Assembly: GCF_002887595.1 (NCBI RefSeq)
Contig: NZ_PEBU01000012.1
Span: 124,001-188,000, forward strand
Length of the DNA: 64,000 bases
Origin: Bowmanella denitrificans
GTDB taxonomy: Bacteria; Pseudomonadota; Gammaproteobacteria; Enterobacterales; Alteromonadaceae
Direction: 5' to 3'
Below are positions 1 to 64,000 of the stretch, piece by piece (the stretch's first letter is position 1; every line of letters starts with the position of its first letter). The notes under the pieces were generated by a model. The model did not search any database and was not told where the DNA came from. It saw only the letters and a list, made by a program, of their open reading frames with translations. A program made the translations under genes and the position numbers.

Positions 1-99
1 CTGAATATTGGTCATGCCATTGTCGGCCGCGCGGTGTTTGACGGCTTACCTAAAGCGGTGGCAGACATGAAGCGCCTGATGCTGGAAGCCAGACTGTAA
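1..99 (+). CDS. pdxJ: Pyridoxine 5'-phosphate synthase, C-terminal end (partial)
   Basis: The frame is open from base 1 and ends in TAA at 97-99, giving the last 32 residues. The tail [16 protein letters not shown] matches the end of PdxJ, the TIM-barrel enzyme that condenses 1-deoxyxylulose 5-phosphate with 3-amino-2-oxopropyl phosphate in vitamin B6 synthesis. The gene is cut by the left window edge. acpS follows downstream, the usual pdxJ-acpS order in gammaproteobacteria, which supports the call. Confidence 0.93.
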
Positions 100-104
100 A
101 GATA

Positions 105-260
105 ATTACCACAGAGACCCGGAGAACACAGAGGTGACCACAATAAAGATAGATTCGCCGCTTAGGCCAGTTGAATTGCTGGCGACTACTGACTGGTCGG
201 GCGATAGTGCCGGGAATATACCTACTCTGAATACTCTGTGCCTTGTGTGTCTCTATGGTG
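105..260. repeat. Imperfect inverted repeat of the CAGAGAC/CACAGAG type between pdxJ and acpS
   Basis: The left arm at about 109-133 (starts CCACAGAGAC, ends CACAGAG) is matched in reverse complement by 233-257. I count about 18 of 25 positions paired, with the two ends of the arm best conserved. The arms enclose about 100 bp without a gene. The layout suggests a small non-autonomous palindromic element or REP-like sequence. A related element lies at 39889-39968. Confidence 0.55.
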
Positions 261-270
261 ACGTAACGAT

Positions 271-648
271 ATGGCGATAATTGGTCTAGGCACAGACATA
301 GTGGAAATTGCCCGTTTTCAGGAGCCGCTGGAAAAGTCCCGTCGTTTGGCCCAAAGGGTGCTGAGCGACGAAGAATTACTGGAATTTGATCAGCATAATT
401 TCCCGGCCCGTTTTCTGGCCAAGCGTTTTGCTGCCAAAGAAGCCATGGTTAAAGCCATTGGTAATGGCATTGGCAATGGCGTTAGTTTCCGCCAGATGGA
501 AGTGCGTCACCTTGCCAGTGGTGCCCCGTATCTACATATTAGTGGCTATTTGCAGGAGTTATGTGTGAGCAGGGGAGTCATGTCGATCCACCTTAGTATT
601 GCCGATGAACAGCACTATGCAGTCGCCACGGTAATATTGGAGAGCTGA
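271..648 (+). CDS. acpS: Holo-[acyl-carrier-protein] synthase
   Basis: This 125-residue protein has the usual AcpS length. It transfers 4'-phosphopantetheine from CoA to the serine of apo-ACP, activating fatty acid synthesis in the cytoplasm. The N-terminal GLGTDIVEI motif holds the metal-binding Asp, and RFAAKEAMVKAIG holds the conserved Glu and Lys. The ATG at 271 is preceded only by a weak purine stretch. The gene lies between pdxJ and rlmD, six bases ahead of the latter, so co-transcription with rlmD is likely. Confidence 0.95.
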   Translation: MAIIGLGTDIVEIARFQEPLEKSRRLAQRVLSDEELLEFDQHNFPARFLAKRFAAKEAMVKAIGNGIGNGVSFRQMEVRHLASGAPYLHISGYLQELCVSRGVMSIHLSIADEQHYAVATVILES

Positions 649-654
649 ACAAGC

Positions 655-2004
655 ATGGTACAGATTTACAAAGCGGCCAAAGGCCGCAAGCCTGGACCGG
701 TCAGTCTAGCCAAACAGCTTCTGACTATTGATGAGCTGGATCATGCTGGTATGGGGGTATGTCGCAGCCATCAGCCGGTGGTTTTTGTGGAAGGCGCATT
801 ACCTGGTGAACAGGTAGAAACGCGCATCATCCAAAAAAAATCCCGCCACTGGCAGGGGCAGGCGGTGAAAGTATTGCAATCCAGTCCCGAGCGGATCGAG
901 GCATTTTGCCCGCATATTAACCAATGTGGTGGCTGTCAGAATCAGCATATTGGTCAGACTGACCTGCTTGCACATAAGCAACAGGCGGTGGCGCAGTTGC
1001 TAAGTCGCCAGTCAGGGGTATCTGCACTGCCCTGGCAATCCCCTTTACAAGGGGACGATCGTCACTACAGAAGAAAGGCCAGACTGGCTGTCGATGCACA
1101 AGGCAAAGGCGGGCCAAGTATCGGTTTTCGTGCTAAAGGTAGCGAAAAGGTAGTGAACATCCGGCAATGCGCTATTCTAACTCCGGCATTGCAGTCGGTG
1201 CTCACGCCGCTGCTACAAGCTGTGAAGGCGTTAAAGGGCGTTAGAGCCATCGGACATATTAGTTTGCTGGATGCCGACAATCAGCTTCAGGTATGTTTGC
1301 GAGTTACCCGGGATTTACCGGCAGCCGATCTGGCGCAGTTGCGAATTCTGGCAGAGAAGTGCAAAGTTTCCCTGCTATTGGAAACAGCACCGGAACGCTT
1401 TGAATACCTTTCGGGTGAAAGGTTGAGTGCCAGTTATCAGCCTGCCACGGGACTGAACCTGACAATCGGCCCCAATGACTTTATTCAGGTCAATAGTGCC
1501 ATCAACCAGGCAATGGTGGCACAGGCTTTGGAATGGCTCGACATAGCACCAGGTGAACAGATATTGGATTTGTTTTGTGGTGTGGGTAACTTCAGCCTGC
1601 CGCTGGCCAAAGCTGGCACCAAGGTCGTCGGCATTGAAGGTGTTCAGGCCATGGTAACGCGTGCCAGGGACAATGCGCAGAATAACGGACTGGCGGTGGA
1701 TTTTCGCTGTATGGATCTCAGTGACAGTCAGGCATTACTTAGTTTACCGGTCAAGATGGATAAGGTGCTGCTTGATCCGGCCAGAGCTGGCGCCCTTGAG
1801 CTTATGCCTGTGCTGCACAAACTAAAACCCGGGGCGATTTGTTATGTGTCCTGCAATCCGGCAACCTTCGCCCGCGACATCGCCGTACTGGCCGAAAAAG
1901 GCTGGCGCATAGATAAGATCAATCTGATGGATATGTTTCCCAATACCGTTCATACCGAGTTGATGGCGCTACTAAAACCTTCCGGGGCAGCGCGCAAAGC
2001 ATAA
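655..2004 (+). CDS. rlmD: 23S rRNA (uracil-1939-C5)-methyltransferase
   Basis: The protein has 449 residues. It shows an N-terminal TRAM domain (about 15-75), a 4Fe-4S site with Cys85, Cys91 and Cys94 plus a later Cys in RQCAIL, an SAM-binding segment LDLFCGVGNFS near 305, and the catalytic-cysteine motif SCNPATFARD near 400. These define the RumA/RlmD branch of uracil methyltransferases, which modify U1939 of 23S rRNA. A GGAGAG at 639-644 sits ten bases before the ATG. rlmD followed by relA is a conserved gammaproteobacterial order. Confidence 0.95.
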   Translation: MVQIYKAAKGRKPGPVSLAKQLLTIDELDHAGMGVCRSHQPVVFVEGALPGEQVETRIIQKKSRHWQGQAVKVLQSSPERIEAFCPHINQCGGCQNQHIGQTDLLAHKQQAVAQLLSRQSGVSALPWQSPLQGDDRHYRRKARLAVDAQGKGGPSIGFRAKGSEKVVNIRQCAILTPALQSVLTPLLQAVKALKGVRAIGHISLLDADNQLQVCLRVTRDLPAADLAQLRILAEKCKVSLLLETAPERFEYLSGERLSASYQPATGLNLTIGPNDFIQVNSAINQAMVAQALEWLDIAPGEQILDLFCGVGNFSLPLAKAGTKVVGIEGVQAMVTRARDNAQNNGLAVDFRCMDLSDSQALLSLPVKMDKVLLDPARAGALELMPVLHKLKPGAICYVSCNPATFARDIAVLAEKGWRIDKINLMDMFPNTVHTELMALLKPSGAARKA

Positions 2005-2063
2005 GGCGTTTGATAGTGTTCGACCTGATAAAGCTTGAACTCCCGACCCCGACAGGATGAAAT

Positions 2064-2164
2064 GGCAACTGGCAACTGGCAACTGGCAACTGGCAACTGG
2101 CAACTGGCAACTGGCAACTGGCAACTGGCAACTGGCAACTGACAACTGACAACTGACAACTGAC
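2064..2164 (+). repeat. 14-unit heptanucleotide tandem repeat abutting the relA start
   Basis: Eleven consecutive GGCAACT units (2064-2140) are followed by three GACAACT units (2141-2161) and a partial GAC, perfectly in register. Only three bases separate the array from the relA ATG at 2168. The array therefore occupies the leader and the place where a ribosome-binding site should be, and no AGGAG-like sequence is present. Copy number of such 7-bp arrays can change by slippage. In the antisense direction it would encode a meaningless repeat peptide. Confidence 0.97.
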
Positions 2165-2167
2165 ATT

Positions 2168-4315
2168 ATGGTTTCCATACGTAAGGTACATAAGCAAACT
2201 CTGGCCTTCTCCCAGTGGCTGGCTTCATTGCATCTGCCGGCAGACACCGCCGCCAGACTAGCTGCGCTTCAGGAACGCTTTGACTGTCCGCTGATGGGAC
2301 GGGAAATGGTGGAAATCCTGCATGAACTGCACATGGATGACGATACCCTACAAGCGGCCTTAATGTTGCCGTTGATTGAACAGCAGCAGTGGCAGGAAGA
2401 ACTCATTGCTGAGCGGCTGGGTAACGACATGCTGGGGTTAGTGCAGGGGGTGAGACGCATGGAAGCCATTCGCACCTTACACAACAATAAACAGGCCCGT
2501 ACCGACGAAGCACAGATAGACAATTTACGTCGTATGTTACTGGCGATGGTGGAAGATGTGCGGGCGGTCGTGATCAAACTGGCCGAACGTATCTGTACCC
2601 TGCGCGACGTTAAAAACGCAGACGAAGAAACCCGGGTACTGGTGGCGCGGGAGTGCGCCAGCATTTATGCGCCTTTGGCTAACCGTTTAGGCATTGGTCA
2701 GCTGAAATGGGAACTGGAAGATCTGTCGTTTCGTTATCTGCACCCGGAAACCTACAAGCAGATAGCAGGATTACTGGATGAGAAGCGTGAAGATCGCGAG
2801 CAATATATCAGCGATTTTGTCAGTAATTTGCAACAACAGTTGGTTGAACAGCAAATTCGCGCCGAAGTGTATGGCAGGCCGAAGCATATCTACAGCATCT
2901 GGAAAAAGATGCAGAAAAAACACCTGGGTTTTGAACAACTGTATGACATCCGTGCGGTGCGTATTATTGCCGAGCGTTTGCAGGATTGCTACGGCGCGCT
3001 GGGGATTGTGCACGCCAACTGGAAGCATATTCCACGCGAGTTCGATGATTATATCGCCACCCCTAAGCCTAACGGCTATCAGTCTATTCATACTGTGGTG
3101 GTCGGGCCACAGGGTAAGGCGGTAGAGATCCAGATCCGTACCCAGCAAATGCATCAGGACGCAGAACTGGGGGTTGCCGCCCACTGGAAGTATAAGGAAG
3201 GTGCGCCGGGTGGACGTAGTGGTTACGAAGAAAAAATCAACTGGTTGCGCAAGATACTGCAGTGGCAGGAAGAGATGGCCGAGTCCGGCGATCTGGTGGA
3301 AGAGCTGCGCAGCCAGGTATTTGACGACAGGGTCTATGTCTTCACTCCCAAGGGCGATGTGGTCGACCTGCCTCTGGGGTCAACGCCACTGGACTTTGCT
3401 TACTATATTCACTCCAATGTCGGCCACCGCTGTATTGGTGCCAAAGTGTTTGGCCGTATTGTGCCCTTTACCTATCAGTTACAAACCGGTGATCAGGTAG
3501 AAATTCTCACCGGTAAACAGCCCAATCCCAGCCGCGACTGGATGAATCCGCATTTGGGCTATGTGCACTCGTCAAGGGCGCGGGCCAAAATCCATACCTG
3601 GTTCAAAAAACTGGACCGGGATAAAAATCTGCAGGCCGGTAAAGAAACGCTGGAGAAAGAACTGCAGCGTATTAATTTACCTGTCAAAGAAGCGGCTTTG
3701 GCGTGCGAGAAGTTTAATTTTGCCCATCTGGACGACTTGTATGTGGCCATCGGCGGTGGTGATGTGCGGTTGTACCAGGTGGTTAATTTTCTGCAGCAAC
3801 GTCATGCACCGCCCGCGCCGCTGGATCTGCGCCTGAAGAAAAAGCCACATCCTGCTCAGGGTAAAGATGCGGTGGTAGTGGAAGGGGTGGGCAATCTGAT
3901 GACCCAACTGGCAGGATGCTGCCAGCCGTTACCGGGGGATCCGATTCAGGGCTTTATTACTCAGGGCCGCGGTGTCAGCGTGCATCGGGAGGATTGTGAA
4001 CAACTCGCCCATTTGATGCAGGAACATCCCGAACGCAGTATTGAAGTGAACTGGGCAGGTGAGCGCAGCGGTGCGTTTGAGTCCAATGTGGAAATCCTCT
4101 GTGCCGATCGTGACGGTATTTTACGCGATATCACCACGATTCTGGCCAACGAGAAAATTGGTTTATTGGGGGTGAACAGCCTGAGTAACGCCAAAGAACA
4201 CACCGCCAGAATCAATCTGAAGTTGGAAGTGAAAGACTTAAACAGCCTGGCTAAAATCATTGCCAAGCTTAAGTTGGTTAATGGTGTGGCTGAGGTGCGT
4301 CGCTCTGAACTTTGA
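2168..4315 (+). CDS. relA: GTP pyrophosphokinase RelA, (p)ppGpp synthetase I
   Basis: The 715-residue protein makes (p)ppGpp from ATP and GTP/GDP on ribosomes with uncharged tRNA. From the N-terminus it shows a degenerate HD region (the hydrolase His-Asp pair is absent, with LMLPLIEQQ there), the synthetase domain with YGRPKHIYSIW and YDIRAVRI, a TGS domain starting VYVFTPKGDVVDLP, and a C-terminal ACT domain. The start matches the MVAVR-type N-terminus of RelA proteins. Its leader is a heptamer array with no visible Shine-Dalgarno, which is unusual for such a dosage-sensitive gene. mazG lies downstream, as in relatives. Confidence 0.96.
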   Translation: MVSIRKVHKQTLAFSQWLASLHLPADTAARLAALQERFDCPLMGREMVEILHELHMDDDTLQAALMLPLIEQQQWQEELIAERLGNDMLGLVQGVRRMEAIRTLHNNKQARTDEAQIDNLRRMLLAMVEDVRAVVIKLAERICTLRDVKNADEETRVLVARECASIYAPLANRLGIGQLKWELEDLSFRYLHPETYKQIAGLLDEKREDREQYISDFVSNLQQQLVEQQIRAEVYGRPKHIYSIWKKMQKKHLGFEQLYDIRAVRIIAERLQDCYGALGIVHANWKHIPREFDDYIATPKPNGYQSIHTVVVGPQGKAVEIQIRTQQMHQDAELGVAAHWKYKEGAPGGRSGYEEKINWLRKILQWQEEMAESGDLVEELRSQVFDDRVYVFTPKGDVVDLPLGSTPLDFAYYIHSNVGHRCIGAKVFGRIVPFTYQLQTGDQVEILTGKQPNPSRDWMNPHLGYVHSSRARAKIHTWFKKLDRDKNLQAGKETLEKELQRINLPVKEAALACEKFNFAHLDDLYVAIGGGDVRLYQVVNFLQQRHAPPAPLDLRLKKKPHPAQGKDAVVVEGVGNLMTQLAGCCQPLPGDPIQGFITQGRGVSVHREDCEQLAHLMQEHPERSIEVNWAGERSGAFESNVEILCADRDGILRDITTILANEKIGLLGVNSLSNAKEHTARINLKLEVKDLNSLAKIIAKLKLVNGVAEVRRSEL

Positions 4316-4346
4316 GCTGTTGGTTAGCCGTCGTCAGAGCTTTTAT

Positions 4347-4365
4347 GTCGGAATTCAATTCCGAC
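4347..4365. repeat. Short palindrome GTCGGAATT-C-AATTCCGAC between relA and mazG
   Basis: Two perfect 9-base arms (4347-4355 and 4357-4365) are separated by one base. No T-run follows on either strand, so an intrinsic terminator is not supported. It may be a dispersed palindromic repeat unit, or a protein-binding or RNA-processing site. Confidence 0.6.
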
Positions 4366-4405
4366 CTACTGTGGGGGCGCACGTTAGAATGATAAGGAAC
4401 GGGTT

Positions 4406-5221
4406 TTGACAATCATACATGATCAGAATTATCCCAACCTCGATAAGCTCCTGTGGGTAATGGACAAACTGCGCGACCCGGATGATGGCTGCCCCTGGGA
4501 TCTGAAGCAAAGTTTTGCCAGCATTGTGCCCTTTACTATCGAAGAAGCCTATGAAGTGGCCGATGCCATCGAACATGGTGAACCTGCAGACATTCGGGAG
4601 GAACTCGGCGATTTGCTGTTCCAGGTGGTGTTTTATGCCCGTCTGGGTAAAGAGCAAGCGCTGTTTGATTTTGAAGATATTGCCGGGCAAATGGCAGAGA
4701 AGTTGATTCGTCGCCACCCTCATGTGTTTGCCCAGGCAGAGTTTGATGAGACAGAGGTAAAAGCCAACTGGGAAGCCGAAAAGGCCAAGGAGCGCGCCGA
4801 TAAGGCGGGTGGCAAGGTGATGCTGCTGGACAATATTCCGCAGGCATTACCGGCCTTAACCCGCGCGGCAAAAATACAGAAGCGTTGTGCCAATGTGGGT
4901 TTTGACTGGCCGGACACCGATGGCGTGTTTGCCAAAATTCAGGAAGAAATCCTTGAAGTGCAGGAAGAATTAAACCGGCCGCACGTCAATCAGCAAGCCC
5001 TGGAAGAGGAGTTAGGCGACCTGTTGTTCGCCACTGTGAATTTAGTCCGTAAGCTGAAGAAAGACCCGGAAACCCTGTTAAGAAAAGCCAATCACAAGTT
5101 TGAGCAACGTTTTCGCCAGGTGGAACAGCGTTTGACTGAGCAACATATCCCTCTTGAACAAGCCAGCCTGGAGCAGATGGAAGAACAGTGGCTTAAAGTC
5201 AAGAATCTGAAGAGAAATTGA
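4406..5221 (+). CDS. mazG: Nucleoside triphosphate pyrophosphohydrolase MazG
   Basis: The 271-residue protein hydrolyses (d)NTPs to NMP and pyrophosphate and is linked to nutritional-stress survival and lowering of (p)ppGpp. Two tandem MazG domains are visible: GCPWDLKQ with EEAYEVADAIE and ELGDLLFQVVF in the first, and EEILEVQEEL with EELGDLLFATVNL in the second. The start is TTG at 4406 with AAGGA at 4394-4398, seven bases upstream. The relA-mazG order is conserved, but pyrG and eno, which often follow, are not found here. Confidence 0.94.
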   Translation: MTIIHDQNYPNLDKLLWVMDKLRDPDDGCPWDLKQSFASIVPFTIEEAYEVADAIEHGEPADIREELGDLLFQVVFYARLGKEQALFDFEDIAGQMAEKLIRRHPHVFAQAEFDETEVKANWEAEKAKERADKAGGKVMLLDNIPQALPALTRAAKIQKRCANVGFDWPDTDGVFAKIQEEILEVQEELNRPHVNQQALEEELGDLLFATVNLVRKLKKDPETLLRKANHKFEQRFRQVEQRLTEQHIPLEQASLEQMEEQWLKVKNLKRN

Positions 5222-5318
5222 GAAATATCAATGTCATTATTGTGCTCTGGCGCTAAGCTGGTTAGACAAACAGCTGCTTAGTCTGCTGGATTGCCAGAAG
5301 TGATAAGAGACAGTAAGC

Positions 5319-6569
5319 ATGGCCAAACTGAAAATTCACCCGGACAGCCTGCGATTGGGCATGTATGTGAAGTTGCCCTCCGGATGGATGAAGCATCCCT
5401 TTCTTTTCAATAGCTTTAAATTGAGCAGCCATGAGCAGATTAGGGTCATTCGTGCCTTAAAGTTACCTTATATCCTGATTGATGCGGACAAAAGTGACGT
5501 ACAACCACAGGAAGAGGTGCAGTTAGCCCCTGAGCCAGTATTGGATGAGGATACACAGCAGTTGCGCGAACAAATGGAGCAGGATAAGCACCAGCGCATA
5601 GAACAGCTGAAGCAGTTTCGTCGCAGTTTACAGAAAACAGAGAAGAACTTTCAGCGCAGTTTAGTGCAGGTACGTAATCTGATGACTAAGGTGGGTAGCA
5701 GGCCCTTGCAGGCAGTAGAAGAAGCACAGCAACTCATCAGCGACATGGCCGATATCATTCTGGGCGAAGAAAATGTTGCCCTGCATCTGATGAACCCGGA
5801 TAAACAGGGAGATAATCTGTATTATCACTCCCTCAATGTGGCAGTACTGGCAATGATGCTGGCCAGACAAGGACAGCTTAGTCGGGAACAAGGGCAGAAA
5901 CTTGGACTGGCGGCTTTATTTCATGATGTAGGTAAGCTCAAAATCCCCAGTCAGGTGTTAAGAAAAACCGACGCGCTGAGCAAGCCGGAAGAGAATCTGC
6001 TGAAAATGCACTGTCAGTACGGGGTGGATTTATTGAGCCATTCTGACGCCTTTCCGGGTGATATATTGCCGGTAATATTGCAACACCATGAACATATCGA
6101 TGGCAGTGGTTATCCTCGCGGACTGTCAGGAAAAGCCATTGATCCACTTGCACAGATTCTGATGCTGGTAAATGAATACGACAACCTTTGTCATCCTAGG
6201 GATCCGGCCAAGGCTAAGATTCCCTATCAGGCGCTGTCGTTTCTGTTCAAGAATATGAAAGCCAAGTTGCCGGATAAAGAAACCAAAATGTTGGTTAAGC
6301 TGCTCGGTGTATACCCGCCCGGCACTGTGGTGATGCTGTCTGACAATAGGGTTGGCATGGTCATTTCGGTGAATACCAGTGATCTGCTTAATCCTTCCTT
6401 GCTGATGTATGATGCTTCAGTACCCAGCACTGAAGCGCCGATGATCAGTTTAAAAGAACATGACCTGAGTATTCTTAAAGTCATTAAACCCTCGCAACTG
6501 CCACCACCTATTTTCGAGTATCTTAATCCCCGGGCACGCATCAGCTACTTTGTCGATAAAGCCGGCTAG
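5319..6569 (+). CDS. HD-GYP domain cyclic-di-GMP phosphodiesterase with DUF3391
   Basis: This 416-residue cytoplasmic protein has an N-terminal DUF3391 region (about 1-150, including a Gln/Glu-rich helix at 75-115) followed by an HD-GYP domain. His170, the HDVGK motif at 202-206 and HHEHIDGSGYP at 256-266 are all present, so the metal site and GYP signature look intact. HD-GYP enzymes hydrolyse c-di-GMP to pGpG or GMP, affecting motility and biofilm. The gene appears monocistronic and ends at a terminator hairpin. Its biological target cannot be read from the context. Confidence 0.9.
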   Translation: MAKLKIHPDSLRLGMYVKLPSGWMKHPFLFNSFKLSSHEQIRVIRALKLPYILIDADKSDVQPQEEVQLAPEPVLDEDTQQLREQMEQDKHQRIEQLKQFRRSLQKTEKNFQRSLVQVRNLMTKVGSRPLQAVEEAQQLISDMADIILGEENVALHLMNPDKQGDNLYYHSLNVAVLAMMLARQGQLSREQGQKLGLAALFHDVGKLKIPSQVLRKTDALSKPEENLLKMHCQYGVDLLSHSDAFPGDILPVILQHHEHIDGSGYPRGLSGKAIDPLAQILMLVNEYDNLCHPRDPAKAKIPYQALSFLFKNMKAKLPDKETKMLVKLLGVYPPGTVVMLSDNRVGMVISVNTSDLLNPSLLMYDASVPSTEAPMISLKEHDLSILKVIKPSQLPPPIFEYLNPRARISYFVDKAG

Positions 6570-6614
6570 GGGCTGTTTATCTTTCAGGTCTGGATTGAAA
6601 AGATCAACAGCCCC
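6569..6614. terminator. Bidirectional hairpin between convergent HD-GYP and PEP-CTERM genes
   Basis: The arms GGGGCTGTT (6569-6577) and AACAGCCCC (6606-6614) pair perfectly. Inside, ATCTTTCA and TGAAAAGAT extend the stem. The hairpin lies between two genes that run towards each other and probably stops transcription from both sides. Confidence 0.7.
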
Positions 6615-6650
6615 TTATTCGCTCTTTAGCGGAGCGTTTTTAATGGTCGG

Positions 6651-7430
6651 TTATCGACGCTTTCTAACCAGGCCTAACGCCAGTAAACCTAAGCCCATCA
6701 GCGTTAAAGGGGCTGGCACAGGCACTGGCGTGCCGATAACGCTGCCACCCACTGTCGCACCGTCAAAGGCCATGCCGCTTTGGAAATCATTGTCATTCCA
6801 GTTAACCACGCCCATCTGCAAATAATAGTTGCCGGTATTAGCAATGGCATAACTTGCTTTTATCCAGCCGGTATAACCGCAGCCATCGTCATAACAAGTG
6901 CCTGAGTCGCTTCCTAGCTGACTCCAGTCCGGCGCCCCTGCAATAATTGGCGTGCTGGCAGGGGTTAAAGTAGCTTCTGGGGTCGGCATATTAAAACCTG
7001 GTACGGTATCGCCTCCAGGTGTTGTCCGGGCGGTGAACAATAGAGCCACCTGGTTCATTGCGCTATCGAGCAATCGTGCCCATGCATAGTCGGCAAAGCC
7101 AGCTCCATCAGAGGTGACATAATTGAAGAAAAACTCCAGGGAATCGCCTGACTCTGCGCTAAACAGAGGGGACAAGGCCACCGAACCATTTTCGGCACTA
7201 CCGCTTCCGCCGACACCGTCCAATCCAAGACCAATGGTGCCATTCTGAGTGCTGACATAACCAAACTCGGTGCTGCCAAAAGGGGAAGTGGTAACATCGC
7301 CGTCTGCGGCAGAGCTGCCGAAATTACCCTGACCAGTCCAGCCTGTCATTAAAGAGGCAGAAACCTGCCCTGACAGCCCGATTAGGCTTAAAAAAAGATA
7401 AGTTGCGGTTAACTTACTCCTAAACTTCAT
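6651..7430 (-). CDS. PEP-CTERM sorting-signal secreted protein
   Basis: The 259-residue protein has a classical N-terminal signal peptide (MKFRSKLTATYLFLSLIGL, cleavage near VSA) and a C-terminal PEP-CTERM-like tail: a Val-Pro-Ala-Pro motif, then a hydrophobic Leu/Gly helix ending VRKRR. PEP-CTERM proteins are exported, processed by an exosortase and often associate with exopolysaccharide. The middle is Gly/Ser/Asp-rich and low in Lys, typical of the class, with a Cys pair in TCYDDGCG. No exosortase gene is in the window. The biochemical role is unknown. Confidence 0.82.
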   Translation of the reverse strand: MKFRSKLTATYLFLSLIGLSGQVSASLMTGWTGQGNFGSSAADGDVTTSPFGSTEFGYVSTQNGTIGLGLDGVGGSGSAENGSVALSPLFSAESGDSLEFFFNYVTSDGAGFADYAWARLLDSAMNQVALLFTARTTPGGDTVPGFNMPTPEATLTPASTPIIAGAPDWSQLGSDSGTCYDDGCGYTGWIKASYAIANTGNYYLQMGVVNWNDNDFQSGMAFDGATVGGSVIGTPVPVPAPLTLMGLGLLALGLVRKRR

Positions 7431-7809
7431 TTACTACTCCTTGGTAATGTTAAAACAACCTGACGTTGACCTTTGTCAGGCGCGCCGTTTTAAGCATAAA
7501 TTATTCCGGATGGCTTAAAATTAATAAAAAACAATTGGTTATGATTTTTGTTGATGATAAAAGATAAGCAAAGATACAATCAGTGTAAAAAAAAATGACA
7601 GTTGGGAGCTGACAGTCATTCAGTCAAACCTGCATGGCATAGTTGTTGTTACCCACTTTGCCAGCTATGTTTTTGTATAAAGTATGTTTTCTTCACGTGT
7701 AAGCTCTGGTACACATGTCATTATTACCCAGCTGTACGTTTGGAAATGCCATACAACGGATGGGCAAGTCAGGGAGTCAGGGAGTCAGGATGAGGAAGCG
7801 GAGTCAGCA
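7431..7809. other. 379-bp non-coding interval with AT-rich stretch, hairpin and short repeats
   Basis: The left part must hold the promoter of the minus-strand PEP-CTERM gene and is strongly AT-rich (about 7500-7600). A stem with one mismatch (AATGACAGT at 7594-7602, ACAGTCATT at 7612-7620) follows. The right end holds a three-copy 8-bp repeat listed separately. Open frames that cross this interval have no recognisable protein and no ribosome-binding site, so I do not annotate them. Confidence 0.5.
7767..7790 (+). repeat. Three tandem copies of AGTCAGGG/A before a ribosome-binding site
   Basis: AGTCAGGG occurs at 7767-7774 and 7775-7782, and AGTCAGGA at 7783-7790. The array touches the GAGGAAG at 7792-7798 that probably serves the gene starting at 7810. 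Its position directly at a translation start resembles the larger array before relA. Confidence 0.8.
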
Positions 7810-8244
7810 GTGTTAGCCCATAAACAATTTTTCACATTACGTCTGGCTGATTATTTGGCGCCGGAAACGGTGGAGGAGTTTGACAGCTGGCGCTTTATGG
7901 GCCGCGAGTGGGCCGGAGAGGCCTTTGGCGCAACAGAGTTTTTGCGTCCACGGGGTAATCCCCATGACACTGTATTGGTAAATCTGGATCTGCAGGAGTT
8001 ACCGGCACTGAAAATCAAAGAAATTTTGTCCCGCCTGGAATTAGCTCTGACACCTGGCATGGAGGAAACTGAGCTGGCTGCGTTATTGGGTCGCCCTGTC
8101 AAACAACATGACTTTTTACCAGATCGTAAAACCCTTGATTACCAGATGTTTCAGCCTGACCCTTATTATCTGTCGCTGACATTGCGCAAAGATAAAGGCC
8201 TGACCAATATCTTGTTGATAGCGGAGGAATTATCAAAACCATAG
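7810..8244 (+). CDS. Protein of unknown function, upstream partner of a racemase-family gene
   Basis: I do not recognise a family. The frame is open from 7684, but the GTG at 7810 with GAGGAAG 11 bases upstream is the likely start, giving 144 residues. The protein is acidic and soluble, without signal peptide or membrane segment. It has a Phe/Arg-rich stretch (FDSWRFMGREW), and its C-terminal half carries LGRPVKQHDF and DPYYLSLTLRK, which looks like an alpha/beta fold. The stop overlaps the start region of the downstream racemase-like gene, indicating translational coupling. Confidence 0.6.
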   Translation: MLAHKQFFTLRLADYLAPETVEEFDSWRFMGREWAGEAFGATEFLRPRGNPHDTVLVNLDLQELPALKIKEILSRLELALTPGMEETELAALLGRPVKQHDFLPDRKTLDYQMFQPDPYYLSLTLRKDKGLTNILLIAEELSKP

Positions 8245-8921
8245 GCTTGCTGGGAGGGATGAGCTGGGAAAGCACACAAAGCTATTATCGGCTTATTAAT
8301 CAAAACGTCAGGCAACGATTAGGAGGCTTGCACTCGGCCAGTATTATCCTAAACAGTCTCGATTTCGCCTCTGTTGAGAGCTTTCAGCGTCAAGGTGACT
8401 GGGAAGGAGCGGCTGAATTATTAGTTGCAGCCGCGTTGCGAGTGCAGCGAGGTGGTGCCGATTGTCTGCTGATTTGTACAAATACTATGCATAAGGTGGC
8501 GGATGCGGTTGAAGCCGCACTGGATATACCCTTACTGCATATTGCCGATGCTACAGCGACCGAGTTAAAAGGCCGGGGAATAGACCGTGTTGGCTTGCTG
8601 GGTACCGCTTTTACTATGGAACAGGCTTTTTATCGTCAACGCTTGGTGCGACGTGGCCTGGAGGTCATTATACCTGATGAGGATGACCGTCAGACCATCC
8701 ATCAGGTAATCTATCAGGAACTTTGTCAGGGGCAAATTGTGGACAGCTCCCGGCAGGAATACCTGCGCATTATTCAGCAACTGACTAAACAGGGCGCACA
8801 GGCGGTGATATTGGGCTGTACCGAGATTGGTTTGTTGGTCAGTCAGAATGATACCGAGGTACCTCTACTCGATACCACAGTAATTCATGCCCACAATGCG
8901 GTGCAATGGGCATTAACTTAA
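8232..8921 (+). CDS. Aspartate/glutamate racemase family protein
   Basis: The sequence LLGGMSWEST near the N-terminus, CTNTMHK near the first catalytic Cys and LGCTEIGLL near the second identify the cofactor-independent Asp/Glu/hydantoin racemase superfamily (about 229 residues). Substrate is probably aspartate or a related amino acid. Homologues begin M-K-T-I-G-L-L-G-G. Here the codons for K-T-I-G are present, but the initiator position (8232) reads ATC and the one before it ATT. The first conventional start, TTG at 8247, would remove the first beta strand. GGAGG at 8223-8227 favours initiation at 8232. Overlaps the preceding gene. Confidence 0.85.
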   Translation: MKTIGLLGGMSWESTQSYYRLINQNVRQRLGGLHSASIILNSLDFASVESFQRQGDWEGAAELLVAAALRVQRGGADCLLICTNTMHKVADAVEAALDIPLLHIADATATELKGRGIDRVGLLGTAFTMEQAFYRQRLVRRGLEVIIPDEDDRQTIHQVIYQELCQGQIVDSSRQEYLRIIQQLTKQGAQAVILGCTEIGLLVSQNDTEVPLLDTTVIHAHNAVQWALT

Positions 8922-8931
8922 GGAGATATAA

Positions 8932-9429
8932 ATGGCGACTATCACGTTAAAAGGCAATCCAGTAGAAACGGTAAGAGATCTTCCTGCATTGGCAAGTCAG
9001 GCCGCTGATTTCAGTCTGGTGAAAACCGATCTTTCTGAAGTGCATTTGGCGGACTATGCAGGCAGTCGCCTGGTTTTAAATATTTTTCCTTCCGTGGATA
9101 CGCCCACCTGTGCCATGTCTGTGCGCCAATTTAACCAGCAAGCGGCTGCACTGGATAATACTCAGGTGTTGTGCGTATCTGCCGATTTGCCCTTTGCGCT
9201 GGCCCGATTCTGTGGTGCGGAAGGGATAGATAAGGTGGTTGGCGTTTCCTGCTTCCGTAGTGACTTTGGTCAGGCGTATGGTGTGACGATTAAAACCGGT
9301 CCTCTGGCTGGCTTGCTATCTCGTGCGGTGGTGGTTATTGATGAGAAAGGTAAGGTTGTATACACCCAGCAGGTGGCGGAAATTGCTGATGAACCTGATT
9401 ACCAGAGCGCATTAGCGGCGCTGGCATAA
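8932..9429 (+). CDS. tpx: Thiol peroxidase (2-Cys peroxiredoxin)
   Basis: The 165-residue protein reduces hydrogen and alkyl peroxides using thioredoxin. The peroxidatic Cys60 lies in SVDTPTCAMSV and the resolving Cys94 in ARFCGAEG, both in the positions typical of Tpx. The conserved ending with AVVVIDE and EPDY is also present. An AGGAGA ribosome-binding site at 8921-8926 overlaps the stop of the racemase gene, so the two may be co-transcribed. A strong hairpin follows. Confidence 0.95.
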   Translation: MATITLKGNPVETVRDLPALASQAADFSLVKTDLSEVHLADYAGSRLVLNIFPSVDTPTCAMSVRQFNQQAAALDNTQVLCVSADLPFALARFCGAEGIDKVVGVSCFRSDFGQAYGVTIKTGPLAGLLSRAVVVIDEKGKVVYTQQVAEIADEPDYQSALAALA

Positions 9430-9452
9430 TGGCGCTATAGCCTAAGTAAAAA

Positions 9453-9472
9453 GGGCTGCCCATGGGCAGCCC
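9453..9472. terminator. Intrinsic terminator between tpx and rpoS
   Basis: Perfect arms GGGCTGCCC and GGGCAGCCC are separated by AT. A-rich sequence on the left and TTATT on the right fit termination in both directions between the convergent tpx and rpoS genes. Confidence 0.88.
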
Positions 9473-9488
9473 TTATTCATTACGCATA

Positions 9489-10469
9489 TTAAGCTTCGCG
9501 ACTAAATAATGATTCCAGGTTTAACCCCTGGTGACCGAGCATGTCGCGCAGGCGGCGCAGGGCCTCAACCTGAATTTGCCTGACCCGTTCACGGGTTAGA
9601 CCAATCTCCGCGCCGACATCCTCCAAAGTGGAAGGCTCGTAGCCCATCAGACCAAAGCGTCTGGCCAGCACTTCACGCTGCTTGGCGTTTAGTTCATTCA
9701 GCCAGTGCACTATGCTTGAACGCATATCTTTGTCCTGAAGTTCATCTTCCGGCCCATGTCCTTTTTCATCAGCGATGATGTCCAGCAAGGCTTTGTCATT
9801 ATCACTACCGATAGGGGTGTCGACCGAACTGATGCGTTCGTTTAAACGCAGCATCTTGGTGACATCTTCCACCGGTTTGTCCAGGGCTTTGGCGATCTCC
9901 TCCGCGGTGGGTTCATGGTCCAGTTTTTGCGCCAGTTCACGAGCCGCGCGCAGGTATACATTCAGCTCCTTCACCACATGGATGGGCAAACGAATGGTCC
10001 TGGTTTGGTTCATAATGGCGCGTTCTATGGTCTGGCGAATCCACCAGGTGGCATAGGTTGAGAAACGGAATCCCCTTTCAGGATCGAATTTTTCCACTGC
10101 GCGAATCAGACCCAGATTGCCTTCCTCAATCAGATCCAGCAAGGCCAGGCCACGATTGTTGTAACGGCGGGCAATTTTCACTACCAGGCGCAGGTTACTG
10201 ACAATCATGCGTTTACGTGAGGCTTCGCAACCCTTAAGGGCGCGACGGGCAAAGTAGACTTCTTCTTCGGCAGACAGGAGCGGAGAAAATCCAATTTCTC
10301 CCAGGTAGAGTTGGGTGGCATCCAGATTGCGATGCATATCTTCCTGATTGGCTAGAATTTCCTCCATGGGGTCGACTTCGTCATCTACATCTTCAAGCTC
10401 TGATTCGACAACGTCATCAAATTCATCATTCAGCTCAGCATCGGTGATGGCAGTTTTCTTTTGACCCAT
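9489..10469 (-). CDS. rpoS: RNA polymerase sigma factor RpoS (sigma-38)
   Basis: The 326-residue sigma-70-family factor controls the stationary-phase and general stress regulon. Region 1.2 begins at [11 protein letters not shown]. Region 2 shows [30 protein letters not shown] and [16 protein letters not shown], and region 4 ends with [18 protein letters not shown]. The N-terminus is very acidic. It lies downstream of nlpD, where rpoS promoters are usually embedded; the 78-base gap shows no obvious promoter. mutS or recA, frequent neighbours elsewhere, are absent, with tpx on the far side. Confidence 0.97.
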
Positions 10470-10547
10470 AACAGCATCTCCAGCAAGGTTGTGTGGTTTA
10501 GATAATTTCCCTCTTTCGTCCTCTCTCTATGTTGTTATTATTTATTG

Positions 10548-11390
10548 TTATGGTTGTTTGGGTAAAAACCGCAACGGATCCACCGACTTGCCTTTGTAAC
10601 GAATCTCAAAGTGCAACATAGTCTGTGAGGTTCCACTGCTACCCATCTCGGCGATTTGTTGTCCGGGCCGCACCCAATCCTGTTCCTTAACCAGTATTTT
10701 GCGGTTATGAGCATAGGCGGAAAGATAGGCGTCAGTATGCTTGATGATAATCAGGTTACCGAATCCTCTCAGCGCGTTGCCCGTATAGACAACCTTGCCA
10801 ACTGCCGACGCTAAAATCGGCGTACCAGGCGAGTTAGCAATATCAATCCCTTTATTTCCCTGTTCCGAAAGCGAAAACTGCCCTATCACCTTCCCATTTG
10901 CTGGCCACATCCACTCTGCGACCTGAGATGGAAAATCCGTTGCGACAGCCGTTGTATTTTGTTTATCGGTTCTGACGCTGGACTTTTGAGCAGTCTTAGA
11001 TTCACCATACGCCTGCTTTTTCGGGGGGTCAACTGGCTGATTTGCTTTTATTTTTGAGGTCCGACCAGATGAATTTGTAACAGGTTTTGTCTGCTTTTTG
11101 TTACTTTCCTGTAACATTAATACCTGTCCAGGGTAGATGGCATAAGGCGCTGAGAGCTTGTTAATTCGGGCAAGATCTTTGTAATCATTGCCGGAATACC
11201 AGGCGATGGAAAACAAGGTATCGCCTTTTTCCACTTTGTATTGAGCTTGCTTTCCCAGGTCCCTGAATTGTTTAAAGGATTTAGCTTCGCTGAGTTCTAC
11301 AACCGGGGCGGGGACATGGCGGGTGCTGCAGCCTCCCAACAGGGCGGCTGCAAAAAGCAGTGGCATGCAGCATCCTCGCCAGCCAATCAA
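10548..11390 (-). CDS. nlpD: Murein hydrolase activator NlpD (LysM/degenerate M23 lipoprotein)
   Basis: The 280-residue lipoprotein has a lipobox LLGGC (Cys21), a LysM domain starting YKVEKGDTLFSIA (about 52-95), a Ser/Lys/Gln-rich linker and a C-terminal peptidase M23 fold (about 165-275). Catalytic residues are degenerate: NKGID replaces the usual His-containing motif and LHFEIRY replaces H-x-H. This is as in NlpD, which activates the amidase AmiC during septal splitting rather than cutting peptidoglycan itself. It is positioned just upstream of rpoS as in most gammaproteobacteria. Confidence 0.92.
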   Translation of the reverse strand: MIGWRGCCMPLLFAAALLGGCSTRHVPAPVVELSEAKSFKQFRDLGKQAQYKVEKGDTLFSIAWYSGNDYKDLARINKLSAPYAIYPGQVLMLQESNKKQTKPVTNSSGRTSKIKANQPVDPPKKQAYGESKTAQKSSVRTDKQNTTAVATDFPSQVAEWMWPANGKVIGQFSLSEQGNKGIDIANSPGTPILASAVGKVVYTGNALRGFGNLIIIKHTDAYLSAYAHNRKILVKEQDWVRPGQQIAEMGSSGTSQTMLHFEIRYKGKSVDPLRFLPKQP

Positions 11391-11396
11391 TGTCTG

Positions 11397-11975
11397 CTAC
11401 CTCAACAACAGGTAAGCCACAATAGCCAGTACCACGGTGGCCCAGCCGAGGGTTTCTACATAGTCGCGCAACTTGTCTTCCATTTTCTTACCTCCCCAGC
11501 GCATTAATCCAGCTACCAGATAAAAACGCATGGCGCGACCCACGGTAGAGGCGACCACAAAGGGTAGAAATGCCATTTGCAAAAAGCCAGCACTTACAGT
11601 GAATACTTTGTACGGAATAGGTGAGAAGCCAGCGATAAAGACCACCCAGACACCGTATTGTTCAAACCAGGCCACGGCCTTATCCATCTTATGCTGATAA
11701 CCCATTTCTACAATCATCGGGTGTAGCAGTGACTCAAAGGCCAGTAAACCCAGGCAATACCCGGCGATACCACCTAATACCGATGCCACTGAGGTTAAGA
11801 AAGCATAACGCCAGGCTTTATCTGGGCTGGCCAGAGCCATAGGGGCCAGCATCACATCAGGCGGTACTGGGAAAAAAATGGACTCGGCGAAGGTCATGCC
11901 ACCCAAATACGCTGGGGCATGCTTGTGCCTGGACCAAACCATGGCTTTGTCGTAAAGATACTGAAAAATTTTCAC
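11397..11975 (-). CDS. yqaA: YqaA-type DedA/SNARE-associated membrane protein
   Basis: The 192-residue inner-membrane protein has about four hydrophobic segments. It carries the family motif [15 protein letters not shown] in the first re-entrant region and [15 protein letters not shown] in the second, marks of the DedA/VTT superfamily, some members of which move undecaprenyl or phospho-lipids across membranes. The YqaA branch has no firm substrate. Its stop codon overlaps nothing, and its start overlaps the end of pcm by four bases, pointing to one operon. Confidence 0.85.
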
Positions 11976-12622
11976 ATTATGGCTCCCGGCACCAGCGGCA
12001 CAAACCGCACGGCTTCCACTGTCTTTTGTTCAAACTCATTCCCTGTTCTGGTGACGGCGTACAATTGCTGGCTGGCATTGCCAACCGGGATAATCAGGCG
12101 CCCACCATCGTTAAGTTGTTGCAATAGCATTTCAGGCATATGACTGGCGGCCGCGGTGACGATGATAGCGTCAAAGGGGCCTTTGCTGGCCCAGCCCTGC
12201 CAGCCATCACCATGTTTCATGGATATGTTGTGTAAATCCAGAGCCTGCATACGGCGTTTGGCCTGGTACTGTAAGGCCTTGATACGCTCCACGCTATAAA
12301 CCTTGGCAAACAGCTGTGCCAGCACGGCTGTCTGGTAACCTGAACCGGTACCAATTTCCAATATGTTCTGAGCCCGGTTCGGCGCATCCAACAGCAATTC
12401 GGTCATGCGCGCTACGATATAAGGCTGTGATATGGTTTGTCCCTGGCCGATGGGCAGGGCAGTATTCTGATACGCCTGATGTTTAAGGGCATCGGGTAAA
12501 AAGGCTTCCCTGGGCGTGGCAGCGATGGCATGCAATACCTGAGGATTGCGAATGCCTTCTTTGCTTAGCAACTGGGCAAGGTTTTCCCCTTTTCTGGAGG
12601 TAGCTCTAGGTGTTTGACTCAT
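11972..12622 (-). CDS. pcm: Protein-L-isoaspartate O-methyltransferase
   Basis: This 216-residue cytoplasmic repair enzyme uses SAM to methylate isoaspartyl residues in aged proteins. The motif [16 protein letters not shown] binds the substrate region and [15 protein letters not shown] is the SAM-binding motif I. It sits in the surE-pcm-nlpD-rpoS order known across gammaproteobacteria, which links it to stationary-phase survival. Its ATG lies ten bases after the surE stop. Confidence 0.95.
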
Positions 12623-12631
12623 CTGGGTTCT

Positions 12632-13378
12632 TTATAGTTTTTCAATCCAGCTCTGCATTTCTTCCAGGCTCTGGTAGGCGGTCATATCCACGCTCAAAGG
12701 GGTAACGGAACAGTAACCCTTGGCAATGGCATGAAAATCCGTACCTGGGCCTGCATCCTGTTCCTGGCCTACTTTACCATACCAGTATATTTCCCGTCCC
12801 CAGGGGTCCTGACTTTTCAGCATTGATTCTGCACGATGCCGGCGCCCCTGACGCGTCACCTGAATGCCTTTAAGCTGATCATAAGGCAGGTCTGGTACAT
12901 TGATATTGAGTATTTGATCTGCTGCTAAAGGGTGTGCGCCAAGGTGGCGGATAATATCGCCAACAATACGTGCCGCTGTGGCGAAATGGCCACCCTGATA
13001 ATTGCATAATGACACAGCAATGGCTGGCAACCCCATATAACGCCCTTCCGTAGCGGCCGCCACCGTGCCGGAGTATATAACGTCGTCACCAAGGTTGGCG
13101 CCATGATTGATACCTGATACGACCAACTGTGGATCATCCTGCATAAAACTGTTGATACCCAGGTGTACACAGTCAGATGGCGTACCATTGACTGCGTAGA
13201 AGCCGTTGTTCATTTTCTGGATTCGCAACGGTTGCTGCAAAGATAAAGCATTGCTGGCACCGCTGCAGTTTCGATCCGGGGCGATCACAGTGACATCGTG
13301 TTGTGCGGCCAGTTCCTGGTACAGACTGGCCAGGCCATCGGCATGCACGCCGTCATCATTGCTGAGCAAAATTCGCAT
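12632..13378 (-). CDS. surE: 5'/3'-nucleotidase SurE
   Basis: The 248-residue survival protein dephosphorylates nucleoside monophosphates and short polyphosphates. [12 protein letters not shown] supplies the metal-binding Asp pair (Asp8, Asp9), the Ser/Asn site is in [10 protein letters not shown], and [20 protein letters not shown] is the strongly conserved SurE core. The start codon shares one base with the truD stop. The gene is part of the truD-surE-pcm block. Confidence 0.95.
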
Positions 13379-14421
13379 TACTTACCCCCTGTTTGTGCTA
13401 TGGCGGGCTTTGGGTTGAATAGCTCGCGGGTCACTGCCGTGGCAAATCCCCCGGCTGGTAGACTGAAACTTAGGTGAAGGCAATCTTCCTGCCAATGCCA
13501 AACTAAGTTCTGTGGATATTCAACCAAAGCGCGTCTTTCCTGTTTTAACCCCAATGCCGCCAGACCTGCACAAAGCTCAGCATGTTGTTGTACCTGGGCA
13601 CTTTCGTAAGCCAGGGCTGCCCCTTTGCTGGCCAGCGCACCCTCTCCCCACATGGGCGCACTGAGCAATATATCCTGGCTGTTCAGGCGTTGTTGCAACG
13701 TCTCATCCCACTGCTCGGCACAAAAAAAACTGTTACTACCTGCCAGCAGCATAATATCGCCATCCATAGGCTGGTTAAAATACTTATCGCGTATCCTGCA
13801 ACTGACGATTTCATTGAATAACCAGGCTCGAAGTGCCGAGATGGCCATGGAACGTTTTTGCCTGTCGCGAATCGTTTCACCGGCAAGCATTCTTGCACCC
13901 AGATGTAAGTTGCCGTTACGGTTGCCAAAGCGTTGCTCACCAAAATAATTGGGTACACCCGCACTGAGCTTTGACAAACGTGAATTGACCTCATCCACTT
14001 GGCTGATCTCTCGCAGTACCAGCTCAAAAGCATTGGCTTTATGTGTACCAGTACGCAGTTTACGGTTGTGTCGAACGGCTTTTAGAATCTCTACCCCTGG
14101 TAAGGTAAATGCGTTCCAGTCTGGGTCTGTTTTACCTGGCAAATGCACGCCAATCCACTGCTCGGTGATAGCATATTTATCTTTACGCCCGGAAAAACTG
14201 ACGTTGCGGGGATGGACACCGGCAAATCTGGCAAGTTGTTCGGCCACATTGGCCGTGTTCAGGCCATTTTTTCGTACCCACAAATAAATATGCTCACCTT
14301 CACCGCAAGGCTCATAGCCTAGTTGTTCACGCACGATAAAATCTTCGGCAAAGGCTTTGAGTAAACCTGTACCTGAGGGTTGACCCTGCAGGTACTGCCA
14401 GTGGACGGTATCAAGATTCAA
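13378..14421 (-). CDS. truD: tRNA pseudouridine(13) synthase TruD
   Basis: The 347-residue enzyme isomerises uridine-13 in tRNA. The catalytic-Asp motif reads [13 protein letters not shown], preceded by [15 protein letters not shown] and followed by [16 protein letters not shown], both TruD signatures. The TRUD insertion domain lies between. It overlaps surE by one base and starts three bases after ispF, consistent with a single transcript from ftsB or ispD onwards. Confidence 0.95.
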
Positions 14422-14424
14422 AGT

Positions 14425-14904
14425 TTATTCCTTTTCCAGCAACACCACGGCATGGCAGCCAATGCCTTCTTTGCGCCCGGTGAAGCCGAGTTTTTCAGTG
14501 GTGGTGGCCTTAACGTTGATTTGCTCCTGGGTGGCATCCAGATCCTCGGCAATGTTTTTACACATGGCATCGACATGAGGCGACATTTTGGGTGACTCCG
14601 CCACTATGGTGACATCCAGATTACCCAGGCGATAGCCCTTGTCTCTGACCAGGGCAAACACATGACGCAGCAGATGACGGCTGTCTGCGCCGGCATATTG
14701 TTGGTCATTGTCGGGAAAGTGTCGGCCAATATCCCCCAGCCCCAGCGCGCCAAGTAAAGCGTCACAGATAGCATGCAGTGCCACATCACCATCAGAATGC
14801 GCCAACAGCCCTTGTACATAGTCAATTTTTACCCCACCGATAACAATGGGACCTATGCCACCGAACTTGTGCACATCAAAGCCATGTCCTATACGCATCT
14901 TCAT
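14425..14904 (-). CDS. ispF: 2-C-methyl-D-erythritol 2,4-cyclodiphosphate synthase
   Basis: The 159-residue enzyme of the MEP isoprenoid pathway converts CDP-methylerythritol 2-phosphate into the cyclic diphosphate. The metal-binding residues are in [10 protein letters not shown] and in the [15 protein letters not shown] segment, and the C-terminus shows [16 protein letters not shown]. Length is standard. It overlaps the end of ispD by four bases (ATGA type), so the two pathway enzymes are translationally coupled. Confidence 0.96.
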
Positions 14905-15614
14905 ATGCTGCTCCTGCCGTTATGCAATAATTTATTCAGATAAAACTCCGCCAACATAAGATCCACTGGCTGTGTGACCTTGATATTACAGGCATTACCT
15001 TCCACCAGTTGTACTGTGCCGCCAATCCACTCAATCGCAGAGGCTTCATCGGTGATCGCAACGTTGGCATTCAGGGCTTGCTGCAAACTGTCTTTTAACA
15101 AAGCCAGAGGAAAAAACTGCGGTGTCAGGGCATGCCACATGCGGCTTCGGTCCAGACTTGTGTTTACCCGGTTATGCTCATCGGCCAGCTTCATTGTGTC
15201 TCGTACCGGACAGGCCAGAATGCCGCCAACCGCACCGCCAGCCAGGGCCAGTAATTTATCCAGATCCTGATGAGGCAGGCAGGGGCGCGCCGCATCATGC
15301 ACCAACACCCACTCTTCATCCTGGATGGCTGCAAGACCGGCCAGTACCGAATCGGCGCGTTCTTTTCCGCCATTCACCCTGGTCAGCCAGGGTTGGCTGG
15401 CAATGGGTAGCTCGGCAAAATAGGGATCTTCAGGGTGCAGCGCCAGCACCACCCGACTTATCTGTGGGTGGGCTATCAGGTTCTCGAGCGTTTGTTCCAA
15501 CATGGTCTTACCCAACAAGGGGAGATACTGTTTGGGGATATCGGCGCGCATACGCTTACCGACACCGGCAGCCGGAACGACAGCAGTAAAGTGTTGGGCT
15601 GATGGTGGCGTCAT
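14901..15614 (-). CDS. ispD: 2-C-methyl-D-erythritol 4-phosphate cytidylyltransferase
   Basis: The 237-residue enzyme attaches CTP to methylerythritol phosphate. The nucleotide-binding signature [11 protein letters not shown] with PKQYLPL, the [11 protein letters not shown] motif and the late ITDEASAIE motif are all present. It works directly before IspF chemistry-wise via IspE, which is not in this window. The gene lies 17 bases downstream of ftsB. Confidence 0.95.
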
Positions 15615-15631
15615 TCTCTGATGATCATGGC

Positions 15632-15919
15632 TTATTGGTTTGGCGCTTTGGAGGGGAGGATGCGGTAAAACGTTTCGCCTTCCTTGATTAATCCCAGCTC
15701 ATTGCGGGCTCGCTCCTCAATGGCTTCAAGCCCCAGTTTCAGGTCCTGAATATCGGCTTTCAACAGATTGTTGCGTTGCACCAGATTGGCATTCTGCATC
15801 GCCATCTGTTGCGCTTCCTCTTTCATCTGCCAATAATCAGGAATGCTGTGCTTACCAAACCACAGGCGGTATTGCAGCATGCCAAGCAGGGTAACAAGCA
15901 CCAAGCTTATCCATTTCAT
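15632..15919 (-). CDS. ftsB: Cell division protein FtsB
   Basis: I place the start at the ATG at 15919, giving 95 residues (MKWISLVLVTLLG), because GAGGTGG lies nine bases upstream; the longer frame would begin at a TTG. One N-terminal membrane helix is followed by a periplasmic coiled coil (about 30-70) with LVQRNNLLKADIQDLK, then the conserved ERARNELGLIKEGETFYRI tail. FtsB forms the FtsQLB complex that activates septal peptidoglycan synthesis. ispD follows, as usual, but eno is not upstream. Confidence 0.92.
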   Translation of the reverse strand: MKWISLVLVTLLGMLQYRLWFGKHSIPDYWQMKEEAQQMAMQNANLVQRNNLLKADIQDLKLGLEAIEERARNELGLIKEGETFYRILPSKAPNQ

Positions 15920-16003
15920 GCCAAACCACCTCAATTAATTCGATGCAGGTATTATGCAGGCACAATATTGCCAAGTCTAACCCTTATCTTATTGCTGCTC
16001 TGA

Positions 16004-17368
16004 TTAACCTACTGCCAACCTGGACTCTGGGTAAGCTATGCTCCTGGTTCTTGGACTGGCAAGGAAATAGGCCAGGGTTAACGGCCCTAGTCGTCCCATA
16101 AACATCAGAATGATGATAATCAGCTCACCTGCGGGTGAAAGACTGGCAGTGAGTCCCCGGGATAACCCCACAGTACCCAAGGCGGAAACCGCTTCGAATA
16201 CCACATCGATAAAGGCCGCCTGTTCGGTGATCAATAGTAAGAATATGGAAATCCAGGTGACACCCACCGATATAACGGTTAACGCCAATGCCTTTTGCAC
16301 TGTACCGGTGGGAATGGTGCGGCCAAAGGCTGTGACAGCACCGTCACGCCGCAGGAAACTGTAGGTTGCCAGCACCAGCACCATAAAGGTTACGACCTTG
16401 ATACCACTAGCGGTGCTTAACGATCCACCGCCAATAAACATTAACAGCAATGTCAGTGCTGTGGTGGCGTCTTCCAGTTGGTGAATAGCCAGAGTATTAA
16501 AGCCCGCCGTCCTGGGTGTTACAGCTTGGAACCAGGCCGCCAGCCATTTCCCGCAGCTATTCAACGCGCCGAGAGTGGCAGGGTTGTCGTATTCAATCCA
16601 GTAAATGGCCAGCAAAGCAATGACATTGATGAGCAAGGTCCCTGTCAACATTAAGCGGCTGTAGAGGCTAAGTTTATTCCAGCAGCGCTTGCGCCACAGT
16701 TCCATCCACACAGAAAATCCCAGACCACCAGTAATAAATAAGGCGGTAATCGTCAGGTTGATGACAGGATCTGCCACATAGGGCATCAGGCTGTCAGGAC
16801 TCAAGGCAAAGCCAGCATTGTTGAAGGCCGATATGGTATAGAAAAATCCATGTAGTAAACTGGTTTTCCAGCCAAGCTCGGCTGACCAATACAGGGTCAG
16901 AATCAGCATGCCGATACTTTCTACTATCAACGAAAACCACAACACCGATTTTGCAGTGCTGACTAAGGTGGATGTGTCGGTCTGATTAAATGCTTCTTTG
17001 GCAATGGTTTGCTGTAAGAAGCCAATTTTTCCGCCAAGGGCCAATAGCGTAACAACGGCAAAGGTCATTAGTCCCAGACCGCCCAGTTGTATCAATATGG
17101 CAATTACTAATTGACCAAACAAGGTAAAGGCCGATCCTGTATCCACCACTACCAGGCCAGTAACCGTTACTGCAGAGGTGGCAGTAAACAGGCTTTGCAT
17201 CCAGCCGATAGATTGTGTGCTGGCAAACGGCAGTTTTAATAGCAGCATACCAAGCACTATCAACATCACAAACCCGCCACAAAGCACTAAAGGAGGAGCT
17301 GCATGGATTTTCTTTGATGCTTTGGGTTTACGCTCCAGACGGCGTACTCTGGGTTGCCACTGCACCAT
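16004..17368 (-). CDS. ktrB: KtrB-type potassium uptake pore subunit
   Basis: The 454-residue membrane protein belongs to the Trk/Ktr/HKT superfamily. Four pore loops with the selectivity-filter glycines are visible: TVTGLVV, NNAGFAL, RTAGFNT and GTVGLSRG, each in an M1-P-M2 unit. The N-terminus is short and basic (VRRLERKPKASKK), as in KtrB. It is transcribed just after the single-RCK gene, with three bases between, and would form a sodium- or proton-linked potassium channel with it in the inner membrane. Confidence 0.88.
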   Translation of the reverse strand: MVQWQPRVRRLERKPKASKKIHAAPPLVLCGGFVMLIVLGMLLLKLPFASTQSIGWMQSLFTATSAVTVTGLVVVDTGSAFTLFGQLVIAILIQLGGLGLMTFAVVTLLALGGKIGFLQQTIAKEAFNQTDTSTLVSTAKSVLWFSLIVESIGMLILTLYWSAELGWKTSLLHGFFYTISAFNNAGFALSPDSLMPYVADPVINLTITALFITGGLGFSVWMELWRKRCWNKLSLYSRLMLTGTLLINVIALLAIYWIEYDNPATLGALNSCGKWLAAWFQAVTPRTAGFNTLAIHQLEDATTALTLLLMFIGGGSLSTASGIKVVTFMVLVLATYSFLRRDGAVTAFGRTIPTGTVQKALALTVISVGVTWISIFLLLITEQAAFIDVVFEAVSALGTVGLSRGLTASLSPAGELIIIILMFMGRLGPLTLAYFLASPRTRSIAYPESRLAVG

Positions 17369-17371
17369 CAG

Positions 17372-18025
17372 TTAAACCAACCTTGGTGCCAAATTTTTCA
17401 AAACCGCCCGTGTACCGCAGAACAGCGCAATATCTTTGCCGCGCAGGGTGAATTGGGTGTCCGGCTTGGTAAACAATTCCTGCTCACGCTTCACCAGTAA
17501 GGTTTCCACAATCCGTAGGTTATCACCCAATAGTTCAGCCACGGTCAGACCGCTCAGCTTGTCAGCAATATGCACTTCCACTACATAGTAGCCATGGCCT
17601 ATTGACAGGTAATCGTTAACCATAGGGTAGTTCAATGCCTGGGCCACCCGTACCCCCATATCTTCTTCGGGGTGAATAATGCGCGATACCCCCAGCTTAG
17701 ACAGTATGGTGTGATGAGCGCTGGTGTTGGCTTTTACCCAAAGCTCCTGTACGCCGAGGTTTTTAAGGTGCAGCGTACAGAGCAGACTGGCCTGCATATC
17801 TTCACCTATGGCCACCAGTACTGCGTCACTGTTAATCAGATTCAGTTCTTTTAGGGCACGTTCATCGGTGGCGTCACAAATGATCGTTTGAGTGAGTTCT
17901 TCTGCATATTGTTCAGCCAGTTTCTCGTCGCTGTCGACACCTGTTACGGTATGACCCAGATAAATCAATTCCAGGCTCGCAGTAATGCCAAAACGTCCAA
18001 GACCAATGACGGTAAAATGTGCCAT
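17372..18025 (-). CDS. ktrA: KtrA/TrkA-type potassium uptake regulatory subunit (single RCK)
   Basis: The 217-residue cytoplasmic protein has one TrkA_N Rossmann domain (VIGLGRFGITASLELI, then VTGVDSDEKLAE) and one TrkA_C domain (about 135-217, ending KDIALFCG). E. coli TrkA has two such units in about 458 residues, so this is the KtrA length. RCK subunits bind NAD(H) or ATP/ADP and gate the pore subunit. It lies between trkH and ktrB and may serve either or both. The symbol reflects length and neighbour only. Confidence 0.87.
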   Translation of the reverse strand: MAHFTVIGLGRFGITASLELIYLGHTVTGVDSDEKLAEQYAEELTQTIICDATDERALKELNLINSDAVLVAIGEDMQASLLCTLHLKNLGVQELWVKANTSAHHTILSKLGVSRIIHPEEDMGVRVAQALNYPMVNDYLSIGHGYYVVEVHIADKLSGLTVAELLGDNLRIVETLLVKREQELFTKPDTQFTLRGKDIALFCGTRAVLKNLAPRLV

Positions 18026-18040
18026 GTAAGGATCCTTAAG

Positions 18041-19492
18041 TTAACGGCGCCAGAATAGGGGAGAAAACAGCGCCAGCACGGTAAAATATTCCAATCGTCC
18101 GAGGATCATGGCGCCGTTAAGTAGCCATATGCCTGCGTCGCTGACCGGTAGGAAATTGCTGCCCACCTGGCCAAATCCTGGCCCCAGAACGTTGATACAG
18201 GCCGCTACAGCAGTAAAAGCTGACCAGAAATCCAGACCGGTCTGCATTAATAACAAGGTCAATACTAAAGATGAGCCAGCGGCAAATGACATAAACCCCA
18301 TCACTGCGCTACGTACCTCGCTGTCCACCGCCTTGTCCTGATAACGTAACGGCAACATGGCACGAGGGTGGATAAGTTGTTGTATCTCCCGGCGAATTAA
18401 TTTAAAGGTGATAATATCGCGAATTATTTTATTGCCACCTGCAGTAGAGCCGGCACATCCGCCCAGGTAGGCACAAAACACCAGAAACATGGCACTGGCC
18501 GCCGGCCAACTGCTTAAATCCGCCGCGCCAAAACCCGTACTGGTAATAAAAGACACCACATGAAATGCGGCAAAGCTGAAGGATTCCAGAGAGCCATAGC
18601 GGTTTTCCACAAGCAGATACAGTCCCAGTGCCGCAGACAATGCTACAACAATAAGGATAAACACCCGGGTTTCCTCATCCCGCCAATACAAGAGCGGCGC
18701 TTTGCCATGCAAGACGCGAAAATGCAGGCCGAAGCTGATGGCACCCAGCAGCATAAACAGATTAGAAATCGCCAACAGGCTGTGGCTTTCAAAGTACCAC
18801 ATACTGGCATCATGGGTGGAAAAGCCGCCGGTGGAAACAGTACTGAGACTGTGGGCAATGGCGTCAAAGCCATTCATTCCACCCAAATAGTAACTCAGAG
18901 CGCAGAGCAGGGTGATCAATACATAAATAAACCACAAATAATGGGCAGTGTTTGCGATACGCGGCGAGAGTTTATCGTCTTTCACCGGGCCCGGTGTTTC
19001 CGCCTTGAGCAGCCGCATACCACCGACGTTTAGCATGGGTAACACGGCAACCACAAAGATCACCACACCCAGACCGCCCATCCACTGCAGAAACTGGCGA
19101 TACATCAGAAAAGACCTGGGCATAGCATCTAAGCCGGTTAACACTGTGGCACCTGTGGTGGTCAGAGCACTGATGGACTCAAACACCGCGTCGGTAAAGC
19201 TTACTCCTGTCACCAGCATTACTGGAAAGGCGCCCAGTACGCCGGTTAACGCCCAGGTCAGAGTGGCAAACAGCAGCGCATCACGAAAACCAATTCGGCT
19301 CAGATCGGTGTCTTTCAACAGAAAGTTAATGACCAGCGCCAGAATCAGCATAAAGCAAGCTGGCTCAAAAAAGCGCGCTGCCATCTTGTCGCGAAACCAC
19401 AGTAGTGACAATAACGCAAAGGCAAACTGCACTATGCCCATCCAGAGCATTGGCATAGCCAGTAGCTTTACAACCCTGTCCAGCTTGACCAT
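18041..19492 (-). CDS. trkH: TrkH-type potassium uptake transmembrane protein
   Basis: The start is taken at the internal ATG at 19492 (MVKLDRVVKLLAM), because an upstream start would run into kdpE; this gives 483 residues, the TrkH length. Pore loops read TTTGATVLTG, STGGFSTHD, TSTGFGAAD and NVLGPGFGQV. About ten to twelve membrane helices are visible, with GCAGSTAGGNKI after the third loop. It mediates potassium uptake together with an RCK subunit. The gene follows kdpE by a four-base gap. Confidence 0.9.
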   Translation of the reverse strand: MVKLDRVVKLLAMPMLWMGIVQFAFALLSLLWFRDKMAARFFEPACFMLILALVINFLLKDTDLSRIGFRDALLFATLTWALTGVLGAFPVMLVTGVSFTDAVFESISALTTTGATVLTGLDAMPRSFLMYRQFLQWMGGLGVVIFVVAVLPMLNVGGMRLLKAETPGPVKDDKLSPRIANTAHYLWFIYVLITLLCALSYYLGGMNGFDAIAHSLSTVSTGGFSTHDASMWYFESHSLLAISNLFMLLGAISFGLHFRVLHGKAPLLYWRDEETRVFILIVVALSAALGLYLLVENRYGSLESFSFAAFHVVSFITSTGFGAADLSSWPAASAMFLVFCAYLGGCAGSTAGGNKIIRDIITFKLIRREIQQLIHPRAMLPLRYQDKAVDSEVRSAVMGFMSFAAGSSLVLTLLLMQTGLDFWSAFTAVAACINVLGPGFGQVGSNFLPVSDAGIWLLNGAMILGRLEYFTVLALFSPLFWRR

Positions 19493-19496
19493 GCTG

Positions 19497-20192
19497 TTAT
19501 TCGCCTTTTGTGCCCGGTTCGGCAATAAAGCGATAACCAACCCCTGGCTCGGTCTGGATCAGTTTTGGGCAGCCTGCATCATCGGCCAGTTTGCGTCTTA
19601 ACTGACTGATAAAAATGCGCAGGTAGTGGGTGTCTTCGGTGTGGGTATTACCCCATATATTGCTTAGCAGTTGCTGCTGGGTCACCAACTTACCGGGACG
19701 ACTGGCCAGGTAACTTAACAGAGCAAATTCTTTACGAGACAGGGCGACCACCTCACTCTGACGCCAGACCTGGTGATTGTCGATATCCAGGCTTAGTCCA
19801 TCGAACTCCAGTCTGGTTTGTTGCACTACAGTACCAAGGTCGCGTAGCAGCACACGTATGCGGGCGATAAGCTCTTTGATGCCAAAAGGCTTACTCAGAT
19901 AATCGTTGGCACCACCTTCCAGCAAGCGAACTTTCTCTTCTTCTTCATCCCGGGCTGTAAGCACTAGTACCGGGACCTGGCTGATTTGGCGCAGTTCTGT
20001 CAACAAACTAAACCCATCTTTATCGGGTAAGCCTAAGTCCAGAATCACCAGGTCCGGCTCCTGCTCCTGCATTTTTCTCAAGCCCTGCGCTGCCGTTAGT
20101 GCCTCAAGGTAACAAAAATGCTCGGCGGTCAGTGAAATGCGCATAAAGCGTTGAATTTGCGGTTCGTCGTCAATAACCAGAATTTTATGCAT
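19497..20192 (-). CDS. kdpE: KdpE-like OmpR-family response regulator
   Basis: The 231-residue protein has a receiver domain with the phosphorylatable Asp52 (LVILDLGLPDKDG), the acidic pocket IDDEP and the Lys of YLSKPFG, followed by an OmpR/PhoB winged helix with LSRKEFALLSYLASRPG and THYLRIFISQLRRKL. These match KdpE closely. No kdpFABC operon is present; downstream lie trkH, ktrA and ktrB instead, so these are the likely targets. It overlaps the kinase gene by eight bases. Confidence 0.85.
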   Translation of the reverse strand: MHKILVIDDEPQIQRFMRISLTAEHFCYLEALTAAQGLRKMQEQEPDLVILDLGLPDKDGFSLLTELRQISQVPVLVLTARDEEEEKVRLLEGGANDYLSKPFGIKELIARIRVLLRDLGTVVQQTRLEFDGLSLDIDNHQVWRQSEVVALSRKEFALLSYLASRPGKLVTQQQLLSNIWGNTHTEDTHYLRIFISQLRRKLADDAGCPKLIQTEPGVGYRFIAEPGTKGE

Positions 20193-21207
20193 GGCGATCC
20201 CCCTGTTGTAACGGCAGGCGTATCCCCATAGTGCATCCCTGCGTTGACGCCAGTATAGCTAATTGGCCTTGATGAGCGCGGACAATACCGGCTGCCACAG
20301 CCAGTCCCAGACCGGTACCGCCTTCACCTTTGTCGCCCTTGCGGGTGGAATAAAACAGCTCAAATACCTTGCTGTGATCTGCCGCCGGAATGCCGGGTCC
20401 TTGGTCTTTCACCTGAATATCCAGACCGTTTAAATCCGCCTTAACCACGATGCTGACCTCGGATTCAGAATACTTAAGGGCATTGTCTACCAGATTGTAC
20501 AAAGCCTGTTCCAATAGTGACTCGCGCACCGGCACATCCGGCAGGTTGGTATCCAACCTGACTTTAACGCGGGGATTGTCCAACCTGCTCACCACCGCCT
20601 GAACGATGGGGGCGACAGATTGCATGGTAGTGGAAAACCGCATCTGCCCCTGTTGCAATTTAGTGGCCTGTAACAAGTTTTCGATGTAGCGATGCAATCG
20701 GTGGCTTTCATCCAGTGCGCCTTGCAGTAATTCTTGCTGATCTTCGCCCGGCAACTTGCCAGCATAGGATTGCAGAGTACTCAGGGTGCCGATAATAGTG
20801 GCCAGGGGGGTACGCAGATCATGGGAAACTGACAGCAGCACACTTGAGCGCAACTGCGCCTGGCGCAGGGCTTCCTGTTGGCTGCGATAGTAGGCGGCCA
20901 GGTGACTGGTGAGTAGGGCGATGACCAGAAACACCAACATATTGACGATATCGTCAGCATCCGTCATATGCAGGGAGTACCTTGGCTGGGTAAATAAATA
21001 GTTGAAGCTTAGGGCCCCAATCAATGCAGCAAGCACAGCGGGCAGTCGATCACCACGCAGTGCCACTGTGGCCACCCCCAACTGTAAAATCAGTAACGTC
21101 GCCAGTTTGGGCAGAAACCACCAATCAAGCAGGTAGCTGACTAACGCGGCCAGCAGCATGATCAGCAGGGCAAAAACATAAGGGTTAATTTGTTCTAGGG
21201 TCCGCAA
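20185..21207 (-). CDS. KdpD-like sensor histidine kinase lacking the KdpD and Usp N-terminal domains
   Basis: The 340-residue kinase begins with four closely spaced membrane helices (about 9-105, DUF4118 of KdpD), then HisKA with SVSHDLRTPLATIIG (His129) and HATPase with NLVDNALKYS, DQGPGIPA and GGTGLGLAV. Full KdpD has about 890 residues, with a cytoplasmic ATP-binding KdpD domain and a Usp domain ahead of the helices; both are missing here. The frame is intact and starts cleanly, so this looks like a natural short form. It is first in the potassium cassette. Confidence 0.85.
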   Translation of the reverse strand: MRTLEQINPYVFALLIMLLAALVSYLLDWWFLPKLATLLILQLGVATVALRGDRLPAVLAALIGALSFNYLFTQPRYSLHMTDADDIVNMLVFLVIALLTSHLAAYYRSQQEALRQAQLRSSVLLSVSHDLRTPLATIIGTLSTLQSYAGKLPGEDQQELLQGALDESHRLHRYIENLLQATKLQQGQMRFSTTMQSVAPIVQAVVSRLDNPRVKVRLDTNLPDVPVRESLLEQALYNLVDNALKYSESEVSIVVKADLNGLDIQVKDQGPGIPAADHSKVFELFYSTRKGDKGEGGTGLGLAVAAGIVRAHQGQLAILASTQGCTMGIRLPLQQGDRHA

Positions 21208-21293
21208 ACTGACATGGACTCAGGTTGTTGTTGTGTAGTATCAATTTACAACAAGCCGTGCCCCTGCGGCGTAAAAGTTGCGTTAATTTATTG

Positions 21294-21326
21294 ACCTGTC
21301 GACGATCTTTTCGATTATCGACAGGT
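21294..21326. terminator. Hairpin downstream of corA
   Basis: Arms ACCTGTCGA (21294-21302) and TCGACAGGT (21318-21326) pair perfectly. It lies five bases after the corA stop in the corA reading direction, but no clear T-run follows, so a Rho-independent function is only probable. Confidence 0.45.
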
Positions 21327-21330
21327 GAAA

Positions 21331-22284
21331 CTACAGCCAGCCCTTGTATTTAAAGAACAGGTAAGGGGTAATGCCCGACAGTACCATTAAGCCCAGCGCC
21401 CATGGATAGCCAAGTAGCCATTGTAATTCAGGCATATGTTCGAAGTTCATGCCGTAAATACTGGCCACCAAAGTCGGGGGCAGAAAGACCACCGCAGCGA
21501 TAGAGAATATTTTAATTATCTGGTTCTGCTCGATATTGATAAAACCCTGAGTGGAGTCCATCAAAAAGTTGATCTTGTCGAACAAAAATGTGGTGTGCGC
21601 CATCAGGGTATCAATATCGCGCATAATTTCCCGGCAGGATTCCTGCAGCTCAGGTGCCTCTCGCAAGTGTCTGAGCAGAAAAGAAATGGCCCGTTGGGTA
21701 TCCATCAGGCACAGACGGATTTTACCATTACTGTCTTCGGATTTGGCCAACTGGGCGATGGCTTCTTCCAAATCTGAGCCTTCCTCTTCCAGCACCAGAT
21801 AGCTGGTTTTCTCCAGGTTGCGGTGAATATCCTCCAGATTATCGGCCAGATTTTCCACCTTCTGTTCCAGCAGGGTCACCAGCAATTCTGCCGGTGAACG
21901 GCTTTCCACCTGACCGCGACGGGCGCGCATACGCAACAGGCGAAAATCCGCCAGTTCCGTGTCGCGAATAGTAATCAGCCGGTGCGGTTGCAGAATACAG
22001 GCCACCGAGCTGGTGGTGTGTCGCCCTTCACTCTGGGTTAAAAACAGTGAGTGCACGTGAATACCGGCCTGATCGACAAAGTAGCGTGCCGAGGCTTCAA
22101 TTTCCTCCATGTCGTCCAGTTCAGGTAAATCCAGCCGCATCAGATGTTGCAAAGCGTCACGCTCTTCATCTTCGGGTTCCTGGGCATCCAGCCACTGGGC
22201 ATGCGGCAGAGCCTGGTCCAGCGCCGTTTCGTCACTGGCCAGTTCGCGAATCAGACCATTTTCGAATCTAAACAGTTTCAGCAT
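21331..22284 (-). CDS. corA: CorA-family divalent cation transporter
   Basis: The 317-residue protein has a long cytoplasmic alpha/beta and helical N-terminal part and two C-terminal membrane helices separated by the family signature YGMNF (in ASIYGMNFEHMPE). The last residues FFKYKGWL are basic-aromatic as in CorA. It forms a pentameric channel for Mg2+, with Co2+ or Ni2+ also possible. Distinction from the zinc exporter ZntB cannot be made firmly; the E-rich N-terminus and EHMPELQW loop favour CorA. Confidence 0.86.
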   Translation of the reverse strand: MLKLFRFENGLIRELASDETALDQALPHAQWLDAQEPEDEERDALQHLMRLDLPELDDMEEIEASARYFVDQAGIHVHSLFLTQSEGRHTTSSVACILQPHRLITIRDTELADFRLLRMRARRGQVESRSPAELLVTLLEQKVENLADNLEDIHRNLEKTSYLVLEEEGSDLEEAIAQLAKSEDSNGKIRLCLMDTQRAISFLLRHLREAPELQESCREIMRDIDTLMAHTTFLFDKINFLMDSTQGFINIEQNQIIKIFSIAAVVFLPPTLVASIYGMNFEHMPELQWLLGYPWALGLMVLSGITPYLFFKYKGWL

Positions 22285-22293
22285 ACTTAGTCT

Positions 22294-23262
22294 CTAAGAC
22301 AATACACCATAACCCAGATAGCCGGTATAACCCAGATAGACGGCGATCAGTGCCAGGCCTTCAGGGCGGGTAATTCGGCCCGGCCCTTTGAGACCAATGG
22401 CCATCAACAATAAGCCAATGGTCAGGGCCAGCATTAACGCCCAGTCGCGGGTCAAGACATCAGATTCCACGGCAAGAGGATGAATACCTGCGGCAATGCC
22501 CACAACGGCCAGGGTGTTAAACAGATTAGAACCGATGACATTACCTATGGCCAGATCATGTTCTCCCTTGCGCGCTGCGACCACAGACGAGGCCAGCTCC
22601 GGCAATGAGGTGCCAATTGCCACTATGGTCAGGCCAATAATCAAATCGCTGACGCCCATCGACTGAGCCACAGTGACGGCGCCCCACACCAGGATTCTGG
22701 AACTGATAACCAGCACCACCAATCCAATAAACAGCCAGATCAGCGCGGTTTTAAGTGACATAGGATGGCTATTCAGTTCCTCTTCCACTTCTCCGGCCAG
22801 GGCATCCTGACGCTGACTCAAACCTTCGCGGATGGACCAGCCCATCAGGCCAAGCAATACTGTCAGCAATATGGCGGCATCCATACGACCCAGATTCCCG
22901 TCATATAATTGCCAGCCTGCCAGCAAGGTCACCACCAGTAAAATGGGCAGCTCTTTACGGATAATCTGCGATTGCACGGCAATCGGGGCAATCAGCGCGG
23001 TCACCCCCAAAATCAGGGCGATATTGGTGATATTTGAGCCATAAGCATTGCCCAGTGCCAGGCCGGGGTTGCCGTCTGAGGCGGCCAGGGCGGACACTAC
23101 CATTTCTGGTGCAGAGGTGCCAAAACCAATGATCACAATACCAATTAACAGGGCTGGCATACCCATATGTTTGGCGGTGGCCGCAGCCCCTTCAACAAAT
23201 TTGTCTGCGCTCCAAACCAAAAGCACCAGTCCGGCTAAAATTGCTAATGCAGCCATGGTCAT
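22294..23262 (-). CDS. Calcium/sodium antiporter, CaCA family (YrbG-like)
   Basis: The 322-residue membrane protein holds two inverted alpha-repeat motifs, GFGTSAPEMVVSALAA (about 47-62) and AIGTSLPELASSVVAA (about 215-230), which carry the ion-coordinating Glu residues. About ten helices flank an acidic cytoplasmic loop (AGEVEEELNSHP). Such proteins exchange Ca2+ for Na+ or K+. It lies nine bases upstream of corA, so the two cation genes are probably co-transcribed. Confidence 0.88.
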   Translation of the reverse strand: MTMAALAILAGLVLLVWSADKFVEGAAATAKHMGMPALLIGIVIIGFGTSAPEMVVSALAASDGNPGLALGNAYGSNITNIALILGVTALIAPIAVQSQIIRKELPILLVVTLLAGWQLYDGNLGRMDAAILLTVLLGLMGWSIREGLSQRQDALAGEVEEELNSHPMSLKTALIWLFIGLVVLVISSRILVWGAVTVAQSMGVSDLIIGLTIVAIGTSLPELASSVVAARKGEHDLAIGNVIGSNLFNTLAVVGIAAGIHPLAVESDVLTRDWALMLALTIGLLLMAIGLKGPGRITRPEGLALIAVYLGYTGYLGYGVLS

Positions 23263-23397
23263 ATGTTTCTCCTCCAGAGTTGGGCGCCTTTGTACATCAT
23301 GCGGTGATTTGGGTAAATGGATTTACGTCCAATCACCATAATAGACCGCCACAAAGATTGAAAATATCAGGCTGTGGTCGTCGCGACGAACCCCAGA

Positions 23398-24057
23398 TCA
23401 TGGAATGTTAGCCGACCCGTGCTCAGCCAACATTTCCTCATAACCGATGAAGGCACCAAGCCCAAGCAGGATAGTGCCGGAAATTCTGTCTTGCCAGAGA
23501 CTGAAATCGGCGTGTTGCGACAGCCATCTACCCAGTTTGTGTGACAGTAAGGCCACCAACAGGTCGCAGCATAGTGCAATCAGCAGATAAACCATCCCCA
23601 GTACTAATAACTGGCTGGTGATGGAGCCAGCGTCAGCACGTACAAACTGAGGTAAAAAGGCCAAAAAAAACAGGGCTGTTTTGGGGTTGGTCAATTCAAC
23701 CACCACGCTTTGGCGGAATATTCGGGCCTTGCTCCAGGGCTTGATGTTGGCCTGTTGGGGGTTATTTTGTGGCGCGCTGCGCAGGTAGCTCCAGCCCAGA
23801 TACATCAGATAGGCGGCACCCGCCAGTTTTAATGCCGTGTAAGCCAGTGGTGAGTATTTGAAAATAGCCGCCAGACCGAGAGCGGTGGCAATCACATAGA
23901 TAAACGAGCCAATCGCCAGACCACCGGCGGCGGCAACGCCCGCCTGGTGGCCTTGAGACAGGCTTCTGGCCATGATGTACAAATTAGATGGGCCAGGGGA
24001 CAGGCTGAGTAACAGTGCAGCAAGGGAAAAGGTCAGCAGAATCTCGATGGATGGCAT
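23398..24057 (-). CDS. LysE/RhtB-family amino acid exporter
   Basis: The start at 24057 (MPSIEILLTF) is chosen because CAGGAGA lies just upstream and the longer frame runs into the neighbouring gene. The 219-residue protein has six membrane helices and the LysE signature SLSPGPSNLYIMARSLSQG. Later TNPKTALFFLAFLPQFV is typical of the RhtB branch, which exports amino acids such as threonine, homoserine or leucine. Substrate is not predictable. It starts 13 bases after the amidotransferase gene. Confidence 0.85.
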   Translation of the reverse strand: MPSIEILLTFSLAALLLSLSPGPSNLYIMARSLSQGHQAGVAAAGGLAIGSFIYVIATALGLAAIFKYSPLAYTALKLAGAAYLMYLGWSYLRSAPQNNPQQANIKPWSKARIFRQSVVVELTNPKTALFFLAFLPQFVRADAGSITSQLLVLGMVYLLIALCCDLLVALLSHKLGRWLSQHADFSLWQDRISGTILLGLGAFIGYEEMLAEHGSANIP

Positions 24058-24070
24058 GGCTTGTCTCCTG

Positions 24071-24841
24071 TCAGGGGCTAATAACTTCACCACGGCGAAA
24101 TAACTGCCATTGGCCGGGTTGCATTTTATGCCACTGTTCATTGCAGGTCAGGGGTTCTGTGGCAATCACAGTCACCACATCATTGGGAGTGGTTTCACTG
24201 GCAAAATCAATATCTACATCGATATCGGACAGCCTGGCCTGGCCGAAAGGCGCACGCCGGGTGATCCAATGGAGCTTGGTAGTGCAATAGGCCAGCAGAT
24301 ATTCCCCATCTGACAGCAACATATTGAATACTCCCATTTGTCTCAGGTTATCCATTTGGTTGCAAATAAACTTAAAGGCCTGGCGACGATTTTGGGGTTT
24401 ATTGGGAAATCGTTTATCTAGTTCACTCAGCAGATAGCAAAATGCATGTTCACTGTCTGTGGTGCCAACAGGCGTAAAGCGCGCGGTAGGCAGGCTCTTA
24501 TGGTCTTTAAGCTGTCCGTTATGGGCATAGGTCCAATAGCGCCCCCATAATTCACGAGTAAAGGGATGGGTGTTTTCCAGGCCGATACGACCGCGATTGG
24601 CCTGGCGAATATGCGCCACTACGGCGGTGCTTTTGATCGGGTAGTCCGATACCAGTCTGGCTACTTCCGATTCATGGCTGGGCATTGGGTCCTTAAAGGT
24701 ACAGACACCTTTGTTTTGGTAAAAGGCCACACCCCAGCCATCCCGGTGAGGGCCGGTGCGTCCGCCACGCTCGCGCAAGCCCTTAAAACTGAAACAGATA
24801 TCTGTCGGCACATTGGCCGACATGCCCAATAACTCACACAT
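24071..24841 (-). CDS. Class II glutamine amidotransferase family protein (YafJ-like)
   Basis: Translation from the ATG at 24841 puts the catalytic Cys at position 2 (MCELLGMSANVPTD), as required for Ntn-type amidotransferases; the 256-residue length agrees with YafJ. RDGWGVAFY, HIRQANRG, NTHPF and the TYAHNGQL motif are seen. The protein is a stand-alone glutaminase domain without a fused synthase, and its acceptor is unknown. It is read together with the LysE-type exporter downstream. Confidence 0.87.
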   Translation of the reverse strand: MCELLGMSANVPTDICFSFKGLRERGGRTGPHRDGWGVAFYQNKGVCTFKDPMPSHESEVARLVSDYPIKSTAVVAHIRQANRGRIGLENTHPFTRELWGRYWTYAHNGQLKDHKSLPTARFTPVGTTDSEHAFCYLLSELDKRFPNKPQNRRQAFKFICNQMDNLRQMGVFNMLLSDGEYLLAYCTTKLHWITRRAPFGQARLSDIDVDIDFASETTPNDVVTVIATEPLTCNEQWHKMQPGQWQLFRRGEVISP

Positions 24842-24934
24842 AACTGCAAACAAGCCGATTTTGTTGCCCGCAGTTTAGCAAGAATCACGTCGCCAGGCAG
24901 CACACAGTCTCAGATTCGTCTGAGTATTACCTTT

Positions 24935-25549
24935 TTAGGTTTGCCAGATAGGATTGTCTGCCAGCAACCACACCGAGACCAACGTCAGGCTAAGGGCGTA
25001 GAGTTGATTTTGCCAGAGCATAATAACGCTTTGTCTGGATAGTCTTTCCAGCAACTTACCGGCACCAATCCAAAGCAGATGCATTGACACGTTCAGCAGG
25101 GCCAGCAAAACGATCAGGATGGGGATGGCTGTTGAACCAAACTGTTGCTCAGCAGGCTCGGTGAACAAAGAGAACATCAGTACCACCATTACCCAGCCTT
25201 TGCTGTTTAACAGCTGTACCATCAAACCATCACGAAAGCCCATAAACTTTTGCTGCTGCTCCTCGGTATTTTTACCGGAGCGCAGAAAACCGATGGCCAG
25301 ATAAAAAAGATACAAAGCGCCAAGTAATTGCAGTAGTTGAAACGCCATGGGATGGTCGTGCAATACCGCACCAAATCCATAACCAACCAGTACGGATTTC
25401 AGTATAAACACCAGATCAATGCCACAAAGCAGCGGCAACGAGCGACGGATTCCGACTTTAGCACCGGATGTGGCAAACACAATATTGGCTGGGCCAGGGC
25501 TGAAGACCAGAGGAAACATTACCCCCAGCCATAACGCGAGAAAACTCAT
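24935..25549 (-). CDS. LysE/RhtB-family exporter
   Basis: The 204-residue membrane protein has the signature FSPGPANIVFATSGA and a later LNSKGWVMVVLMFSLF motif matching the N-P-K region of RhtB-type exporters. Five to six helices are apparent. It lies directly downstream of an AraC-type regulator, a common pairing in which the regulator senses the exported compound. Identity of the amino acid or analogue cannot be derived. Confidence 0.82.
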   Translation of the reverse strand: MSFLALWLGVMFPLVFSPGPANIVFATSGAKVGIRRSLPLLCGIDLVFILKSVLVGYGFGAVLHDHPMAFQLLQLLGALYLFYLAIGFLRSGKNTEEQQQKFMGFRDGLMVQLLNSKGWVMVVLMFSLFTEPAEQQFGSTAIPILIVLLALLNVSMHLLWIGAGKLLERLSRQSVIMLWQNQLYALSLTLVSVWLLADNPIWQT

Positions 25550-25635
25550 GGAACACTCCTAAGCGTTTAAAAACGCCAGGGTATCCAAAGACAGCAGATA
25601 GATTCTTGTATGAAATTGCAGGCTTAGTGTTTGAC

Positions 25636-26454
25636 TTAAATGGCGCGGATATAGCGGCCAGGGGATACACCAAACACATTCTTAAAATTCCGGTTCAGAT
25701 GACTTTGGTCGAAAAATCCGCAGTGCAAGGCGGTATCAACACAACTGCTGCCGGATTGCAGAAGATGACGGGCATGTTGAACCTTTAGCAGTAACAGGTA
25801 TTGATGCGGGGCGATACCGTATTGGCGTTTAAAACTACGGATTAACTGAAAACGCCCCAGGCCGGTCAAGTGACACAGCTTATCCAGACCGATATTTTCC
25901 TGCCAGTTAGCCTGCAGATAGTCCCTGCTCAGGATGGCCGCTTTCTGATCGACCTTCTCCAATGCGCTTTGGCTTGATTGCCCGTGGCGTTTAAATAGGT
26001 TTTGCAATGCCAGCGTCAGCAAACTGTCCTGCGTCATATCAAGACTGTTCAATTCCAAGGTTTGATGCAGTGTCAGCAATTGTGTAAATAGGTGTGGGTC
26101 ATCAATAATGGGCCCCGTTAGTGTCGGTGTGCCATTGGTACGCTGCTCGTCAAGACAGCGAGTGACCAACTTAGTATCGAAATAAAACATGCGGTATTGC
26201 CAGCCGTTTTCCGTGCCAGCATAGCCGGTGTGAACTTCGCCAGGGTTGATGGCTACAATCTGATGCTGTGGTACAAGAATATTGCTGCCACGGTAGTTCA
26301 ATCCTTCGGCACCGCGCTCAATCACTCCAACTGCCAGCTCTTCGTGCCAGTGCTTATTGAAAGAAAATTGCCGGAATGACGCTTTAAGCAGCTCTAGTTC
26401 TGGCTGTGTGTGGCTGCGCCAAATTTTTGAAAATTCGCGGGGCTGAGGAGTCAA
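25636..26454 (-). CDS. AraC-family transcriptional regulator with cupin sensor domain
   Basis: The 272-residue protein has an N-terminal AraC-binding cupin (about 25-110, with HWHEELAVGVI and NPGEVHTG) and two C-terminal helix-turn-helix units (DKLCHLTGLGRFQLIRSFKRQYG and ALHCGFFDQSHLNRNFKNVFGVSPGRY in broken form). It probably controls the LysE-type exporter gene located 86 bases downstream on the same strand. Confidence 0.85.
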   Translation of the reverse strand: MTPQPREFSKIWRSHTQPELELLKASFRQFSFNKHWHEELAVGVIERGAEGLNYRGSNILVPQHQIVAINPGEVHTGYAGTENGWQYRMFYFDTKLVTRCLDEQRTNGTPTLTGPIIDDPHLFTQLLTLHQTLELNSLDMTQDSLLTLALQNLFKRHGQSSQSALEKVDQKAAILSRDYLQANWQENIGLDKLCHLTGLGRFQLIRSFKRQYGIAPHQYLLLLKVQHARHLLQSGSSCVDTALHCGFFDQSHLNRNFKNVFGVSPGRYIRAI

Positions 26455-26564
26455 GACGTAGGGACACCGAAATGGCCACTGGGTTGAAGCAGTCTAACAG
26501 AAATTACTGAGGTAGATGAAGGGGATGCGCCGGCCCGAAGACCGGCGCAGACCGGCTAAATCAA

Positions 26565-29500
26565 CTAGTCGCCCAGACTCAACAGCGTTGCATTACCGCC
26601 GATTGCGGTAATATTGTTGGTACGGGTTTTCTCGGTCACAAAACGCGTCAGGTAATGTGGACCACCGGCCTTGGGACCTGTGCCGGACAGACCCTGACCA
26701 CCAAAGGGTTGAACTCCAACCACCGCACCAATCTGGTTGCGGTTGATATACACGTTACCCACATTCACCCGGTCAGCGATATATGCCGCCTTTGATTCAT
26801 TGCGGGTGTGAACACCCAGCGTCAGGCCAAAGCCCGTGCCATTAATATCACTTATAACCTTGTCTAAATCGTCTGCTTTGTAACGCACAACATGCAGAAT
26901 GGGGCCAAAGTGTTCTTTATGCAGTTCATTTATGCTGCCTATTTCAATGGCAGTGGGGCAAACGAAACTGCCCTTGCCAGTGTCTGCTGGCATATTGGCA
27001 GTGGCCAGTACCTTGCCGGATTGACTGATAGTGGCAATGTGATCATTCAGGCCGCTTTGTGCCCGGCTATCAATGACCGGGCCCACATCGGTTTTATAAT
27101 GAATCGGATTGCCAACGCTCAGTTCGTTCATGGCGCCTTTCAGCAGCTCCAGAATGCGCTCAGCTACATCTTCCTGTACATACATGACCCGCAGTGCTGA
27201 ACAGCGTTGCCCTGCACTCATAAAGGCAGATTGCACGGCATCTTTAACCACTTGTTCGGGCAAGGCAGTACTGTCGACAATCATGGCATTCTGACCACCG
27301 GTTTCAGCAATCAGTGTGGCAATGGCGCCATCACGACTTGCCAGGGCACGGTTAATCGCCTTGGCAGTATCGGTACTGCCGGTGAAGCACACCCCGGTAA
27401 CGCGCTCGTCACTGGACAATTTGCTGCCAACTTCTGCACCACGGCCCGGCAGCAGTTGAATCGCACCAGCCGGGATACCGGCTTGTAGCATCAGTTGCAC
27501 TGCCCGGAAGGCCACCAGACTGGTCTGCTCGGCGGGTTTGGCAATAACGGTATTACCAGTTACCAATGCCGCGACCACCTGGCCGGTAAAAATAGCCAGG
27601 GGGAAATTCCATGGGCTGATACAGGCAAACACACCACGGCCCTGCACAAACAGCTCATTCAGTTCGCCTGTCGGGCCAGCCAACGGGCCATGATAAGCAT
27701 GCAGTTTACGGGCTTCGATGGCGTAGTAGCGGCAAAAATCCACGGCTTCTCGCACTTCGTCGATACCATCCTGCAGCAGCTTACCGGCTTCAAGGGTACA
27801 TAAGGCGATAAGCTCATGTTTGTGCTCTTCCATTAAATCAGCGAACTTTTCCAGAGCTTCGGCACGGGTTTCCACCGGTGTGCGGTTCCATTCAGGGAAG
27901 GCCTGGTGGGCGGTTGTAATCGCCAGCTCTGTTGCTTTGCCATCAGCAAAGTAAATGCTACCCACCTGCTGAGTATGATCCTGAGGGCATAACACCTTAA
28001 CCAGTTCACCCTGGTTAAGGGTTTTACCATTCACGACAGGACCACCCTGCCATTGCTTACCGACAAAACCGGTGACGGCGTTCATAAAGGGTTGGAGCAT
28101 GGATTCAATATGCAAATTGACACCTTCGGAATTCTGACGATTGATAAAAATCTGGGTTGGCAACGGAATTTTGTCGTTGGCCAGACTGGGTAGATGCTGC
28201 AGGCTTTCCAGTGGATGATTCACCAGGGAAGACACTGGCGTATTGGGGTCAACCAGCTTATGTACAAATGAGCTGTTGGCACCATTTTCCAAAAGACGAC
28301 GAACCAGATAAGGCAGCAAATCCTTGTGTGCGCCCACCGGGGCGTAGATACGCACATTGGTGCGGCCAGACTGGCCCAATACGCAGTCATACAGTTCGTC
28401 ACCCATGCCATGCAAGCGCTGGAATTCAAACTCCCGGTTTGCAGCCATACGGCGAATAGCGGTGACTGTATGGGCATTGTGAGTGGCAAACATCGGATAA
28501 ATGGCGCCTTCGGTATGCGCACTCAGCAGAAAACGGGCACAGGCCAGATAGCTGGCATCGGTGCTGGCTTTTCGGGTGTATACCGGGTAGCTTTCCAGGC
28601 CCATTTGCTGGCACAGCTTAATTTCCGTATCCCAGTAGGCGCCTTTAACCAAACGTACCGGAATCAAGTCACCCTGGTCTTTGGCCAGTTGGGCAATCCA
28701 CATCAGCACCGGCAGGGCGCGTTTTGAGTATGCCTGCACCACAATACCAAGCTGCCCCCAACCTTTAAGTTCAGGGCTTCTGTAAATCTGCTCAATAAGT
28801 TTCAGCGACAGTTCCAGGCGATCTGCTTCTTCAGCATCAATATTGACACCAACATTCTGGCTGCGGGCCAGAGCGATAAGCTTAATCACCGACTCGGCCA
28901 TCTCTCCCAGCACCCGATCTTCGCAGGCGACTTCATAACGTGGGTGCAGCGCCGACAACTTAATGGAAATGGTCGGTGGCGCCGGATAGTCACCTTCGAT
29001 TTTTTCCTTTCCTATCGCTTTGATGGCATCGGCATAGGCTGTCCAGTATTTGTCGGCATCCACCATAGTCAGCGCCGCTTCGCCGAGCATATCGTAGGAG
29101 TGGGTGTAGCCCAGCTTGCGCTGTTTGCGGCTGGCCTTCAGGGCTTCTTCAATAGTGCGACCCAGGACAAACTGCTTGCCCATAATTTTCATGGCCGCGT
29201 ACATGGCATTACGCACCACCGGCTCGCCCAGGCGTGACACCATGCGATCAAACACCGACTCGCTGATGCTGCCGGTGGACTTGTCCAACTGGAACAGTTT
29301 GCCGGTCAGCATCAGGCCCCAGGTAGAGGCATTGACCAGCAGAGAATCGCTCTGGCTTAAATGCGCACGCCAGTTGGCGCCAGACAACTTGTCTTTGATC
29401 AGGGCGTCGGCCGTACCGGCATCAGGTATACGCAGCAGTGCCTCGGCCAGGCACATTAAAATCACCCCTTCGTGGGTATCCAGACTGTATTGCTGCAGGA

Positions 29501-29729
29501 AGGCGGAAATGCCATCCCCGCCACTGGCCTCTTTGCGCACCTGTTCAACCAAAGCAGTCGCTTCTTTACGAATATCTTCAAGCGTTTGCTGGTCAGAAGG
29601 GATCAGACTAAGTAATTCCTGCAGATAGGCATTTTCATCCACAATGTAATTACTGCTGATAATAGCCGGTAAGGTGGCAAGAGGTGGCAGCTGGTAGCTG
29701 TCATTGAAGAGTTCACTGGCTTTAAACAT
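26565..29729 (-). CDS. putA: Bifunctional proline dehydrogenase / L-glutamate gamma-semialdehyde dehydrogenase
   Basis: The ATG at 29729 (MFKASELFNDSY) with GGAAAGGG upstream gives 1054 residues. The FAD-dependent PRODH domain (about 75-470) contains RLVKGAYWDTEIK and YAPVGAHKDLLPYLVRRLLENG; the ALDH domain (about 550-1010) contains SPWNFPLAIFTGQV, GFTGS-like CFTGST and the catalytic Cys in GQRCSALR. It oxidises proline to glutamate at the membrane, feeding quinones. The N-terminal ribbon-helix-helix DNA-binding domain of E. coli PutA is absent, so it should not repress itself. No putP is adjacent. Confidence 0.96.
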   Translation of the reverse strand: MFKASELFNDSYQLPPLATLPAIISSNYIVDENAYLQELLSLIPSDQQTLEDIRKEATALVEQVRKEASGGDGISAFLQQYSLDTHEGVILMCLAEALLRIPDAGTADALIKDKLSGANWRAHLSQSDSLLVNASTWGLMLTGKLFQLDKSTGSISESVFDRMVSRLGEPVVRNAMYAAMKIMGKQFVLGRTIEEALKASRKQRKLGYTHSYDMLGEAALTMVDADKYWTAYADAIKAIGKEKIEGDYPAPPTISIKLSALHPRYEVACEDRVLGEMAESVIKLIALARSQNVGVNIDAEEADRLELSLKLIEQIYRSPELKGWGQLGIVVQAYSKRALPVLMWIAQLAKDQGDLIPVRLVKGAYWDTEIKLCQQMGLESYPVYTRKASTDASYLACARFLLSAHTEGAIYPMFATHNAHTVTAIRRMAANREFEFQRLHGMGDELYDCVLGQSGRTNVRIYAPVGAHKDLLPYLVRRLLENGANSSFVHKLVDPNTPVSSLVNHPLESLQHLPSLANDKIPLPTQIFINRQNSEGVNLHIESMLQPFMNAVTGFVGKQWQGGPVVNGKTLNQGELVKVLCPQDHTQQVGSIYFADGKATELAITTAHQAFPEWNRTPVETRAEALEKFADLMEEHKHELIALCTLEAGKLLQDGIDEVREAVDFCRYYAIEARKLHAYHGPLAGPTGELNELFVQGRGVFACISPWNFPLAIFTGQVVAALVTGNTVIAKPAEQTSLVAFRAVQLMLQAGIPAGAIQLLPGRGAEVGSKLSSDERVTGVCFTGSTDTAKAINRALASRDGAIATLIAETGGQNAMIVDSTALPEQVVKDAVQSAFMSAGQRCSALRVMYVQEDVAERILELLKGAMNELSVGNPIHYKTDVGPVIDSRAQSGLNDHIATISQSGKVLATANMPADTGKGSFVCPTAIEIGSINELHKEHFGPILHVVRYKADDLDKVISDINGTGFGLTLGVHTRNESKAAYIADRVNVGNVYINRNQIGAVVGVQPFGGQGLSGTGPKAGGPHYLTRFVTEKTRTNNITAIGGNATLLSLGD

Positions 29730-29848
29730 AACAAACCCTTTCCAGTAACACTGGGGCCGAGCCCTGTAAATAAAAGGGCGCCGGACACTTTTGTAAACCG
29801 GAAACACCCACCCGAATTTTGCGCGGAGTATATCGACGGTTCAGGTCA

Positions 29849-29858
29849 TTGTATACAA
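29849..29858. promoter_or_regulatory. Palindrome TTGTATACAA, possible GntR/FadR-type operator of putA
   Basis: The perfect 10-base palindrome, extended to ATTGTATACAAAAT, lies about 120 bases before the putA start. Many FadR-subfamily GntR regulators bind sites of the form TnGTnnnACnA, which this fits. No GntR gene is in the window, so the link is inference. It is followed by a second short dyad containing ATGCAT. Confidence 0.4.
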
Positions 29859-29894
29859 AATGCAATGCATTTTTTGCCGGTAATTTTCATGTTT

Positions 29895-29912
29895 GTTACA
29901 GCGGTTTGTAAC
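29895..29912. promoter_or_regulatory. Inverted repeat GTTACA-N6-TGTAAC upstream of putA
   Basis: Six-base perfect arms separated by GCGGTT form a spaced dyad typical of a dimeric regulator site. It lies about 165 bases from the putA start. No regulator can be named. Confidence 0.35.
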
Positions 29913-29988
29913 TGTTGCAAAAATGTCGGTAAATGCCCTGAAAATAAGCTGTTCCGCGCTATTCAGAATCTAGCATGGTGAAATGAAA

Positions 29989-30010
29989 AGGCCCGGTAAA
30001 GACCGGGCCT
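29989..30010 (-). terminator. Intrinsic terminator of the SH3-domain protein gene
   Basis: AGGCCCGGT and ACCGGGCCT pair around AAAG; read on the minus strand the stem is followed by TTTTC. It lies 70 bases past the stop of the gene at 30081-30692. Confidence 0.85.
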
Positions 30011-30080
30011 GGAGACTGGAATTGACTAACTGTTAAGCCAGCTTTACAAAATCTGGCTCAGTGTTGGTAAATGGAGCTGT

Positions 30081-30692
30081 TTACATCCAACCGTCATTAC
30101 GACGACGCTTGCGCGGAATCAGCATCACAATAACGCCAAGCAGGATGCCCGCCAGACCGATAATGCCGCCGCGGGTCAGCCATTCTATTTGTACTTTGTT
30201 GTCTTTAGTGGCCAGTTCCCGTTCCACGCGACTATGCTGGCTTTGCAGTTCATCCAGGTCGGTCTGCAATTGCTTGTTGCGGGAGTTAAGGTCCAGAATC
30301 TGCTGATTTAACAAATCGTTTTTGCGTTTGGCTTCCTGCAGGGCTGATTGTGCGTCGGACAAATCTTCCTGCATTTGCGGCATGGCTTCACGCACCGAAG
30401 GTTGTTCACTGATGAAACGACCGTCTACCCAGCCGGTGCGTTGCTTGTCGTCGATAATTTCAACGAAGCCTTCACTGTCATTTCGTTGCAGCAGGGTGAC
30501 TTTGCTGCCGGCGGTGACTGAACCCAGAATCCGGTAGTTACGCCCTGGGCCTGCATGCATAAAAGTGTATAAATCGTCTGCGATATAAACGGTTTCACCG
30601 TCAGTATCGCTTGGCTCCTGAGCCATCACCTGGGATTGGAAAAACAGGCTGGCCAGACAGAAAAATAAAGAGGAATAACGAAGTTTAGACAT
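30081..30692 (-). CDS. SH3-domain exported membrane protein (YgiM-like)
   Basis: The start at 30692 (MSKLRYSSLFF) gives a signal peptide ending near VMAQE and a 203-residue protein. A bacterial SH3 domain follows (about 30-95, with YTFMHAGPGRNYRILGSV and GWVDGRFI), then a long coiled coil rich in Gln/Leu/Asp (about 105-170), and a C-terminal membrane helix ending PRKRRRNDGWM. This is the layout of the TIGR04211/YgiM group. The neighbour, divergent, is a ygiF-like gene, as in E. coli. Its function is not established. Confidence 0.82.
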   Translation of the reverse strand: MSKLRYSSLFFCLASLFFQSQVMAQEPSDTDGETVYIADDLYTFMHAGPGRNYRILGSVTAGSKVTLLQRNDSEGFVEIIDDKQRTGWVDGRFISEQPSVREAMPQMQEDLSDAQSALQEAKRKNDLLNQQILDLNSRNKQLQTDLDELQSQHSRVERELATKDNKVQIEWLTRGGIIGLAGILLGVIVMLIPRKRRRNDGWM

Positions 30693-30839
30693 GGATGAAA
30701 ATGGTCTGCCGGGTTGTAAATTTTTTAGATGGTATGGCCTGCTCAGGGCAAAGGCAAGTGATTGGTGCGATTGGTGAATTGCCAAGGTGATGGTATTGAG
30801 GGTAATGTTTAGCCTTTATCAGTGTTTAACCCCGGATAC

Positions 30840-32354
30840 ATGGAAACTGAAATAGAACTGAAATTGCTGGTTTGTGGCCATCCTGATGTGGTCAAGGTGC
30901 TTGAAAATCAACTGCTCCCGACCCTTGCTGCGCACTACACAACCGTGCAGATGGCACTGTCCAACCGATATTATGATACGCCGGATAAACAACTAAGGGC
31001 CATGGACATGGGGTTCAGAGTGCGGGGGCGTGACGGTCGCTTTCAGCAAACCCTGAAGACCGCCGGACAAGTGCAGGGCGGCCTGCACCAACGCCCCGAA
31101 TACAATGTGGAACTGGAAGACCAGAATCCGGATCTTGCATTATTTGACCCGGCTATTTTTCCGGCTGATATCTCAATTGCCAGTTTGCAATCCCAGTTAT
31201 GCCCTTTATTCACTACGCATTTCAGCCGCCATGCCTATCATCTGACCTTCAGCAATGGTACCGAGTTGGAACTGGTATATGACAAGGGGCAAGTGGCAAC
31301 CGAATCGCATCAGCAAGCCATTAATGAGATTGAGATTGAGCTGAAAAAAGGTGACGTTGCCGATATTTTTCATCTGGCACGTAAGTTGGCTGACGCGCTG
31401 CCATTGCGCCTGGGGATATTCAGTAAGGCTGCACGCGGTTATCTGTTGGCTGCGGGTCAGGAGCTGACACCAAGAGCGTTGCCAGATTTTCTCGGCCTGG
31501 ACGAACAGGATAATATCGAGCAGGCCTTTCTGAAGGCGTTACATTATGCTCTGGACTACTGGCAATTCCATCAGCAGTGTTATCTGGAAACCGGTAAGCC
31601 ACGTGCTTTAGGGGGCATTAGTGCGGGTATTCAACTGGTCTCTCAGGCCATCAGTTTATATTTGCCAATGCTGCAATGTGATGAGCTGCTGACACTGCAA
31701 TCACGGCTGATAAAACTGAATAACGACTGGTATTGGACCGACAGTCTGCTGGCGGTTAAAGCGTTGCGCTCGCGTAAAGGACCATTTCGTAAACGTTTGG
31801 CAAAAAGTGAAGAGGTCATCAGCTATTTGCGTGGCCGATACGAGGGACTGCTGATGCAGCATCGGCCCGACGAGTTGATATTGGCGCCACAGGCTGGTCG
31901 TTTGCAATTGGAACTGGCCGCGCTGGCTGTTGAGTTGCCCTGGCGCAAAAGTGGTGAAGCCTGGCAATCTCCGTTGCTCGAACATGCGCGGGGATGGCTG
32001 GCACAAGGCTGGTTTACTATCAGCCAGAGCATGCCGCGTAAAAAGAAGTTTAACGCACAAAATTACCTGTCCAGCGAGCCGTTATTGCGTCAGACCCTGT
32101 TTAACGGCTTATTCCTGGCTGGCTTATTCAGCCCGCAGAATCGTGATCAGTTCCGGGCTCCATGGCTGGATATTATCGACGGAATTGATGAGCTCAAGGC
32201 GTTGCATCTGCTAAAGTCAGAGTTGGATGTGGCCGATGTGCAGGATAAAGAAGAGTTACTTGTCTGGTGCAAGGACAAGATGGCGCATCTGCTAGAGGTG
32301 ATGGAGCAAAGTCGTAAAGCCGCCCTGAAAATGGAACCCTACTGGAAACCCTGA
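30840..32354 (+). CDS. ygiF: Inorganic triphosphatase, CYTH-CHAD protein
   Basis: The 504-residue protein starts with the CYTH signature ExExK (METEIELKLL), continues with RYYDTPDKQLRAMDMGFRVR and HQQAINEIEIELK, residues that line the triphosphate tunnel, and has a helical C-terminal CHAD-like part (about 225-500) rich in basic residues. E. coli YgiF hydrolyses tripolyphosphate. A GTG start at 30822 would add six residues, but the CYTH domain begins at the ATG at 30840; neither has a strong ribosome-binding site. Divergent from the SH3 gene. Confidence 0.87.
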   Translation: METEIELKLLVCGHPDVVKVLENQLLPTLAAHYTTVQMALSNRYYDTPDKQLRAMDMGFRVRGRDGRFQQTLKTAGQVQGGLHQRPEYNVELEDQNPDLALFDPAIFPADISIASLQSQLCPLFTTHFSRHAYHLTFSNGTELELVYDKGQVATESHQQAINEIEIELKKGDVADIFHLARKLADALPLRLGIFSKAARGYLLAAGQELTPRALPDFLGLDEQDNIEQAFLKALHYALDYWQFHQQCYLETGKPRALGGISAGIQLVSQAISLYLPMLQCDELLTLQSRLIKLNNDWYWTDSLLAVKALRSRKGPFRKRLAKSEEVISYLRGRYEGLLMQHRPDELILAPQAGRLQLELAALAVELPWRKSGEAWQSPLLEHARGWLAQGWFTISQSMPRKKKFNAQNYLSSEPLLRQTLFNGLFLAGLFSPQNRDQFRAPWLDIIDGIDELKALHLLKSELDVADVQDKEELLVWCKDKMAHLLEVMEQSRKAALKMEPYWKP

Positions 32355-32406
32355 AGACCAGCGTTTGTTACCACTCACACTCAACAGCCGCCGGGGCTAA
32401 TGCGTT

Positions 32407-33498
32407 ATGTTAAATCAAAATCAAATATTGCTGTTGGCGCTGCTGCTGCTCTGGTTATTGCCTGTCATCCTTATCTGGGTGCGTTACCAGCGTTTGCCTC
32501 ATGCCCAGGAGCTGTTACTGGCGGTACTGTTTACCCCCAGCCTGCTGGTCGATCAATACATCAGTGCCTTTGACAGCCAGTCACGCTGGACTTTTCTGGT
32601 GGGCTTGTTTAACGGCATGCCGGTGATGATTGCTGCTTTGCTGGTGCTGGCGGTGGCTAAGCTGGTGCTGGAGAAAGGCAAATACCGGCAATGGCCGATT
32701 TGGTCGGGTGTGGCCCTGATGGGGATATTGCAAATACCTTTTATGTTGGCTCCACTGGCTTATAAGGCGCAATTACTCAGTCAGCCGATAGTAGGGCAGT
32801 TATCTGTGTACTGGCCTTTATATGCCTATCTGGCGTTATGCCATTTTCTGGTGTTGTTTCTGGCTCTGAACGTTGAACAGAAAATCAGTGACTACCAAAG
32901 TCACTTGTCGGATCAGGTTGTTGACACCCATTTTTATCGCTTTTCGGTGGCCGTTAAGCTGTTTGGTGGCCTGATCACCCTGGCTTTTGTCAGTTTAGTG
33001 GTGACCATGCTGGTGGCCTTCAATCTGCTGCCGTTTGACAGCTGGCGCGGCTTTGTCAGCGTAGGTTATTACCTGCTGTTTCTGGTACTGACCCTGGTAC
33101 TGATGGAACAGCGTCGTTATTCCCCTTCGCCGCTGGATTATAAAGCGCTGGAAAATCACCGTTATAGCGATGCCTTTCTGCAGGATGTACTGAACCGCGC
33201 AGAGAAGGCCATGATTGAGCACAAGGCGTATAAGATTATTGGTTTACGCCTTAAAGAGTTTGCCGATATGGCCGGAGTGAATCCGGGGGCACTGGCCATT
33301 GCGTCACGCAAGTTACTTAATCGTAATTTTCGCGCCTTTGTTTATCACTATCGTCTGGAATATGCCAAGAATGTATTAATGCGCAGCGACGCTAAAGTAT
33401 CGGCGGTGGCCAAACGATTGGGCTTTGATTCGGAAAAGTTTTTAAGCGGGGTATTTGTTAAATATATTGAGCAGATGGGTAAGGACGGGCGCGGATAG
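32407..33498 (+). CDS. Membrane-anchored AraC-type transcriptional regulator
   Basis: The 363-residue protein has about seven hydrophobic helices in residues 5-235, followed by a cytoplasmic part with an AraC-like DNA-binding region (about 265-355: LRLKEFADMAGVNPGALAIASRKLL, in broken form, and SAVAKRLGFDSEKFLSGVFVKY). This 7TM-plus-HTH layout suggests a one-component membrane sensor. The ligand and targets are unknown. It follows ygiF by about 50 bases on the same strand, and a lone unrecognised secreted protein lies downstream. Confidence 0.75.
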   Translation: MLNQNQILLLALLLLWLLPVILIWVRYQRLPHAQELLLAVLFTPSLLVDQYISAFDSQSRWTFLVGLFNGMPVMIAALLVLAVAKLVLEKGKYRQWPIWSGVALMGILQIPFMLAPLAYKAQLLSQPIVGQLSVYWPLYAYLALCHFLVLFLALNVEQKISDYQSHLSDQVVDTHFYRFSVAVKLFGGLITLAFVSLVVTMLVAFNLLPFDSWRGFVSVGYYLLFLVLTLVLMEQRRYSPSPLDYKALENHRYSDAFLQDVLNRAEKAMIEHKAYKIIGLRLKEFADMAGVNPGALAIASRKLLNRNFRAFVYHYRLEYAKNVLMRSDAKVSAVAKRLGFDSEKFLSGVFVKYIEQMGKDGRG

Positions 33499-33601
33499 GT
33501 ATTTTTAGTTTTTCCACTAATTTGAAATGCGGAGAGAATTTGCTACGCTTTTTTTGCGTTTAAAACGCAGGGAAAACAGGATAATTTATTAAGGATATTG
33601 T

Positions 33602-34759
33602 ATGGATAGCAAATTTTTTAATCTTTTATTACTTCTTATCTTTTTATTTACTGCTGGCATTAGCAACCAAACGAAAGCGGATTTTAATAGTCTGACCGAG
33701 CCGCTGGCCAGTAACACCCTTTCCCAACTCTACCTCTGTGATACGGATATCACCTCAATGGCCAGTCGCTGTGACGATCTCAGTGAACAGGCCTTGCAAA
33801 GACGGGCCGAGTTTTTAATTGGCCCCCCATTTAACCCTGAATGTGAGCAAAACCCTCAGGATCCCTCTTGTTCTGGTAGTGCGGACAATGCTTACGCTGC
33901 AGTGGAATTTTTTATTATCTTTGCCCGCGCTGGCACAGCCCAGCGTTGGCGTATTGAGAAACAAATTGGTACCTACCATGTCCGTAGTCTGAGTACCGCG
34001 GGAAAGATTGATGAGGTAGCCGGTAAATTCAAGCAGTTAAATCAAACTTATGTCTTAATGGGCAAAAAATATAATTTTACCCAGCAGAATGATGGTGGTT
34101 TCTCAAATAAACTTGGGGAAAGTTTTTACAACGGTCATGATTTTATCGAAAGCGATAATGAAAGTGAATTTTTGAAAGGTACCACGGTAAAAGGACTCTT
34201 GCTAAACGATGGTGATTGCAAGTCAGCAATTGCCTATTTATATAGTAATAATTGTATCAGCTTTATAAATGGTTGGATTCGACAGGAAGTTTTAATGGGT
34301 CAATTCAAGGAGTTTCAAAGGATTCATGCTAACCTGCGTGAGCAGTTATCCAGCTTATCAATGCAAAGTAGGGCAACTGCCGATGCCGTCCATTTAATTC
34401 CCATGCATTTTTTAGACGACTCAATCCTGGTCTTGGCGATTGGAACGAGTCGCGATAAGAACCTGCCACCAAAAATTAACGTAGAAATGCATAGAAGTCG
34501 TGCTTCCAATCAGTTTACCCTGGAACAATTTAAAGAGGCACGGCTGGGCGTTAACGGTCTTATGCTCTCCGAATCAGAGGCTTATGTATATATGACCGGT
34601 GGCGGATGTAAGTCACCTGTCCCCCTGACGAATAGCAAAAAAACATACCTTGTCACAACAGTCATGCCTGCTGAAGGATCCAGCGAAGTCACTGCGGTGG
34701 AGTTATCAGGGCGTCAGCCCATCTGGGATAAAGCGGTTAGCTGTCAGGGAAGATACTAA
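33602..34759 (+). CDS. Secreted protein of unknown function
   Basis: I do not recognise this family. The 385-residue product has a signal peptide (hydrophobic 5-20, cleavage near TKADF), then a Cys-containing region (CDTDI, RCDDL, CEQNPQDPSC) and two further Cys in NDGDCKSA and NNCISF, hinting at disulfides. The rest is mixed alpha/beta with no repeats. AAGGA lies just before the ATG. Base composition is visibly more AT-rich than that of neighbours, and a TGCGTTT-A-AAACGCA dyad sits at 33555-33569 upstream. Possibly acquired; role unknown. Confidence 0.75.
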   Translation: MDSKFFNLLLLLIFLFTAGISNQTKADFNSLTEPLASNTLSQLYLCDTDITSMASRCDDLSEQALQRRAEFLIGPPFNPECEQNPQDPSCSGSADNAYAAVEFFIIFARAGTAQRWRIEKQIGTYHVRSLSTAGKIDEVAGKFKQLNQTYVLMGKKYNFTQQNDGGFSNKLGESFYNGHDFIESDNESEFLKGTTVKGLLLNDGDCKSAIAYLYSNNCISFINGWIRQEVLMGQFKEFQRIHANLREQLSSLSMQSRATADAVHLIPMHFLDDSILVLAIGTSRDKNLPPKINVEMHRSRASNQFTLEQFKEARLGVNGLMLSESEAYVYMTGGGCKSPVPLTNSKKTYLVTTVMPAEGSSEVTAVELSGRQPIWDKAVSCQGRY

Positions 34760-34769
34760 CCCATTGTTA

Positions 34770-34806
34770 AATAGCAGACTGCCATGTGTTGTTGCAGTCT
34801 GCTATT
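34770..34806. terminator. Long hairpin after the unknown secreted-protein gene
   Basis: Thirteen-base perfect arms AATAGCAGACTGC and GCAGTCTGCTATT enclose an 11-base loop. The hairpin lies between the convergent genes ending at 34759 and 34869. The T-run after it is weak. Confidence 0.75.
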
Positions 34807-34868
34807 CCCGGGCCGCGCCTGACATAAAGGCTTAAAGCCAGACCTTACGTGTTTTCTGCATGGAGCTG

Positions 34869-35519
34869 TTATTTTTGGCCGTCAGCTTGCGCCTGATGTT
34901 GTTCAGCCCATTGCTGGTCCAGCGTCTGCACCTTCAGTGCGCTGGGGCGGCTACAGACCCTGTCTACATACTTGGTGATCACCGGCAGGCGCGGCAGCAT
35001 CTCGAACATCAGCCCCCAGGCAAACGCACTGCCCCATAAGATATCCACGGCGCTGATTTTTTCTCCCAGCAGGTAGGGCTGATTACGTAGCGGCGTCAGT
35101 ACGGTTTCCAGCATGGTATGTTCATCGCAGTATACTGAAGTCGACTGCGGAGCAGGCTCTCTTTGCATAAATTTGTCTACCATGGCGGGCTCATAGCAGG
35201 CTGCGTAGTAAACCATCCAGCGCAAATATTCCCCGCGTTGTGGGTCGTCAACGGCCGGTGCCAGATGACACTGTGGGTACAAATCTGCCAGGTAAATAAA
35301 AATCGCCACCTGCTCGGTAATAATTTTGCCCTTGTGACCCAGGGCTGGCACCTTACCCAGCGGGTTGATGGCAAGATAATCGGCCTGGCGCTGCTCACCG
35401 GCTTTGATATTAATCAGCTTTAATTCATAGGGCACCTGCATCTCTTCCAGCAGGGTCAGAGCCACTGACGAGCGGGATTGCGGGGCATGATAAAAGGTCA
35501 GAGTGGATGGTTGGGACAT
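34869..35519 (-). CDS. Glutathione S-transferase family protein
   Basis: The 216-residue protein has an N-terminal thioredoxin-fold GST domain (LTFYHAPQSRSSVALTLLEE, cis-Pro in NPLGKVPAL and the glutathione-contacting TEQVAIFIYLADLYP) and an all-helical C-terminal domain (about 90-205). The catalytic residue in the first turn is probably Ser, as in beta/theta-like GSTs. It conjugates glutathione to electrophiles. The divergent YafY-type regulator next door is its probable controller. Confidence 0.86.
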   Translation of the reverse strand: MSQPSTLTFYHAPQSRSSVALTLLEEMQVPYELKLINIKAGEQRQADYLAINPLGKVPALGHKGKIITEQVAIFIYLADLYPQCHLAPAVDDPQRGEYLRWMVYYAACYEPAMVDKFMQREPAPQSTSVYCDEHTMLETVLTPLRNQPYLLGEKISAVDILWGSAFAWGLMFEMLPRLPVITKYVDRVCSRPSALKVQTLDQQWAEQHQAQADGQK

Positions 35520-35581
35520 AAAGTTTCTCTCCTGTTGATGACTAGCGGTTAGCTATTGCCAACAAGATACGGCACCATACC

Positions 35582-35597
35582 TGTCAGTTTGTGTCAG
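35582..35597. promoter_or_regulatory. Direct repeat TGTCAG-N4-TGTCAG between GST and YafY-type gene
   Basis: The two copies of TGTCAG are ten bases apart, one helical turn, in the short divergent intergenic region 35520-35613. This spacing fits a regulator dimer or two half-sites on one DNA face. Binding by the adjacent WYL regulator is inference. Confidence 0.3.
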
Positions 35598-35613
35598 GTT
35601 TGAAAAAGAATTT

Positions 35614-36591
35614 ATGCGTGCCAGTCGTTTGCTTTCCATTCTTATTACCTTGCAGGCCAGAGGGCAGGTCACCGCGCAGCAACTGGCAGAGGATTGTCAG
35701 GTTTCCCTGCGCACCATCTACCGGGATATGGACGCCTTAAGTGCCGCCGGTATTCCCGTGTATGCCGAGCGTGGTAGCGAAGGGGGCTATCGACTGGTGG
35801 AAGGGCATCGCACCCAGCTCAATGGCTTGTCCGGGGATGAGGCCGAGGCGCTGTTTATGCTTGGGCTGGCGGGCCAGGCCTCGGAGCTGGGGCTGGGTAA
35901 TGCGGTAGCCGATGCCCAGCTTAAACTACTGGCTGCCTTACCGGCCAAACAGCGCGGTGATGCCCAACTGATGAGTAGCCGTTTTTATCTGGATGCACCC
36001 GCCTGGTTTGGCGAGGCAGATCATCCGGTTTATCTGGCTGCCCTGAGCGATGCCGTGCGCAGGCAACAGAAAATTCAGGTGCGTTATCGCAGTTGGCAGG
36101 CAGAGAAGGAACGGGTTATTGCCCCTTTAGGCCTGGTGCAAAAAAGTGGGCAGTGGTATCTGGCCGGTCAGGTTGGCGAGGATATCCGTACTTACCGGGT
36201 GGCCCGTATCCTTGAACTTGAGGTGCTCAGCGAAAGTTTTGTGCGGCCACCTGATTTTAATTTGCCGACCTATTGGCAACAGAGCCTGCAGCGTATGGAA
36301 GAACAGCTGTATAACCAGACCGCGCTGGTGAAACTCTCAGAGTCGGGCCGCAGGTGGCTGAAAGCCTTTTTATCGCCTTATCAGTTGCAGCGTTGTGTGG
36401 AAATGGGTGAGCCAGACAGTCAGGGCTGGCAGCAGATGCAGATACCGGTGGGCTCGGTGTCACATAGTGCCAGCGAGCTTTTGCGGCTTGGTGCAGAGGT
36501 GGAAGTGCTGTCACCGCAAGCTCTGCGCACACAGATGCAGAAAATGGCCGAGGCACTGGCCAGGCTCTATGTTGTCCAGGACCAGGCCTGA
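35614..36591 (+). CDS. YafY-family HTH/WYL-domain transcriptional regulator
   Basis: The 325-residue protein begins with an HTH_11 winged helix (MRASRLLSILITLQARGQV, LAEDCQVSLRTIYRDMDAL) and continues with a WYL domain (about 140-215, in which the motif reads GQWYLAGQVGEDIRTYRVARI) and a C-terminal WCX segment. WYL regulators sense nucleic acids or small ligands. It diverges from a GST gene. Other inputs are not visible. Confidence 0.87.
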   Translation: MRASRLLSILITLQARGQVTAQQLAEDCQVSLRTIYRDMDALSAAGIPVYAERGSEGGYRLVEGHRTQLNGLSGDEAEALFMLGLAGQASELGLGNAVADAQLKLLAALPAKQRGDAQLMSSRFYLDAPAWFGEADHPVYLAALSDAVRRQQKIQVRYRSWQAEKERVIAPLGLVQKSGQWYLAGQVGEDIRTYRVARILELEVLSESFVRPPDFNLPTYWQQSLQRMEEQLYNQTALVKLSESGRRWLKAFLSPYQLQRCVEMGEPDSQGWQQMQIPVGSVSHSASELLRLGAEVEVLSPQALRTQMQKMAEALARLYVVQDQA

Positions 36592-36678
36592 CGCTGGTCT
36601 GTCACCATTTCGCCCGTCTTGTTATACTTACCGCCCGCATCTTCGTGTTGAACATGCTGAAACCGATTAGGATCTATT

Positions 36679-37161
36679 TTGACCAACAACGACATTTTAC
36701 GACGTGTTCGCTATGCCTTTGATTTTAAAGATAACGCTATGGTGGAGATCTTCGCTGCGGCGGATCACAAGGTGTCGGTTCAGCAACTGCATAATTGGCT
36801 GAGAAAAGACGACGACGCGCAATTTGTGGCCTTGAGCGATGCCGAGTTGGGATTGTATCTGGATGGGCTAATTAACACTAAGCGTGGTAAACGTGAAGGC
36901 GAGCAGCCTGTAGTGAAGGAACATCTTAATAACAATGTGATATTTCAGAAGTTGCGTATTGCCCTGAATATGCGCGCCGAGGATGTGCTGGAAACCATGC
37001 AACTGGTGGACTTTCGTTTAAGCAAGCACGAGCTGAGCGCGTTCTTCCGTAAGCCCGATCACAAGAATTACCGGGAATGCAAAGATCAGATCCTACGTAA
37101 CTTTTTAATGGGGCTGCAGCGCCAGTTACGTCCGCAAAGCGACAGCCCTTATCCAGAGTAA
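36679..37161 (+). CDS. yehS: DUF1456 family protein (YehS-like)
   Basis: The 160-residue protein shows the duplicated DUF1456 motif: NDILRRVRYAFDFKDNAMVEIF (in two parts) near the start and NVIFQKLRIALNMRAEDVLETM later, each followed by LSDAELGLYLDGLI or LSKHELSAFFRKPDH. This matches E. coli YehS. The function is unknown. The start is a TTG at 36679 with AGGA eight bases upstream. Confidence 0.86.
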   Translation: MTNNDILRRVRYAFDFKDNAMVEIFAAADHKVSVQQLHNWLRKDDDAQFVALSDAELGLYLDGLINTKRGKREGEQPVVKEHLNNNVIFQKLRIALNMRAEDVLETMQLVDFRLSKHELSAFFRKPDHKNYRECKDQILRNFLMGLQRQLRPQSDSPYPE

Positions 37162-37165
37162 AGGT

Positions 37166-37528
37166 TTACTGATCAGCCCCTTTGCCCGGCTCCCACAGCT
37201 CAATCGGGTTACCTTCAGGGTCGTGGATGCGGGCAAAGCGGCCTATCTCTGAATCCCATTCTGCACGGGTTTCAATGTCGACATTGGCTTGCCTTAGTTG
37301 TGCCAGCATGGCGTCCAGATTTTGCACACGAAAATTGATCATCCACTGTTGATTGGCGGCAAAGTAATCAGTGTCTGCAGAAAACGGCATAAATACTGTG
37401 GGACCGCTTTGTTGTTGCCACACCGACTGCATAATATCCACGCCCAGGTGACGGCTATACCAGTCTGCCAGGGCGCTAGGATTCTGACTTCTGAAAAATA
37501 ACCCACCAATACCTTGTACCTTTTCCAT
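37166..37528 (-). CDS. VOC-family (glyoxalase/bleomycin-resistance fold) protein
   Basis: The 120-residue single-module protein shows the VOC pattern: GGLFFRSQNPSALADWYSRHLG at the start, divided by a loop from FRVQNLDAMLAQLRQ and DPEGNPIELWEP at the end. The terminal Glu of IELWEP is a usual metal ligand. VOC proteins bind metals and catalyse isomerisation or ring cleavage, or sequester drugs. The substrate cannot be predicted. Convergent with the yehS-like gene, with five bases between stops. Confidence 0.82.
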   Translation of the reverse strand: MEKVQGIGGLFFRSQNPSALADWYSRHLGVDIMQSVWQQQSGPTVFMPFSADTDYFAANQQWMINFRVQNLDAMLAQLRQANVDIETRAEWDSEIGRFARIHDPEGNPIELWEPGKGADQ

Positions 37529-37630
37529 TTGTGTTCCTGCAGTGCGTGTTGACCTTCTGAGTATAAACCAGCCTTTCGGTAAGCGTCTGACCGGGATAAG
37601 ATAACACCAGCTTTATTCAACGGAAACGCC

Positions 37631-37909
37631 ATGAAAACAGAGGAATTGCAAGCCTGGCAACAAACCCGCGCCGCGGGCAAAGGTAAGTTTATCCTGATTA
37701 ACGCAGTGGCCTGGGGTTTACCCATGTTGTTGATTATGTTGTATATCAATCAACCCTTTGCCGACGGTTGGTGGTCCAAAGCAGTGTGCGTGCATCTGTT
37801 AGTCTGGCCACTGGCCGGGTTGGCCTTTGCGTTGATTCTTTGGCATCTGACCGAACGCAAATATCAGAGAGCGTTAAAGCAGCTTAAGGAAGAGCATCAT
37901 GGGCTTTAA
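37631..37909 (+). CDS. Small two-helix membrane protein of unknown function
   Basis: The 92-residue product has a polar Gln-rich N-terminus, two membrane helices (about 20-41 and 52-71: FILINAVAWGLPMLLIML and VHLLVWPLAGLAFALILW) and a charged tail with ERKYQRALKQLKEE. The topology resembles a 2TM-type small inner-membrane protein. It overlaps the next gene by 11 bases, so the two are translated together. No family was recognised. Confidence 0.65.
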   Translation: MKTEELQAWQQTRAAGKGKFILINAVAWGLPMLLIMLYINQPFADGWWSKAVCVHLLVWPLAGLAFALILWHLTERKYQRALKQLKEEHHGL

Positions 37910-38138
37910 TCAACAGGAAAAGGCCGCCCTGCTGGCCGTTAAAGGAGTCGGGCCAACGGTTGTCAAACGTTTCGAGGAAATCGGTATTGACTCTTTTGCC
38001 ATGCTGGCCGGATATGAACCAGCCACCATTGCTCAGCGGGTCGCCTCTATGTTGGGCAGCAACTGCTGGAAAAACAGCCCACAGGCACTGGCTGCGGTTG
38101 CAGCGGCCATTGCCAGAGCCAGGCAGCCCTTGGATTAA
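37899..38138 (+). CDS. Helix-hairpin-helix domain small protein
   Basis: The 79-residue protein carries a helix-hairpin-helix core LLAVKGVGPTVVKRFEEIGIDSF, in which GVGP is the hairpin, followed by a helical end. Such domains contact DNA backbones without sequence preference, and short stand-alone forms occur near helix-hairpin-helix 'Cdd1-like' proteins. It overlaps the membrane protein gene by 11 bases and meets ppnP tail-to-tail with a four-base overlap. Confidence 0.7.
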   Translation: MGFNQQEKAALLAVKGVGPTVVKRFEEIGIDSFAMLAGYEPATIAQRVASMLGSNCWKNSPQALAAVAAAIARARQPLD

Positions 38139-38449
38139 TCGGCAAGGTAGCTGCAGCAATAATCGCTGACGTCTTCCACTTTGACCTGAAAAGCGGCATT
38201 GGCCGGCACATAAAATTGCTGGCCGCCGGTGAAGACTTGCCAGTCCTGGTCGGGCAGCTTGACCTGCAGTCTGCCGGCCTGAATCTCCATCAGTTCTTTT
38301 TCGCTGGTGGCAAATTCATACTCACCTGGTTGCATAATGCCCAGGGTTTTGCGGCTGCCATCCGCGAAAACTACCGTGCGACTGGTGACCTTGCCGTCAA
38401 AATAGATATTGGCCTTGCGAATAATTGAAACCTGATCGAACTGGGACAT
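38135..38449 (-). CDS. ppnP: Pyrimidine/purine nucleoside phosphorylase
   Basis: The 104-residue single-cupin protein matches PpnP (formerly YaiE): KANIYFDGKVTSRTV, KTLGIMQPGEYEF, GRLQVKLPD and the closing segment with YVPANAAFQVKV. PpnP cleaves several nucleosides with phosphate to a base and ribose 1-phosphate. Length agrees with the family. The gene is separate from its neighbours in transcription. Confidence 0.92.
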   Translation of the reverse strand: MSQFDQVSIIRKANIYFDGKVTSRTVVFADGSRKTLGIMQPGEYEFATSEKELMEIQAGRLQVKLPDQDWQVFTGGQQFYVPANAAFQVKVEDVSDYCCSYLAD

Positions 38450-38489
38450 GGCATTTCCTTGGGGTTACTCATTGAGCTGATAATGTGAC

Positions 38490-38504
38490 GCCCCTGGATG
38501 GGGC
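38490..38504. terminator. Small GC-rich hairpin between rimK-like gene and ppnP
   Basis: GCCCC and GGGGC enclose TGGAT. It lies about 95 bases past the rimK-like stop and before ppnP, without a T-run; it may be a weak terminator or simply a leader stem. Confidence 0.3.
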
Positions 38505-38597
38505 AATCAAGTTCATTTGCTGCTCAGTCAGAGCAAAAGGTTATACAGCGTCGCAGCATCGCACAGCCTGTCCGTTGCTGTGGCTGCCACAATCCAT

Positions 38598-39773
38598 TCA
38601 GGGCAGCGGCGCAATCAGCGGGCTGCGGTTTTCAATGGTTTTAGGCGGAATCAGGGTGCGCATCGACTCCAGTTTGCCGAAACACAACAGCTTGTCTCCG
38701 GCTTCGAGCACCCGGCTGGCTTTGGGGTTGGGAATGACCTTGCTACCGCGGTACAGGGTCAGCACATTAATATCCAAATCATGCAGACCTGACTCCTGCA
38801 AGCTTTTGCCCAGTAAATATGAGCCTTCCGGCAAGAACAGTTCACTGACTCCATAGCCGCGGCTGACGGTCAGGCGCTGGCGAATATCGATTTCGGGAAA
38901 ATCCACCTGGGCACCAATGTAGTCAATGATGGCGCCGGCAATATCCAGATGGGTGCAGCTCTCAATGCCCTGCAATCCTGGCGACGAATTGACTTCCATA
39001 ACCTGTGGCCCGTCTTTGCCTTCCAGCATATCCACGCCAGCGATTTGCAGGCCCAGAATCTGGGTGGCACGAATGGCCGTCTCTGTGTAATGCTCATCCA
39101 GCTCTACTGGTTCAGCCAGTCCGCCGCGGTGCACATTGCTGCGAAATTCCTGGCCCTGCGCCACCCTGCGCATCGCCGCCACCACTCTGTTGCCCACTAC
39201 TATGGCGCGTATATCTTTACCTTTGCTCTCGGCCACAAACTTTTGCACCAGTACGTTCTGTTTCTGGCTTTGCAGCAGTTCAATAATGGCTTCGGCATTT
39301 TTGTTACTTTCTGCCAGCAGCACGCCGATGCCCTGAGTACCCTCAATCAGTTTGATAATAACCGGGGCATCGCCAACCCGGCCAATGGCCGGTAGCACAT
39401 CTTTTTTATCGCGCACAAAGTTGGTTTTGGGAATGCCCACATGGTGGCGGCTCAGGTATTGCAGCGAACGCAGTTTGTCGCGGGAGTTCAAAATGCCATG
39501 GGCGCTGTTGGCGCAAAAAATCCCCATTTCCTGAAATTGCCTGACCACTGCGGTGCCAAAATAGGTAATAGACGCGCCGATCCTAGGTAATACCGCATCA
39601 TAGTCGGTGAGTTGCTGCTGGCGATAATACAAAGCCGGGGTGCCGCGCTCCAGGTCAATGGCGAACTTGAGGGTATTAAATACTTTAACCTTGTGTCCTT
39701 TAGCTTCTGCGGTCTCTCTGAGGCGGCGGGTACTGTAGTTATGAGGTTCGCAAGAGAGTATGGCCAGCTTCAT
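38598..39773 (-). CDS. rimK: RimK-type ATP-grasp glutamate ligase fused to a TrkA_C (RCK_C) domain
   Basis: Residues 1-290 match RimK along their length: pre-ATP-grasp MKLAILSCEP, DAVLPRIGASITYFGTA, KLIEGTQGIGV, DIRAIVVGNRVVAAM and the metal-binding VMEVNSSPGLQGIE. RimK adds Glu residues to the C-terminus of ribosomal protein S6. After this, about residues 306-378 form a TrkA_C domain (VSELFLPEGSYLLGKSL, then GSKVIPNPKASRVLEAGDKLLCFG), normally a ligand-sensing module of potassium channel regulators. E. coli RimK (about 300 residues) lacks it. Monocistronic here. Confidence 0.88.
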   Translation of the reverse strand: MKLAILSCEPHNYSTRRLRETAEAKGHKVKVFNTLKFAIDLERGTPALYYRQQQLTDYDAVLPRIGASITYFGTAVVRQFQEMGIFCANSAHGILNSRDKLRSLQYLSRHHVGIPKTNFVRDKKDVLPAIGRVGDAPVIIKLIEGTQGIGVLLAESNKNAEAIIELLQSQKQNVLVQKFVAESKGKDIRAIVVGNRVVAAMRRVAQGQEFRSNVHRGGLAEPVELDEHYTETAIRATQILGLQIAGVDMLEGKDGPQVMEVNSSPGLQGIESCTHLDIAGAIIDYIGAQVDFPEIDIRQRLTVSRGYGVSELFLPEGSYLLGKSLQESGLHDLDINVLTLYRGSKVIPNPKASRVLEAGDKLLCFGKLESMRTLIPPKTIENRSPLIAPLP

Positions 39774-39888
39774 ATTGGGTATCCTTTCTGAGGCAAAGAA
39801 CCCTAACAGTAGTTGATGTGCTGACTTTCTCCAGTGTCAGAACAATCTGCCAGAAAGCAAAATCCTGCATAGGCTGAAAAATATCCAC

Positions 39889-39968
39889 TCTCGCAGAGCA
39901 CGCCGGGAGGCTGAGAAAAGCAGCTTGGATGCTACTCAACGCCCTGTGAACTCTGCGCCTCTGCGAGA
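39889..39968. repeat. Imperfect inverted repeat with TCTCGCAGAG ends upstream of rimK
   Basis: TCTCGCAGAG (39889-39898) is exactly matched in reverse complement at 39959-39968, after which the arms continue with weaker pairing. The interior lacks a gene. The end sequence and CAGAG content resemble the repeat at 105-260, so both may be copies of related palindromic elements. Confidence 0.55.
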
Positions 39969-39994
39969 ATTGTATTCAACTAGTGCTAATTAGC

Positions 39995-40855
39995 TTAGCG
40001 GTTCTGTTGCCAGCGCTGAATCTCTTTATCCAGACCCTGCTTGGACTTTTCCACCGCTTGCATTGGCGTCAGATTATCCGGATATTCCTCCTGCTCCACC
40101 ACCAGCCAGTGGGTGCCGCCCACTTCTATATTGGCGCTTAGCAACTGTTGCCAGTTGATGCCATCCTGGCCGATCAGGGTTTTCTTACCCTTGTCACTGT
40201 CGCGCAGTTTGGCCTTGTAGTGCGTGGTCAGGGTGCGACCGGGGTAGGCCCGTACATAGGCTGCCGGATCATGGCCGGCAAAATAGCTCCAGCCCACATC
40301 CTGCTGCAACACTAAATCGTCTGGAGTATGACTGGCAATATAGTCCCACAAGGTTTTACTGCCGTGCCCCCCGGAAGAAAATTCCTGAGCATGGTTGTGA
40401 TAGCCAAAGTGCAGGCCATAGGCACTGACCAGTGGGTAGAACTGATTTAAATCCGCTACCGTCTGTTTAACGGTATCGGCGGCAAAGGCCCGCTCATCCC
40501 AGGGCACAATCAAGGTCGGGCAGTCCAGGGCCTGATAAAAGGCCAGGGTTCGATAGCGGTTGGCTTCATTTAAGGCATCAAAACCAATATGGGCACCGGA
40601 GCAGGCCAGGCCCAGTTCATCCAAACGCGCCTTGAGGGCAGCGGGCTGGTCGGCATAAGGGCCAAAAACACCGGCAAATTCCACCCCCTCGAAACCCATG
40701 GCGGCCAGCTTGGCCAGCGTGTCGTCGATATCCCGTTTGATATCGTCTTTTACCGACCAAAGCTGCACGCTGATTTTGGGGAACTGGCTGTCGGCTTTAA
40801 CCATGGCAAAGGGCAACAGGCAAAACAACGCGGCCAAAAACGGACGTTTTTTCAT
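39995..40855 (-). CDS. Exported sugar phosphate isomerase/epimerase-like TIM-barrel protein
   Basis: The 286-residue protein has a signal peptide (MKKRPFLAALFCLLPFAMVKADS) and an AP-endonuclease-2-type TIM barrel: ISVQLWSVKDD, EGVEFAGVFG, HIGFDALNEANR, GYHNHAQEF, LQQDVGWSYF and a late Glu in VVEQEEYP provide the likely metal ligands. Location should be periplasmic. It is last in the ten-gene operon, 23 bases after the first GMC gene. Related exported proteins in such clusters may act on 3-keto sugars; that role is inferred. Confidence 0.85.
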   Translation of the reverse strand: MKKRPFLAALFCLLPFAMVKADSQFPKISVQLWSVKDDIKRDIDDTLAKLAAMGFEGVEFAGVFGPYADQPAALKARLDELGLACSGAHIGFDALNEANRYRTLAFYQALDCPTLIVPWDERAFAADTVKQTVADLNQFYPLVSAYGLHFGYHNHAQEFSSGGHGSKTLWDYIASHTPDDLVLQQDVGWSYFAGHDPAAYVRAYPGRTLTTHYKAKLRDSDKGKKTLIGQDGINWQQLLSANIEVGGTHWLVVEQEEYPDNLTPMQAVEKSKQGLDKEIQRWQQNR

Positions 40856-40878
40856 AATAAATCCTTAAGTTGAAGGCG

Positions 40879-42606
40879 CTACAGGCGCCCGGCTTTAAAC
40901 TGGTCAATGGCATAGTGAGCTGCCCTGGCGGTCAGGGCCATAAAAGTCAGGGACGGGTTCACCACCCCTGACGAACAAAAACTGGCACCATCGGTGACAA
41001 ATACATTGGGCACATCGTGGCACTGATTAAATTTATTCAGCACCGACTGCTTGGGATCCTGTCCCATTCTGGCGCTACCTACTTCGTGAATGGCCAGACC
41101 CGGCGGGGCTTGAGTGGCCTGGGCCTGAATATCTTCAAAACCGGCCACCTGCATCATGCGTTTAATGGTCTCGGCGGCGTGCTGCATCATGGTCAGTTCG
41201 TTATCCGACCAGCGGCAATTAAAATGCAATTGCGGAATACCCCACTTGTCTTTTTTGCTGGGATGCAGGCTAACCTGATTATCCGCCCGGGGCAGCATTT
41301 CCCCCTGCGCCCCCATCCAGATCTGCCAGGGGCCAGCCTGGGTCAGGCTTTGCTTAAAGGCTTCACCAAAACCATCCTGCTGACTCATACCTTGCCAACT
41401 ACCGCGCGTGGCCCCACCGGCCAGGGCATAACCGCGTACAAAATCCTTATGATAGCGGGACGGCTCAAAGTGAAAGTTGGGAATATAAATACCTGTCGGG
41501 CGGCGGCCCCGGTAGTATTCCTGCTCGTAGCCCGGAATGCGGGCTGAAGCCCAGGCATTGTAATTATGATCCATCAGATAGCGGCCCAATACACCCGAGG
41601 AATTGGCCAGGCCATTGGGGAAGCTTTTACTGGTGGAGTTGAGCAGAATTTGAGTCGAGCCCAGGGTTGAAGCACATAAAAATACGATCTTGCCGCGGTA
41701 TTCACGCTGACTGAGATTGTCGTTGTCGACCACCCGCACACCGGTGACGCGCTGTTTGGATTCATCAAAAATCAGGCTGTGCACCACGCTGTTTGGGGCA
41801 ATATGCAAATTGCCGGTTCGGGCTGCTGCTGGCAGGGTGGCACTTTGGGTGGAAAAATACGCACCAAATGAGCAGCCGCGGTAGCACTCGGAACGGGCCT
41901 GGCAAGTAACCCTACCCAGTTCCAGATGAATCTGGCTGGGCTGGGTAAGATGGGCACAGCGCCCCACCACCATGGGTTTGTCGGGAAAATGCTCGGCCAC
42001 AGTGGCCTGAAAGTCCAGCTCGGGCTTGGTTAGCTCAAAGGCGGGTTGGCTGATACTGTCAGGCAGTTGTGGCAGATTGTCGCGGGCGGCGGCAATACCG
42101 GCAAAGGTTTCTACATAGTCGTACCAGGGCGCCAAATCCTTATAGCGAATGGGCCAGTCGATACCATGGCCGTCTTTGGCGTTGGCGGTTAAGTCATAAT
42201 CACTCAATCTGAAGGTCTGACGTGCCCACAGCAGGGATTTACCGCCCAGTTGATTGGCCCGTATCCAGCTAAACTCGGTGCCGTCTTCGGTGCTGTAGGG
42301 CAGGTCGCGGTCATTGCCAAAGAAATGCTTGGTGGTATCGTTAAACGCATAACACTGCTGTTGAATGGCCTGATGTTGCATGGTCAGCAGATTGTCGGCC
42401 ACTGTGCGGGTCGGGTATTGCCAGGGGCCTTTGCCTTCGGTGGGGTAATCCTTACGGTGTTCTACCAACCGCCCCCGTTCAATCAGCAGGGTTTTCAGGC
42501 CAGCTTCACAGCATTCCTTGGCAGCCCAGCCGCCGGTGATACCCGAGCCCACCACTAATACATCAAATTCCTGATCGGACTGCTGAACTATGTTGTTATC
42601 TTGCAT
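40879..42606 (-). CDS. GMC-family FAD dehydrogenase, catalytic subunit (copy A)
   Basis: The 575-residue flavoprotein has an FAD-binding GSGITGGWAAKE (about 20-31), GGKSLLWARQ and the C-terminal catalytic pair in LAIHEVGSARMG and VVNPSLTFMALTARAA. Cys235, Cys241 and Cys245 form C-x5-C-x3-C, the spacing of the 3Fe-4S ligands in direct-electron-transfer FAD glucose dehydrogenases. It carries no signal peptide, so export would be as a passenger of the Tat-bearing small subunit encoded next to it. It probably oxidises a sugar hydroxyl; the exact carbon is not shown by the sequence. Confidence 0.87.
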   Translation of the reverse strand: MQDNNIVQQSDQEFDVLVVGSGITGGWAAKECCEAGLKTLLIERGRLVEHRKDYPTEGKGPWQYPTRTVADNLLTMQHQAIQQQCYAFNDTTKHFFGNDRDLPYSTEDGTEFSWIRANQLGGKSLLWARQTFRLSDYDLTANAKDGHGIDWPIRYKDLAPWYDYVETFAGIAAARDNLPQLPDSISQPAFELTKPELDFQATVAEHFPDKPMVVGRCAHLTQPSQIHLELGRVTCQARSECYRGCSFGAYFSTQSATLPAAARTGNLHIAPNSVVHSLIFDESKQRVTGVRVVDNDNLSQREYRGKIVFLCASTLGSTQILLNSTSKSFPNGLANSSGVLGRYLMDHNYNAWASARIPGYEQEYYRGRRPTGIYIPNFHFEPSRYHKDFVRGYALAGGATRGSWQGMSQQDGFGEAFKQSLTQAGPWQIWMGAQGEMLPRADNQVSLHPSKKDKWGIPQLHFNCRWSDNELTMMQHAAETIKRMMQVAGFEDIQAQATQAPPGLAIHEVGSARMGQDPKQSVLNKFNQCHDVPNVFVTDGASFCSSGVVNPSLTFMALTARAAHYAIDQFKAGRL

Positions 42607-42618
42607 CTGCGCTGCCTT

Positions 42619-43218
42619 TTAAAACGGAAAACCGCCGCTGTATGCCTTACCTACCGAGGCGTAGGCAACAGAGCCTTTAAACCCGCCGGGCACCGGGTCA
42701 TATTGGAGTAACTGCGTCATACCCACCTTGCTGGTAAAAAAGCCAAACACCAGTAGTGCTTTAAGTTGCTTAAAGGCTTTTGTATCGGCGCCATCAAAGC
42801 CCGACTGGCTGCTTTCCAGTGCTTGCAATAGTGTCAGTTGCTGTTGCTTTGTGGCATCAGTAAATGGCAGGCTCAGCAGTGCCTGGGCCCTGGTGATGAT
42901 TTTATCCAGTATCTGCTTGGCCGAGGTCTGAGTCTCGGTTGCAAAACAGTGCTTTAACTGATTGTCCACAAACCAATGACTGTTTGTGGCTAATGCGCCG
43001 GGGGTATCGGTTTGAGGAATAGTCAGATCGCCAATAATGGCCAGCACGCGCATTTGTTCAGCACTGAAAATCTGCAGTTGGCGCGGCACAGACTGGGCAA
43101 ACGCCATGGCCACCGATAGCGCATTGCCACCTAATAAACTCTGGGCCGCCTGTACGCCAAACAACACCCCAAGTCCTTTCAGCAGACTGCGGCGCTGGAT
43201 TGCCAAACTGCTGGTCAT
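42619..43218 (-). CDS. Gluconate 2-dehydrogenase subunit 3 family, Tat-exported small subunit (copy A)
   Basis: The start at 43218 (MTSSLAIQRRSLLKG) gives 199 residues and creates a four-base ATGA overlap with the upstream DUF1080 gene. The twin-arginine signal RRSLLKGLGVLFG is clear. The rest is mainly helical with the family motif IIGDLTIPQTDTPGALAT and a C-terminal FFTSKVGMTQLLQYDPVPGGFKG. Such 'hitchhiker' subunits carry the folded flavoprotein through the Tat system and stabilise it. Partner is the adjacent GMC copy A. Confidence 0.85.
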   Translation of the reverse strand: MTSSLAIQRRSLLKGLGVLFGVQAAQSLLGGNALSVAMAFAQSVPRQLQIFSAEQMRVLAIIGDLTIPQTDTPGALATNSHWFVDNQLKHCFATETQTSAKQILDKIITRAQALLSLPFTDATKQQQLTLLQALESSQSGFDGADTKAFKQLKALLVFGFFTSKVGMTQLLQYDPVPGGFKGSVAYASVGKAYSGGFPF

Positions 43219-43958
43219 AGCGGGCGTACCCAAATATTACGGAAGCTGACCAGATTACCGTGGTCCTGCAACTGGATAGGGGCACAGCCGTGGGCTTCAT
43301 AGCTGGGCTCGCCTACCCACACCGTGTTGCCCTGAATTTCCGTATGGTTTTGCACCACTACACCATTGTGTAGCAAGGTGATATAGCCTGGACGGCTGAG
43401 TTTACTGCCGTCAAATCGGGGCGCGGTGAAGATAATGTCGTAGCTTTGCCATTGCCCGGGCGAGCGCATGGCGTTTACCAGCGGTATCACCTGCTTATAC
43501 AGGGCGCCCGCCTGGCCATTGCTGTAGGTGCGATTCTGGTACGAGTCCAGGATCTGAATCTCGTAGCGCTGCTGCAGAAATACACCGCTGTTGTTGCGCT
43601 GTTGCCCCTGCATGTTGGGATCGGGTTCAGGCACCTGCCATTCCAGATGCAACTGAACGTCGCAGAATTCTGCCTTGCTGCGAATATCACCGCTGCCGGG
43701 TTTGACGGTCATCACGCCGTCTTTTACTGTCCAGGCAGCGTCACCGCCTTTTACACTTTGCCAGGCGTTTAACCCGGCCCCGCCAAACAACACGGTGGCA
43801 TCGGACGGAGGCGCATTGTCCGGCGCTGCGATAATCTGCGGCTCAGGCTCCCAGACTTCGGTTTTCTGTGCTTGCTTTTCCATATCGCTCTGGGCCCAGG
43901 CACTGTGACTGGCCAGTATCAGCCCCATGGCTAAGCTGGATAGTTTGCTGCTGTTCAT
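43215..43958 (-). CDS. DUF1080 (3-keto-disaccharide hydrolase domain) secreted protein
   Basis: The 247-residue protein has a signal peptide ending near HSAWAQS and one DUF1080 lectin-like domain (about 55-245): VLFGGAGLNAW, WTVKDGVMTVKPGSGD, FCDVQLHLEW, NSGVFLQQRYEIQILDS and GYITLLHNGVVVQNH. Family members hydrolyse glycosidic bonds of 3-keto glycosides made by GMC-type oxidation. It sits between the two small-subunit genes, overlapping copy A by four bases. Confidence 0.88.
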   Translation of the reverse strand: MNSSKLSSLAMGLILASHSAWAQSDMEKQAQKTEVWEPEPQIIAAPDNAPPSDATVLFGGAGLNAWQSVKGGDAAWTVKDGVMTVKPGSGDIRSKAEFCDVQLHLEWQVPEPDPNMQGQQRNNSGVFLQQRYEIQILDSYQNRTYSNGQAGALYKQVIPLVNAMRSPGQWQSYDIIFTAPRFDGSKLSRPGYITLLHNGVVVQNHTEIQGNTVWVGEPSYEAHGCAPIQLQDHGNLVSFRNIWVRPL

Positions 43959-43981
43959 GGTTATTCTCTTTATCTGTTAGA

Positions 43982-44593
43982 TCAGGTCGCCCAGGCTTTG
44001 TCACCTTTTTGATACGGAAACTCACCGTCATAGCGGCCGGGCACGGCCACATAGCGAAGCACTTTGGTGGCGCCTATCTCTGAAGTAAAAAAGCCCAGCA
44101 AGGTCAGTTGCTTAAACAAGGTGAAATAATGTGGCAGGGGGCGGGGCTGATCCGGTCTGCCGCCGGGGCGGCCCAACTCCCAATGATCAATCTGGTTTTC
44201 ACGGTTATACTGATACGCGGCTTCATTCAGCCCGGATAACAGGCTATGGCGCTGTGCATTGTCCAGCAGTAAAAACGGCTTACCGAAACGGGATTGCGCT
44301 TCGCTGTTAATCTGTGTCATACCTTGCTTAAACAGTGCCTGTTCGGCAGGTAAATAACAATCGGCGACCCAGATGGCCATGATACGCCCTACGTCGGCGT
44401 CTTTTGCCCCTGGGGTATCGGTGCGCGGAATAATGCAGTCGGCGATGTCGTTTAAATAGGCTAAATCTTCAGCACTAAAACCGGCTGCTTTGAGTGGTGT
44501 GGCGCTGGGCACGGGTGTCCAGGCCAGGGCATTACCGACAAAGGCCGCCCCGGTTGCGGCGCCAATAAACTTGAGTAGTTCGCGTCTGTCCAT
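43982..44593 (-). CDS. Gluconate 2-dehydrogenase subunit 3 family, Tat-exported small subunit (copy B)
   Basis: The ATG at 44593 (MDRRELLKFIGAATGAAFVG) overlaps the stop of the upstream GMC gene by one base and gives 203 residues with a Tat signal. CIIPRTDTPGAKDADVGRIM is the family motif, and FFTSEIGATKVLRYVAVPGRYDG matches the end of copy A. The gene is followed by DUF1080. Its partner should be GMC copy B, whose gene directly precedes it. The two small subunits are clearly related but diverged. Confidence 0.85.
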   Translation of the reverse strand: MDRRELLKFIGAATGAAFVGNALAWTPVPSATPLKAAGFSAEDLAYLNDIADCIIPRTDTPGAKDADVGRIMAIWVADCYLPAEQALFKQGMTQINSEAQSRFGKPFLLLDNAQRHSLLSGLNEAAYQYNRENQIDHWELGRPGGRPDQPRPLPHYFTLFKQLTLLGFFTSEIGATKVLRYVAVPGRYDGEFPYQKGDKAWAT

Positions 44594-46278
44594 CACAGGT
44601 TTCCTCGCTTCAGTTCTGCCACTGCATAGTCTGCCGCTCTGGCGGTCAGTGCCATATAAGTCAGGGATGGATTCACGCAGGAGGCGGACGTCATACAAGC
44701 ACCGTCGGTGACAAAGACATTCAGCGCGTCCCATACTTGATTGTGTTTGTTCAGTACCGAGGTCTTGGGGTCACGGCCCATGCGGGCCGTTCCCATCTCG
44801 TGAATGCCCATGCCAGGGGCATAATCGCTGTCATAGCCCCGCACGTTTTTCAGTCCGGCTGCTTCAAACATTTCCATCGCGTCCTGCTGCATATCTTTAC
44901 GCATCGCCAGCTCATTGGCTTTAATTTCTACGTCTATGGCCAATACCGGCAGTCCCCATTTGTCTTTTACCTGGTGGTTCAAATAAACCCGGTTTTCGTG
45001 GTAGGGCAGCATCTCACCAAAGGCTGACATACCAATGCCCCAGTGACCCGGCTCGGTCATGCCGGCTTTGAGCGTGGCACCAATGCCCAGTTCAGCAATA
45101 TCCTTCTGCCAGCCCTGACGACCGGCACTGCCCTGATAACCAAAGCCACGTAAATAGTCGCGTTTGTCATTGTGCCAGTTACGAAAGCGCGGAATATAGA
45201 AGCCAGCCGGGCGCCGACCAAAAGTATATTTATCCAGATAGCCTTCCACATCGGCAGACGCGCCAACGCGGAAATGATGATCCATCACATTGTGACCCAG
45301 TTCGCCGCTGCTGCTGCCCAGGCCGCCTTCCCAGATATCGGTGGCGGAGTTCATCAACAACCAGGCAGTATTCAGGGCAGAAGCGTTTAAGAAGACAATT
45401 TTGCTCTTGTACTCAATAACCTGGTTGGTCTGTGCATCAATAATCTCGACCCCGGTCGCGCGTTTCTTATCTTTGTCATACAACACCTTTGAGACAATAG
45501 AGAAGGGACGCAGGGTCAGGTTGCCGGTTTTCATGGCGGCTGGCAATGTGGCCGATTGGGTGCTGAAGTAACCACCAAAGGGACAGCCCAGCCAACATTT
45601 GTTTCGATACTGGCAGTTTGCCCGGCCCTGTTCCGGTTTGGGTTCGGTCATATTGGCGCTACGACTGTTAATCAGGTGGCGAGTGCCCTTAAAGGCTTTT
45701 TGCAGTCGCGCGGCCACGTCTTTTTCCACGCAGTTAAGGGGAATCGGCGCCTGAAATTGCCCGTCTGGTAATACGTCCAGGCCATCCCGGTTGCCGCTGA
45801 TACCGGCGAAACGTTCAACATAGTCATACCAGGGCGCCACGTCTTCATAACGAATAGGCCAGTCTACCGCGATACCTTCCTTGCCATTGGCCTGAAAATC
45901 CTCGGGATTCAGGCGGTAGCTCTGTCGGCCCCACAACAGCGAACGGCCGCCAACATGATAGCCACGAAACCAGTCGAAACGTTTGTCTTCGGTATAGGGA
46001 GCATCTTTTTCATTGGCCCACATGCCAAAGGTGGATTCATTTAGCGGGTAATCACGGCGGATGACCGGATAGTCGAGCTTCATCTGCTGGGTGGGTACAT
46101 CGCGGTGCGGGTAGTCCCAGGCTTCTTTATGGGCATTTTTGTAATCCTTGATATGCTCGATATTCTGGCCGCGTTCCAGCATCAGCACCTTCAGGCCCTT
46201 TTCGCACAGTTCCTTGGCGGCCCAGCCGCCACTGATACCCGAGCCCACTACAATTGCGTCATACTCATTGACTGACAT
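44593..46278 (-). CDS. GMC-family FAD dehydrogenase, catalytic subunit (copy B)
   Basis: The 561-residue flavoprotein shares order and motifs with copy A: GSGISGGWAAKE at 12-23, GGRSLLWGRQSYRL, and IHEMGTARMG plus VNPSLTYMALTARAAD near the end, which hold the catalytic His and Asn. Cys222, Cys228 and Cys232 form C-x5-C-x3-C, suggesting a 3Fe-4S cluster. No signal peptide is present. It follows the exported TIM-barrel gene by 42 bases. Substrates of copies A and B may differ, since they are not close duplicates. Confidence 0.87.
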   Translation of the reverse strand: MSVNEYDAIVVGSGISGGWAAKELCEKGLKVLMLERGQNIEHIKDYKNAHKEAWDYPHRDVPTQQMKLDYPVIRRDYPLNESTFGMWANEKDAPYTEDKRFDWFRGYHVGGRSLLWGRQSYRLNPEDFQANGKEGIAVDWPIRYEDVAPWYDYVERFAGISGNRDGLDVLPDGQFQAPIPLNCVEKDVAARLQKAFKGTRHLINSRSANMTEPKPEQGRANCQYRNKCWLGCPFGGYFSTQSATLPAAMKTGNLTLRPFSIVSKVLYDKDKKRATGVEIIDAQTNQVIEYKSKIVFLNASALNTAWLLMNSATDIWEGGLGSSSGELGHNVMDHHFRVGASADVEGYLDKYTFGRRPAGFYIPRFRNWHNDKRDYLRGFGYQGSAGRQGWQKDIAELGIGATLKAGMTEPGHWGIGMSAFGEMLPYHENRVYLNHQVKDKWGLPVLAIDVEIKANELAMRKDMQQDAMEMFEAAGLKNVRGYDSDYAPGMGIHEMGTARMGRDPKTSVLNKHNQVWDALNVFVTDGACMTSASCVNPSLTYMALTARAADYAVAELKRGNL

Positions 46279-46320
46279 GGTCTTTTACCTCTTCAAGTCC
46301 ACCGGCTGTTGTTATCAATA

Positions 46321-47196
46321 TTACTGGTCACAAATGTGCACAGCGTCGCGCAGTGAGGCGATCTTTCCTGCTTTGTCCGGTGGTGTGGGAATAAATTCCT
46401 GAGCCAGGTAACCGCTAAAGCCGGTGGCTTTAATGGCTCTGGCGATGGCGGCATAATTCAGTTCCTGGCTGTCGTCTATCTCATGGCGTCCTGGCACACC
46501 GGCCGTGTGGTAGTGGCCGAAATAGCCATGGTTATCCTGGATCGTACGAATAATGTCGCCTTCATTAATCTGCATATGGTAAATGTCATACAGCAGCTTA
46601 AAGTGTTCGCTGCCCAGCGCTTTGCATAACGCGATACCCCAGGCGGAGTTATCTGCCATATAGTCGGGGTGATCCACCTTGCTGTTAAACAGTTCCATCT
46701 GCAAAACCACGCCGCGTTTCTCGGCGAGCGGCAAAACCTGCTGCAGGCCAGTGACAGCATTAGCCAGACCCACCTGTGGGCTGATTCCGCGCTTATTGCC
46801 GCTAAAGCAAATCAAATTTCTGTAGCCTGCATCGGCGACCAAATCGATATGCCGCAGATAACGGGCAATCAATTGCGGATGAAATGCGGTGTCGCACCAG
46901 CCATCCGTCAAATTCAGCTCGGCACCATTACACATGGATGCGTCTACCCCATACTTTTTCAGGACCGGCCAATCCTCTGGCCCGACCAAATCAATGGCGG
47001 CAAAGCCCAGGGATTTGACTACCTGACAAAGTTCTTCAAGGGACAAATCAGCATAGGTCCAGCGGCTTACCGAGTGGCGTATATGGCCCTTCAAGCCCTT
47101 CTGAGCTGGACCTGAAGCTAGAGTCAGGGAAGGCAGTGCACTAAGGCCCCCTGCCAGCGCCAGCCCTTTAAACAGTTGCCGGCGCGTGCTATTCAT
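46321..47196 (-). CDS. Tat-exported hydroxypyruvate isomerase-like TIM-barrel protein
   Basis: Starting at 47196 (MNSTRRQLFKGLALAGG), the 291-residue protein has a Tat-type signal and an Hyi/AP-endonuclease-2 barrel. Metal-ligand positions are seen in LQMELFNSKVDHP, LLYDIYHMQINEG, GHYHTAGVPGRHEID and YLAQEFIP. Location should be periplasmic with the dehydrogenases. Family enzymes isomerise or epimerise sugars and keto acids; here action on an oxidised sugar is inferred. It overlaps the MFS gene by eight bases. Confidence 0.83.
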   Translation of the reverse strand: MNSTRRQLFKGLALAGGLSALPSLTLASGPAQKGLKGHIRHSVSRWTYADLSLEELCQVVKSLGFAAIDLVGPEDWPVLKKYGVDASMCNGAELNLTDGWCDTAFHPQLIARYLRHIDLVADAGYRNLICFSGNKRGISPQVGLANAVTGLQQVLPLAEKRGVVLQMELFNSKVDHPDYMADNSAWGIALCKALGSEHFKLLYDIYHMQINEGDIIRTIQDNHGYFGHYHTAGVPGRHEIDDSQELNYAAIARAIKATGFSGYLAQEFIPTPPDKAGKIASLRDAVHICDQ

Positions 47197-48412
47197 GGCT
47201 TTCAATCCGTTCGTTTTTAAAGCTAAGCAGGAACAGCACAAAGATCACAGCGGCAAAACCGGCCGGATACAGCCAGATGTGTTGCCAGTCATGGCCACCG
47301 CCCTGGGCAAACTGGTCGGTAATCCGGCCCGCTACCCAAAAGCCGACCAGCATACCCAGACCGTATGTGGCCAGGGTAATCAAGCCTTGTGCCGCACTTT
47401 TGCTTTGTTCGCTGGCCTTGGCATTGGTGTATATCTGCCCGGAGACAAAAAAGAAGTCATAACAAATGCCGTGTAGGGCGATGCCCAGCAGCAACATCAC
47501 CACCGCACCATCAGCATCACCAAAGGCAAACAGTACATAGCGCAGGGCCCAGGCACCCATACCGACCAGTAAGGTGAGCTTGATACCAAAACGTTGCAGA
47601 AACACCGGCAGCGCCAGCATAAACAGGACTTCAGATACCTGTCCCAGGGTCATTTTACCCGTGGCGTTTTCCACGCCGATTTCGGTCAGAAAGGGATTGG
47701 CATTCTGGTAGTAGAATGCCAGGGGGATGCAGATCAGAATGGAAGACACAAAAAACAGCAGGAAATTGCGATCTTTCAACATGGCCAGGGCGTCCAGCCC
47801 CAGCATTTGCCCCAGGCTGGTCTGTCCGTCATTGGCTTTGGGCGGTGTGGCCGGCAGGCTGAAACTGAACAGGCCCAGCAGCAATGATGCCGCCGCGCAG
47901 AGCAGGAAGGTATTTTTCAGCATGCCCTGGGCAATGGCGTCTTTGGCATCCCAGGAAAACACATAGCTGATCACCAGACCGGCGACAATCCAGCCGATGG
48001 TGCCCCAAACCCGAATTTTGCCAAATTCCCTGGCCGGTTCCTGCATCTGGCCAAATGACACCGAGTTAACCAGCGCCAGGGTGGGCATATAAGCGAGCAT
48101 ATAGGCCAGCACATAGGGGTAAAAGGCGTCAAAACTGTCGGCGCTATACAGGCAGTACATCAACACCGCCCCCAGTAAATGCAGGATGCCAAGAATACGT
48201 TCGGCATTAAAGTAGCGGTCGGCAATCAAACCAATCACAAAAGGCGCGATAATGGCCCCCCACGATTGAGTAGAGAAGGCCATCCCAATCTGATTACCAC
48301 TGGCCCCCAGATTATTGCCTAGAAAGGTACCAAGAGTGACAAACCAGCCGCCCCAGATAAAAAACTGCAGAAACATCATCAGGCAGAGTTGAACGCGAAT
48401 TCCCATGCTCAT
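47189..48412 (-). CDS. MFS transporter of the nucleoside:proton symporter type
   Basis: The 407-residue protein has twelve membrane helices and the NupG/XapB-type start with FLQFFIWGGWFVTLGTFL, then GLIADRYFNAERILG and a central acidic loop. Related permeases are often annotated as nucleoside transporters but occur inside sugar-oxidation clusters, where they more likely import an oxidised sugar. It is encoded between an exported and a cytoplasmic TIM-barrel protein, consistent with moving product from periplasm to cytoplasm. Confidence 0.85.
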   Translation of the reverse strand: MSMGIRVQLCLMMFLQFFIWGGWFVTLGTFLGNNLGASGNQIGMAFSTQSWGAIIAPFVIGLIADRYFNAERILGILHLLGAVLMYCLYSADSFDAFYPYVLAYMLAYMPTLALVNSVSFGQMQEPAREFGKIRVWGTIGWIVAGLVISYVFSWDAKDAIAQGMLKNTFLLCAAASLLLGLFSFSLPATPPKANDGQTSLGQMLGLDALAMLKDRNFLLFFVSSILICIPLAFYYQNANPFLTEIGVENATGKMTLGQVSEVLFMLALPVFLQRFGIKLTLLVGMGAWALRYVLFAFGDADGAVVMLLLGIALHGICYDFFFVSGQIYTNAKASEQSKSAAQGLITLATYGLGMLVGFWVAGRITDQFAQGGGHDWQHIWLYPAGFAAVIFVLFLLSFKNERIESHE

Positions 48413-48421
48413 GGCTATCTC

Positions 48422-49474
48422 CTATAAACCCAGGATCTTGCGGTTAAGTACTTCGTCGGCGCCGCTGGCAGCAAAGTCATCAAAGGCTTTATCTGTAGTG
48501 CGGATAATATGTTGGCGGATAAAATCTGCCCCTTCGCGGGCGCCATCCTCTGGGTGCTTAATACAGCATTCCCATTCCAGTACCGCCCAGCCCTGATAGC
48601 CATATTGGGTCAGTTTGCTGAAGATACCGCCAAAATCGATTTGCCCGTCACCCAGCGAACGGAAACGGCCCGGCCTTTCCAGCCAGGACTGGTATCCGCC
48701 GTAGACGCCGCTACGACCATTGGCAATAAATTCCGCGTCCTTGACATGGAAGGCCTTAATGCGTTCATGGTAGATATCGATAAAGGCAAGATAATCCAGA
48801 TGTTGTAAGACAAAATGGCTGGGATCGTAAAGGATGTTTGCGGCCGGATGCTGGCCTGTCGCGTCTAAAAAGCGCTCAAAGGTGACCCCGTCGTGCAGGT
48901 CTTCACCCGGGTGCAGTTCATAGCAAATATCCACCCCCAGTTCGGCGAATTTATCCAGAACCGGCAACCAGCGCTTGGCCAGTTCGGCAAAGCCTTGTTC
49001 TACCAGCCCGGCTGGACGCTGTGGCCAGGGGTAGTGGGTATGCCAGAGTAAGCTGCCAGAGAAGCTGGCATGGGTAGTGAGTTGCATTTTGGCGCTGGCC
49101 TCGGCGGCAGCCAGCAACTGCTGGTTGGCCCATTGACATCTGGCCTGCGGATTTCCGCGCAATGACGCTGGCGCAAAGCCGTCAAACATTTGGTCGTAAG
49201 CAGGATGTACCGCCAGCAATTGGCCCTGCAGATGGGTGGATAACTCCGTGATAGCCAGGCCATGGCTGGCCGCCACTCCCAGCACTTCATCACAGTAATC
49301 CTGACTGCTAGCGGCTTTTTCCAGGTTAAACAGGCGCTGATCCCAGGTGGGCAGTTGTATGCCCTGATAGCCTAGACTGGCAGCCCAGCGACAGATGCTG
49401 TCAAAATTATTGAATGGGGCGTCGTCACAGGCAAATTGGGCAAGGAAGATAGCCGGACCTTTGATGGTATTCAT
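48422..49474 (-). CDS. Cytoplasmic sugar phosphate isomerase/epimerase-like TIM-barrel protein
   Basis: The 350-residue protein has no signal peptide. Barrel motifs with metal ligands are CYELHPGEDLHDG, LYDPSHFVLQHLDY, FHVKDAEFIANGR and VLEWECCIKHPEDG, matching large cytoplasmic members of the AP-endonuclease-2 family that accompany Gfo/Idh oxidoreductases. It lies two bases after the Gfo/Idh gene and nine before the MFS gene. Likely substrates are imported keto sugars, by inference. Confidence 0.85.
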   Translation of the reverse strand: MNTIKGPAIFLAQFACDDAPFNNFDSICRWAASLGYQGIQLPTWDQRLFNLEKAASSQDYCDEVLGVAASHGLAITELSTHLQGQLLAVHPAYDQMFDGFAPASLRGNPQARCQWANQQLLAAAEASAKMQLTTHASFSGSLLWHTHYPWPQRPAGLVEQGFAELAKRWLPVLDKFAELGVDICYELHPGEDLHDGVTFERFLDATGQHPAANILYDPSHFVLQHLDYLAFIDIYHERIKAFHVKDAEFIANGRSGVYGGYQSWLERPGRFRSLGDGQIDFGGIFSKLTQYGYQGWAVLEWECCIKHPEDGAREGADFIRQHIIRTTDKAFDDFAASGADEVLNRKILGL

Positions 49475-49476
49475 GT

Positions 49477-50643
49477 TCAGGCTCCCTGGTCTGACGTTTG
49501 AGAAAAATCGGCTAGCTTATGCCATTTCTGTTCGGATGCGCTGGCGGCCACCACGGTTTCGATAAAGGCCATACCACGCAGGGCCGAATCAATGCCGGGC
49601 AGTAAGGATGCTGATGGCACCTGGTTTGGCTGAAAATCCATAACCTGGCTGGCAAACTGGCAATACAGGTTGGCAAAGGCTTCCAGATAGCCTTCGGGGT
49701 GACCCGGTGGAGTGCGGGTTATCCCCCCCAATGCGGTGGCTGTGGCAGTGGCGCTGCGCAAGGTTTCAAATGGCTTATCGGCATGCATCAGCTTAAGACT
49801 GTTGGGTGCCTGTTGTGACCAGTCCAAAGAGGCTTTCTCGCCGTAGACCCGGATACGCAGATTGTTTTCCTCGCCCACTGCAATCTGGCTGGCACTCAGC
49901 AGCCCGCGGGCGCCGCTGGCAAAACGCAGCATCACTACCCCGTCATCATCCAGTAAGCGCTCACCACTGGCATTCAGGTCGGCACTGAGCAAATCGATTT
50001 TGTCATCACAAATAAATTCCGCCAGATTGGCCGCATGCACGCCAATATCCGCCATACAGCAGCTCACTCCGGCCTGAGCCGGATCCAGACGCCAGGCAGC
50101 CTGTTTGCCTGCTTCCGCACTGGTGTCGGCCAGCCAGCCCTGGTGATATTCCACCACCACTTTACGCACTTTGCCCAGTTCACCTTGTTTTATCAGTTGC
50201 CGGGCGGCCACCACCATAGGGTAGCCGGTATAAGTATGGGTTAACGCATACAGGCAGCCACTTTGCTGCTGAATTACTGCCAGTTGCTCGGCTTCACGCA
50301 AATTCAGGGTGGCGGGTTTATCGCACAACACATGAAAGCCGGCCTGCAGCGCCTGTCTGGCCACATCAAAATGCAAATGATTGGGGGTGACAATGCTGAC
50401 AAACTCCATGCGTTGCCCGACAGGCAAGCTTGCCTCAGCCTCGAACATAGCCTGGTAGCTGGGATAACAACGGCTTGCATCCAGATTAAGCTGTTGGCTC
50501 ATCTGTGCGGACTTTTGCGCATCGCGGCTGAAGGCACCGCAAACCAGTTCAATACGCCCGTCCAAGTTGGCCGCCATGCGGTGCACCGCACCAATAAAGG
50601 CATCGGGGCCACCGCCCACCATACCCATCCTGACTTTTCTCAT
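49477..50643 (-). CDS. Gfo/Idh/MocA-family NAD(P)-dependent oxidoreductase
   Basis: The 388-residue protein has an N-terminal Rossmann fold (MGMVGGGPDAFIGAVHR), VSIVTPNHLHFDVA and the catalytic-Lys motif HVLCDKPATLNL (DKP in place of the common EKP). ADIGVHAANLAEF holds the conserved His. The family oxidises or reduces sugar hydroxyls. It is first in the operon, read from a control region with palindromes, and has GGCGGA before its ATG. Reduction of a 3-keto sugar is a reasonable but unproven role. Confidence 0.88.
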   Translation of the reverse strand: MRKVRMGMVGGGPDAFIGAVHRMAANLDGRIELVCGAFSRDAQKSAQMSQQLNLDASRCYPSYQAMFEAEASLPVGQRMEFVSIVTPNHLHFDVARQALQAGFHVLCDKPATLNLREAEQLAVIQQQSGCLYALTHTYTGYPMVVAARQLIKQGELGKVRKVVVEYHQGWLADTSAEAGKQAAWRLDPAQAGVSCCMADIGVHAANLAEFICDDKIDLLSADLNASGERLLDDDGVVMLRFASGARGLLSASQIAVGEENNLRIRVYGEKASLDWSQQAPNSLKLMHADKPFETLRSATATATALGGITRTPPGHPEGYLEAFANLYCQFASQVMDFQPNQVPSASLLPGIDSALRGMAFIETVVAASASEQKWHKLADFSQTSDQGA

Positions 50644-50666
50644 CTGTTATCCGCCTGGATCTTTGA

Positions 50667-50676
50667 CTGTTAACAG
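50667..50676. promoter_or_regulatory. Palindrome CTGTTAACAG in the leader of the sugar-oxidation operon
   Basis: The perfect 10-base palindrome lies 24 bases before the start of the Gfo/Idh gene. A second one, TAGCGCTA (50682-50689), follows at a six-base distance. Both lie in the 178-base divergent control region and may be operator sites; the binding protein is not known. Confidence 0.35.
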
Positions 50677-50758
50677 GATGTTAGCGCTAGCTGCGGTGAG
50701 GTAAATAGAATAGAATCGGTTGGTTGTAGCATTAAATCGGCGCGCCCTTTATTTGTGC

Positions 50759-50766
50759 AAGCGTTT
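50759..50766. promoter_or_regulatory. LacI-type core AAGCGTTT in the divergent control region
   Basis: AAGCGTTT fits the LacI/GalR family core AANCGNTT, flanked by GC and TC. No lacI-type gene is in the window. It lies about 116 bases from the operon start and 62 from the PAS-AraC start. The assignment is weak, as such 8-mers occur by chance. Confidence 0.25.
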
Positions 50767-50827
50767 TCTTTCCTATTCTTGAATAAAAAATTTATTTTAA
50801 TCAGATTGTTATATTTATGTTGTGATT

Positions 50828-51571
50828 ATGTCAGGATCTTTTTTACCCGCAATATCTGAACAGTTCATGCAATCTATGCCCTGTGCCCAGTGGCTGAAGA
50901 TGTATGACTTGTTAACGGACGTGCTGGTATGGGTCAAGGACAGTGACAGTCGTATTCAATATGCCAACCGGGCGTTTATTGAACACACCGGCTTAGGCAG
51001 CCTGGAGCAGGCTCTGGGAAAAACCGACTATGACTTTGCACCCCGGCATATCGCCCGTCAGTTTCTGGCTGACGATCATAAGGTGCTGGGCGGGGAAGTG
51101 ATTAACGACAGGCTGGAGATGAATGTACTGCGTTCCGGCGAGCTACATTGGTTTACCACCAATAAACGGCCTTTGTACGATCATCTGGGGCGGCGTATCG
51201 GCACCTGTGGGATCTCCCGTCATCTACATAAAACCTCGATTATGCTGGGGCCATTGGCCAGTATAGAAAAACCGATGGAATTTATTCGGCGCAATTTCAC
51301 GCAGCCGGTGCAGGTCAGTGAACTGGCGAATTTATGTCACTTGTCGGTCAGCGCGCTGGAGCGGCGTTTTCGCAAAGCGCTGGGAAAAACCCCAAAGCAA
51401 CTGATTAATCAGCTACGTTTGGATCACGCCAGACGCTTACTGGTGGAAACCGACTTGCCGGTTTATCTGGTGGCGGAGCAAAGCGGTTTTAGTGATGCCA
51501 ACTATTTCAGCCGCCAGTTTTTAGCCGAGTTTGGCGAATCGCCCAGTTGTTTTCGTCAGGCATTTCGATAA
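50828..51571 (+). CDS. PAS-domain AraC-family transcriptional regulator
   Basis: From the ATG at 50828 the product has 247 residues. An N-terminal PAS domain (about 25-135: VLVWVKDSDSRIQYANRAFIEHTG, in two parts, then GKTDYDFAP and RPLYDHLGRRIGTCGISR) replaces the usual cupin, followed by two AraC helix-turn-helix units (SELANLCHLSVSALERRF and VAEQSGFSDANYFSRQF). No ribosome-binding site is obvious; the GTG at 50822 is an alternative. Divergent from the ten-gene sugar operon, it is the likely regulator, probably sensing a small ligand through PAS. Confidence 0.83.
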   Translation: MSGSFLPAISEQFMQSMPCAQWLKMYDLLTDVLVWVKDSDSRIQYANRAFIEHTGLGSLEQALGKTDYDFAPRHIARQFLADDHKVLGGEVINDRLEMNVLRSGELHWFTTNKRPLYDHLGRRIGTCGISRHLHKTSIMLGPLASIEKPMEFIRRNFTQPVQVSELANLCHLSVSALERRFRKALGKTPKQLINQLRLDHARRLLVETDLPVYLVAEQSGFSDANYFSRQFLAEFGESPSCFRQAFR

Positions 51572-51577
51572 GACGGG

Positions 51578-51597
51578 CCCTTAATCAGCACTAAGGG
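51578..51597. terminator. Hairpin at the convergent AraC and GNAT gene ends
   Basis: CCCTTA (51578-51583) and TAAGGG (51592-51597) form a short stem followed by TTTT on the plus strand. It overlaps the last codons of the minus-strand GNAT gene. Confidence 0.45.
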
Positions 51598-52072
51598 TTT
51601 TGATCATGGGGAGAGCTGTATCACCGTAAGACTGGCAAAGGGTAACGTCGGCATGTCTGGTGAAACCTTGTTTAAGCCAGAATCCATCGGCATTTTGTAC
51701 CGCCACCAGACTGATACTGGCAAAACCCTTGGCTGTACTTCTTCTTTGTAAGGCGCTGAGCAGTCTGGCTGCCACACCTTGTCCATGGGCACTGGGGCAT
51801 ACCGCTAGGTCATGCAGATACAGGTTGTCTGAGGTGACCGCCTGAACGGGATGATGCAGCTTAGGCAATTGTTCCAGCGGCCAGGGATGTGCCAGTACGT
51901 AGCCAAGTACAGTATCCTGTGAATTCATTGCCACCAGACAAGTGTCCGGTGATGCCTGGCATTTACTTGCCAGTACAGCCTGCGATTCAGGAGCAACATC
52001 GTGATAGACCCGGTCCTGGATATCCAGGATCCCCGGCCAGTGGTCATGGCTTATTGGCTTGATATTAACCAT
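51581..52072 (-). CDS. GNAT-family N-acetyltransferase
   Basis: The 163-residue protein has the GNAT acetyl-CoA motif A: LHDLAVCPSAHGQGVAARLLSAL, where the Gln/Gly-x-Gly/Ala loop binds the pyrophosphate. GYVLAHPW (strand 4 region) and ISLVAVQNADGFWLKQGF (motif B) agree. The acyl acceptor is unknown. The gene stands alone between two terminators. Confidence 0.85.
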   Translation of the reverse strand: MVNIKPISHDHWPGILDIQDRVYHDVAPESQAVLASKCQASPDTCLVAMNSQDTVLGYVLAHPWPLEQLPKLHHPVQAVTSDNLYLHDLAVCPSAHGQGVAARLLSALQRRSTAKGFASISLVAVQNADGFWLKQGFTRHADVTLCQSYGDTALPMIKTLSAD

Positions 52073-52138
52073 CCAGTACTTCCTAACGGCAAATCGGCAG
52101 TTTACCCCGATAAGGCAATTTTGTGGTGAAATAAAAAA

Positions 52139-52157
52139 GCCCCGGTTAAACCGGGGC
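52139..52157 (-). terminator. Intrinsic terminator of the PKD lipoprotein gene
   Basis: GCCCCGGTT and AACCGGGGC pair with one loop base. Read on the minus strand the stem is followed by six T residues, a textbook Rho-independent terminator 44 bases after the lipoprotein stop. Confidence 0.92.
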
Positions 52158-52200
52158 GTGTACCTGGTATGGCGACATAGCGTTGTATGCTTCTGTGTCC

Positions 52201-54576
52201 TTAGTTATGACAAATTTTAACCACTTTGGTCATCGCTTGCCCGTCCTCCTGCAGTGGGAAGTCAAACTGGTTGCTGCCGTCAGCCAGTTCCAGGGTGATA
52301 GCATCCCGATGATAGAGCATAAATCGGGCTGGTGCTGGTAACTTCCTGGTCACGGTTGGGTTTGTCCTGGTCAACGTCAGTGCGCCGTAGAAGTTAAATT
52401 CCAGCTCCTGTGGCTGTGCACCGTCCTGCTTGATGTAAATTGCACTACCGGCCAGCTTAAATCCTTCGCAAAACTCTGCGGTCAGAGTGAGTGTCTGCGG
52501 CCTGGCCAGTTTTATCTCGCCCAGTTCCTGGTTGTTACTCTGAGGTTCTTCCAGGTCCATATAGTTGATCGTGTTACCACCAAACCACTGTGAAAAAGTC
52601 AGTTTTAATGGCCAGCTTTCCTGTTCGGATTTCACCACTACCAAGTCAAATTGCCCTTGCTCATTAGCCCTTGCCTGATAGCCCTTTCTACCGCCAATGA
52701 CGGTCAGCGGATAAATGGGGTTGCCCAAATAGTCCAGCGCTTTGCCGGAAAAATGGTACACATTCTGGCTGTCAACAACCTCAATGCGCACCGCTTCGAT
52801 ATCCTGATTGACACCGTCACTTACGGTGACCTGAAGATCATAGTGACCGACTTTTTCCGGGGTAAAGTTGAGCCTGGCAGAGCGCATGTCACCAAACTGG
52901 GACGTCTGCTCTGATGGGCCGCTGTTTAAGCGCCATTGATAGGTCAAGGGATCATTATCCTGATCCTGACTACCGCTGGCATCCAGGGTAATGCTATTGC
53001 CAAGGGTCATCAGTTTGCCGTTTTCCACATCAATCCTGGCTTGCGGGGCATGACCTTCCTCTACTTTTACCCAGTGCATGGCATGATAACTGTCCTGGTG
53101 GCCATCGTTGACCAGCAGTTCAATCAGGTATTCCCCGGGGGTCTGGGTACTGAACTGACTTTTCACTTTGCTGGCGTCGGTTAAACTCGGCGTAGCGTCC
53201 TGAGGTGCTTTTTTCACACTCCACTGGTAGCTTAATGTATCTGACTCGCTGTCAAATGAACCACTGGCATCCAGGGTTAAAGGCTGGCCAAGGTTAATGC
53301 GACTTTGGCCCTGAATACTGGCTAAAGGTGCATGATTAGCCTGCACCGGCATGGTAAAGAAAACTGGCGCTGAGGTCAGTTGTCCGTCAGACACCGTCAG
53401 TGACACCAGATAGTCACCTTCTGCATCAAAGTTAATCAGCGCTGTTTTGGTTTTGGCATTGGTCAGTGCAGCCTGACTGGCGTCGGGTTTTTGTAGCAAA
53501 TGCCACTGATAGCTTAGGCTGTCATTATCCCGGTCTTTCCCTTCGCCGTGGAGGGTAATACCTGTACCGGGTCGGTACGGCTCAAACATATTCACCACAT
53601 TGTTGATACTTGCCACAGGTTTGCGGTTTTGCTGGTCCTCAAGCACTTCCAGCGTGGTGGTAATGGTGTTTTGTTGTGTGCCGTTGTTTAACAGCAAGGC
53701 TATCTCATATTGGCCGGGTAGATCGGCAAAAAAGTTGCTCTCTAAGCTCGTTGGGGTCGACAATTCCACTTCGCTGCCTGCGGGTGCCTGCGACACAGAC
53801 CAAAGCACACCATTGCCTTCCTTGCCATAAGCGGTCAACCTGATACCTTTGTTTGGCCAGGTTTGCACAAAGTCAGCATGAATTTCCGCCACAGGTTTAG
53901 CGCTATCGGGATTGTCAGCCCAGATTGCATGCTGGGCGGTCAAAGTGCGTTTTGACGTGGTGGCGGTCAGTTCTAGTACATACTGCCCGGCACTATCCGG
54001 TATAAAGCGGGTTCTGATACCTTGTTGGTTACCCAACTGCACCTGACTGGCGGCGGGTTTATCCAGTATCTGCCAACTGAAGGTTGGCTGTTCCACCCCA
54101 ATATCGTCAAATTGACTGAAGGCAGCATAAAGTGCCGTACTTTGTGCCACCACCGCAACATTATCCGCGCTTATATTTAGCATCGCCGGGGTAAGTTCCC
54201 CTGCTTGTAGCGTGACCTGGGTCTGGTGTGCATTGCCCTTACTGTCGGTCACCTTCAGGCTGATGTTGTAGGTACCAGGATGCATCGGCGTGAAACTAAG
54301 GGTCTGACCGGAAGGGTTGTCCAGCGTGACAGCGTTACCTTGCGGGTCGGTTACCTGCCATGCGAAGGTCAGATTGTCCTGCTCCGGATCGCTACTCTGC
54401 TGTGCCGATATAACGATGGTCTGGGCCACATCGATATGAGTTTGATCCAAGGTGATTTTAGCGACAGGCGGTTTGTTTTGTGGTTGAGGCTGTGGGTCAT
54501 CTGAACCGGAACCACCACCGCAACCAGTGAGTATTAAAGATAAGCTCAGGGCGGCGAGGCTAAGGGGGTATTTCAT
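52201..54576 (-). CDS. Large lipoprotein with about six PKD-like repeats
   Basis: The ATG at 54576 gives 791 residues with a lipobox LTGC (Cys19), followed by a Gly/Ser/Asp linker. Some six tandem PKD/Ig-like modules of about 90 residues cover roughly 35-590, shown by repeated phrases such as DASGS-D-D-D-LSYQW and GEYLIELLVNDG. A C-terminal part (about 600-791) begins with a carboxypeptidase-regulatory-like fold (GKALDYLGNPIYPLTVIGG) and ends in two Cys-containing strands. It probably sits in the outer membrane or at the surface. Binding partner unknown; no enzyme domain seen. Confidence 0.82.
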   Translation of the reverse strand: MKYPLSLAALSLSLILTGCGGGSGSDDPQPQPQNKPPVAKITLDQTHIDVAQTIVISAQQSSDPEQDNLTFAWQVTDPQGNAVTLDNPSGQTLSFTPMHPGTYNISLKVTDSKGNAHQTQVTLQAGELTPAMLNISADNVAVVAQSTALYAAFSQFDDIGVEQPTFSWQILDKPAASQVQLGNQQGIRTRFIPDSAGQYVLELTATTSKRTLTAQHAIWADNPDSAKPVAEIHADFVQTWPNKGIRLTAYGKEGNGVLWSVSQAPAGSEVELSTPTSLESNFFADLPGQYEIALLLNNGTQQNTITTTLEVLEDQQNRKPVASINNVVNMFEPYRPGTGITLHGEGKDRDNDSLSYQWHLLQKPDASQAALTNAKTKTALINFDAEGDYLVSLTVSDGQLTSAPVFFTMPVQANHAPLASIQGQSRINLGQPLTLDASGSFDSESDTLSYQWSVKKAPQDATPSLTDASKVKSQFSTQTPGEYLIELLVNDGHQDSYHAMHWVKVEEGHAPQARIDVENGKLMTLGNSITLDASGSQDQDNDPLTYQWRLNSGPSEQTSQFGDMRSARLNFTPEKVGHYDLQVTVSDGVNQDIEAVRIEVVDSQNVYHFSGKALDYLGNPIYPLTVIGGRKGYQARANEQGQFDLVVVKSEQESWPLKLTFSQWFGGNTINYMDLEEPQSNNQELGEIKLARPQTLTLTAEFCEGFKLAGSAIYIKQDGAQPQELEFNFYGALTLTRTNPTVTRKLPAPARFMLYHRDAITLELADGSNQFDFPLQEDGQAMTKVVKICHN

Positions 54577-54775
54577 GCTACTTCCTTTTTGAGTCAGCAA
54601 TTACATCTTGCCGGTAAGATCACCGACATTGCATTTCCCTTCCATTCGGGAGCCTGCACGCTAGGGAAACCCATGGAAACAGTCAATTTTCAGATTGTAA
54701 AATCTTGTGTATGCAGCCTGCTGTATCCTGATGAAAAATTGTCCTTGCCTGTTACTGGCTTGTTCTGCTTAAATA

Positions 54776-54797
54776 AATAACTGACCGGTCAGTTATT
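54776..54797. promoter_or_regulatory. Perfect 22-bp palindrome, probable TetR operator
   Basis: AATAACTGACC (54776-54786) is followed directly by its exact reverse complement (54787-54797). The centre ACTGACCGGTCAGT is the type of site bound by many TetR-family repressors. It ends ten bases before the ATG of the adjacent tetR-like gene, so the repressor would block its own operon, including the efflux genes. Confidence 0.82.
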
Positions 54798-54807
54798 AAA
54801 GGTGAGC

Positions 54808-55434
54808 ATGCGACGCGCCAATACCGATGCCGCAAAAGATTTACGCCGTAGCCAGTTCTTAGAGGCGGGACTACAGGAATTTTTTGAACGGGGTTTCAGC
54901 TTTGCCAAGATGGAAAACATCGCCCGCAGTGCCGGGGTCTCTAAAGGCACGCTGTATCTGTATTTCGATTCCAAGGAAGAGTTGTTTATGGAGATTGTCT
55001 CCACCGTAGCCATTCCGCGGGTCGAAATGCTGGAAAGCATTATGCAGGAGGTTGGGGACTTTGAGTTGGCTCTGGACAGGCTGGTGAACGCGCTGCCATT
55101 GATGATCCGTGATTCCAAATTGCCGATGATTGCCAAAGTCTTGATTGGCGATGCCTTCGCTTTTCCGGAGGTAGTGCGCCGCTATCGTCAGGAGGTTATT
55201 GAACGGGCATTGGCGGCTTTAACCTTATTGGTACAGCGTGGGGTTGATGCCGGTAAAATAGAAGCTGACAACCCGCAAAATGTGGCCAGACTGATGATTG
55301 CACCGGTGATTTTCAGTGCGATCTGGACCGTAGTGTTTGAGCCGGCTGACAAACAAAAACTGGACCTGGGATCTTTGTTTGCCACCCATAAAAGCATGCT
55401 GTTAAAGGCACTGAAAGTGAAGGAGGCAAGATGA
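54808..55434 (+). CDS. TetR-family transcriptional repressor of the efflux operon
   Basis: Starting at the ATG at 54808 (AAGGTG just upstream), the 208-residue protein has an N-terminal TetR helix-turn-helix: RSQFLEAGLQEFFERGF, then MENIARSAGVSKGTLYLYF and SKEELF. The C-terminal part is helical and probably binds the effector. The stop overlaps the start of the HlyD gene by four bases (ATGA). Autoregulation through the 22-bp palindrome ahead is likely. Confidence 0.92.
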   Translation: MRRANTDAAKDLRRSQFLEAGLQEFFERGFSFAKMENIARSAGVSKGTLYLYFDSKEELFMEIVSTVAIPRVEMLESIMQEVGDFELALDRLVNALPLMIRDSKLPMIAKVLIGDAFAFPEVVRRYRQEVIERALAALTLLVQRGVDAGKIEADNPQNVARLMIAPVIFSAIWTVVFEPADKQKLDLGSLFATHKSMLLKALKVKEAR

Positions 55435-56366
55435 ACAAGACGCTGTGTTTGTTAGTGCTGCTATTGGCGGGGTGCAGCCAGTCGTCGGATTCAGGGCATT
55501 ACACCGGGTATGTGGAAGTGCGGCAATTGTTGATATCTGCCCCGCAATCCGGTTGGTTAACTGAACAACCGGTACAAGAGGGCCGGCAGGTGCAACCTGG
55601 CCAGACGCTGTTTGCCCTGGAATCCGAGCGCGAGCAATTGGAAATTCAGCGTAGTCAGGATGCCCTGATGCAGAAACAGGCGCTTTTGCAGGATATGCAA
55701 AAAGGTGCCAGACAACAGGTGCTGGACCGGATCCGCGCGCAGCTTGCCGAAGCACAGGCCAGGCTTGAACTGGCTAACCTGGAAGTTACCCGGCAGAAAC
55801 AAACCGCAGAGCAGCAGCTTAGTTCCCAGGCCAGTCTGGATCAGGCCATTGCTAATCAAAAAGTCGCGTCTGCTCAGCTAAAACAGCTTGAAGAACAGCT
55901 GGCCGAAGCTGGACTTGCGGCCAGACCGGATGCATTGGAAGCGGCTCGGGCAGATGCACAGGCAGCCGCTCAGGCCGAGGCTATCAGCCGCTGGAATTTG
56001 CAACAACGTAAGGTGCGGGCAGGGCAAAGTGGCTGGGTGGATGAGGTATTTTATCGCCCGGGTGAATTTGTTAATGCCGGTGTTCCGGTGTTGTCGTTAC
56101 GATTGGCAAATCAATCTAAGGTGCGTTTTTATGTGCCGGTGGCGGTACTAAGCCAGTTGGCGTTGGGGCAATCCATCCAGGTTGCCATAGACGGGCAATC
56201 GCAGGGTTTAAAAGCCACAGTCAGTTTTTTGGCCAAACAGGCTGAGTTTACTCCGCCGGTGCTTTACGGCAAAGACAGTCGCGACAAGCTGATGTTCCTG
56301 GTGGAAGCCGATTTGCCTGCGGATACCAGTATTCCGGCAGGTTTGCCCGTGGATGTGACACTATGA
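55431..56366 (+). CDS. HlyD-type periplasmic adaptor lipoprotein of an ABC export system
   Basis: The 311-residue protein has a lipobox LLAGC (Cys15), a biotinyl-lipoyl-like half (VEVRQLLISAPQSGWL), a long coiled-coil hairpin rich in Gln/Ala/Glu (about 65-190) and the second lipoyl half with RAGQSGWVDEVFYRPGEFV. This is the membrane-fusion-protein layout of YbhG/YhiI-type exporters. It would link the ABC permease to an outer-membrane TolC-like channel, not encoded here. Overlaps tetR and the ATPase gene by four bases each. Confidence 0.88.
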   Translation: MNKTLCLLVLLLAGCSQSSDSGHYTGYVEVRQLLISAPQSGWLTEQPVQEGRQVQPGQTLFALESEREQLEIQRSQDALMQKQALLQDMQKGARQQVLDRIRAQLAEAQARLELANLEVTRQKQTAEQQLSSQASLDQAIANQKVASAQLKQLEEQLAEAGLAARPDALEAARADAQAAAQAEAISRWNLQQRKVRAGQSGWVDEVFYRPGEFVNAGVPVLSLRLANQSKVRFYVPVAVLSQLALGQSIQVAIDGQSQGLKATVSFLAKQAEFTPPVLYGKDSRDKLMFLVEADLPADTSIPAGLPVDVTL

Positions 56367-57292
56367 ACGAACTGGCCATTGATGTCAGCGGTCTGGTTAA
56401 ACGTTTTAATAACAAGGCCGTGGTGCGCGGTGTGGACTTGCAAATGCCAAGAGGGCAGGTATGGGGATTTCTTGGCCCCAACGGCTCGGGAAAAACCACC
56501 ACTATCCGCATGATCTGCGGCCTGCTTGAACCCTCAGCAGGTGAGGGCCGTTGTCTGGGTTTTGATATTCGCCGTCAGGCGCGGAAAATCAAAGACGCCA
56601 CCGGCTATATGACCCAGAAGTTTTCCTTCTGGGAAGATCTGACCATTCGTGAAAACCTGGAATTCGTAGCGCGCTTATACAATTTATCCGGGCGCAAAAA
56701 ATTGGTGGACACCACCCTGGACAAACTCGGCCTGACCGAACGGCAAGGGCAATTGAGCGGTGCATTGTCCGGTGGTTGGAAACAACGCCTGGCCCTGGCG
56801 GCCGTAACCATGCACAAGCCCGATTTACTGTTACTGGACGAACCTACTGCTGGGGTAGATCCCCAAGCCCGGCGGGATTTCTGGGATGAAATCCACCAGT
56901 TGTCTAATCAGGGCATGACGGTGCTGGTTTCTACCCACTATATGGATGAAGCCGAGCGTTGTGACCAGATCGTCTATCTGGCCCATGGCAATATTCTGAC
57001 CCAGGGAAAGGTCGATGACGTGATTGAAAAAGCCGGACTGATTACCTTTCAGGGCAAGGGCCATAACGTACGGTTGCTGGCTGAGCAATTGAAAGGGGTC
57101 AGTGGTGTGGAGCATGTGGCGTTTTTTGGGGCGGCATTGCATGTCAGCGGTCGCGATCGTGTCAGTCTTGAAAAGGCTATAGCGGCTTTCGCCAATGATG
57201 ATGTGAACTGGCAGGAGATCCAGGCCAGTCTGGAAGACACCTTTATTTCACTGATGCAGGATGCCGGTAAAGACACCAGGGAGCATGGCTGA
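56363..57292 (+). CDS. ABC transporter ATP-binding protein (DrrA/YbhF type)
   Basis: The 309-residue ATPase shows Walker A GPNGSGKTTT, the signature LSGGWKQRLALAA, Walker B LLLLDEPTAGVDPQARR and the switch His in VLVSTHYMDEAERC. A C-terminal extension of about 80 residues is common in DrrA-type drug or lipid exporters. It overlaps HlyD by four bases and the permease by one. Single NBD, so it should act as a homodimer or pair with the single permease. Confidence 0.92.
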   Translation: MNELAIDVSGLVKRFNNKAVVRGVDLQMPRGQVWGFLGPNGSGKTTTIRMICGLLEPSAGEGRCLGFDIRRQARKIKDATGYMTQKFSFWEDLTIRENLEFVARLYNLSGRKKLVDTTLDKLGLTERQGQLSGALSGGWKQRLALAAVTMHKPDLLLLDEPTAGVDPQARRDFWDEIHQLSNQGMTVLVSTHYMDEAERCDQIVYLAHGNILTQGKVDDVIEKAGLITFQGKGHNVRLLAEQLKGVSGVEHVAFFGAALHVSGRDRVSLEKAIAAFANDDVNWQEIQASLEDTFISLMQDAGKDTREHG

Positions 57293-58428
57293 TGAAACTA
57301 TTTGCCAGTTTAGGACGGGTTTACGCCATTATGGCCAAAGAGCTGGTACAGATGCGCCGGGACCGGATGACGTTCGCCATGATGTTGGCGTTACCTATTA
57401 TCCAGTTAATCCTGTTTGGCTTTGCCATCAATACTGATCCTAAATCGTTACCGACCGCCGTTTATGCCGAAGACAACTCACCGGTGGTGCGCCGGATACT
57501 CAGTGCGTTTGAACAATCGGGTTACTATCAGTTGCTGCGCCGTGCCGACAGCCCACAGCAAGGTAGTGATTGGCTGGCAAAAGGGGAGGTTTCTTTTGTT
57601 ATCCATATCCCTGAAGGTTTTACCCGCCGCCTGATACGGGGTGAACATCCGCAGCTATTGGTTGAAGCCGATGCTTCTGATCCCGCCGCAGCCTCCAATG
57701 CCATCAGTCAGGCCAGGGAAATCGTCAATCAGGCCCTTGGCACAGAGCTAAAAGGGCCACTGCAATACCTGCGCAGCCCACCACCACAAGTGGATGTGGT
57801 GGTACACAAGCGTTACAACCCTGAAGGCATTACCCAATACAATATTGTGCCGGGACTGCTTGGCGTTATTTTAACCATGACCTGTGTGATGATCACTTCT
57901 ATGGCCATGACCCGGGAAAGTGAACGGGGCAATCTGGAAAATCTGCTGGCGATGCCGACCCGCCCCCATGAAATGATGCTGGGTAAAATTTGCCCTTATA
58001 TTCTGGTCGGCCTGGTGCAAACCCTGGTGATCCTCTCGGCGGCCAAATATCTGTTTGATGTACCGTTTTTCGGCAGTTTAGGGCTGTTGTTGGCCGGGGT
58101 GATGGTATTTATTTTTGCCAATTTATGCCTGGGCTTTACCTTTTCCACCGTAGCACGCAGTCAGATGCAGGCCATGCAGATGACATTTTTCTTCTTTTTA
58201 CCTTCCATTTTGTTGTCTGGTTTTATGTTTCCGTTTCGCGGTATGCCTGTGTGGGCGCAAAGTATTGGCGAAGTGCTGCCCTTAACGCACTTTTTGCGTA
58301 TGGTGCGCGGCGTGATGCTAAAAGGTAATGGCATGCCCGAATTGCAGCAGGAGTTTTTGGCCCTCACCCTTTTTATCCTGGTGGTAGGCACTGTGGCTAT
58401 TTTGCGTTACCGTCGTACGCTGGACTAA
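57292..58428 (+). CDS. ABC-2 family transporter permease (YbhS/YhhJ type)
   Basis: The 378-residue protein has an N-terminal helix (FAMMLALPIIQLILFGFAI), a large periplasmic domain of about 120 residues (35-170, with VVHKRYNPEG at its end) and five C-terminal helices including NIVPGLLGVILTMTCVMIT and LPLTHFLRMVRGVMLKG, which match ABC-2 permeases. It follows the ATPase with a one-base overlap. Substrate unknown; a drug, lipid or toxic compound is plausible given TetR control. Confidence 0.9.
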   Translation: MKLFASLGRVYAIMAKELVQMRRDRMTFAMMLALPIIQLILFGFAINTDPKSLPTAVYAEDNSPVVRRILSAFEQSGYYQLLRRADSPQQGSDWLAKGEVSFVIHIPEGFTRRLIRGEHPQLLVEADASDPAAASNAISQAREIVNQALGTELKGPLQYLRSPPPQVDVVVHKRYNPEGITQYNIVPGLLGVILTMTCVMITSMAMTRESERGNLENLLAMPTRPHEMMLGKICPYILVGLVQTLVILSAAKYLFDVPFFGSLGLLLAGVMVFIFANLCLGFTFSTVARSQMQAMQMTFFFFLPSILLSGFMFPFRGMPVWAQSIGEVLPLTHFLRMVRGVMLKGNGMPELQQEFLALTLFILVVGTVAILRYRRTLD

Positions 58429-58450
58429 TCCTTTATCATCAGGAATCCAG

Positions 58451-59278
58451 ATGACGATTCGACGAGCTCCTGCGACGCCACTTATTGGTGTCGTACAGGA
58501 GTTTTGGGCTACAGATGAGGTAGATTCTACATCCGCGGATTTGAGTCGCTGTGAGTTTATGCTACCCAGCGGCAAGATGAATCTGGTGTTTCGTCTGAGC
58601 AACAACCCATTATGGCTATATGAACCTGGTCGTCCTGAAAGTGTCACACGCTTTAACCGGGCTATGCTGGGCGGGGTGCGAAGCCGTTATTACATTCGTC
58701 AGTTTTGCAGCCCATCCAGTGCCGTTGGTGCGGTATTGCGGCCGGGTGCTGCGGCTATGTTCAGGGTGTCTGCCGATGAACTGGCTCATCGTCATACTCC
58801 TCTGGTTGATCTATTGGGAGAGCTTGCAAACAGGCTGTACGAACAATTGAGTGCAGCGCAATGCCTGCATCAGCGGATTAATTTGTTAGAAGCTGCATTG
58901 TTGACTCGCGTATCCTATATAAAAGCACCTACGGCGGTTGATAATGCTATGACGTCGTTTCAGGACTTGCCTAATGTTGGTGCAATGGTGCAACGCAGTG
59001 GATTAAGTCATCGGCACTTTATCGCTCGTTTTCGCCAGTCGGTCGGGTTGTCACCTAAACGTTATCTGCAAATACTCAGGTTTCAAAAAGCATTGCAAAT
59101 GCTGCGTAGTTCAAATGCTCCATCGCTGGCGCATTTGGCGATGGACATGGGCTACAGTGATCAGTCTCATTTTAACCGCGACTTTCTCTGTTTTGCCGGG
59201 GTAACACCACTGACCTACCAGCGTAACCCGCCGTCAGAAGCCAATCATTTACCCGCGAAGATGCCGTTCAGAAAATAG
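58451..59278 (+). CDS. AraC-family transcriptional regulator with DUF6597-like N-terminus
   Basis: The 275-residue protein has an N-terminal sensing region (about 10-120: FMLPSGKMNLVFRL and VGAVLRPGAAAMF) as found in regulators of the DUF6597 type, followed by AraC helix-turn-helix units (VQRSGLSHRHFIARFRQSVG and LAMDMGYSDQSHFNRDF). AGGA precedes the ATG. It lies 22 bases after the ABC operon but has the usual partnership with the downstream VOC gene; either could be the target. Confidence 0.84.
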   Translation: MTIRRAPATPLIGVVQEFWATDEVDSTSADLSRCEFMLPSGKMNLVFRLSNNPLWLYEPGRPESVTRFNRAMLGGVRSRYYIRQFCSPSSAVGAVLRPGAAAMFRVSADELAHRHTPLVDLLGELANRLYEQLSAAQCLHQRINLLEAALLTRVSYIKAPTAVDNAMTSFQDLPNVGAMVQRSGLSHRHFIARFRQSVGLSPKRYLQILRFQKALQMLRSSNAPSLAHLAMDMGYSDQSHFNRDFLCFAGVTPLTYQRNPPSEANHLPAKMPFRK

Positions 59279-59411
59279 AGTTAAGGATTAGAGATGAGAG
59301 GCCTATGGCATTTTTACTCTGACATTGGAGGTCAAATTTTTTCAATACCAACGTGCATCCATCTGCCAATCTGTATAGACCGTCTACTTAAAAACAATCA
59401 GGAGTCTGTTT

Positions 59412-59852
59412 ATGAAGATCCATGAAGTGTTTGCTTACTTATGTGTTTCAGATGCCGCCGCTGCCATTGCCTTCTATCAGGACGCTTTTGCTGTAAAAGA
59501 AAAGTTTCGTCTGACCGAGCCCGGCGGGCGTATTGGTCATGCAGAACTGGATTTTGGCGGGATGACCATTATGCTCAGTGATGAATTTCCTGAATGTGAG
59601 CTGCGTTCAGCATCCTCGTTGGGGGCGACCCCGGTAAGTATTCATCTGCACGTCGACAATGCCGATGAAATGATTGCCAGGGCTTTAGACGCTGGTGCGA
59701 CGCTTGAACGGGAAGCCAGGGATGAATTCTATGGTGAACGGTCTGGCGTAGTGCGCGACCCTTTTGGCCATCGTTGGTTGATTGGCCATGCTATTGAAGA
59801 GGTGGCCCCAGAGGAAATGCAGCGCAGATACAATGCGCTTTTGGCAGGCTGA
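59412..59852 (+). CDS. VOC-family protein (PhnB/glyoxalase-like)
   Basis: The 146-residue protein shows the PhnB-like VOC fold: AYLCVSDAAAAIAFYQDAF, GRIGHAELDFGGMTIMLSDE, VSIHLHVDNADEMIARALDAGA and VRDPFGHRWLIGH. Residues for metal binding are partly present (His in GHAEL, Glu missing at the end). Function unknown; related genes are often paired with AraC regulators and used for small-molecule resistance. AGGAG lies before the start. Confidence 0.84.
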   Translation: MKIHEVFAYLCVSDAAAAIAFYQDAFAVKEKFRLTEPGGRIGHAELDFGGMTIMLSDEFPECELRSASSLGATPVSIHLHVDNADEMIARALDAGATLEREARDEFYGERSGVVRDPFGHRWLIGHAIEEVAPEEMQRRYNALLAG

Positions 59853-59860
59853 AAGTCAGC
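59846..59860. terminator. Short hairpin between the VOC gene and mutH
   Basis: GGCTGA and TCAGCC pair around AAG at the end of the VOC gene, which converges with mutH. No T-run follows, so termination is uncertain. Confidence 0.3.
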
Positions 59861-59871
59861 CATATATCTCG

Positions 59872-60552
59872 TCAGATATCGGCAAAAGCCTGCTGTAACA
59901 GCGCTTGGGTAAAATGTTTCTTTAGATAGAAGCCGCGGGGACGGGTCTGTATCCAACCCCCGTCTTTACCTACTGCCTGGGTCAATGCGCTGCCATCCGC
60001 TGCTTTGGGGCGAAGTTGCATAACTTCGCCATGGCGGGCGGTAATGCTTTCCACCTGACCCAGCGCGATCATTTCCATGATTTCTTCCCAATCCTGGCGT
60101 AGCGCCTGTTCTTGTTGTGCGTCTGGCCGCCATAAGAAGGCGTTGGCGACGCGGCGCTGTGCTGGTGGAATGTCGCGGCTGGCTTCAATAGGCACCCAGC
60201 ATACGCAGGACAACTTATTTTTGACGTTGGACTGCTCCCAGCTTAATCCAGCAATGCCGGTAAGGGGCGCATAGCACACATATGTGGTTTCCAATGGCTT
60301 GCCTAAGCTGTCAATGGGCAGCGTTTTAAGCTCCACACCAAGTTCAGGGAAATCCTGCTCTGGCTTCGAGCCGGCCTGCGCCCCGAGCCAGGTTTCCAGC
60401 AACTGGCCGCTCCAGCCTTTGTGTCTGCGCAAATCGGCCGGGGTGTGCAAACCGGCCATATCGGCTAGCTCCCCGAGGCTGTATCCCGCTAGTGTGCGGG
60501 CCCGTTCAAGCAGTTCTTGTATACTGTGCGGAGCATGACTAGCGGGGTGCAT
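59872..60552 (-). CDS. mutH: DNA mismatch repair endonuclease MutH
   Basis: The ATG at 60552 gives 226 residues. MutH nicks the unmethylated strand at hemimethylated GATC sites once activated by MutL. The catalytic D-x6-E-x-K triad is seen as Asp67, Glu74 and Lys76 ([10 protein letters not shown]), with the N-terminal [10 protein letters not shown] and [13 protein letters not shown] regions typical of MutH/Sau3AI. Presence of MutH implies Dam methylation in this organism. Its start overlaps the end of the YhhN-like gene by 14 bases. rppH-ptsP nearby is a familiar neighbourhood. Confidence 0.94.
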
Positions 60553-61195
60553 GGCGTCCTTCATCGGCCATCGGCGCAATCTTCAATGCGCCATTCACCA
60601 GGCACAGCTGAGCAAGGTAATAGGTTAGCATGACGGCATAGGCTGAAAATGGGAAAGGTTGAATAAACAGGTTCCAGGCCAATAGCGCGTCTGACACCAA
60701 AAAGCTGGCAGCACCAAACAGTAACCAGTGTCCAAAGCGGTTAGCCAGGACCGCCATGGTCGCCATACTGCAGATTACCAGCATATAGGCCAGAACAGGC
60801 AACCGCATCGCATCCAGTTTAGGTAGCAATTGCCACAGCATCAGTACTGCAAACAACAATACGGCCAGCAGTGGCCACAGCTTCCAGGGCTGCCAATGAC
60901 GAAAACGCCAGAAGTTAGTGGCATAGGTTAACTGCGCCAGCAGAAAAGCACCCAATCCCAGTTCGAAGCTATGTTTAATGGGGAGGGCCAGAAAAATATC
61001 GCCGGTGGCAGAAAAAGCCAGGGCAAGCAAAAGCAGGTATTTATTGCTGGTGGCATTTCTCAGTACCAGCAGCATTAGCCACAGTATGGGCAGAGCCTTG
61101 AACAGGAAATCCATAGGGTAAGGGCGATAAGCCAGACTGAACAAATAGAACAGGCTGCTACCGGCAAATATCAGATTCCAATGTGTACTTCTCAT
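60539..61195 (-). CDS. YhhN/TMEM86-family lysoplasmalogenase-like membrane protein
   Basis: Starting at the ATG at 61195 ([12 protein letters not shown]), the 218-residue protein has seven to eight hydrophobic helices and the family motifs [22 protein letters not shown] and [12 protein letters not shown], where acidic residues sit inside helices. Relatives hydrolyse lysoplasmalogens in the membrane. A bacterial substrate is unclear. The gene precedes mutH with a short overlap, so they are read together. Confidence 0.82.
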
Positions 61196-61334
61196 CCCGG
61201 GTTCCACTGCAGGTTAAAGGTATTTTGCTCCTGGCTTTGTCGCCTATTGTAATTAATCTTTCTGGGAGCTTTGAAACCTCCATAGTTTATGGAAGAATGC
61301 GGTACTAGAAAAGAACTAATGCCCGGGAGTCTAA

Positions 61335-61859
61335 GTGATTGATGCCGAAGGATTCCGCGCGAATGTGGGCATAGTGATTTGCAACAGAATCGGGCAGGTA
61401 TTTTGGGCAAGGCGCTACGGCCAACATTCATGGCAGTTTCCACAAGGCGGAATTGATCAGGGGGAAACTGCCGAGCAGGCGATGTATCGGGAGCTCCATG
61501 AGGAAGTGGGACTGAAGCCCCAGGACGTGGAAATTCTTGGGGTTACCAAGAACTGGGTAAGATACAAATTGCCAAAGAGGTTGATCAGACAAGGTAGCGA
61601 GCCGGTCTGTATCGGGCAAAAACAGAAGTGGTTTCTGTTACGGCTGACCTGTAAGGAAGAAGATGTGAATCTTCTGCATTCGGGGCACCCGGAATTTGAC
61701 GACTGGCGTTGGGTCAGTTACTGGTATCCGATTCGTAATGTGGTGTCATTTAAACGTGACGTCTATCGGCGGGTGATGAAGGAATTTCTGCCTGTTGCGA
61801 TGCCAGTGCAAGGTCGTCCGCCCTTGGCCAATAAGCCAAAGCGTAGAAGGAGAAATTAA
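61335..61859 (+). CDS. rppH: RNA pyrophosphohydrolase RppH
   Basis: The 174-residue Nudix enzyme removes pyrophosphate from mRNA 5' ends and triggers RNase E decay. The Nudix box is at 38-60 (GGI-x5-E-x7-REL-x-EEVGL). Conserved RppH stretches include [29 protein letters not shown] and [14 protein letters not shown] at 61335 encodes the first residue, matching the MID N-terminus of E. coli RppH. ptsP follows after three bases, a conserved pair. Confidence 0.95.
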
Positions 61860-61862
61860 TCC

Positions 61863-64000
61863 GTGCTGACGCAGCTCAAGCGCATCGTTCAGGAAGTGAA
61901 CCAGATTCCGATTCTGGATGATGCCCTTACCTTCTTAGCCAGACGATTGCAGGACACCATGAAGGTGGACTGCTGCTCAATCTATCTGGCTAATTACGAG
62001 CAGCAGCACTTTATGCTGATGGCGACCGAAGGCTTGTCCAAGGAGGCCATCGGCCAGGTGGCGATCGGTTTTTCTGAAGGCCTGATTGGTTTGATAGGTC
62101 AGCGCGAAGAACCCATCAATATCGAAGATGCACAGAGCCACCCGAGGTTTAAACATTACCCCGAGGTTAAGGAAGAAAAATACCACGCCTTCCTGGGCAC
62201 GCCCATTATTCACCAGCGTAAAGTGCTGGGGGTGATGACCATTCAGCAGAAGCGTAAACGCAAGTTCAGTGAAGACGAAGAGGCCTTCCTGGTCACTCTG
62301 GCGGCGCAAATGGCATTGGAAATTGCCCATGCCGAAGCCCGCGGCGCGTTGAATCTCAGTGATGAGCTAACCAGGCAAACATGGCAAAAGTCTCTGCGCG
62401 GCGTACCTGGCTCCAACGGTCTGGCCATTGGTGTTGGGCACATTCCCAATATTAAGTTCAATTTGCGTGGGCTGATGCTCAGGCGCAATGCCGATGCTAC
62501 CGATCAGATAGCCAGATACCGTGAAGCGGTGCGTCTTACCCGCGATGAAGTGCAAAAGCTGTCTGACAAAATGCAGGGCAGGGTGCCGGATGACGTGCTG
62601 GCTATATTTCACCTTTACCAGCACCTATTGGATGCCAACAGCCTGGGCCATGAAGTGGAGGCTAAGGTTCAGTCAGGCTGGGACGCTGCCTCTTCACTGA
62701 AAATGGTGGTGGAAAGCTACATCAACCAGTTTCGCTCCATGGACGATCCTTATATGCAGGAACGGGCCGTGGATGTGGAAGATCTGGGTAATCGTGTATT
62801 AGGTCATCTGCTTAAAACCAATCAGGAACAAAGACCCGTGCCGGACCAGGCGATTCTGGTGGCCGAAGAAGTCAGTGCATCCATGTTGGCTGAATTCCCC
62901 CATGGCAAGCTGCAGGGCATCATTTCCATGCGGGGCTCCAACAACAGTCACGCCGCCATTCTGGCCAGGGCCATGGGTTTACCTGCCGTGATGGGGGTGA
63001 CAGATATTCCGCTGTCGCTATTAAGTGGCAAAGACATTTTATTAGACGGTTACTCCGGCGAAGTGATTGTGTCGCCCAGTCAGGCTATTCGTCAGGAATT
63101 TCAGCAGCTCATTAACGAAGAGCGTGAGCTCTACGGCCTGCTGCAGGAACAGGCTGATCTGCCGGCTGAAACCCGTGACGGTCACAGAGTTGAACTGTTG
63201 ATCAACGCAGGCTTATCCGCCGAGCTGGAAGGGATCCATAGCGAAGTCGGTGACGGGGTGGGGCTGTACCGCACCGAAGTGCCTTTTATGATGCGTGAGC
63301 GATTCCCGTCTGAACAGGAACAATGCAAGCTCTATCGCAGTGTGCTGAGCATCAATCCGGCCAAAAACATTACCATGCGCACTCTGGATGTGGGGGGAGA
63401 TAAACCTTTACCCTATTTCCCGGTCACGGAGGAAAATCCTTTCCTTGGCTGGCGTGGGATCCGCATGACACTGGATCATCCCGAAATTTTTCTTGTGCAG
63501 GTCAGGGCCATGTTGCGCGCCAGTCTGGGCTTGGACAACCTCAAGATCATGTTGCCCATGATCAGCACTATCAATGAAGTTAATGAATCTAAGCGCCTGA
63601 TTAGACAAGCTTACTATGAGGTCGCAGAAGAAGCGCAGTTGGACGGTCAAACTTTGAGTATGCCCGAAGTCGGGGTGATGCTGGAGGTACCGGCCGTAAT
63701 TTATCAATTACCGCAACTGGCGGCCAAGGTGGATTTCTTTTCCATTGGCAGCAACGATCTGACCCAATATTTACTGGCGGTGGATCGCAATAATGCCAGG
63801 GTGTCTGGCCTGTATGATTCTTACCATCCTGCCGTGCTCAAGGCGCTGAAGCTGATTGTTGAAGAAGCCTCAAAGCTGAATAAACCGGTCACCCTTTGTG
63901 GAGAACTGGCTGGTGAGCCGGGCGGCGCAATACTGTTGTTGGCGATGGGTTACCGTAAGCTGAGTATGAACAGTTTTAACCTGGCCAAAGTCAAGTGGGT
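61863..64000 (+). CDS. ptsP: Phosphoenolpyruvate-protein phosphotransferase PtsP (EI-Ntr), 3' truncated by window
   Basis: The frame opens with GTG at 61863 (MLTQLKRIVQEV as in PtsP) and is still open at the right edge after about 712 codons. An N-terminal GAF domain (about 15-155) is followed by the EI domains, with the phosphorylated His363 in SNNSHAAILARAMGLPAVMG, and the PEP-binding TIM barrel containing GVGLYRTE, TLDVGGDKPLPYF, MLEVPAV, SIGSNDLTQYLLAVDRNN and CGELAG. It starts the nitrogen PTS relay to NPr and EIIA-Ntr. Partial only because of the window edge. Confidence 0.96.
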   Translation, partial: MLTQLKRIVQEVNQIPILDDALTFLARRLQDTMKVDCCSIYLANYEQQHFMLMATEGLSKEAIGQVAIGFSEGLIGLIGQREEPINIEDAQSHPRFKHYPEVKEEKYHAFLGTPIIHQRKVLGVMTIQQKRKRKFSEDEEAFLVTLAAQMALEIAHAEARGALNLSDELTRQTWQKSLRGVPGSNGLAIGVGHIPNIKFNLRGLMLRRNADATDQIARYREAVRLTRDEVQKLSDKMQGRVPDDVLAIFHLYQHLLDANSLGHEVEAKVQSGWDAASSLKMVVESYINQFRSMDDPYMQERAVDVEDLGNRVLGHLLKTNQEQRPVPDQAILVAEEVSASMLAEFPHGKLQGIISMRGSNNSHAAILARAMGLPAVMGVTDIPLSLLSGKDILLDGYSGEVIVSPSQAIRQEFQQLINEERELYGLLQEQADLPAETRDGHRVELLINAGLSAELEGIHSEVGDGVGLYRTEVPFMMRERFPSEQEQCKLYRSVLSINPAKNITMRTLDVGGDKPLPYFPVTEENPFLGWRGIRMTLDHPEIFLVQVRAMLRASLGLDNLKIMLPMISTINEVNESKRLIRQAYYEVAEEAQLDGQTLSMPEVGVMLEVPAVIYQLPQLAAKVDFFSIGSNDLTQYLLAVDRNNARVSGLYDSYHPAVLKALKLIVEEASKLNKPVTLCGELAGEPGGAILLLAMGYRKLSMNSFNLAKVKW

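Follow-up and report, generated by a model that had tools for sequence, protein, structure and literature searches.

A heptamer array before relA of Bowmanella denitrificans is a member of a patchy cross-phylum repeat family with strand-polar gene adjacency

Introduction

In a 64,000 bp stretch of the Bowmanella denitrificans genome (contig NZ_PEBU01000012.1, positions 124,001 to 188,000, referred to as the window), the sequence immediately upstream of relA is a tandem array of 7 bp units with no visible Shine-Dalgarno sequence. The locus raises the question of whether such an array is a device for setting the level of RelA, as in an original prediction that slippage changes in unit number would alter leader length, mRNA structure or promoter distance and could thereby vary ppGpp capacity, or is an instance of a wider class of repeats. 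The array turns out to be one of at least 15 in this genome and to belong to a family that spans phyla, is patchy in distribution and has no relA speciality; its members lie against neighboring reading frames predominantly with one edge.

Results

The array and the start codon that it adjoins

Direct reading of the forward strand gives 14 perfect heptamers at window positions 2064–2161, composed of 11 GGCAACT units (2064–2140) followed by three GACAACT units (2141–2161), in agreement with the original prediction. Six bases, GACATT (2162–2167), separate the last full unit from the relA ATG at 2168 and are similar to the gagatt and gagatc preceding the ATG in two congeners. The array had been described as running to three bases before the ATG, which holds if GACA is counted as a partial unit continuing the repeat, although the last full unit ends 6 bases before the start. 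The relA array is not a chance arrangement. TRF reports a period of 7, 14.3 copies and 98% matches with a score of 179, the next-best score being 63 (nine window rows at a score threshold of 40), and period-7 match runs reach 72 in the array, 7 in the rest of the window and no more than 10 in 30 first-order Markov resamples. The GACAACT units with their flanks create TGA codons at 2140, 2147, 2154 and 2161, a stop in all frames, and an N-terminal extension of RelA read through the array is thus ruled out.

The relA gene (2168–4315, forward) codes for a 715 aa GTP diphosphokinase and is transcribed in the same direction as its upstream neighbor rlmD (655–2004, forward) and as acpS (271–648) and mazG (from 4406). 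Heptamers fill 98 of the 163 bases in the rlmD–relA gap. No known RNA family was found in window 1–6000 and no tRNA by a tRNA scan, and BLAST of relA against plasmids gave no match. A palindrome like GTCGGAATTCAATTCCGAC lies 3' of relA at about 4346–4366 in the window, and GTCGGAATTCAATTCCGAC-like palindromes are also seen directly to the left of several CAACTGC elements elsewhere in the genome (flanks L074–L077 and L080).

The product is RelA (NF008124 match of 1038.6 bits, cut-off 728) and has 93%, 92%, 88%, and 82% identity to the proteins of the congeners G001, G002, G004, and G003, respectively. The start at 2168 is right because the N-terminus, MVSIRKVHKQ, is identical in this genome and all four congeners, and the possibility of a start further downstream, raised with the original prediction, does not hold. 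For the 24 bases that precede the start codon, the duplex energy with the anti-Shine-Dalgarno 9-mer, for which we assumed the sequence, is +0.7 kcal/mol. No other pairing is predicted to be as weak among the 47 ORFs in the window that reach 200 aa; their starts were set at the first ATG and may in some cases be wrong. With a conserved start and no Shine-Dalgarno sequence, the array does stand in place of the ribosome-binding site, as had been proposed. The corresponding energies for relA of the congeners are −2.7 (G001), −2.7 (G002), −10.2 (G004), and −4.1 kcal/mol (G003). A weak site does not by itself demonstrate that the array has an effect, since starts lacking a full array can pair about as poorly: G003 has +1.0 kcal/mol at its prepilin peptidase start, equally weak, and G004 has +0.1 at GSP_synth, nearly as weak.

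The array is specific to this lineage

None of the four congeners has an array before relA, and a CAACTGN tract of two or more units is absent there from all 22 relatives with a readable leader (39 relatives were surveyed, with seven rows starting inside the gene and ten without the locus). A conserved relA control element is ruled out by these absences. The relA leaders of G001 and G002 read ATGG-ctgataactgagatc-ATGG and ATGG-ttgacgactgagatt-ATGG, and resemble the array region of the window at both its ends (ATGG ... GACATT-ATGG).

Besides the relA array, the genome has only two GRCAACT arrays of three or more units, one ahead of a gene for a type IV prepilin peptidase and one ahead of a GSP_synth gene. 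All three point to starts and none to stops, and in the orthologous leaders of the congeners the full array is absent at the prepilin peptidase gene (four of four) and at GSP_synth (three of three, the fourth congener having no GSP_synth match). A 14-mer resembling two units (at least 11 of 14 positions matching) is found in four of the 11 congener leaders of relA, prepilin peptidase and GSP_synth, compared with seven of 486 ORF leaders on contig C1 (Fisher p 4e-5), where the congeners are mutually related and the counts are therefore not independent events; the other strand of the contig C1 leaders has five in 486. As far as sequence resemblance goes, this excess speaks for short heptad seeds already in place, grown here or decayed elsewhere.

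A sister CAACTGC array differs in length at one orthologous place, with seven units in G002 and 17 in G001, behind a coding sequence that we take to be ffh. At the orthologous place in the window's genome there is no CAACTGC array within 420 bases, and the G003 and G004 loci there have no CAACTGN tract of two or more units. By analogy with the 7 versus 17 units of this sister array, copy-number change of the relA array is plausible.

A dispersed and patchy heptamer family

Read in another phase, the relA units are CAACTGG and CAACTGA, and the genome carries at least 15 CAACTGN arrays of three or more units, a count drawn from 100 of 122 matches together with all 92 matches of five or more units. 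Among those listed, 12 are of the CAACTGC type and five are at contig ends. Ten CAACTGC arrays with a left flank share a common leader of reverse heptads and a TTGACAG core (TTTACAG in one). A dispersed element in G418, a 75% complete genome from another family, is built similarly, with reverse heptads TCAGTNA, a TTGACAG core (TTTACAG in one) and a right arm of CAACTGA units. The order of parts is the same in the two families (G418, loci L309, L310, L315–L317, L320 and L322; G000, loci L072–L080 and L084), with a left arm of reverse heptads, TCAGTNA or CAGTNAT-like, and a right arm of forward CAACTGA or CAACTGC. One G418 copy folded as RNA is predicted to form a strong hairpin (−63.7 kcal/mol, compared with −38.2 for shuffles, sd 3.7; z −6.8), and one CAACTGC element of the window's genome with the same part order has no excess stability (z −0.1). 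Comparison by eye with the element alignment found neither a reverse-heptad arm nor a TTGACAG-like core at 2005–2063 before the relA array, and the compound element is ruled out as its source.

GRCAACT arrays of four or more units are present in eight of 395 genomes of the family, and GAYAACT arrays of that length in two of 369 genomes drawn from the class, this genome included in both. A scan of one genome per species in 84,980 species (the tool's figure) gave at least 119 GRCAACT stretches, 80 of them as loci that by record title are from Cyanobacteria, Acidobacteria, Planctomycetes, Omnitrophota, Bacteroidota, Proteobacteria, and others. Nineteen of 20 scanned downstream ORFs of 150 or more aa (26 such ORFs are listed) contain a Pfam family, and genes behind arrays include those for ribosomal protein S5, AIR carboxylase, two acyl transferases, and shikimate dehydrogenase. 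A GACAACT array precedes a ribosomal protein S5-type gene in two cyanobacterial genera, assigned by Pfam match at L158 and by similar first residues at L188, and the array may be old at this site.

Other short-period repeats were noted along the way. In G004 a CAACTGA array has a second heptamer array, of GTGAGGA-like units, a short distance to its left (locus L087, left of 2977), and contig C1 of the genome contains GTAGCTC repeated 4.9 times at 337475–337508 and CGCAGCC repeated 11.1 times at 745396–745473, both with period 7, as well as CGGTTGAGT repeated 5.2 times with period 9 at 688557–688603.

One edge of the arrays predominantly adjoins reading frame boundaries

In the loci analyzed, ORF boundaries adjoin the 3' edge of the arrays, as read on the CAACTGN strand, much more frequently than the 5' edge, at starts and, less sharply, at convergent stops. 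We scored clusters in which an ORF of 100 or more aa has a boundary within 30 nt (24 nt of overlap allowed) of the 3' edge only or the 5' edge only; these ORFs are not annotated genes, and related genomes contribute loci that are not independent of one another. For the 86 clusters of three or more units in the 80 listed loci of named genomes (the named set), the boundary is at the 3' edge only in 34, at the 5' edge only in four, at both in 12, and at neither in 36 (p 6e-7). The corresponding 3' and 5' counts are 12 and one of 16 clusters in the family set, six and none of 15 for the genus CAACTGC arrays, and nine and none of 14 in G418. Many of the genus CAACTGC and G418 clusters are at contig ends with one flank missing, and the comparison was repeated requiring 350 nt on both sides, giving 30 versus three of 68 clusters in the named set (p 1.4e-6), 12 versus one of 16 in the family (p 0.003), four versus none of 10 for genus CAACTGC, and three versus none of three in G418.

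Starts and stops contribute unequally. In the 80 listed loci, an ATG start of an ORF of 100 or more aa lies within 30 nt in the forward direction at 30 of 86 clusters and in the backward direction at three (p 1.4e-6); with ORFs of 150 or more aa the numbers are 25 and one, and with GTG and TTG allowed 32 and nine. A raw tally of stops only gives 21 for the 3' edge and 13 for the 5' edge (p 0.23); with a narrower overlap it is 21 to eight (p 0.02). Counted per neighbor with called genes in the named set, convergent stops are within 30 nt of the 3' edge in 14 of 27 cases, compared with seven of 47 for co-directional stops at the 5' edge (p 0.001), and starts in 23 of 38 at the 3' edge compared with two of 18 at the 5' edge (p 5e-4). 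Overall polarity with called genes is weaker than in the ORF test in the named set (47 versus 18, p 4e-4), is 13 versus two in the family, and is not seen in the genus CAACTGC set (six versus four, p 0.75), the method being one that can lose divergent neighbors.

Start-codon-specific placement across phyla was the reading that we first favored, from the 30 versus three bias, and became less likely because the same 3' edge also meets stops: the family set has seven stops and five starts at this edge, and G418 has nine and two. Within the family a link to start codons is ruled out, as the arrays of other genera are mostly at the ends of convergent genes. A start-specific reading stays the main rival because stops alone give only 21 versus 13.

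Unit number and predicted expression of relA

Two of the routes by which unit number had been suggested to act on relA find no counterpart in the predictions. Start accessibility and local energy are predicted to be flat from 0 to 25 GGCAACT units (0.52–0.57 unpaired), which leads us to reject an RNA structure switch by copy number and leaves an effect through mRNA structure unsupported. The mean unpaired probability around the relA start is predicted to be 0.54 with the array, 0.38–0.41 with the array reversed, and 0.41–0.52 at the same site in the congener leaders. Relative to shuffles, neither the relA leader nor the array has excess RNA stability (z +2.8 and −0.5), and no DNA hairpin is predicted on the opposite strand of the array (z +2.9). 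A consensus scan found no sigma-70-like promoter in 1700–2500 and gives no support to an effect through promoter distance.

The array had also been placed outside the frame, which needs amending in that two upstream frames cross it and unit number moves their stops. A possible upstream ORF of 26 codons (2062–2142, forward, MATGNWQL...; an open frame only) ends 25 nt upstream of the relA ATG, and a second frame of 30 codons from the ATG at 2057 ends 18 nt upstream. When units are changed in silico, the stop of the 2062 frame shifts among the TGA codons and its gap to relA cycles through 11, 18 and 25 nt; every unit number modelled (6 to 16) led to a stop in the frame through the array. G001 and G002 (L013 and L014) have a four-codon frame (MADN and MVDD) ending 4 nt before the relA ATG, and in the remaining two congeners no short frame abuts the relA start, the nearest stops ending 15 and 26 nt upstream of it.

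Relation to known heptamer repeats

The short tandemly repeated repetitive (STRR) heptamers of cyanobacteria are dispersed heptamer tandem arrays with other units. Compared by description and by the presence of GRCAACT in cyanobacterial records, STRR and CAACTGN repeats are alike in being dispersed heptamer tandem arrays.

The closest description of the relA array is that of the TAACTGA direct repeats, of which it is a close sequence variant. The sections of MacGregor (2015, PMC4679880) that deal with these repeats report them from marine Beggiatoaceae, Cyanobacteria and Bacteroidetes, close to starts and poor in Shine-Dalgarno sequences. As described there, the likeness extends to the forward orientation, with the last full unit at relA 6 nt before a conserved ATG, and to the lack of a Shine-Dalgarno sequence between repeat and start, and the start-adjoining pattern in the 80 listed loci matches too (PMC4679880). 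The differences are that the relA units are CAACTGG and CAACTGA and not TAACTGA, that there are 14 of them compared with 2–6, and that this genome has three GRCAACT arrays of three or more units compared with 169 sets reported there, where only three CAACTGA doublets were counted in the BOGUAY genome (PMC4679880).

A second comparison is with the GGGAATC and GGGGA(C/T)T heptamers of Xanthomonas and Nostoc, which according to the relevant parts of Rehm et al. (2015, PMC4692102) are G-rich and form G-quadruplexes, a unit to which CAACTGN is unrelated. The GGGAATC repeats are described as nearer to the ORF neighboring their 5' side whatever its direction, at starts and stops, and their neighbors as including many hypothetical and metabolic genes and not mainly contingency genes (PMC4692102). 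The two kinds of repeat share an intergenic position and a strand-dependent nearness to one ORF that takes in both starts and stops, and the pattern agrees in form with CAACTGN polarity because what is the 5' edge on the G-rich strand becomes the 3' edge when the complementary strand is read (PMC4692102). In the open-licence literature we found no paper that links the two patterns or connects such polarity with leaders lacking a Shine-Dalgarno sequence and with relA, and literal searches there for the repeat strings gave no match.

Discussion

How the relA array came about is suggested by its family. We judge it about an even call that the array is a member of a dispersed, strand-polar CAACTGN satellite which grew by slippage, overwrote the leader, and is near-neutral for relA. 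Short heptad-like stretches of non-coding sequence would be the origin of the heptamer tracts, which replication slippage would then expand and shrink. The 3' edge on the CAACTGN strand would come up against the next ORF boundary, be it a start ahead or a convergent stop, and selection at the coding boundary would halt the advancing edge. Where a tract meets a gene the original leader would be lost, as at relA, where the tract probably took the leader's place in situ, and relA translation would start without a Shine-Dalgarno sequence from an A/C-rich leader of little structure. Slippage alone does not explain why one edge adjoins genes.

A possible but doubtful alternative is that the array is a translational control site, with its RNA bound by ribosomal protein S1, a cold-shock protein or a CsrA-like protein, within a set of genes having heptamer leaders and no Shine-Dalgarno sequence, as MacGregor proposed for the TAACTGA repeats (PMC4679880). 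This would fit the bias at starts (30 versus three of 86 clusters), which is sharper than that at stops (21 versus 13), the lack of a 4-base Shine-Dalgarno sequence in 28 of 31 array–start pairs among the 80 listed loci, and the presence of ribosomal protein S5, AIR carboxylase and two acyl transferases among the genes behind arrays; the same pattern is described for TAACTGA in the BOGUAY genome (PMC4679880). However, the same edge adjoins convergent stops where no start is served, as in the family (seven stops to five starts) and in G418 (nine to two), the array-linked genes have no common function, and the proposed binding partner is hypothetical.

We regard as unlikely the proposal that relA is a contingency locus, in which slippage alters the unit number, the unit number RelA level, and RelA level the ppGpp capacity from cell to cell. 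Fourteen perfect units should be long enough for slipping, and the 7 versus 17 units of the sister CAACTGC array in two species are in keeping with this. A precedent is provided by the 7-base repeats upstream of hmw1A and hmw2A in Haemophilus influenzae, which in the portions of the reports concerned with them number about 11–38 copies, vary, and reduce expression as copy number rises (PMC8262952, PMC2651432). The hmw and relA arrays share a 7-base unit and a position upstream of the gene. However, the hmw repeats lie between and over promoter boxes, 69–106 bp upstream, as those reports describe (PMC8262952, PMC2651432), whereas the relA array ends 6 bases before the ATG and no promoter was found in the consensus scan. 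Neither a promoter nor a structure change is predicted at relA, all four congeners do without the array, and the scanned genes behind arrays are largely metabolic or housekeeping, as described for neighbors of the GGGAATC repeats (PMC4692102).

Coupling to an upstream ORF, in which ribosomes would start at the ATG at 2062 (or 2057), read the array, stop at a TGA and restart at relA across a gap of 11, 18 or 25 nt set by unit number modulo 3, is very improbable: the open 26-codon frame, the in silico gap cycle, and the four-codon frames of two congeners are compatible with it, but the AGGA before the ATG at 2062 lies only 4 nt from it, and in the remaining two congeners no short frame runs up to the relA start. 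Just as improbable is a broader reading, that one strand-polar process in many phyla lays heptamers (NAACTGN, GGGAATC) against genes and that slippage steps RelA output through the three-state gap before relA; if true, a polar process would wipe out Shine-Dalgarno sequences and leave leaders with stops in every frame. A ppGpp switch operated by the relA array is a guess.

Returning to the strand-polar satellite, its wider meaning is that heptamers before start codons need not be a start-codon device, as the same edge also lies against the stops of convergent genes. A polarity of general occurrence would point to a so far unrecognized directional mode of growth in bacterial satellites. The arrays provide natural leaders without Shine-Dalgarno sequences on housekeeping genes of several phyla, of use for the study of non-canonical initiation, and the relA array offers a concrete case for whether slippage tunes the leader of an alarm gene.
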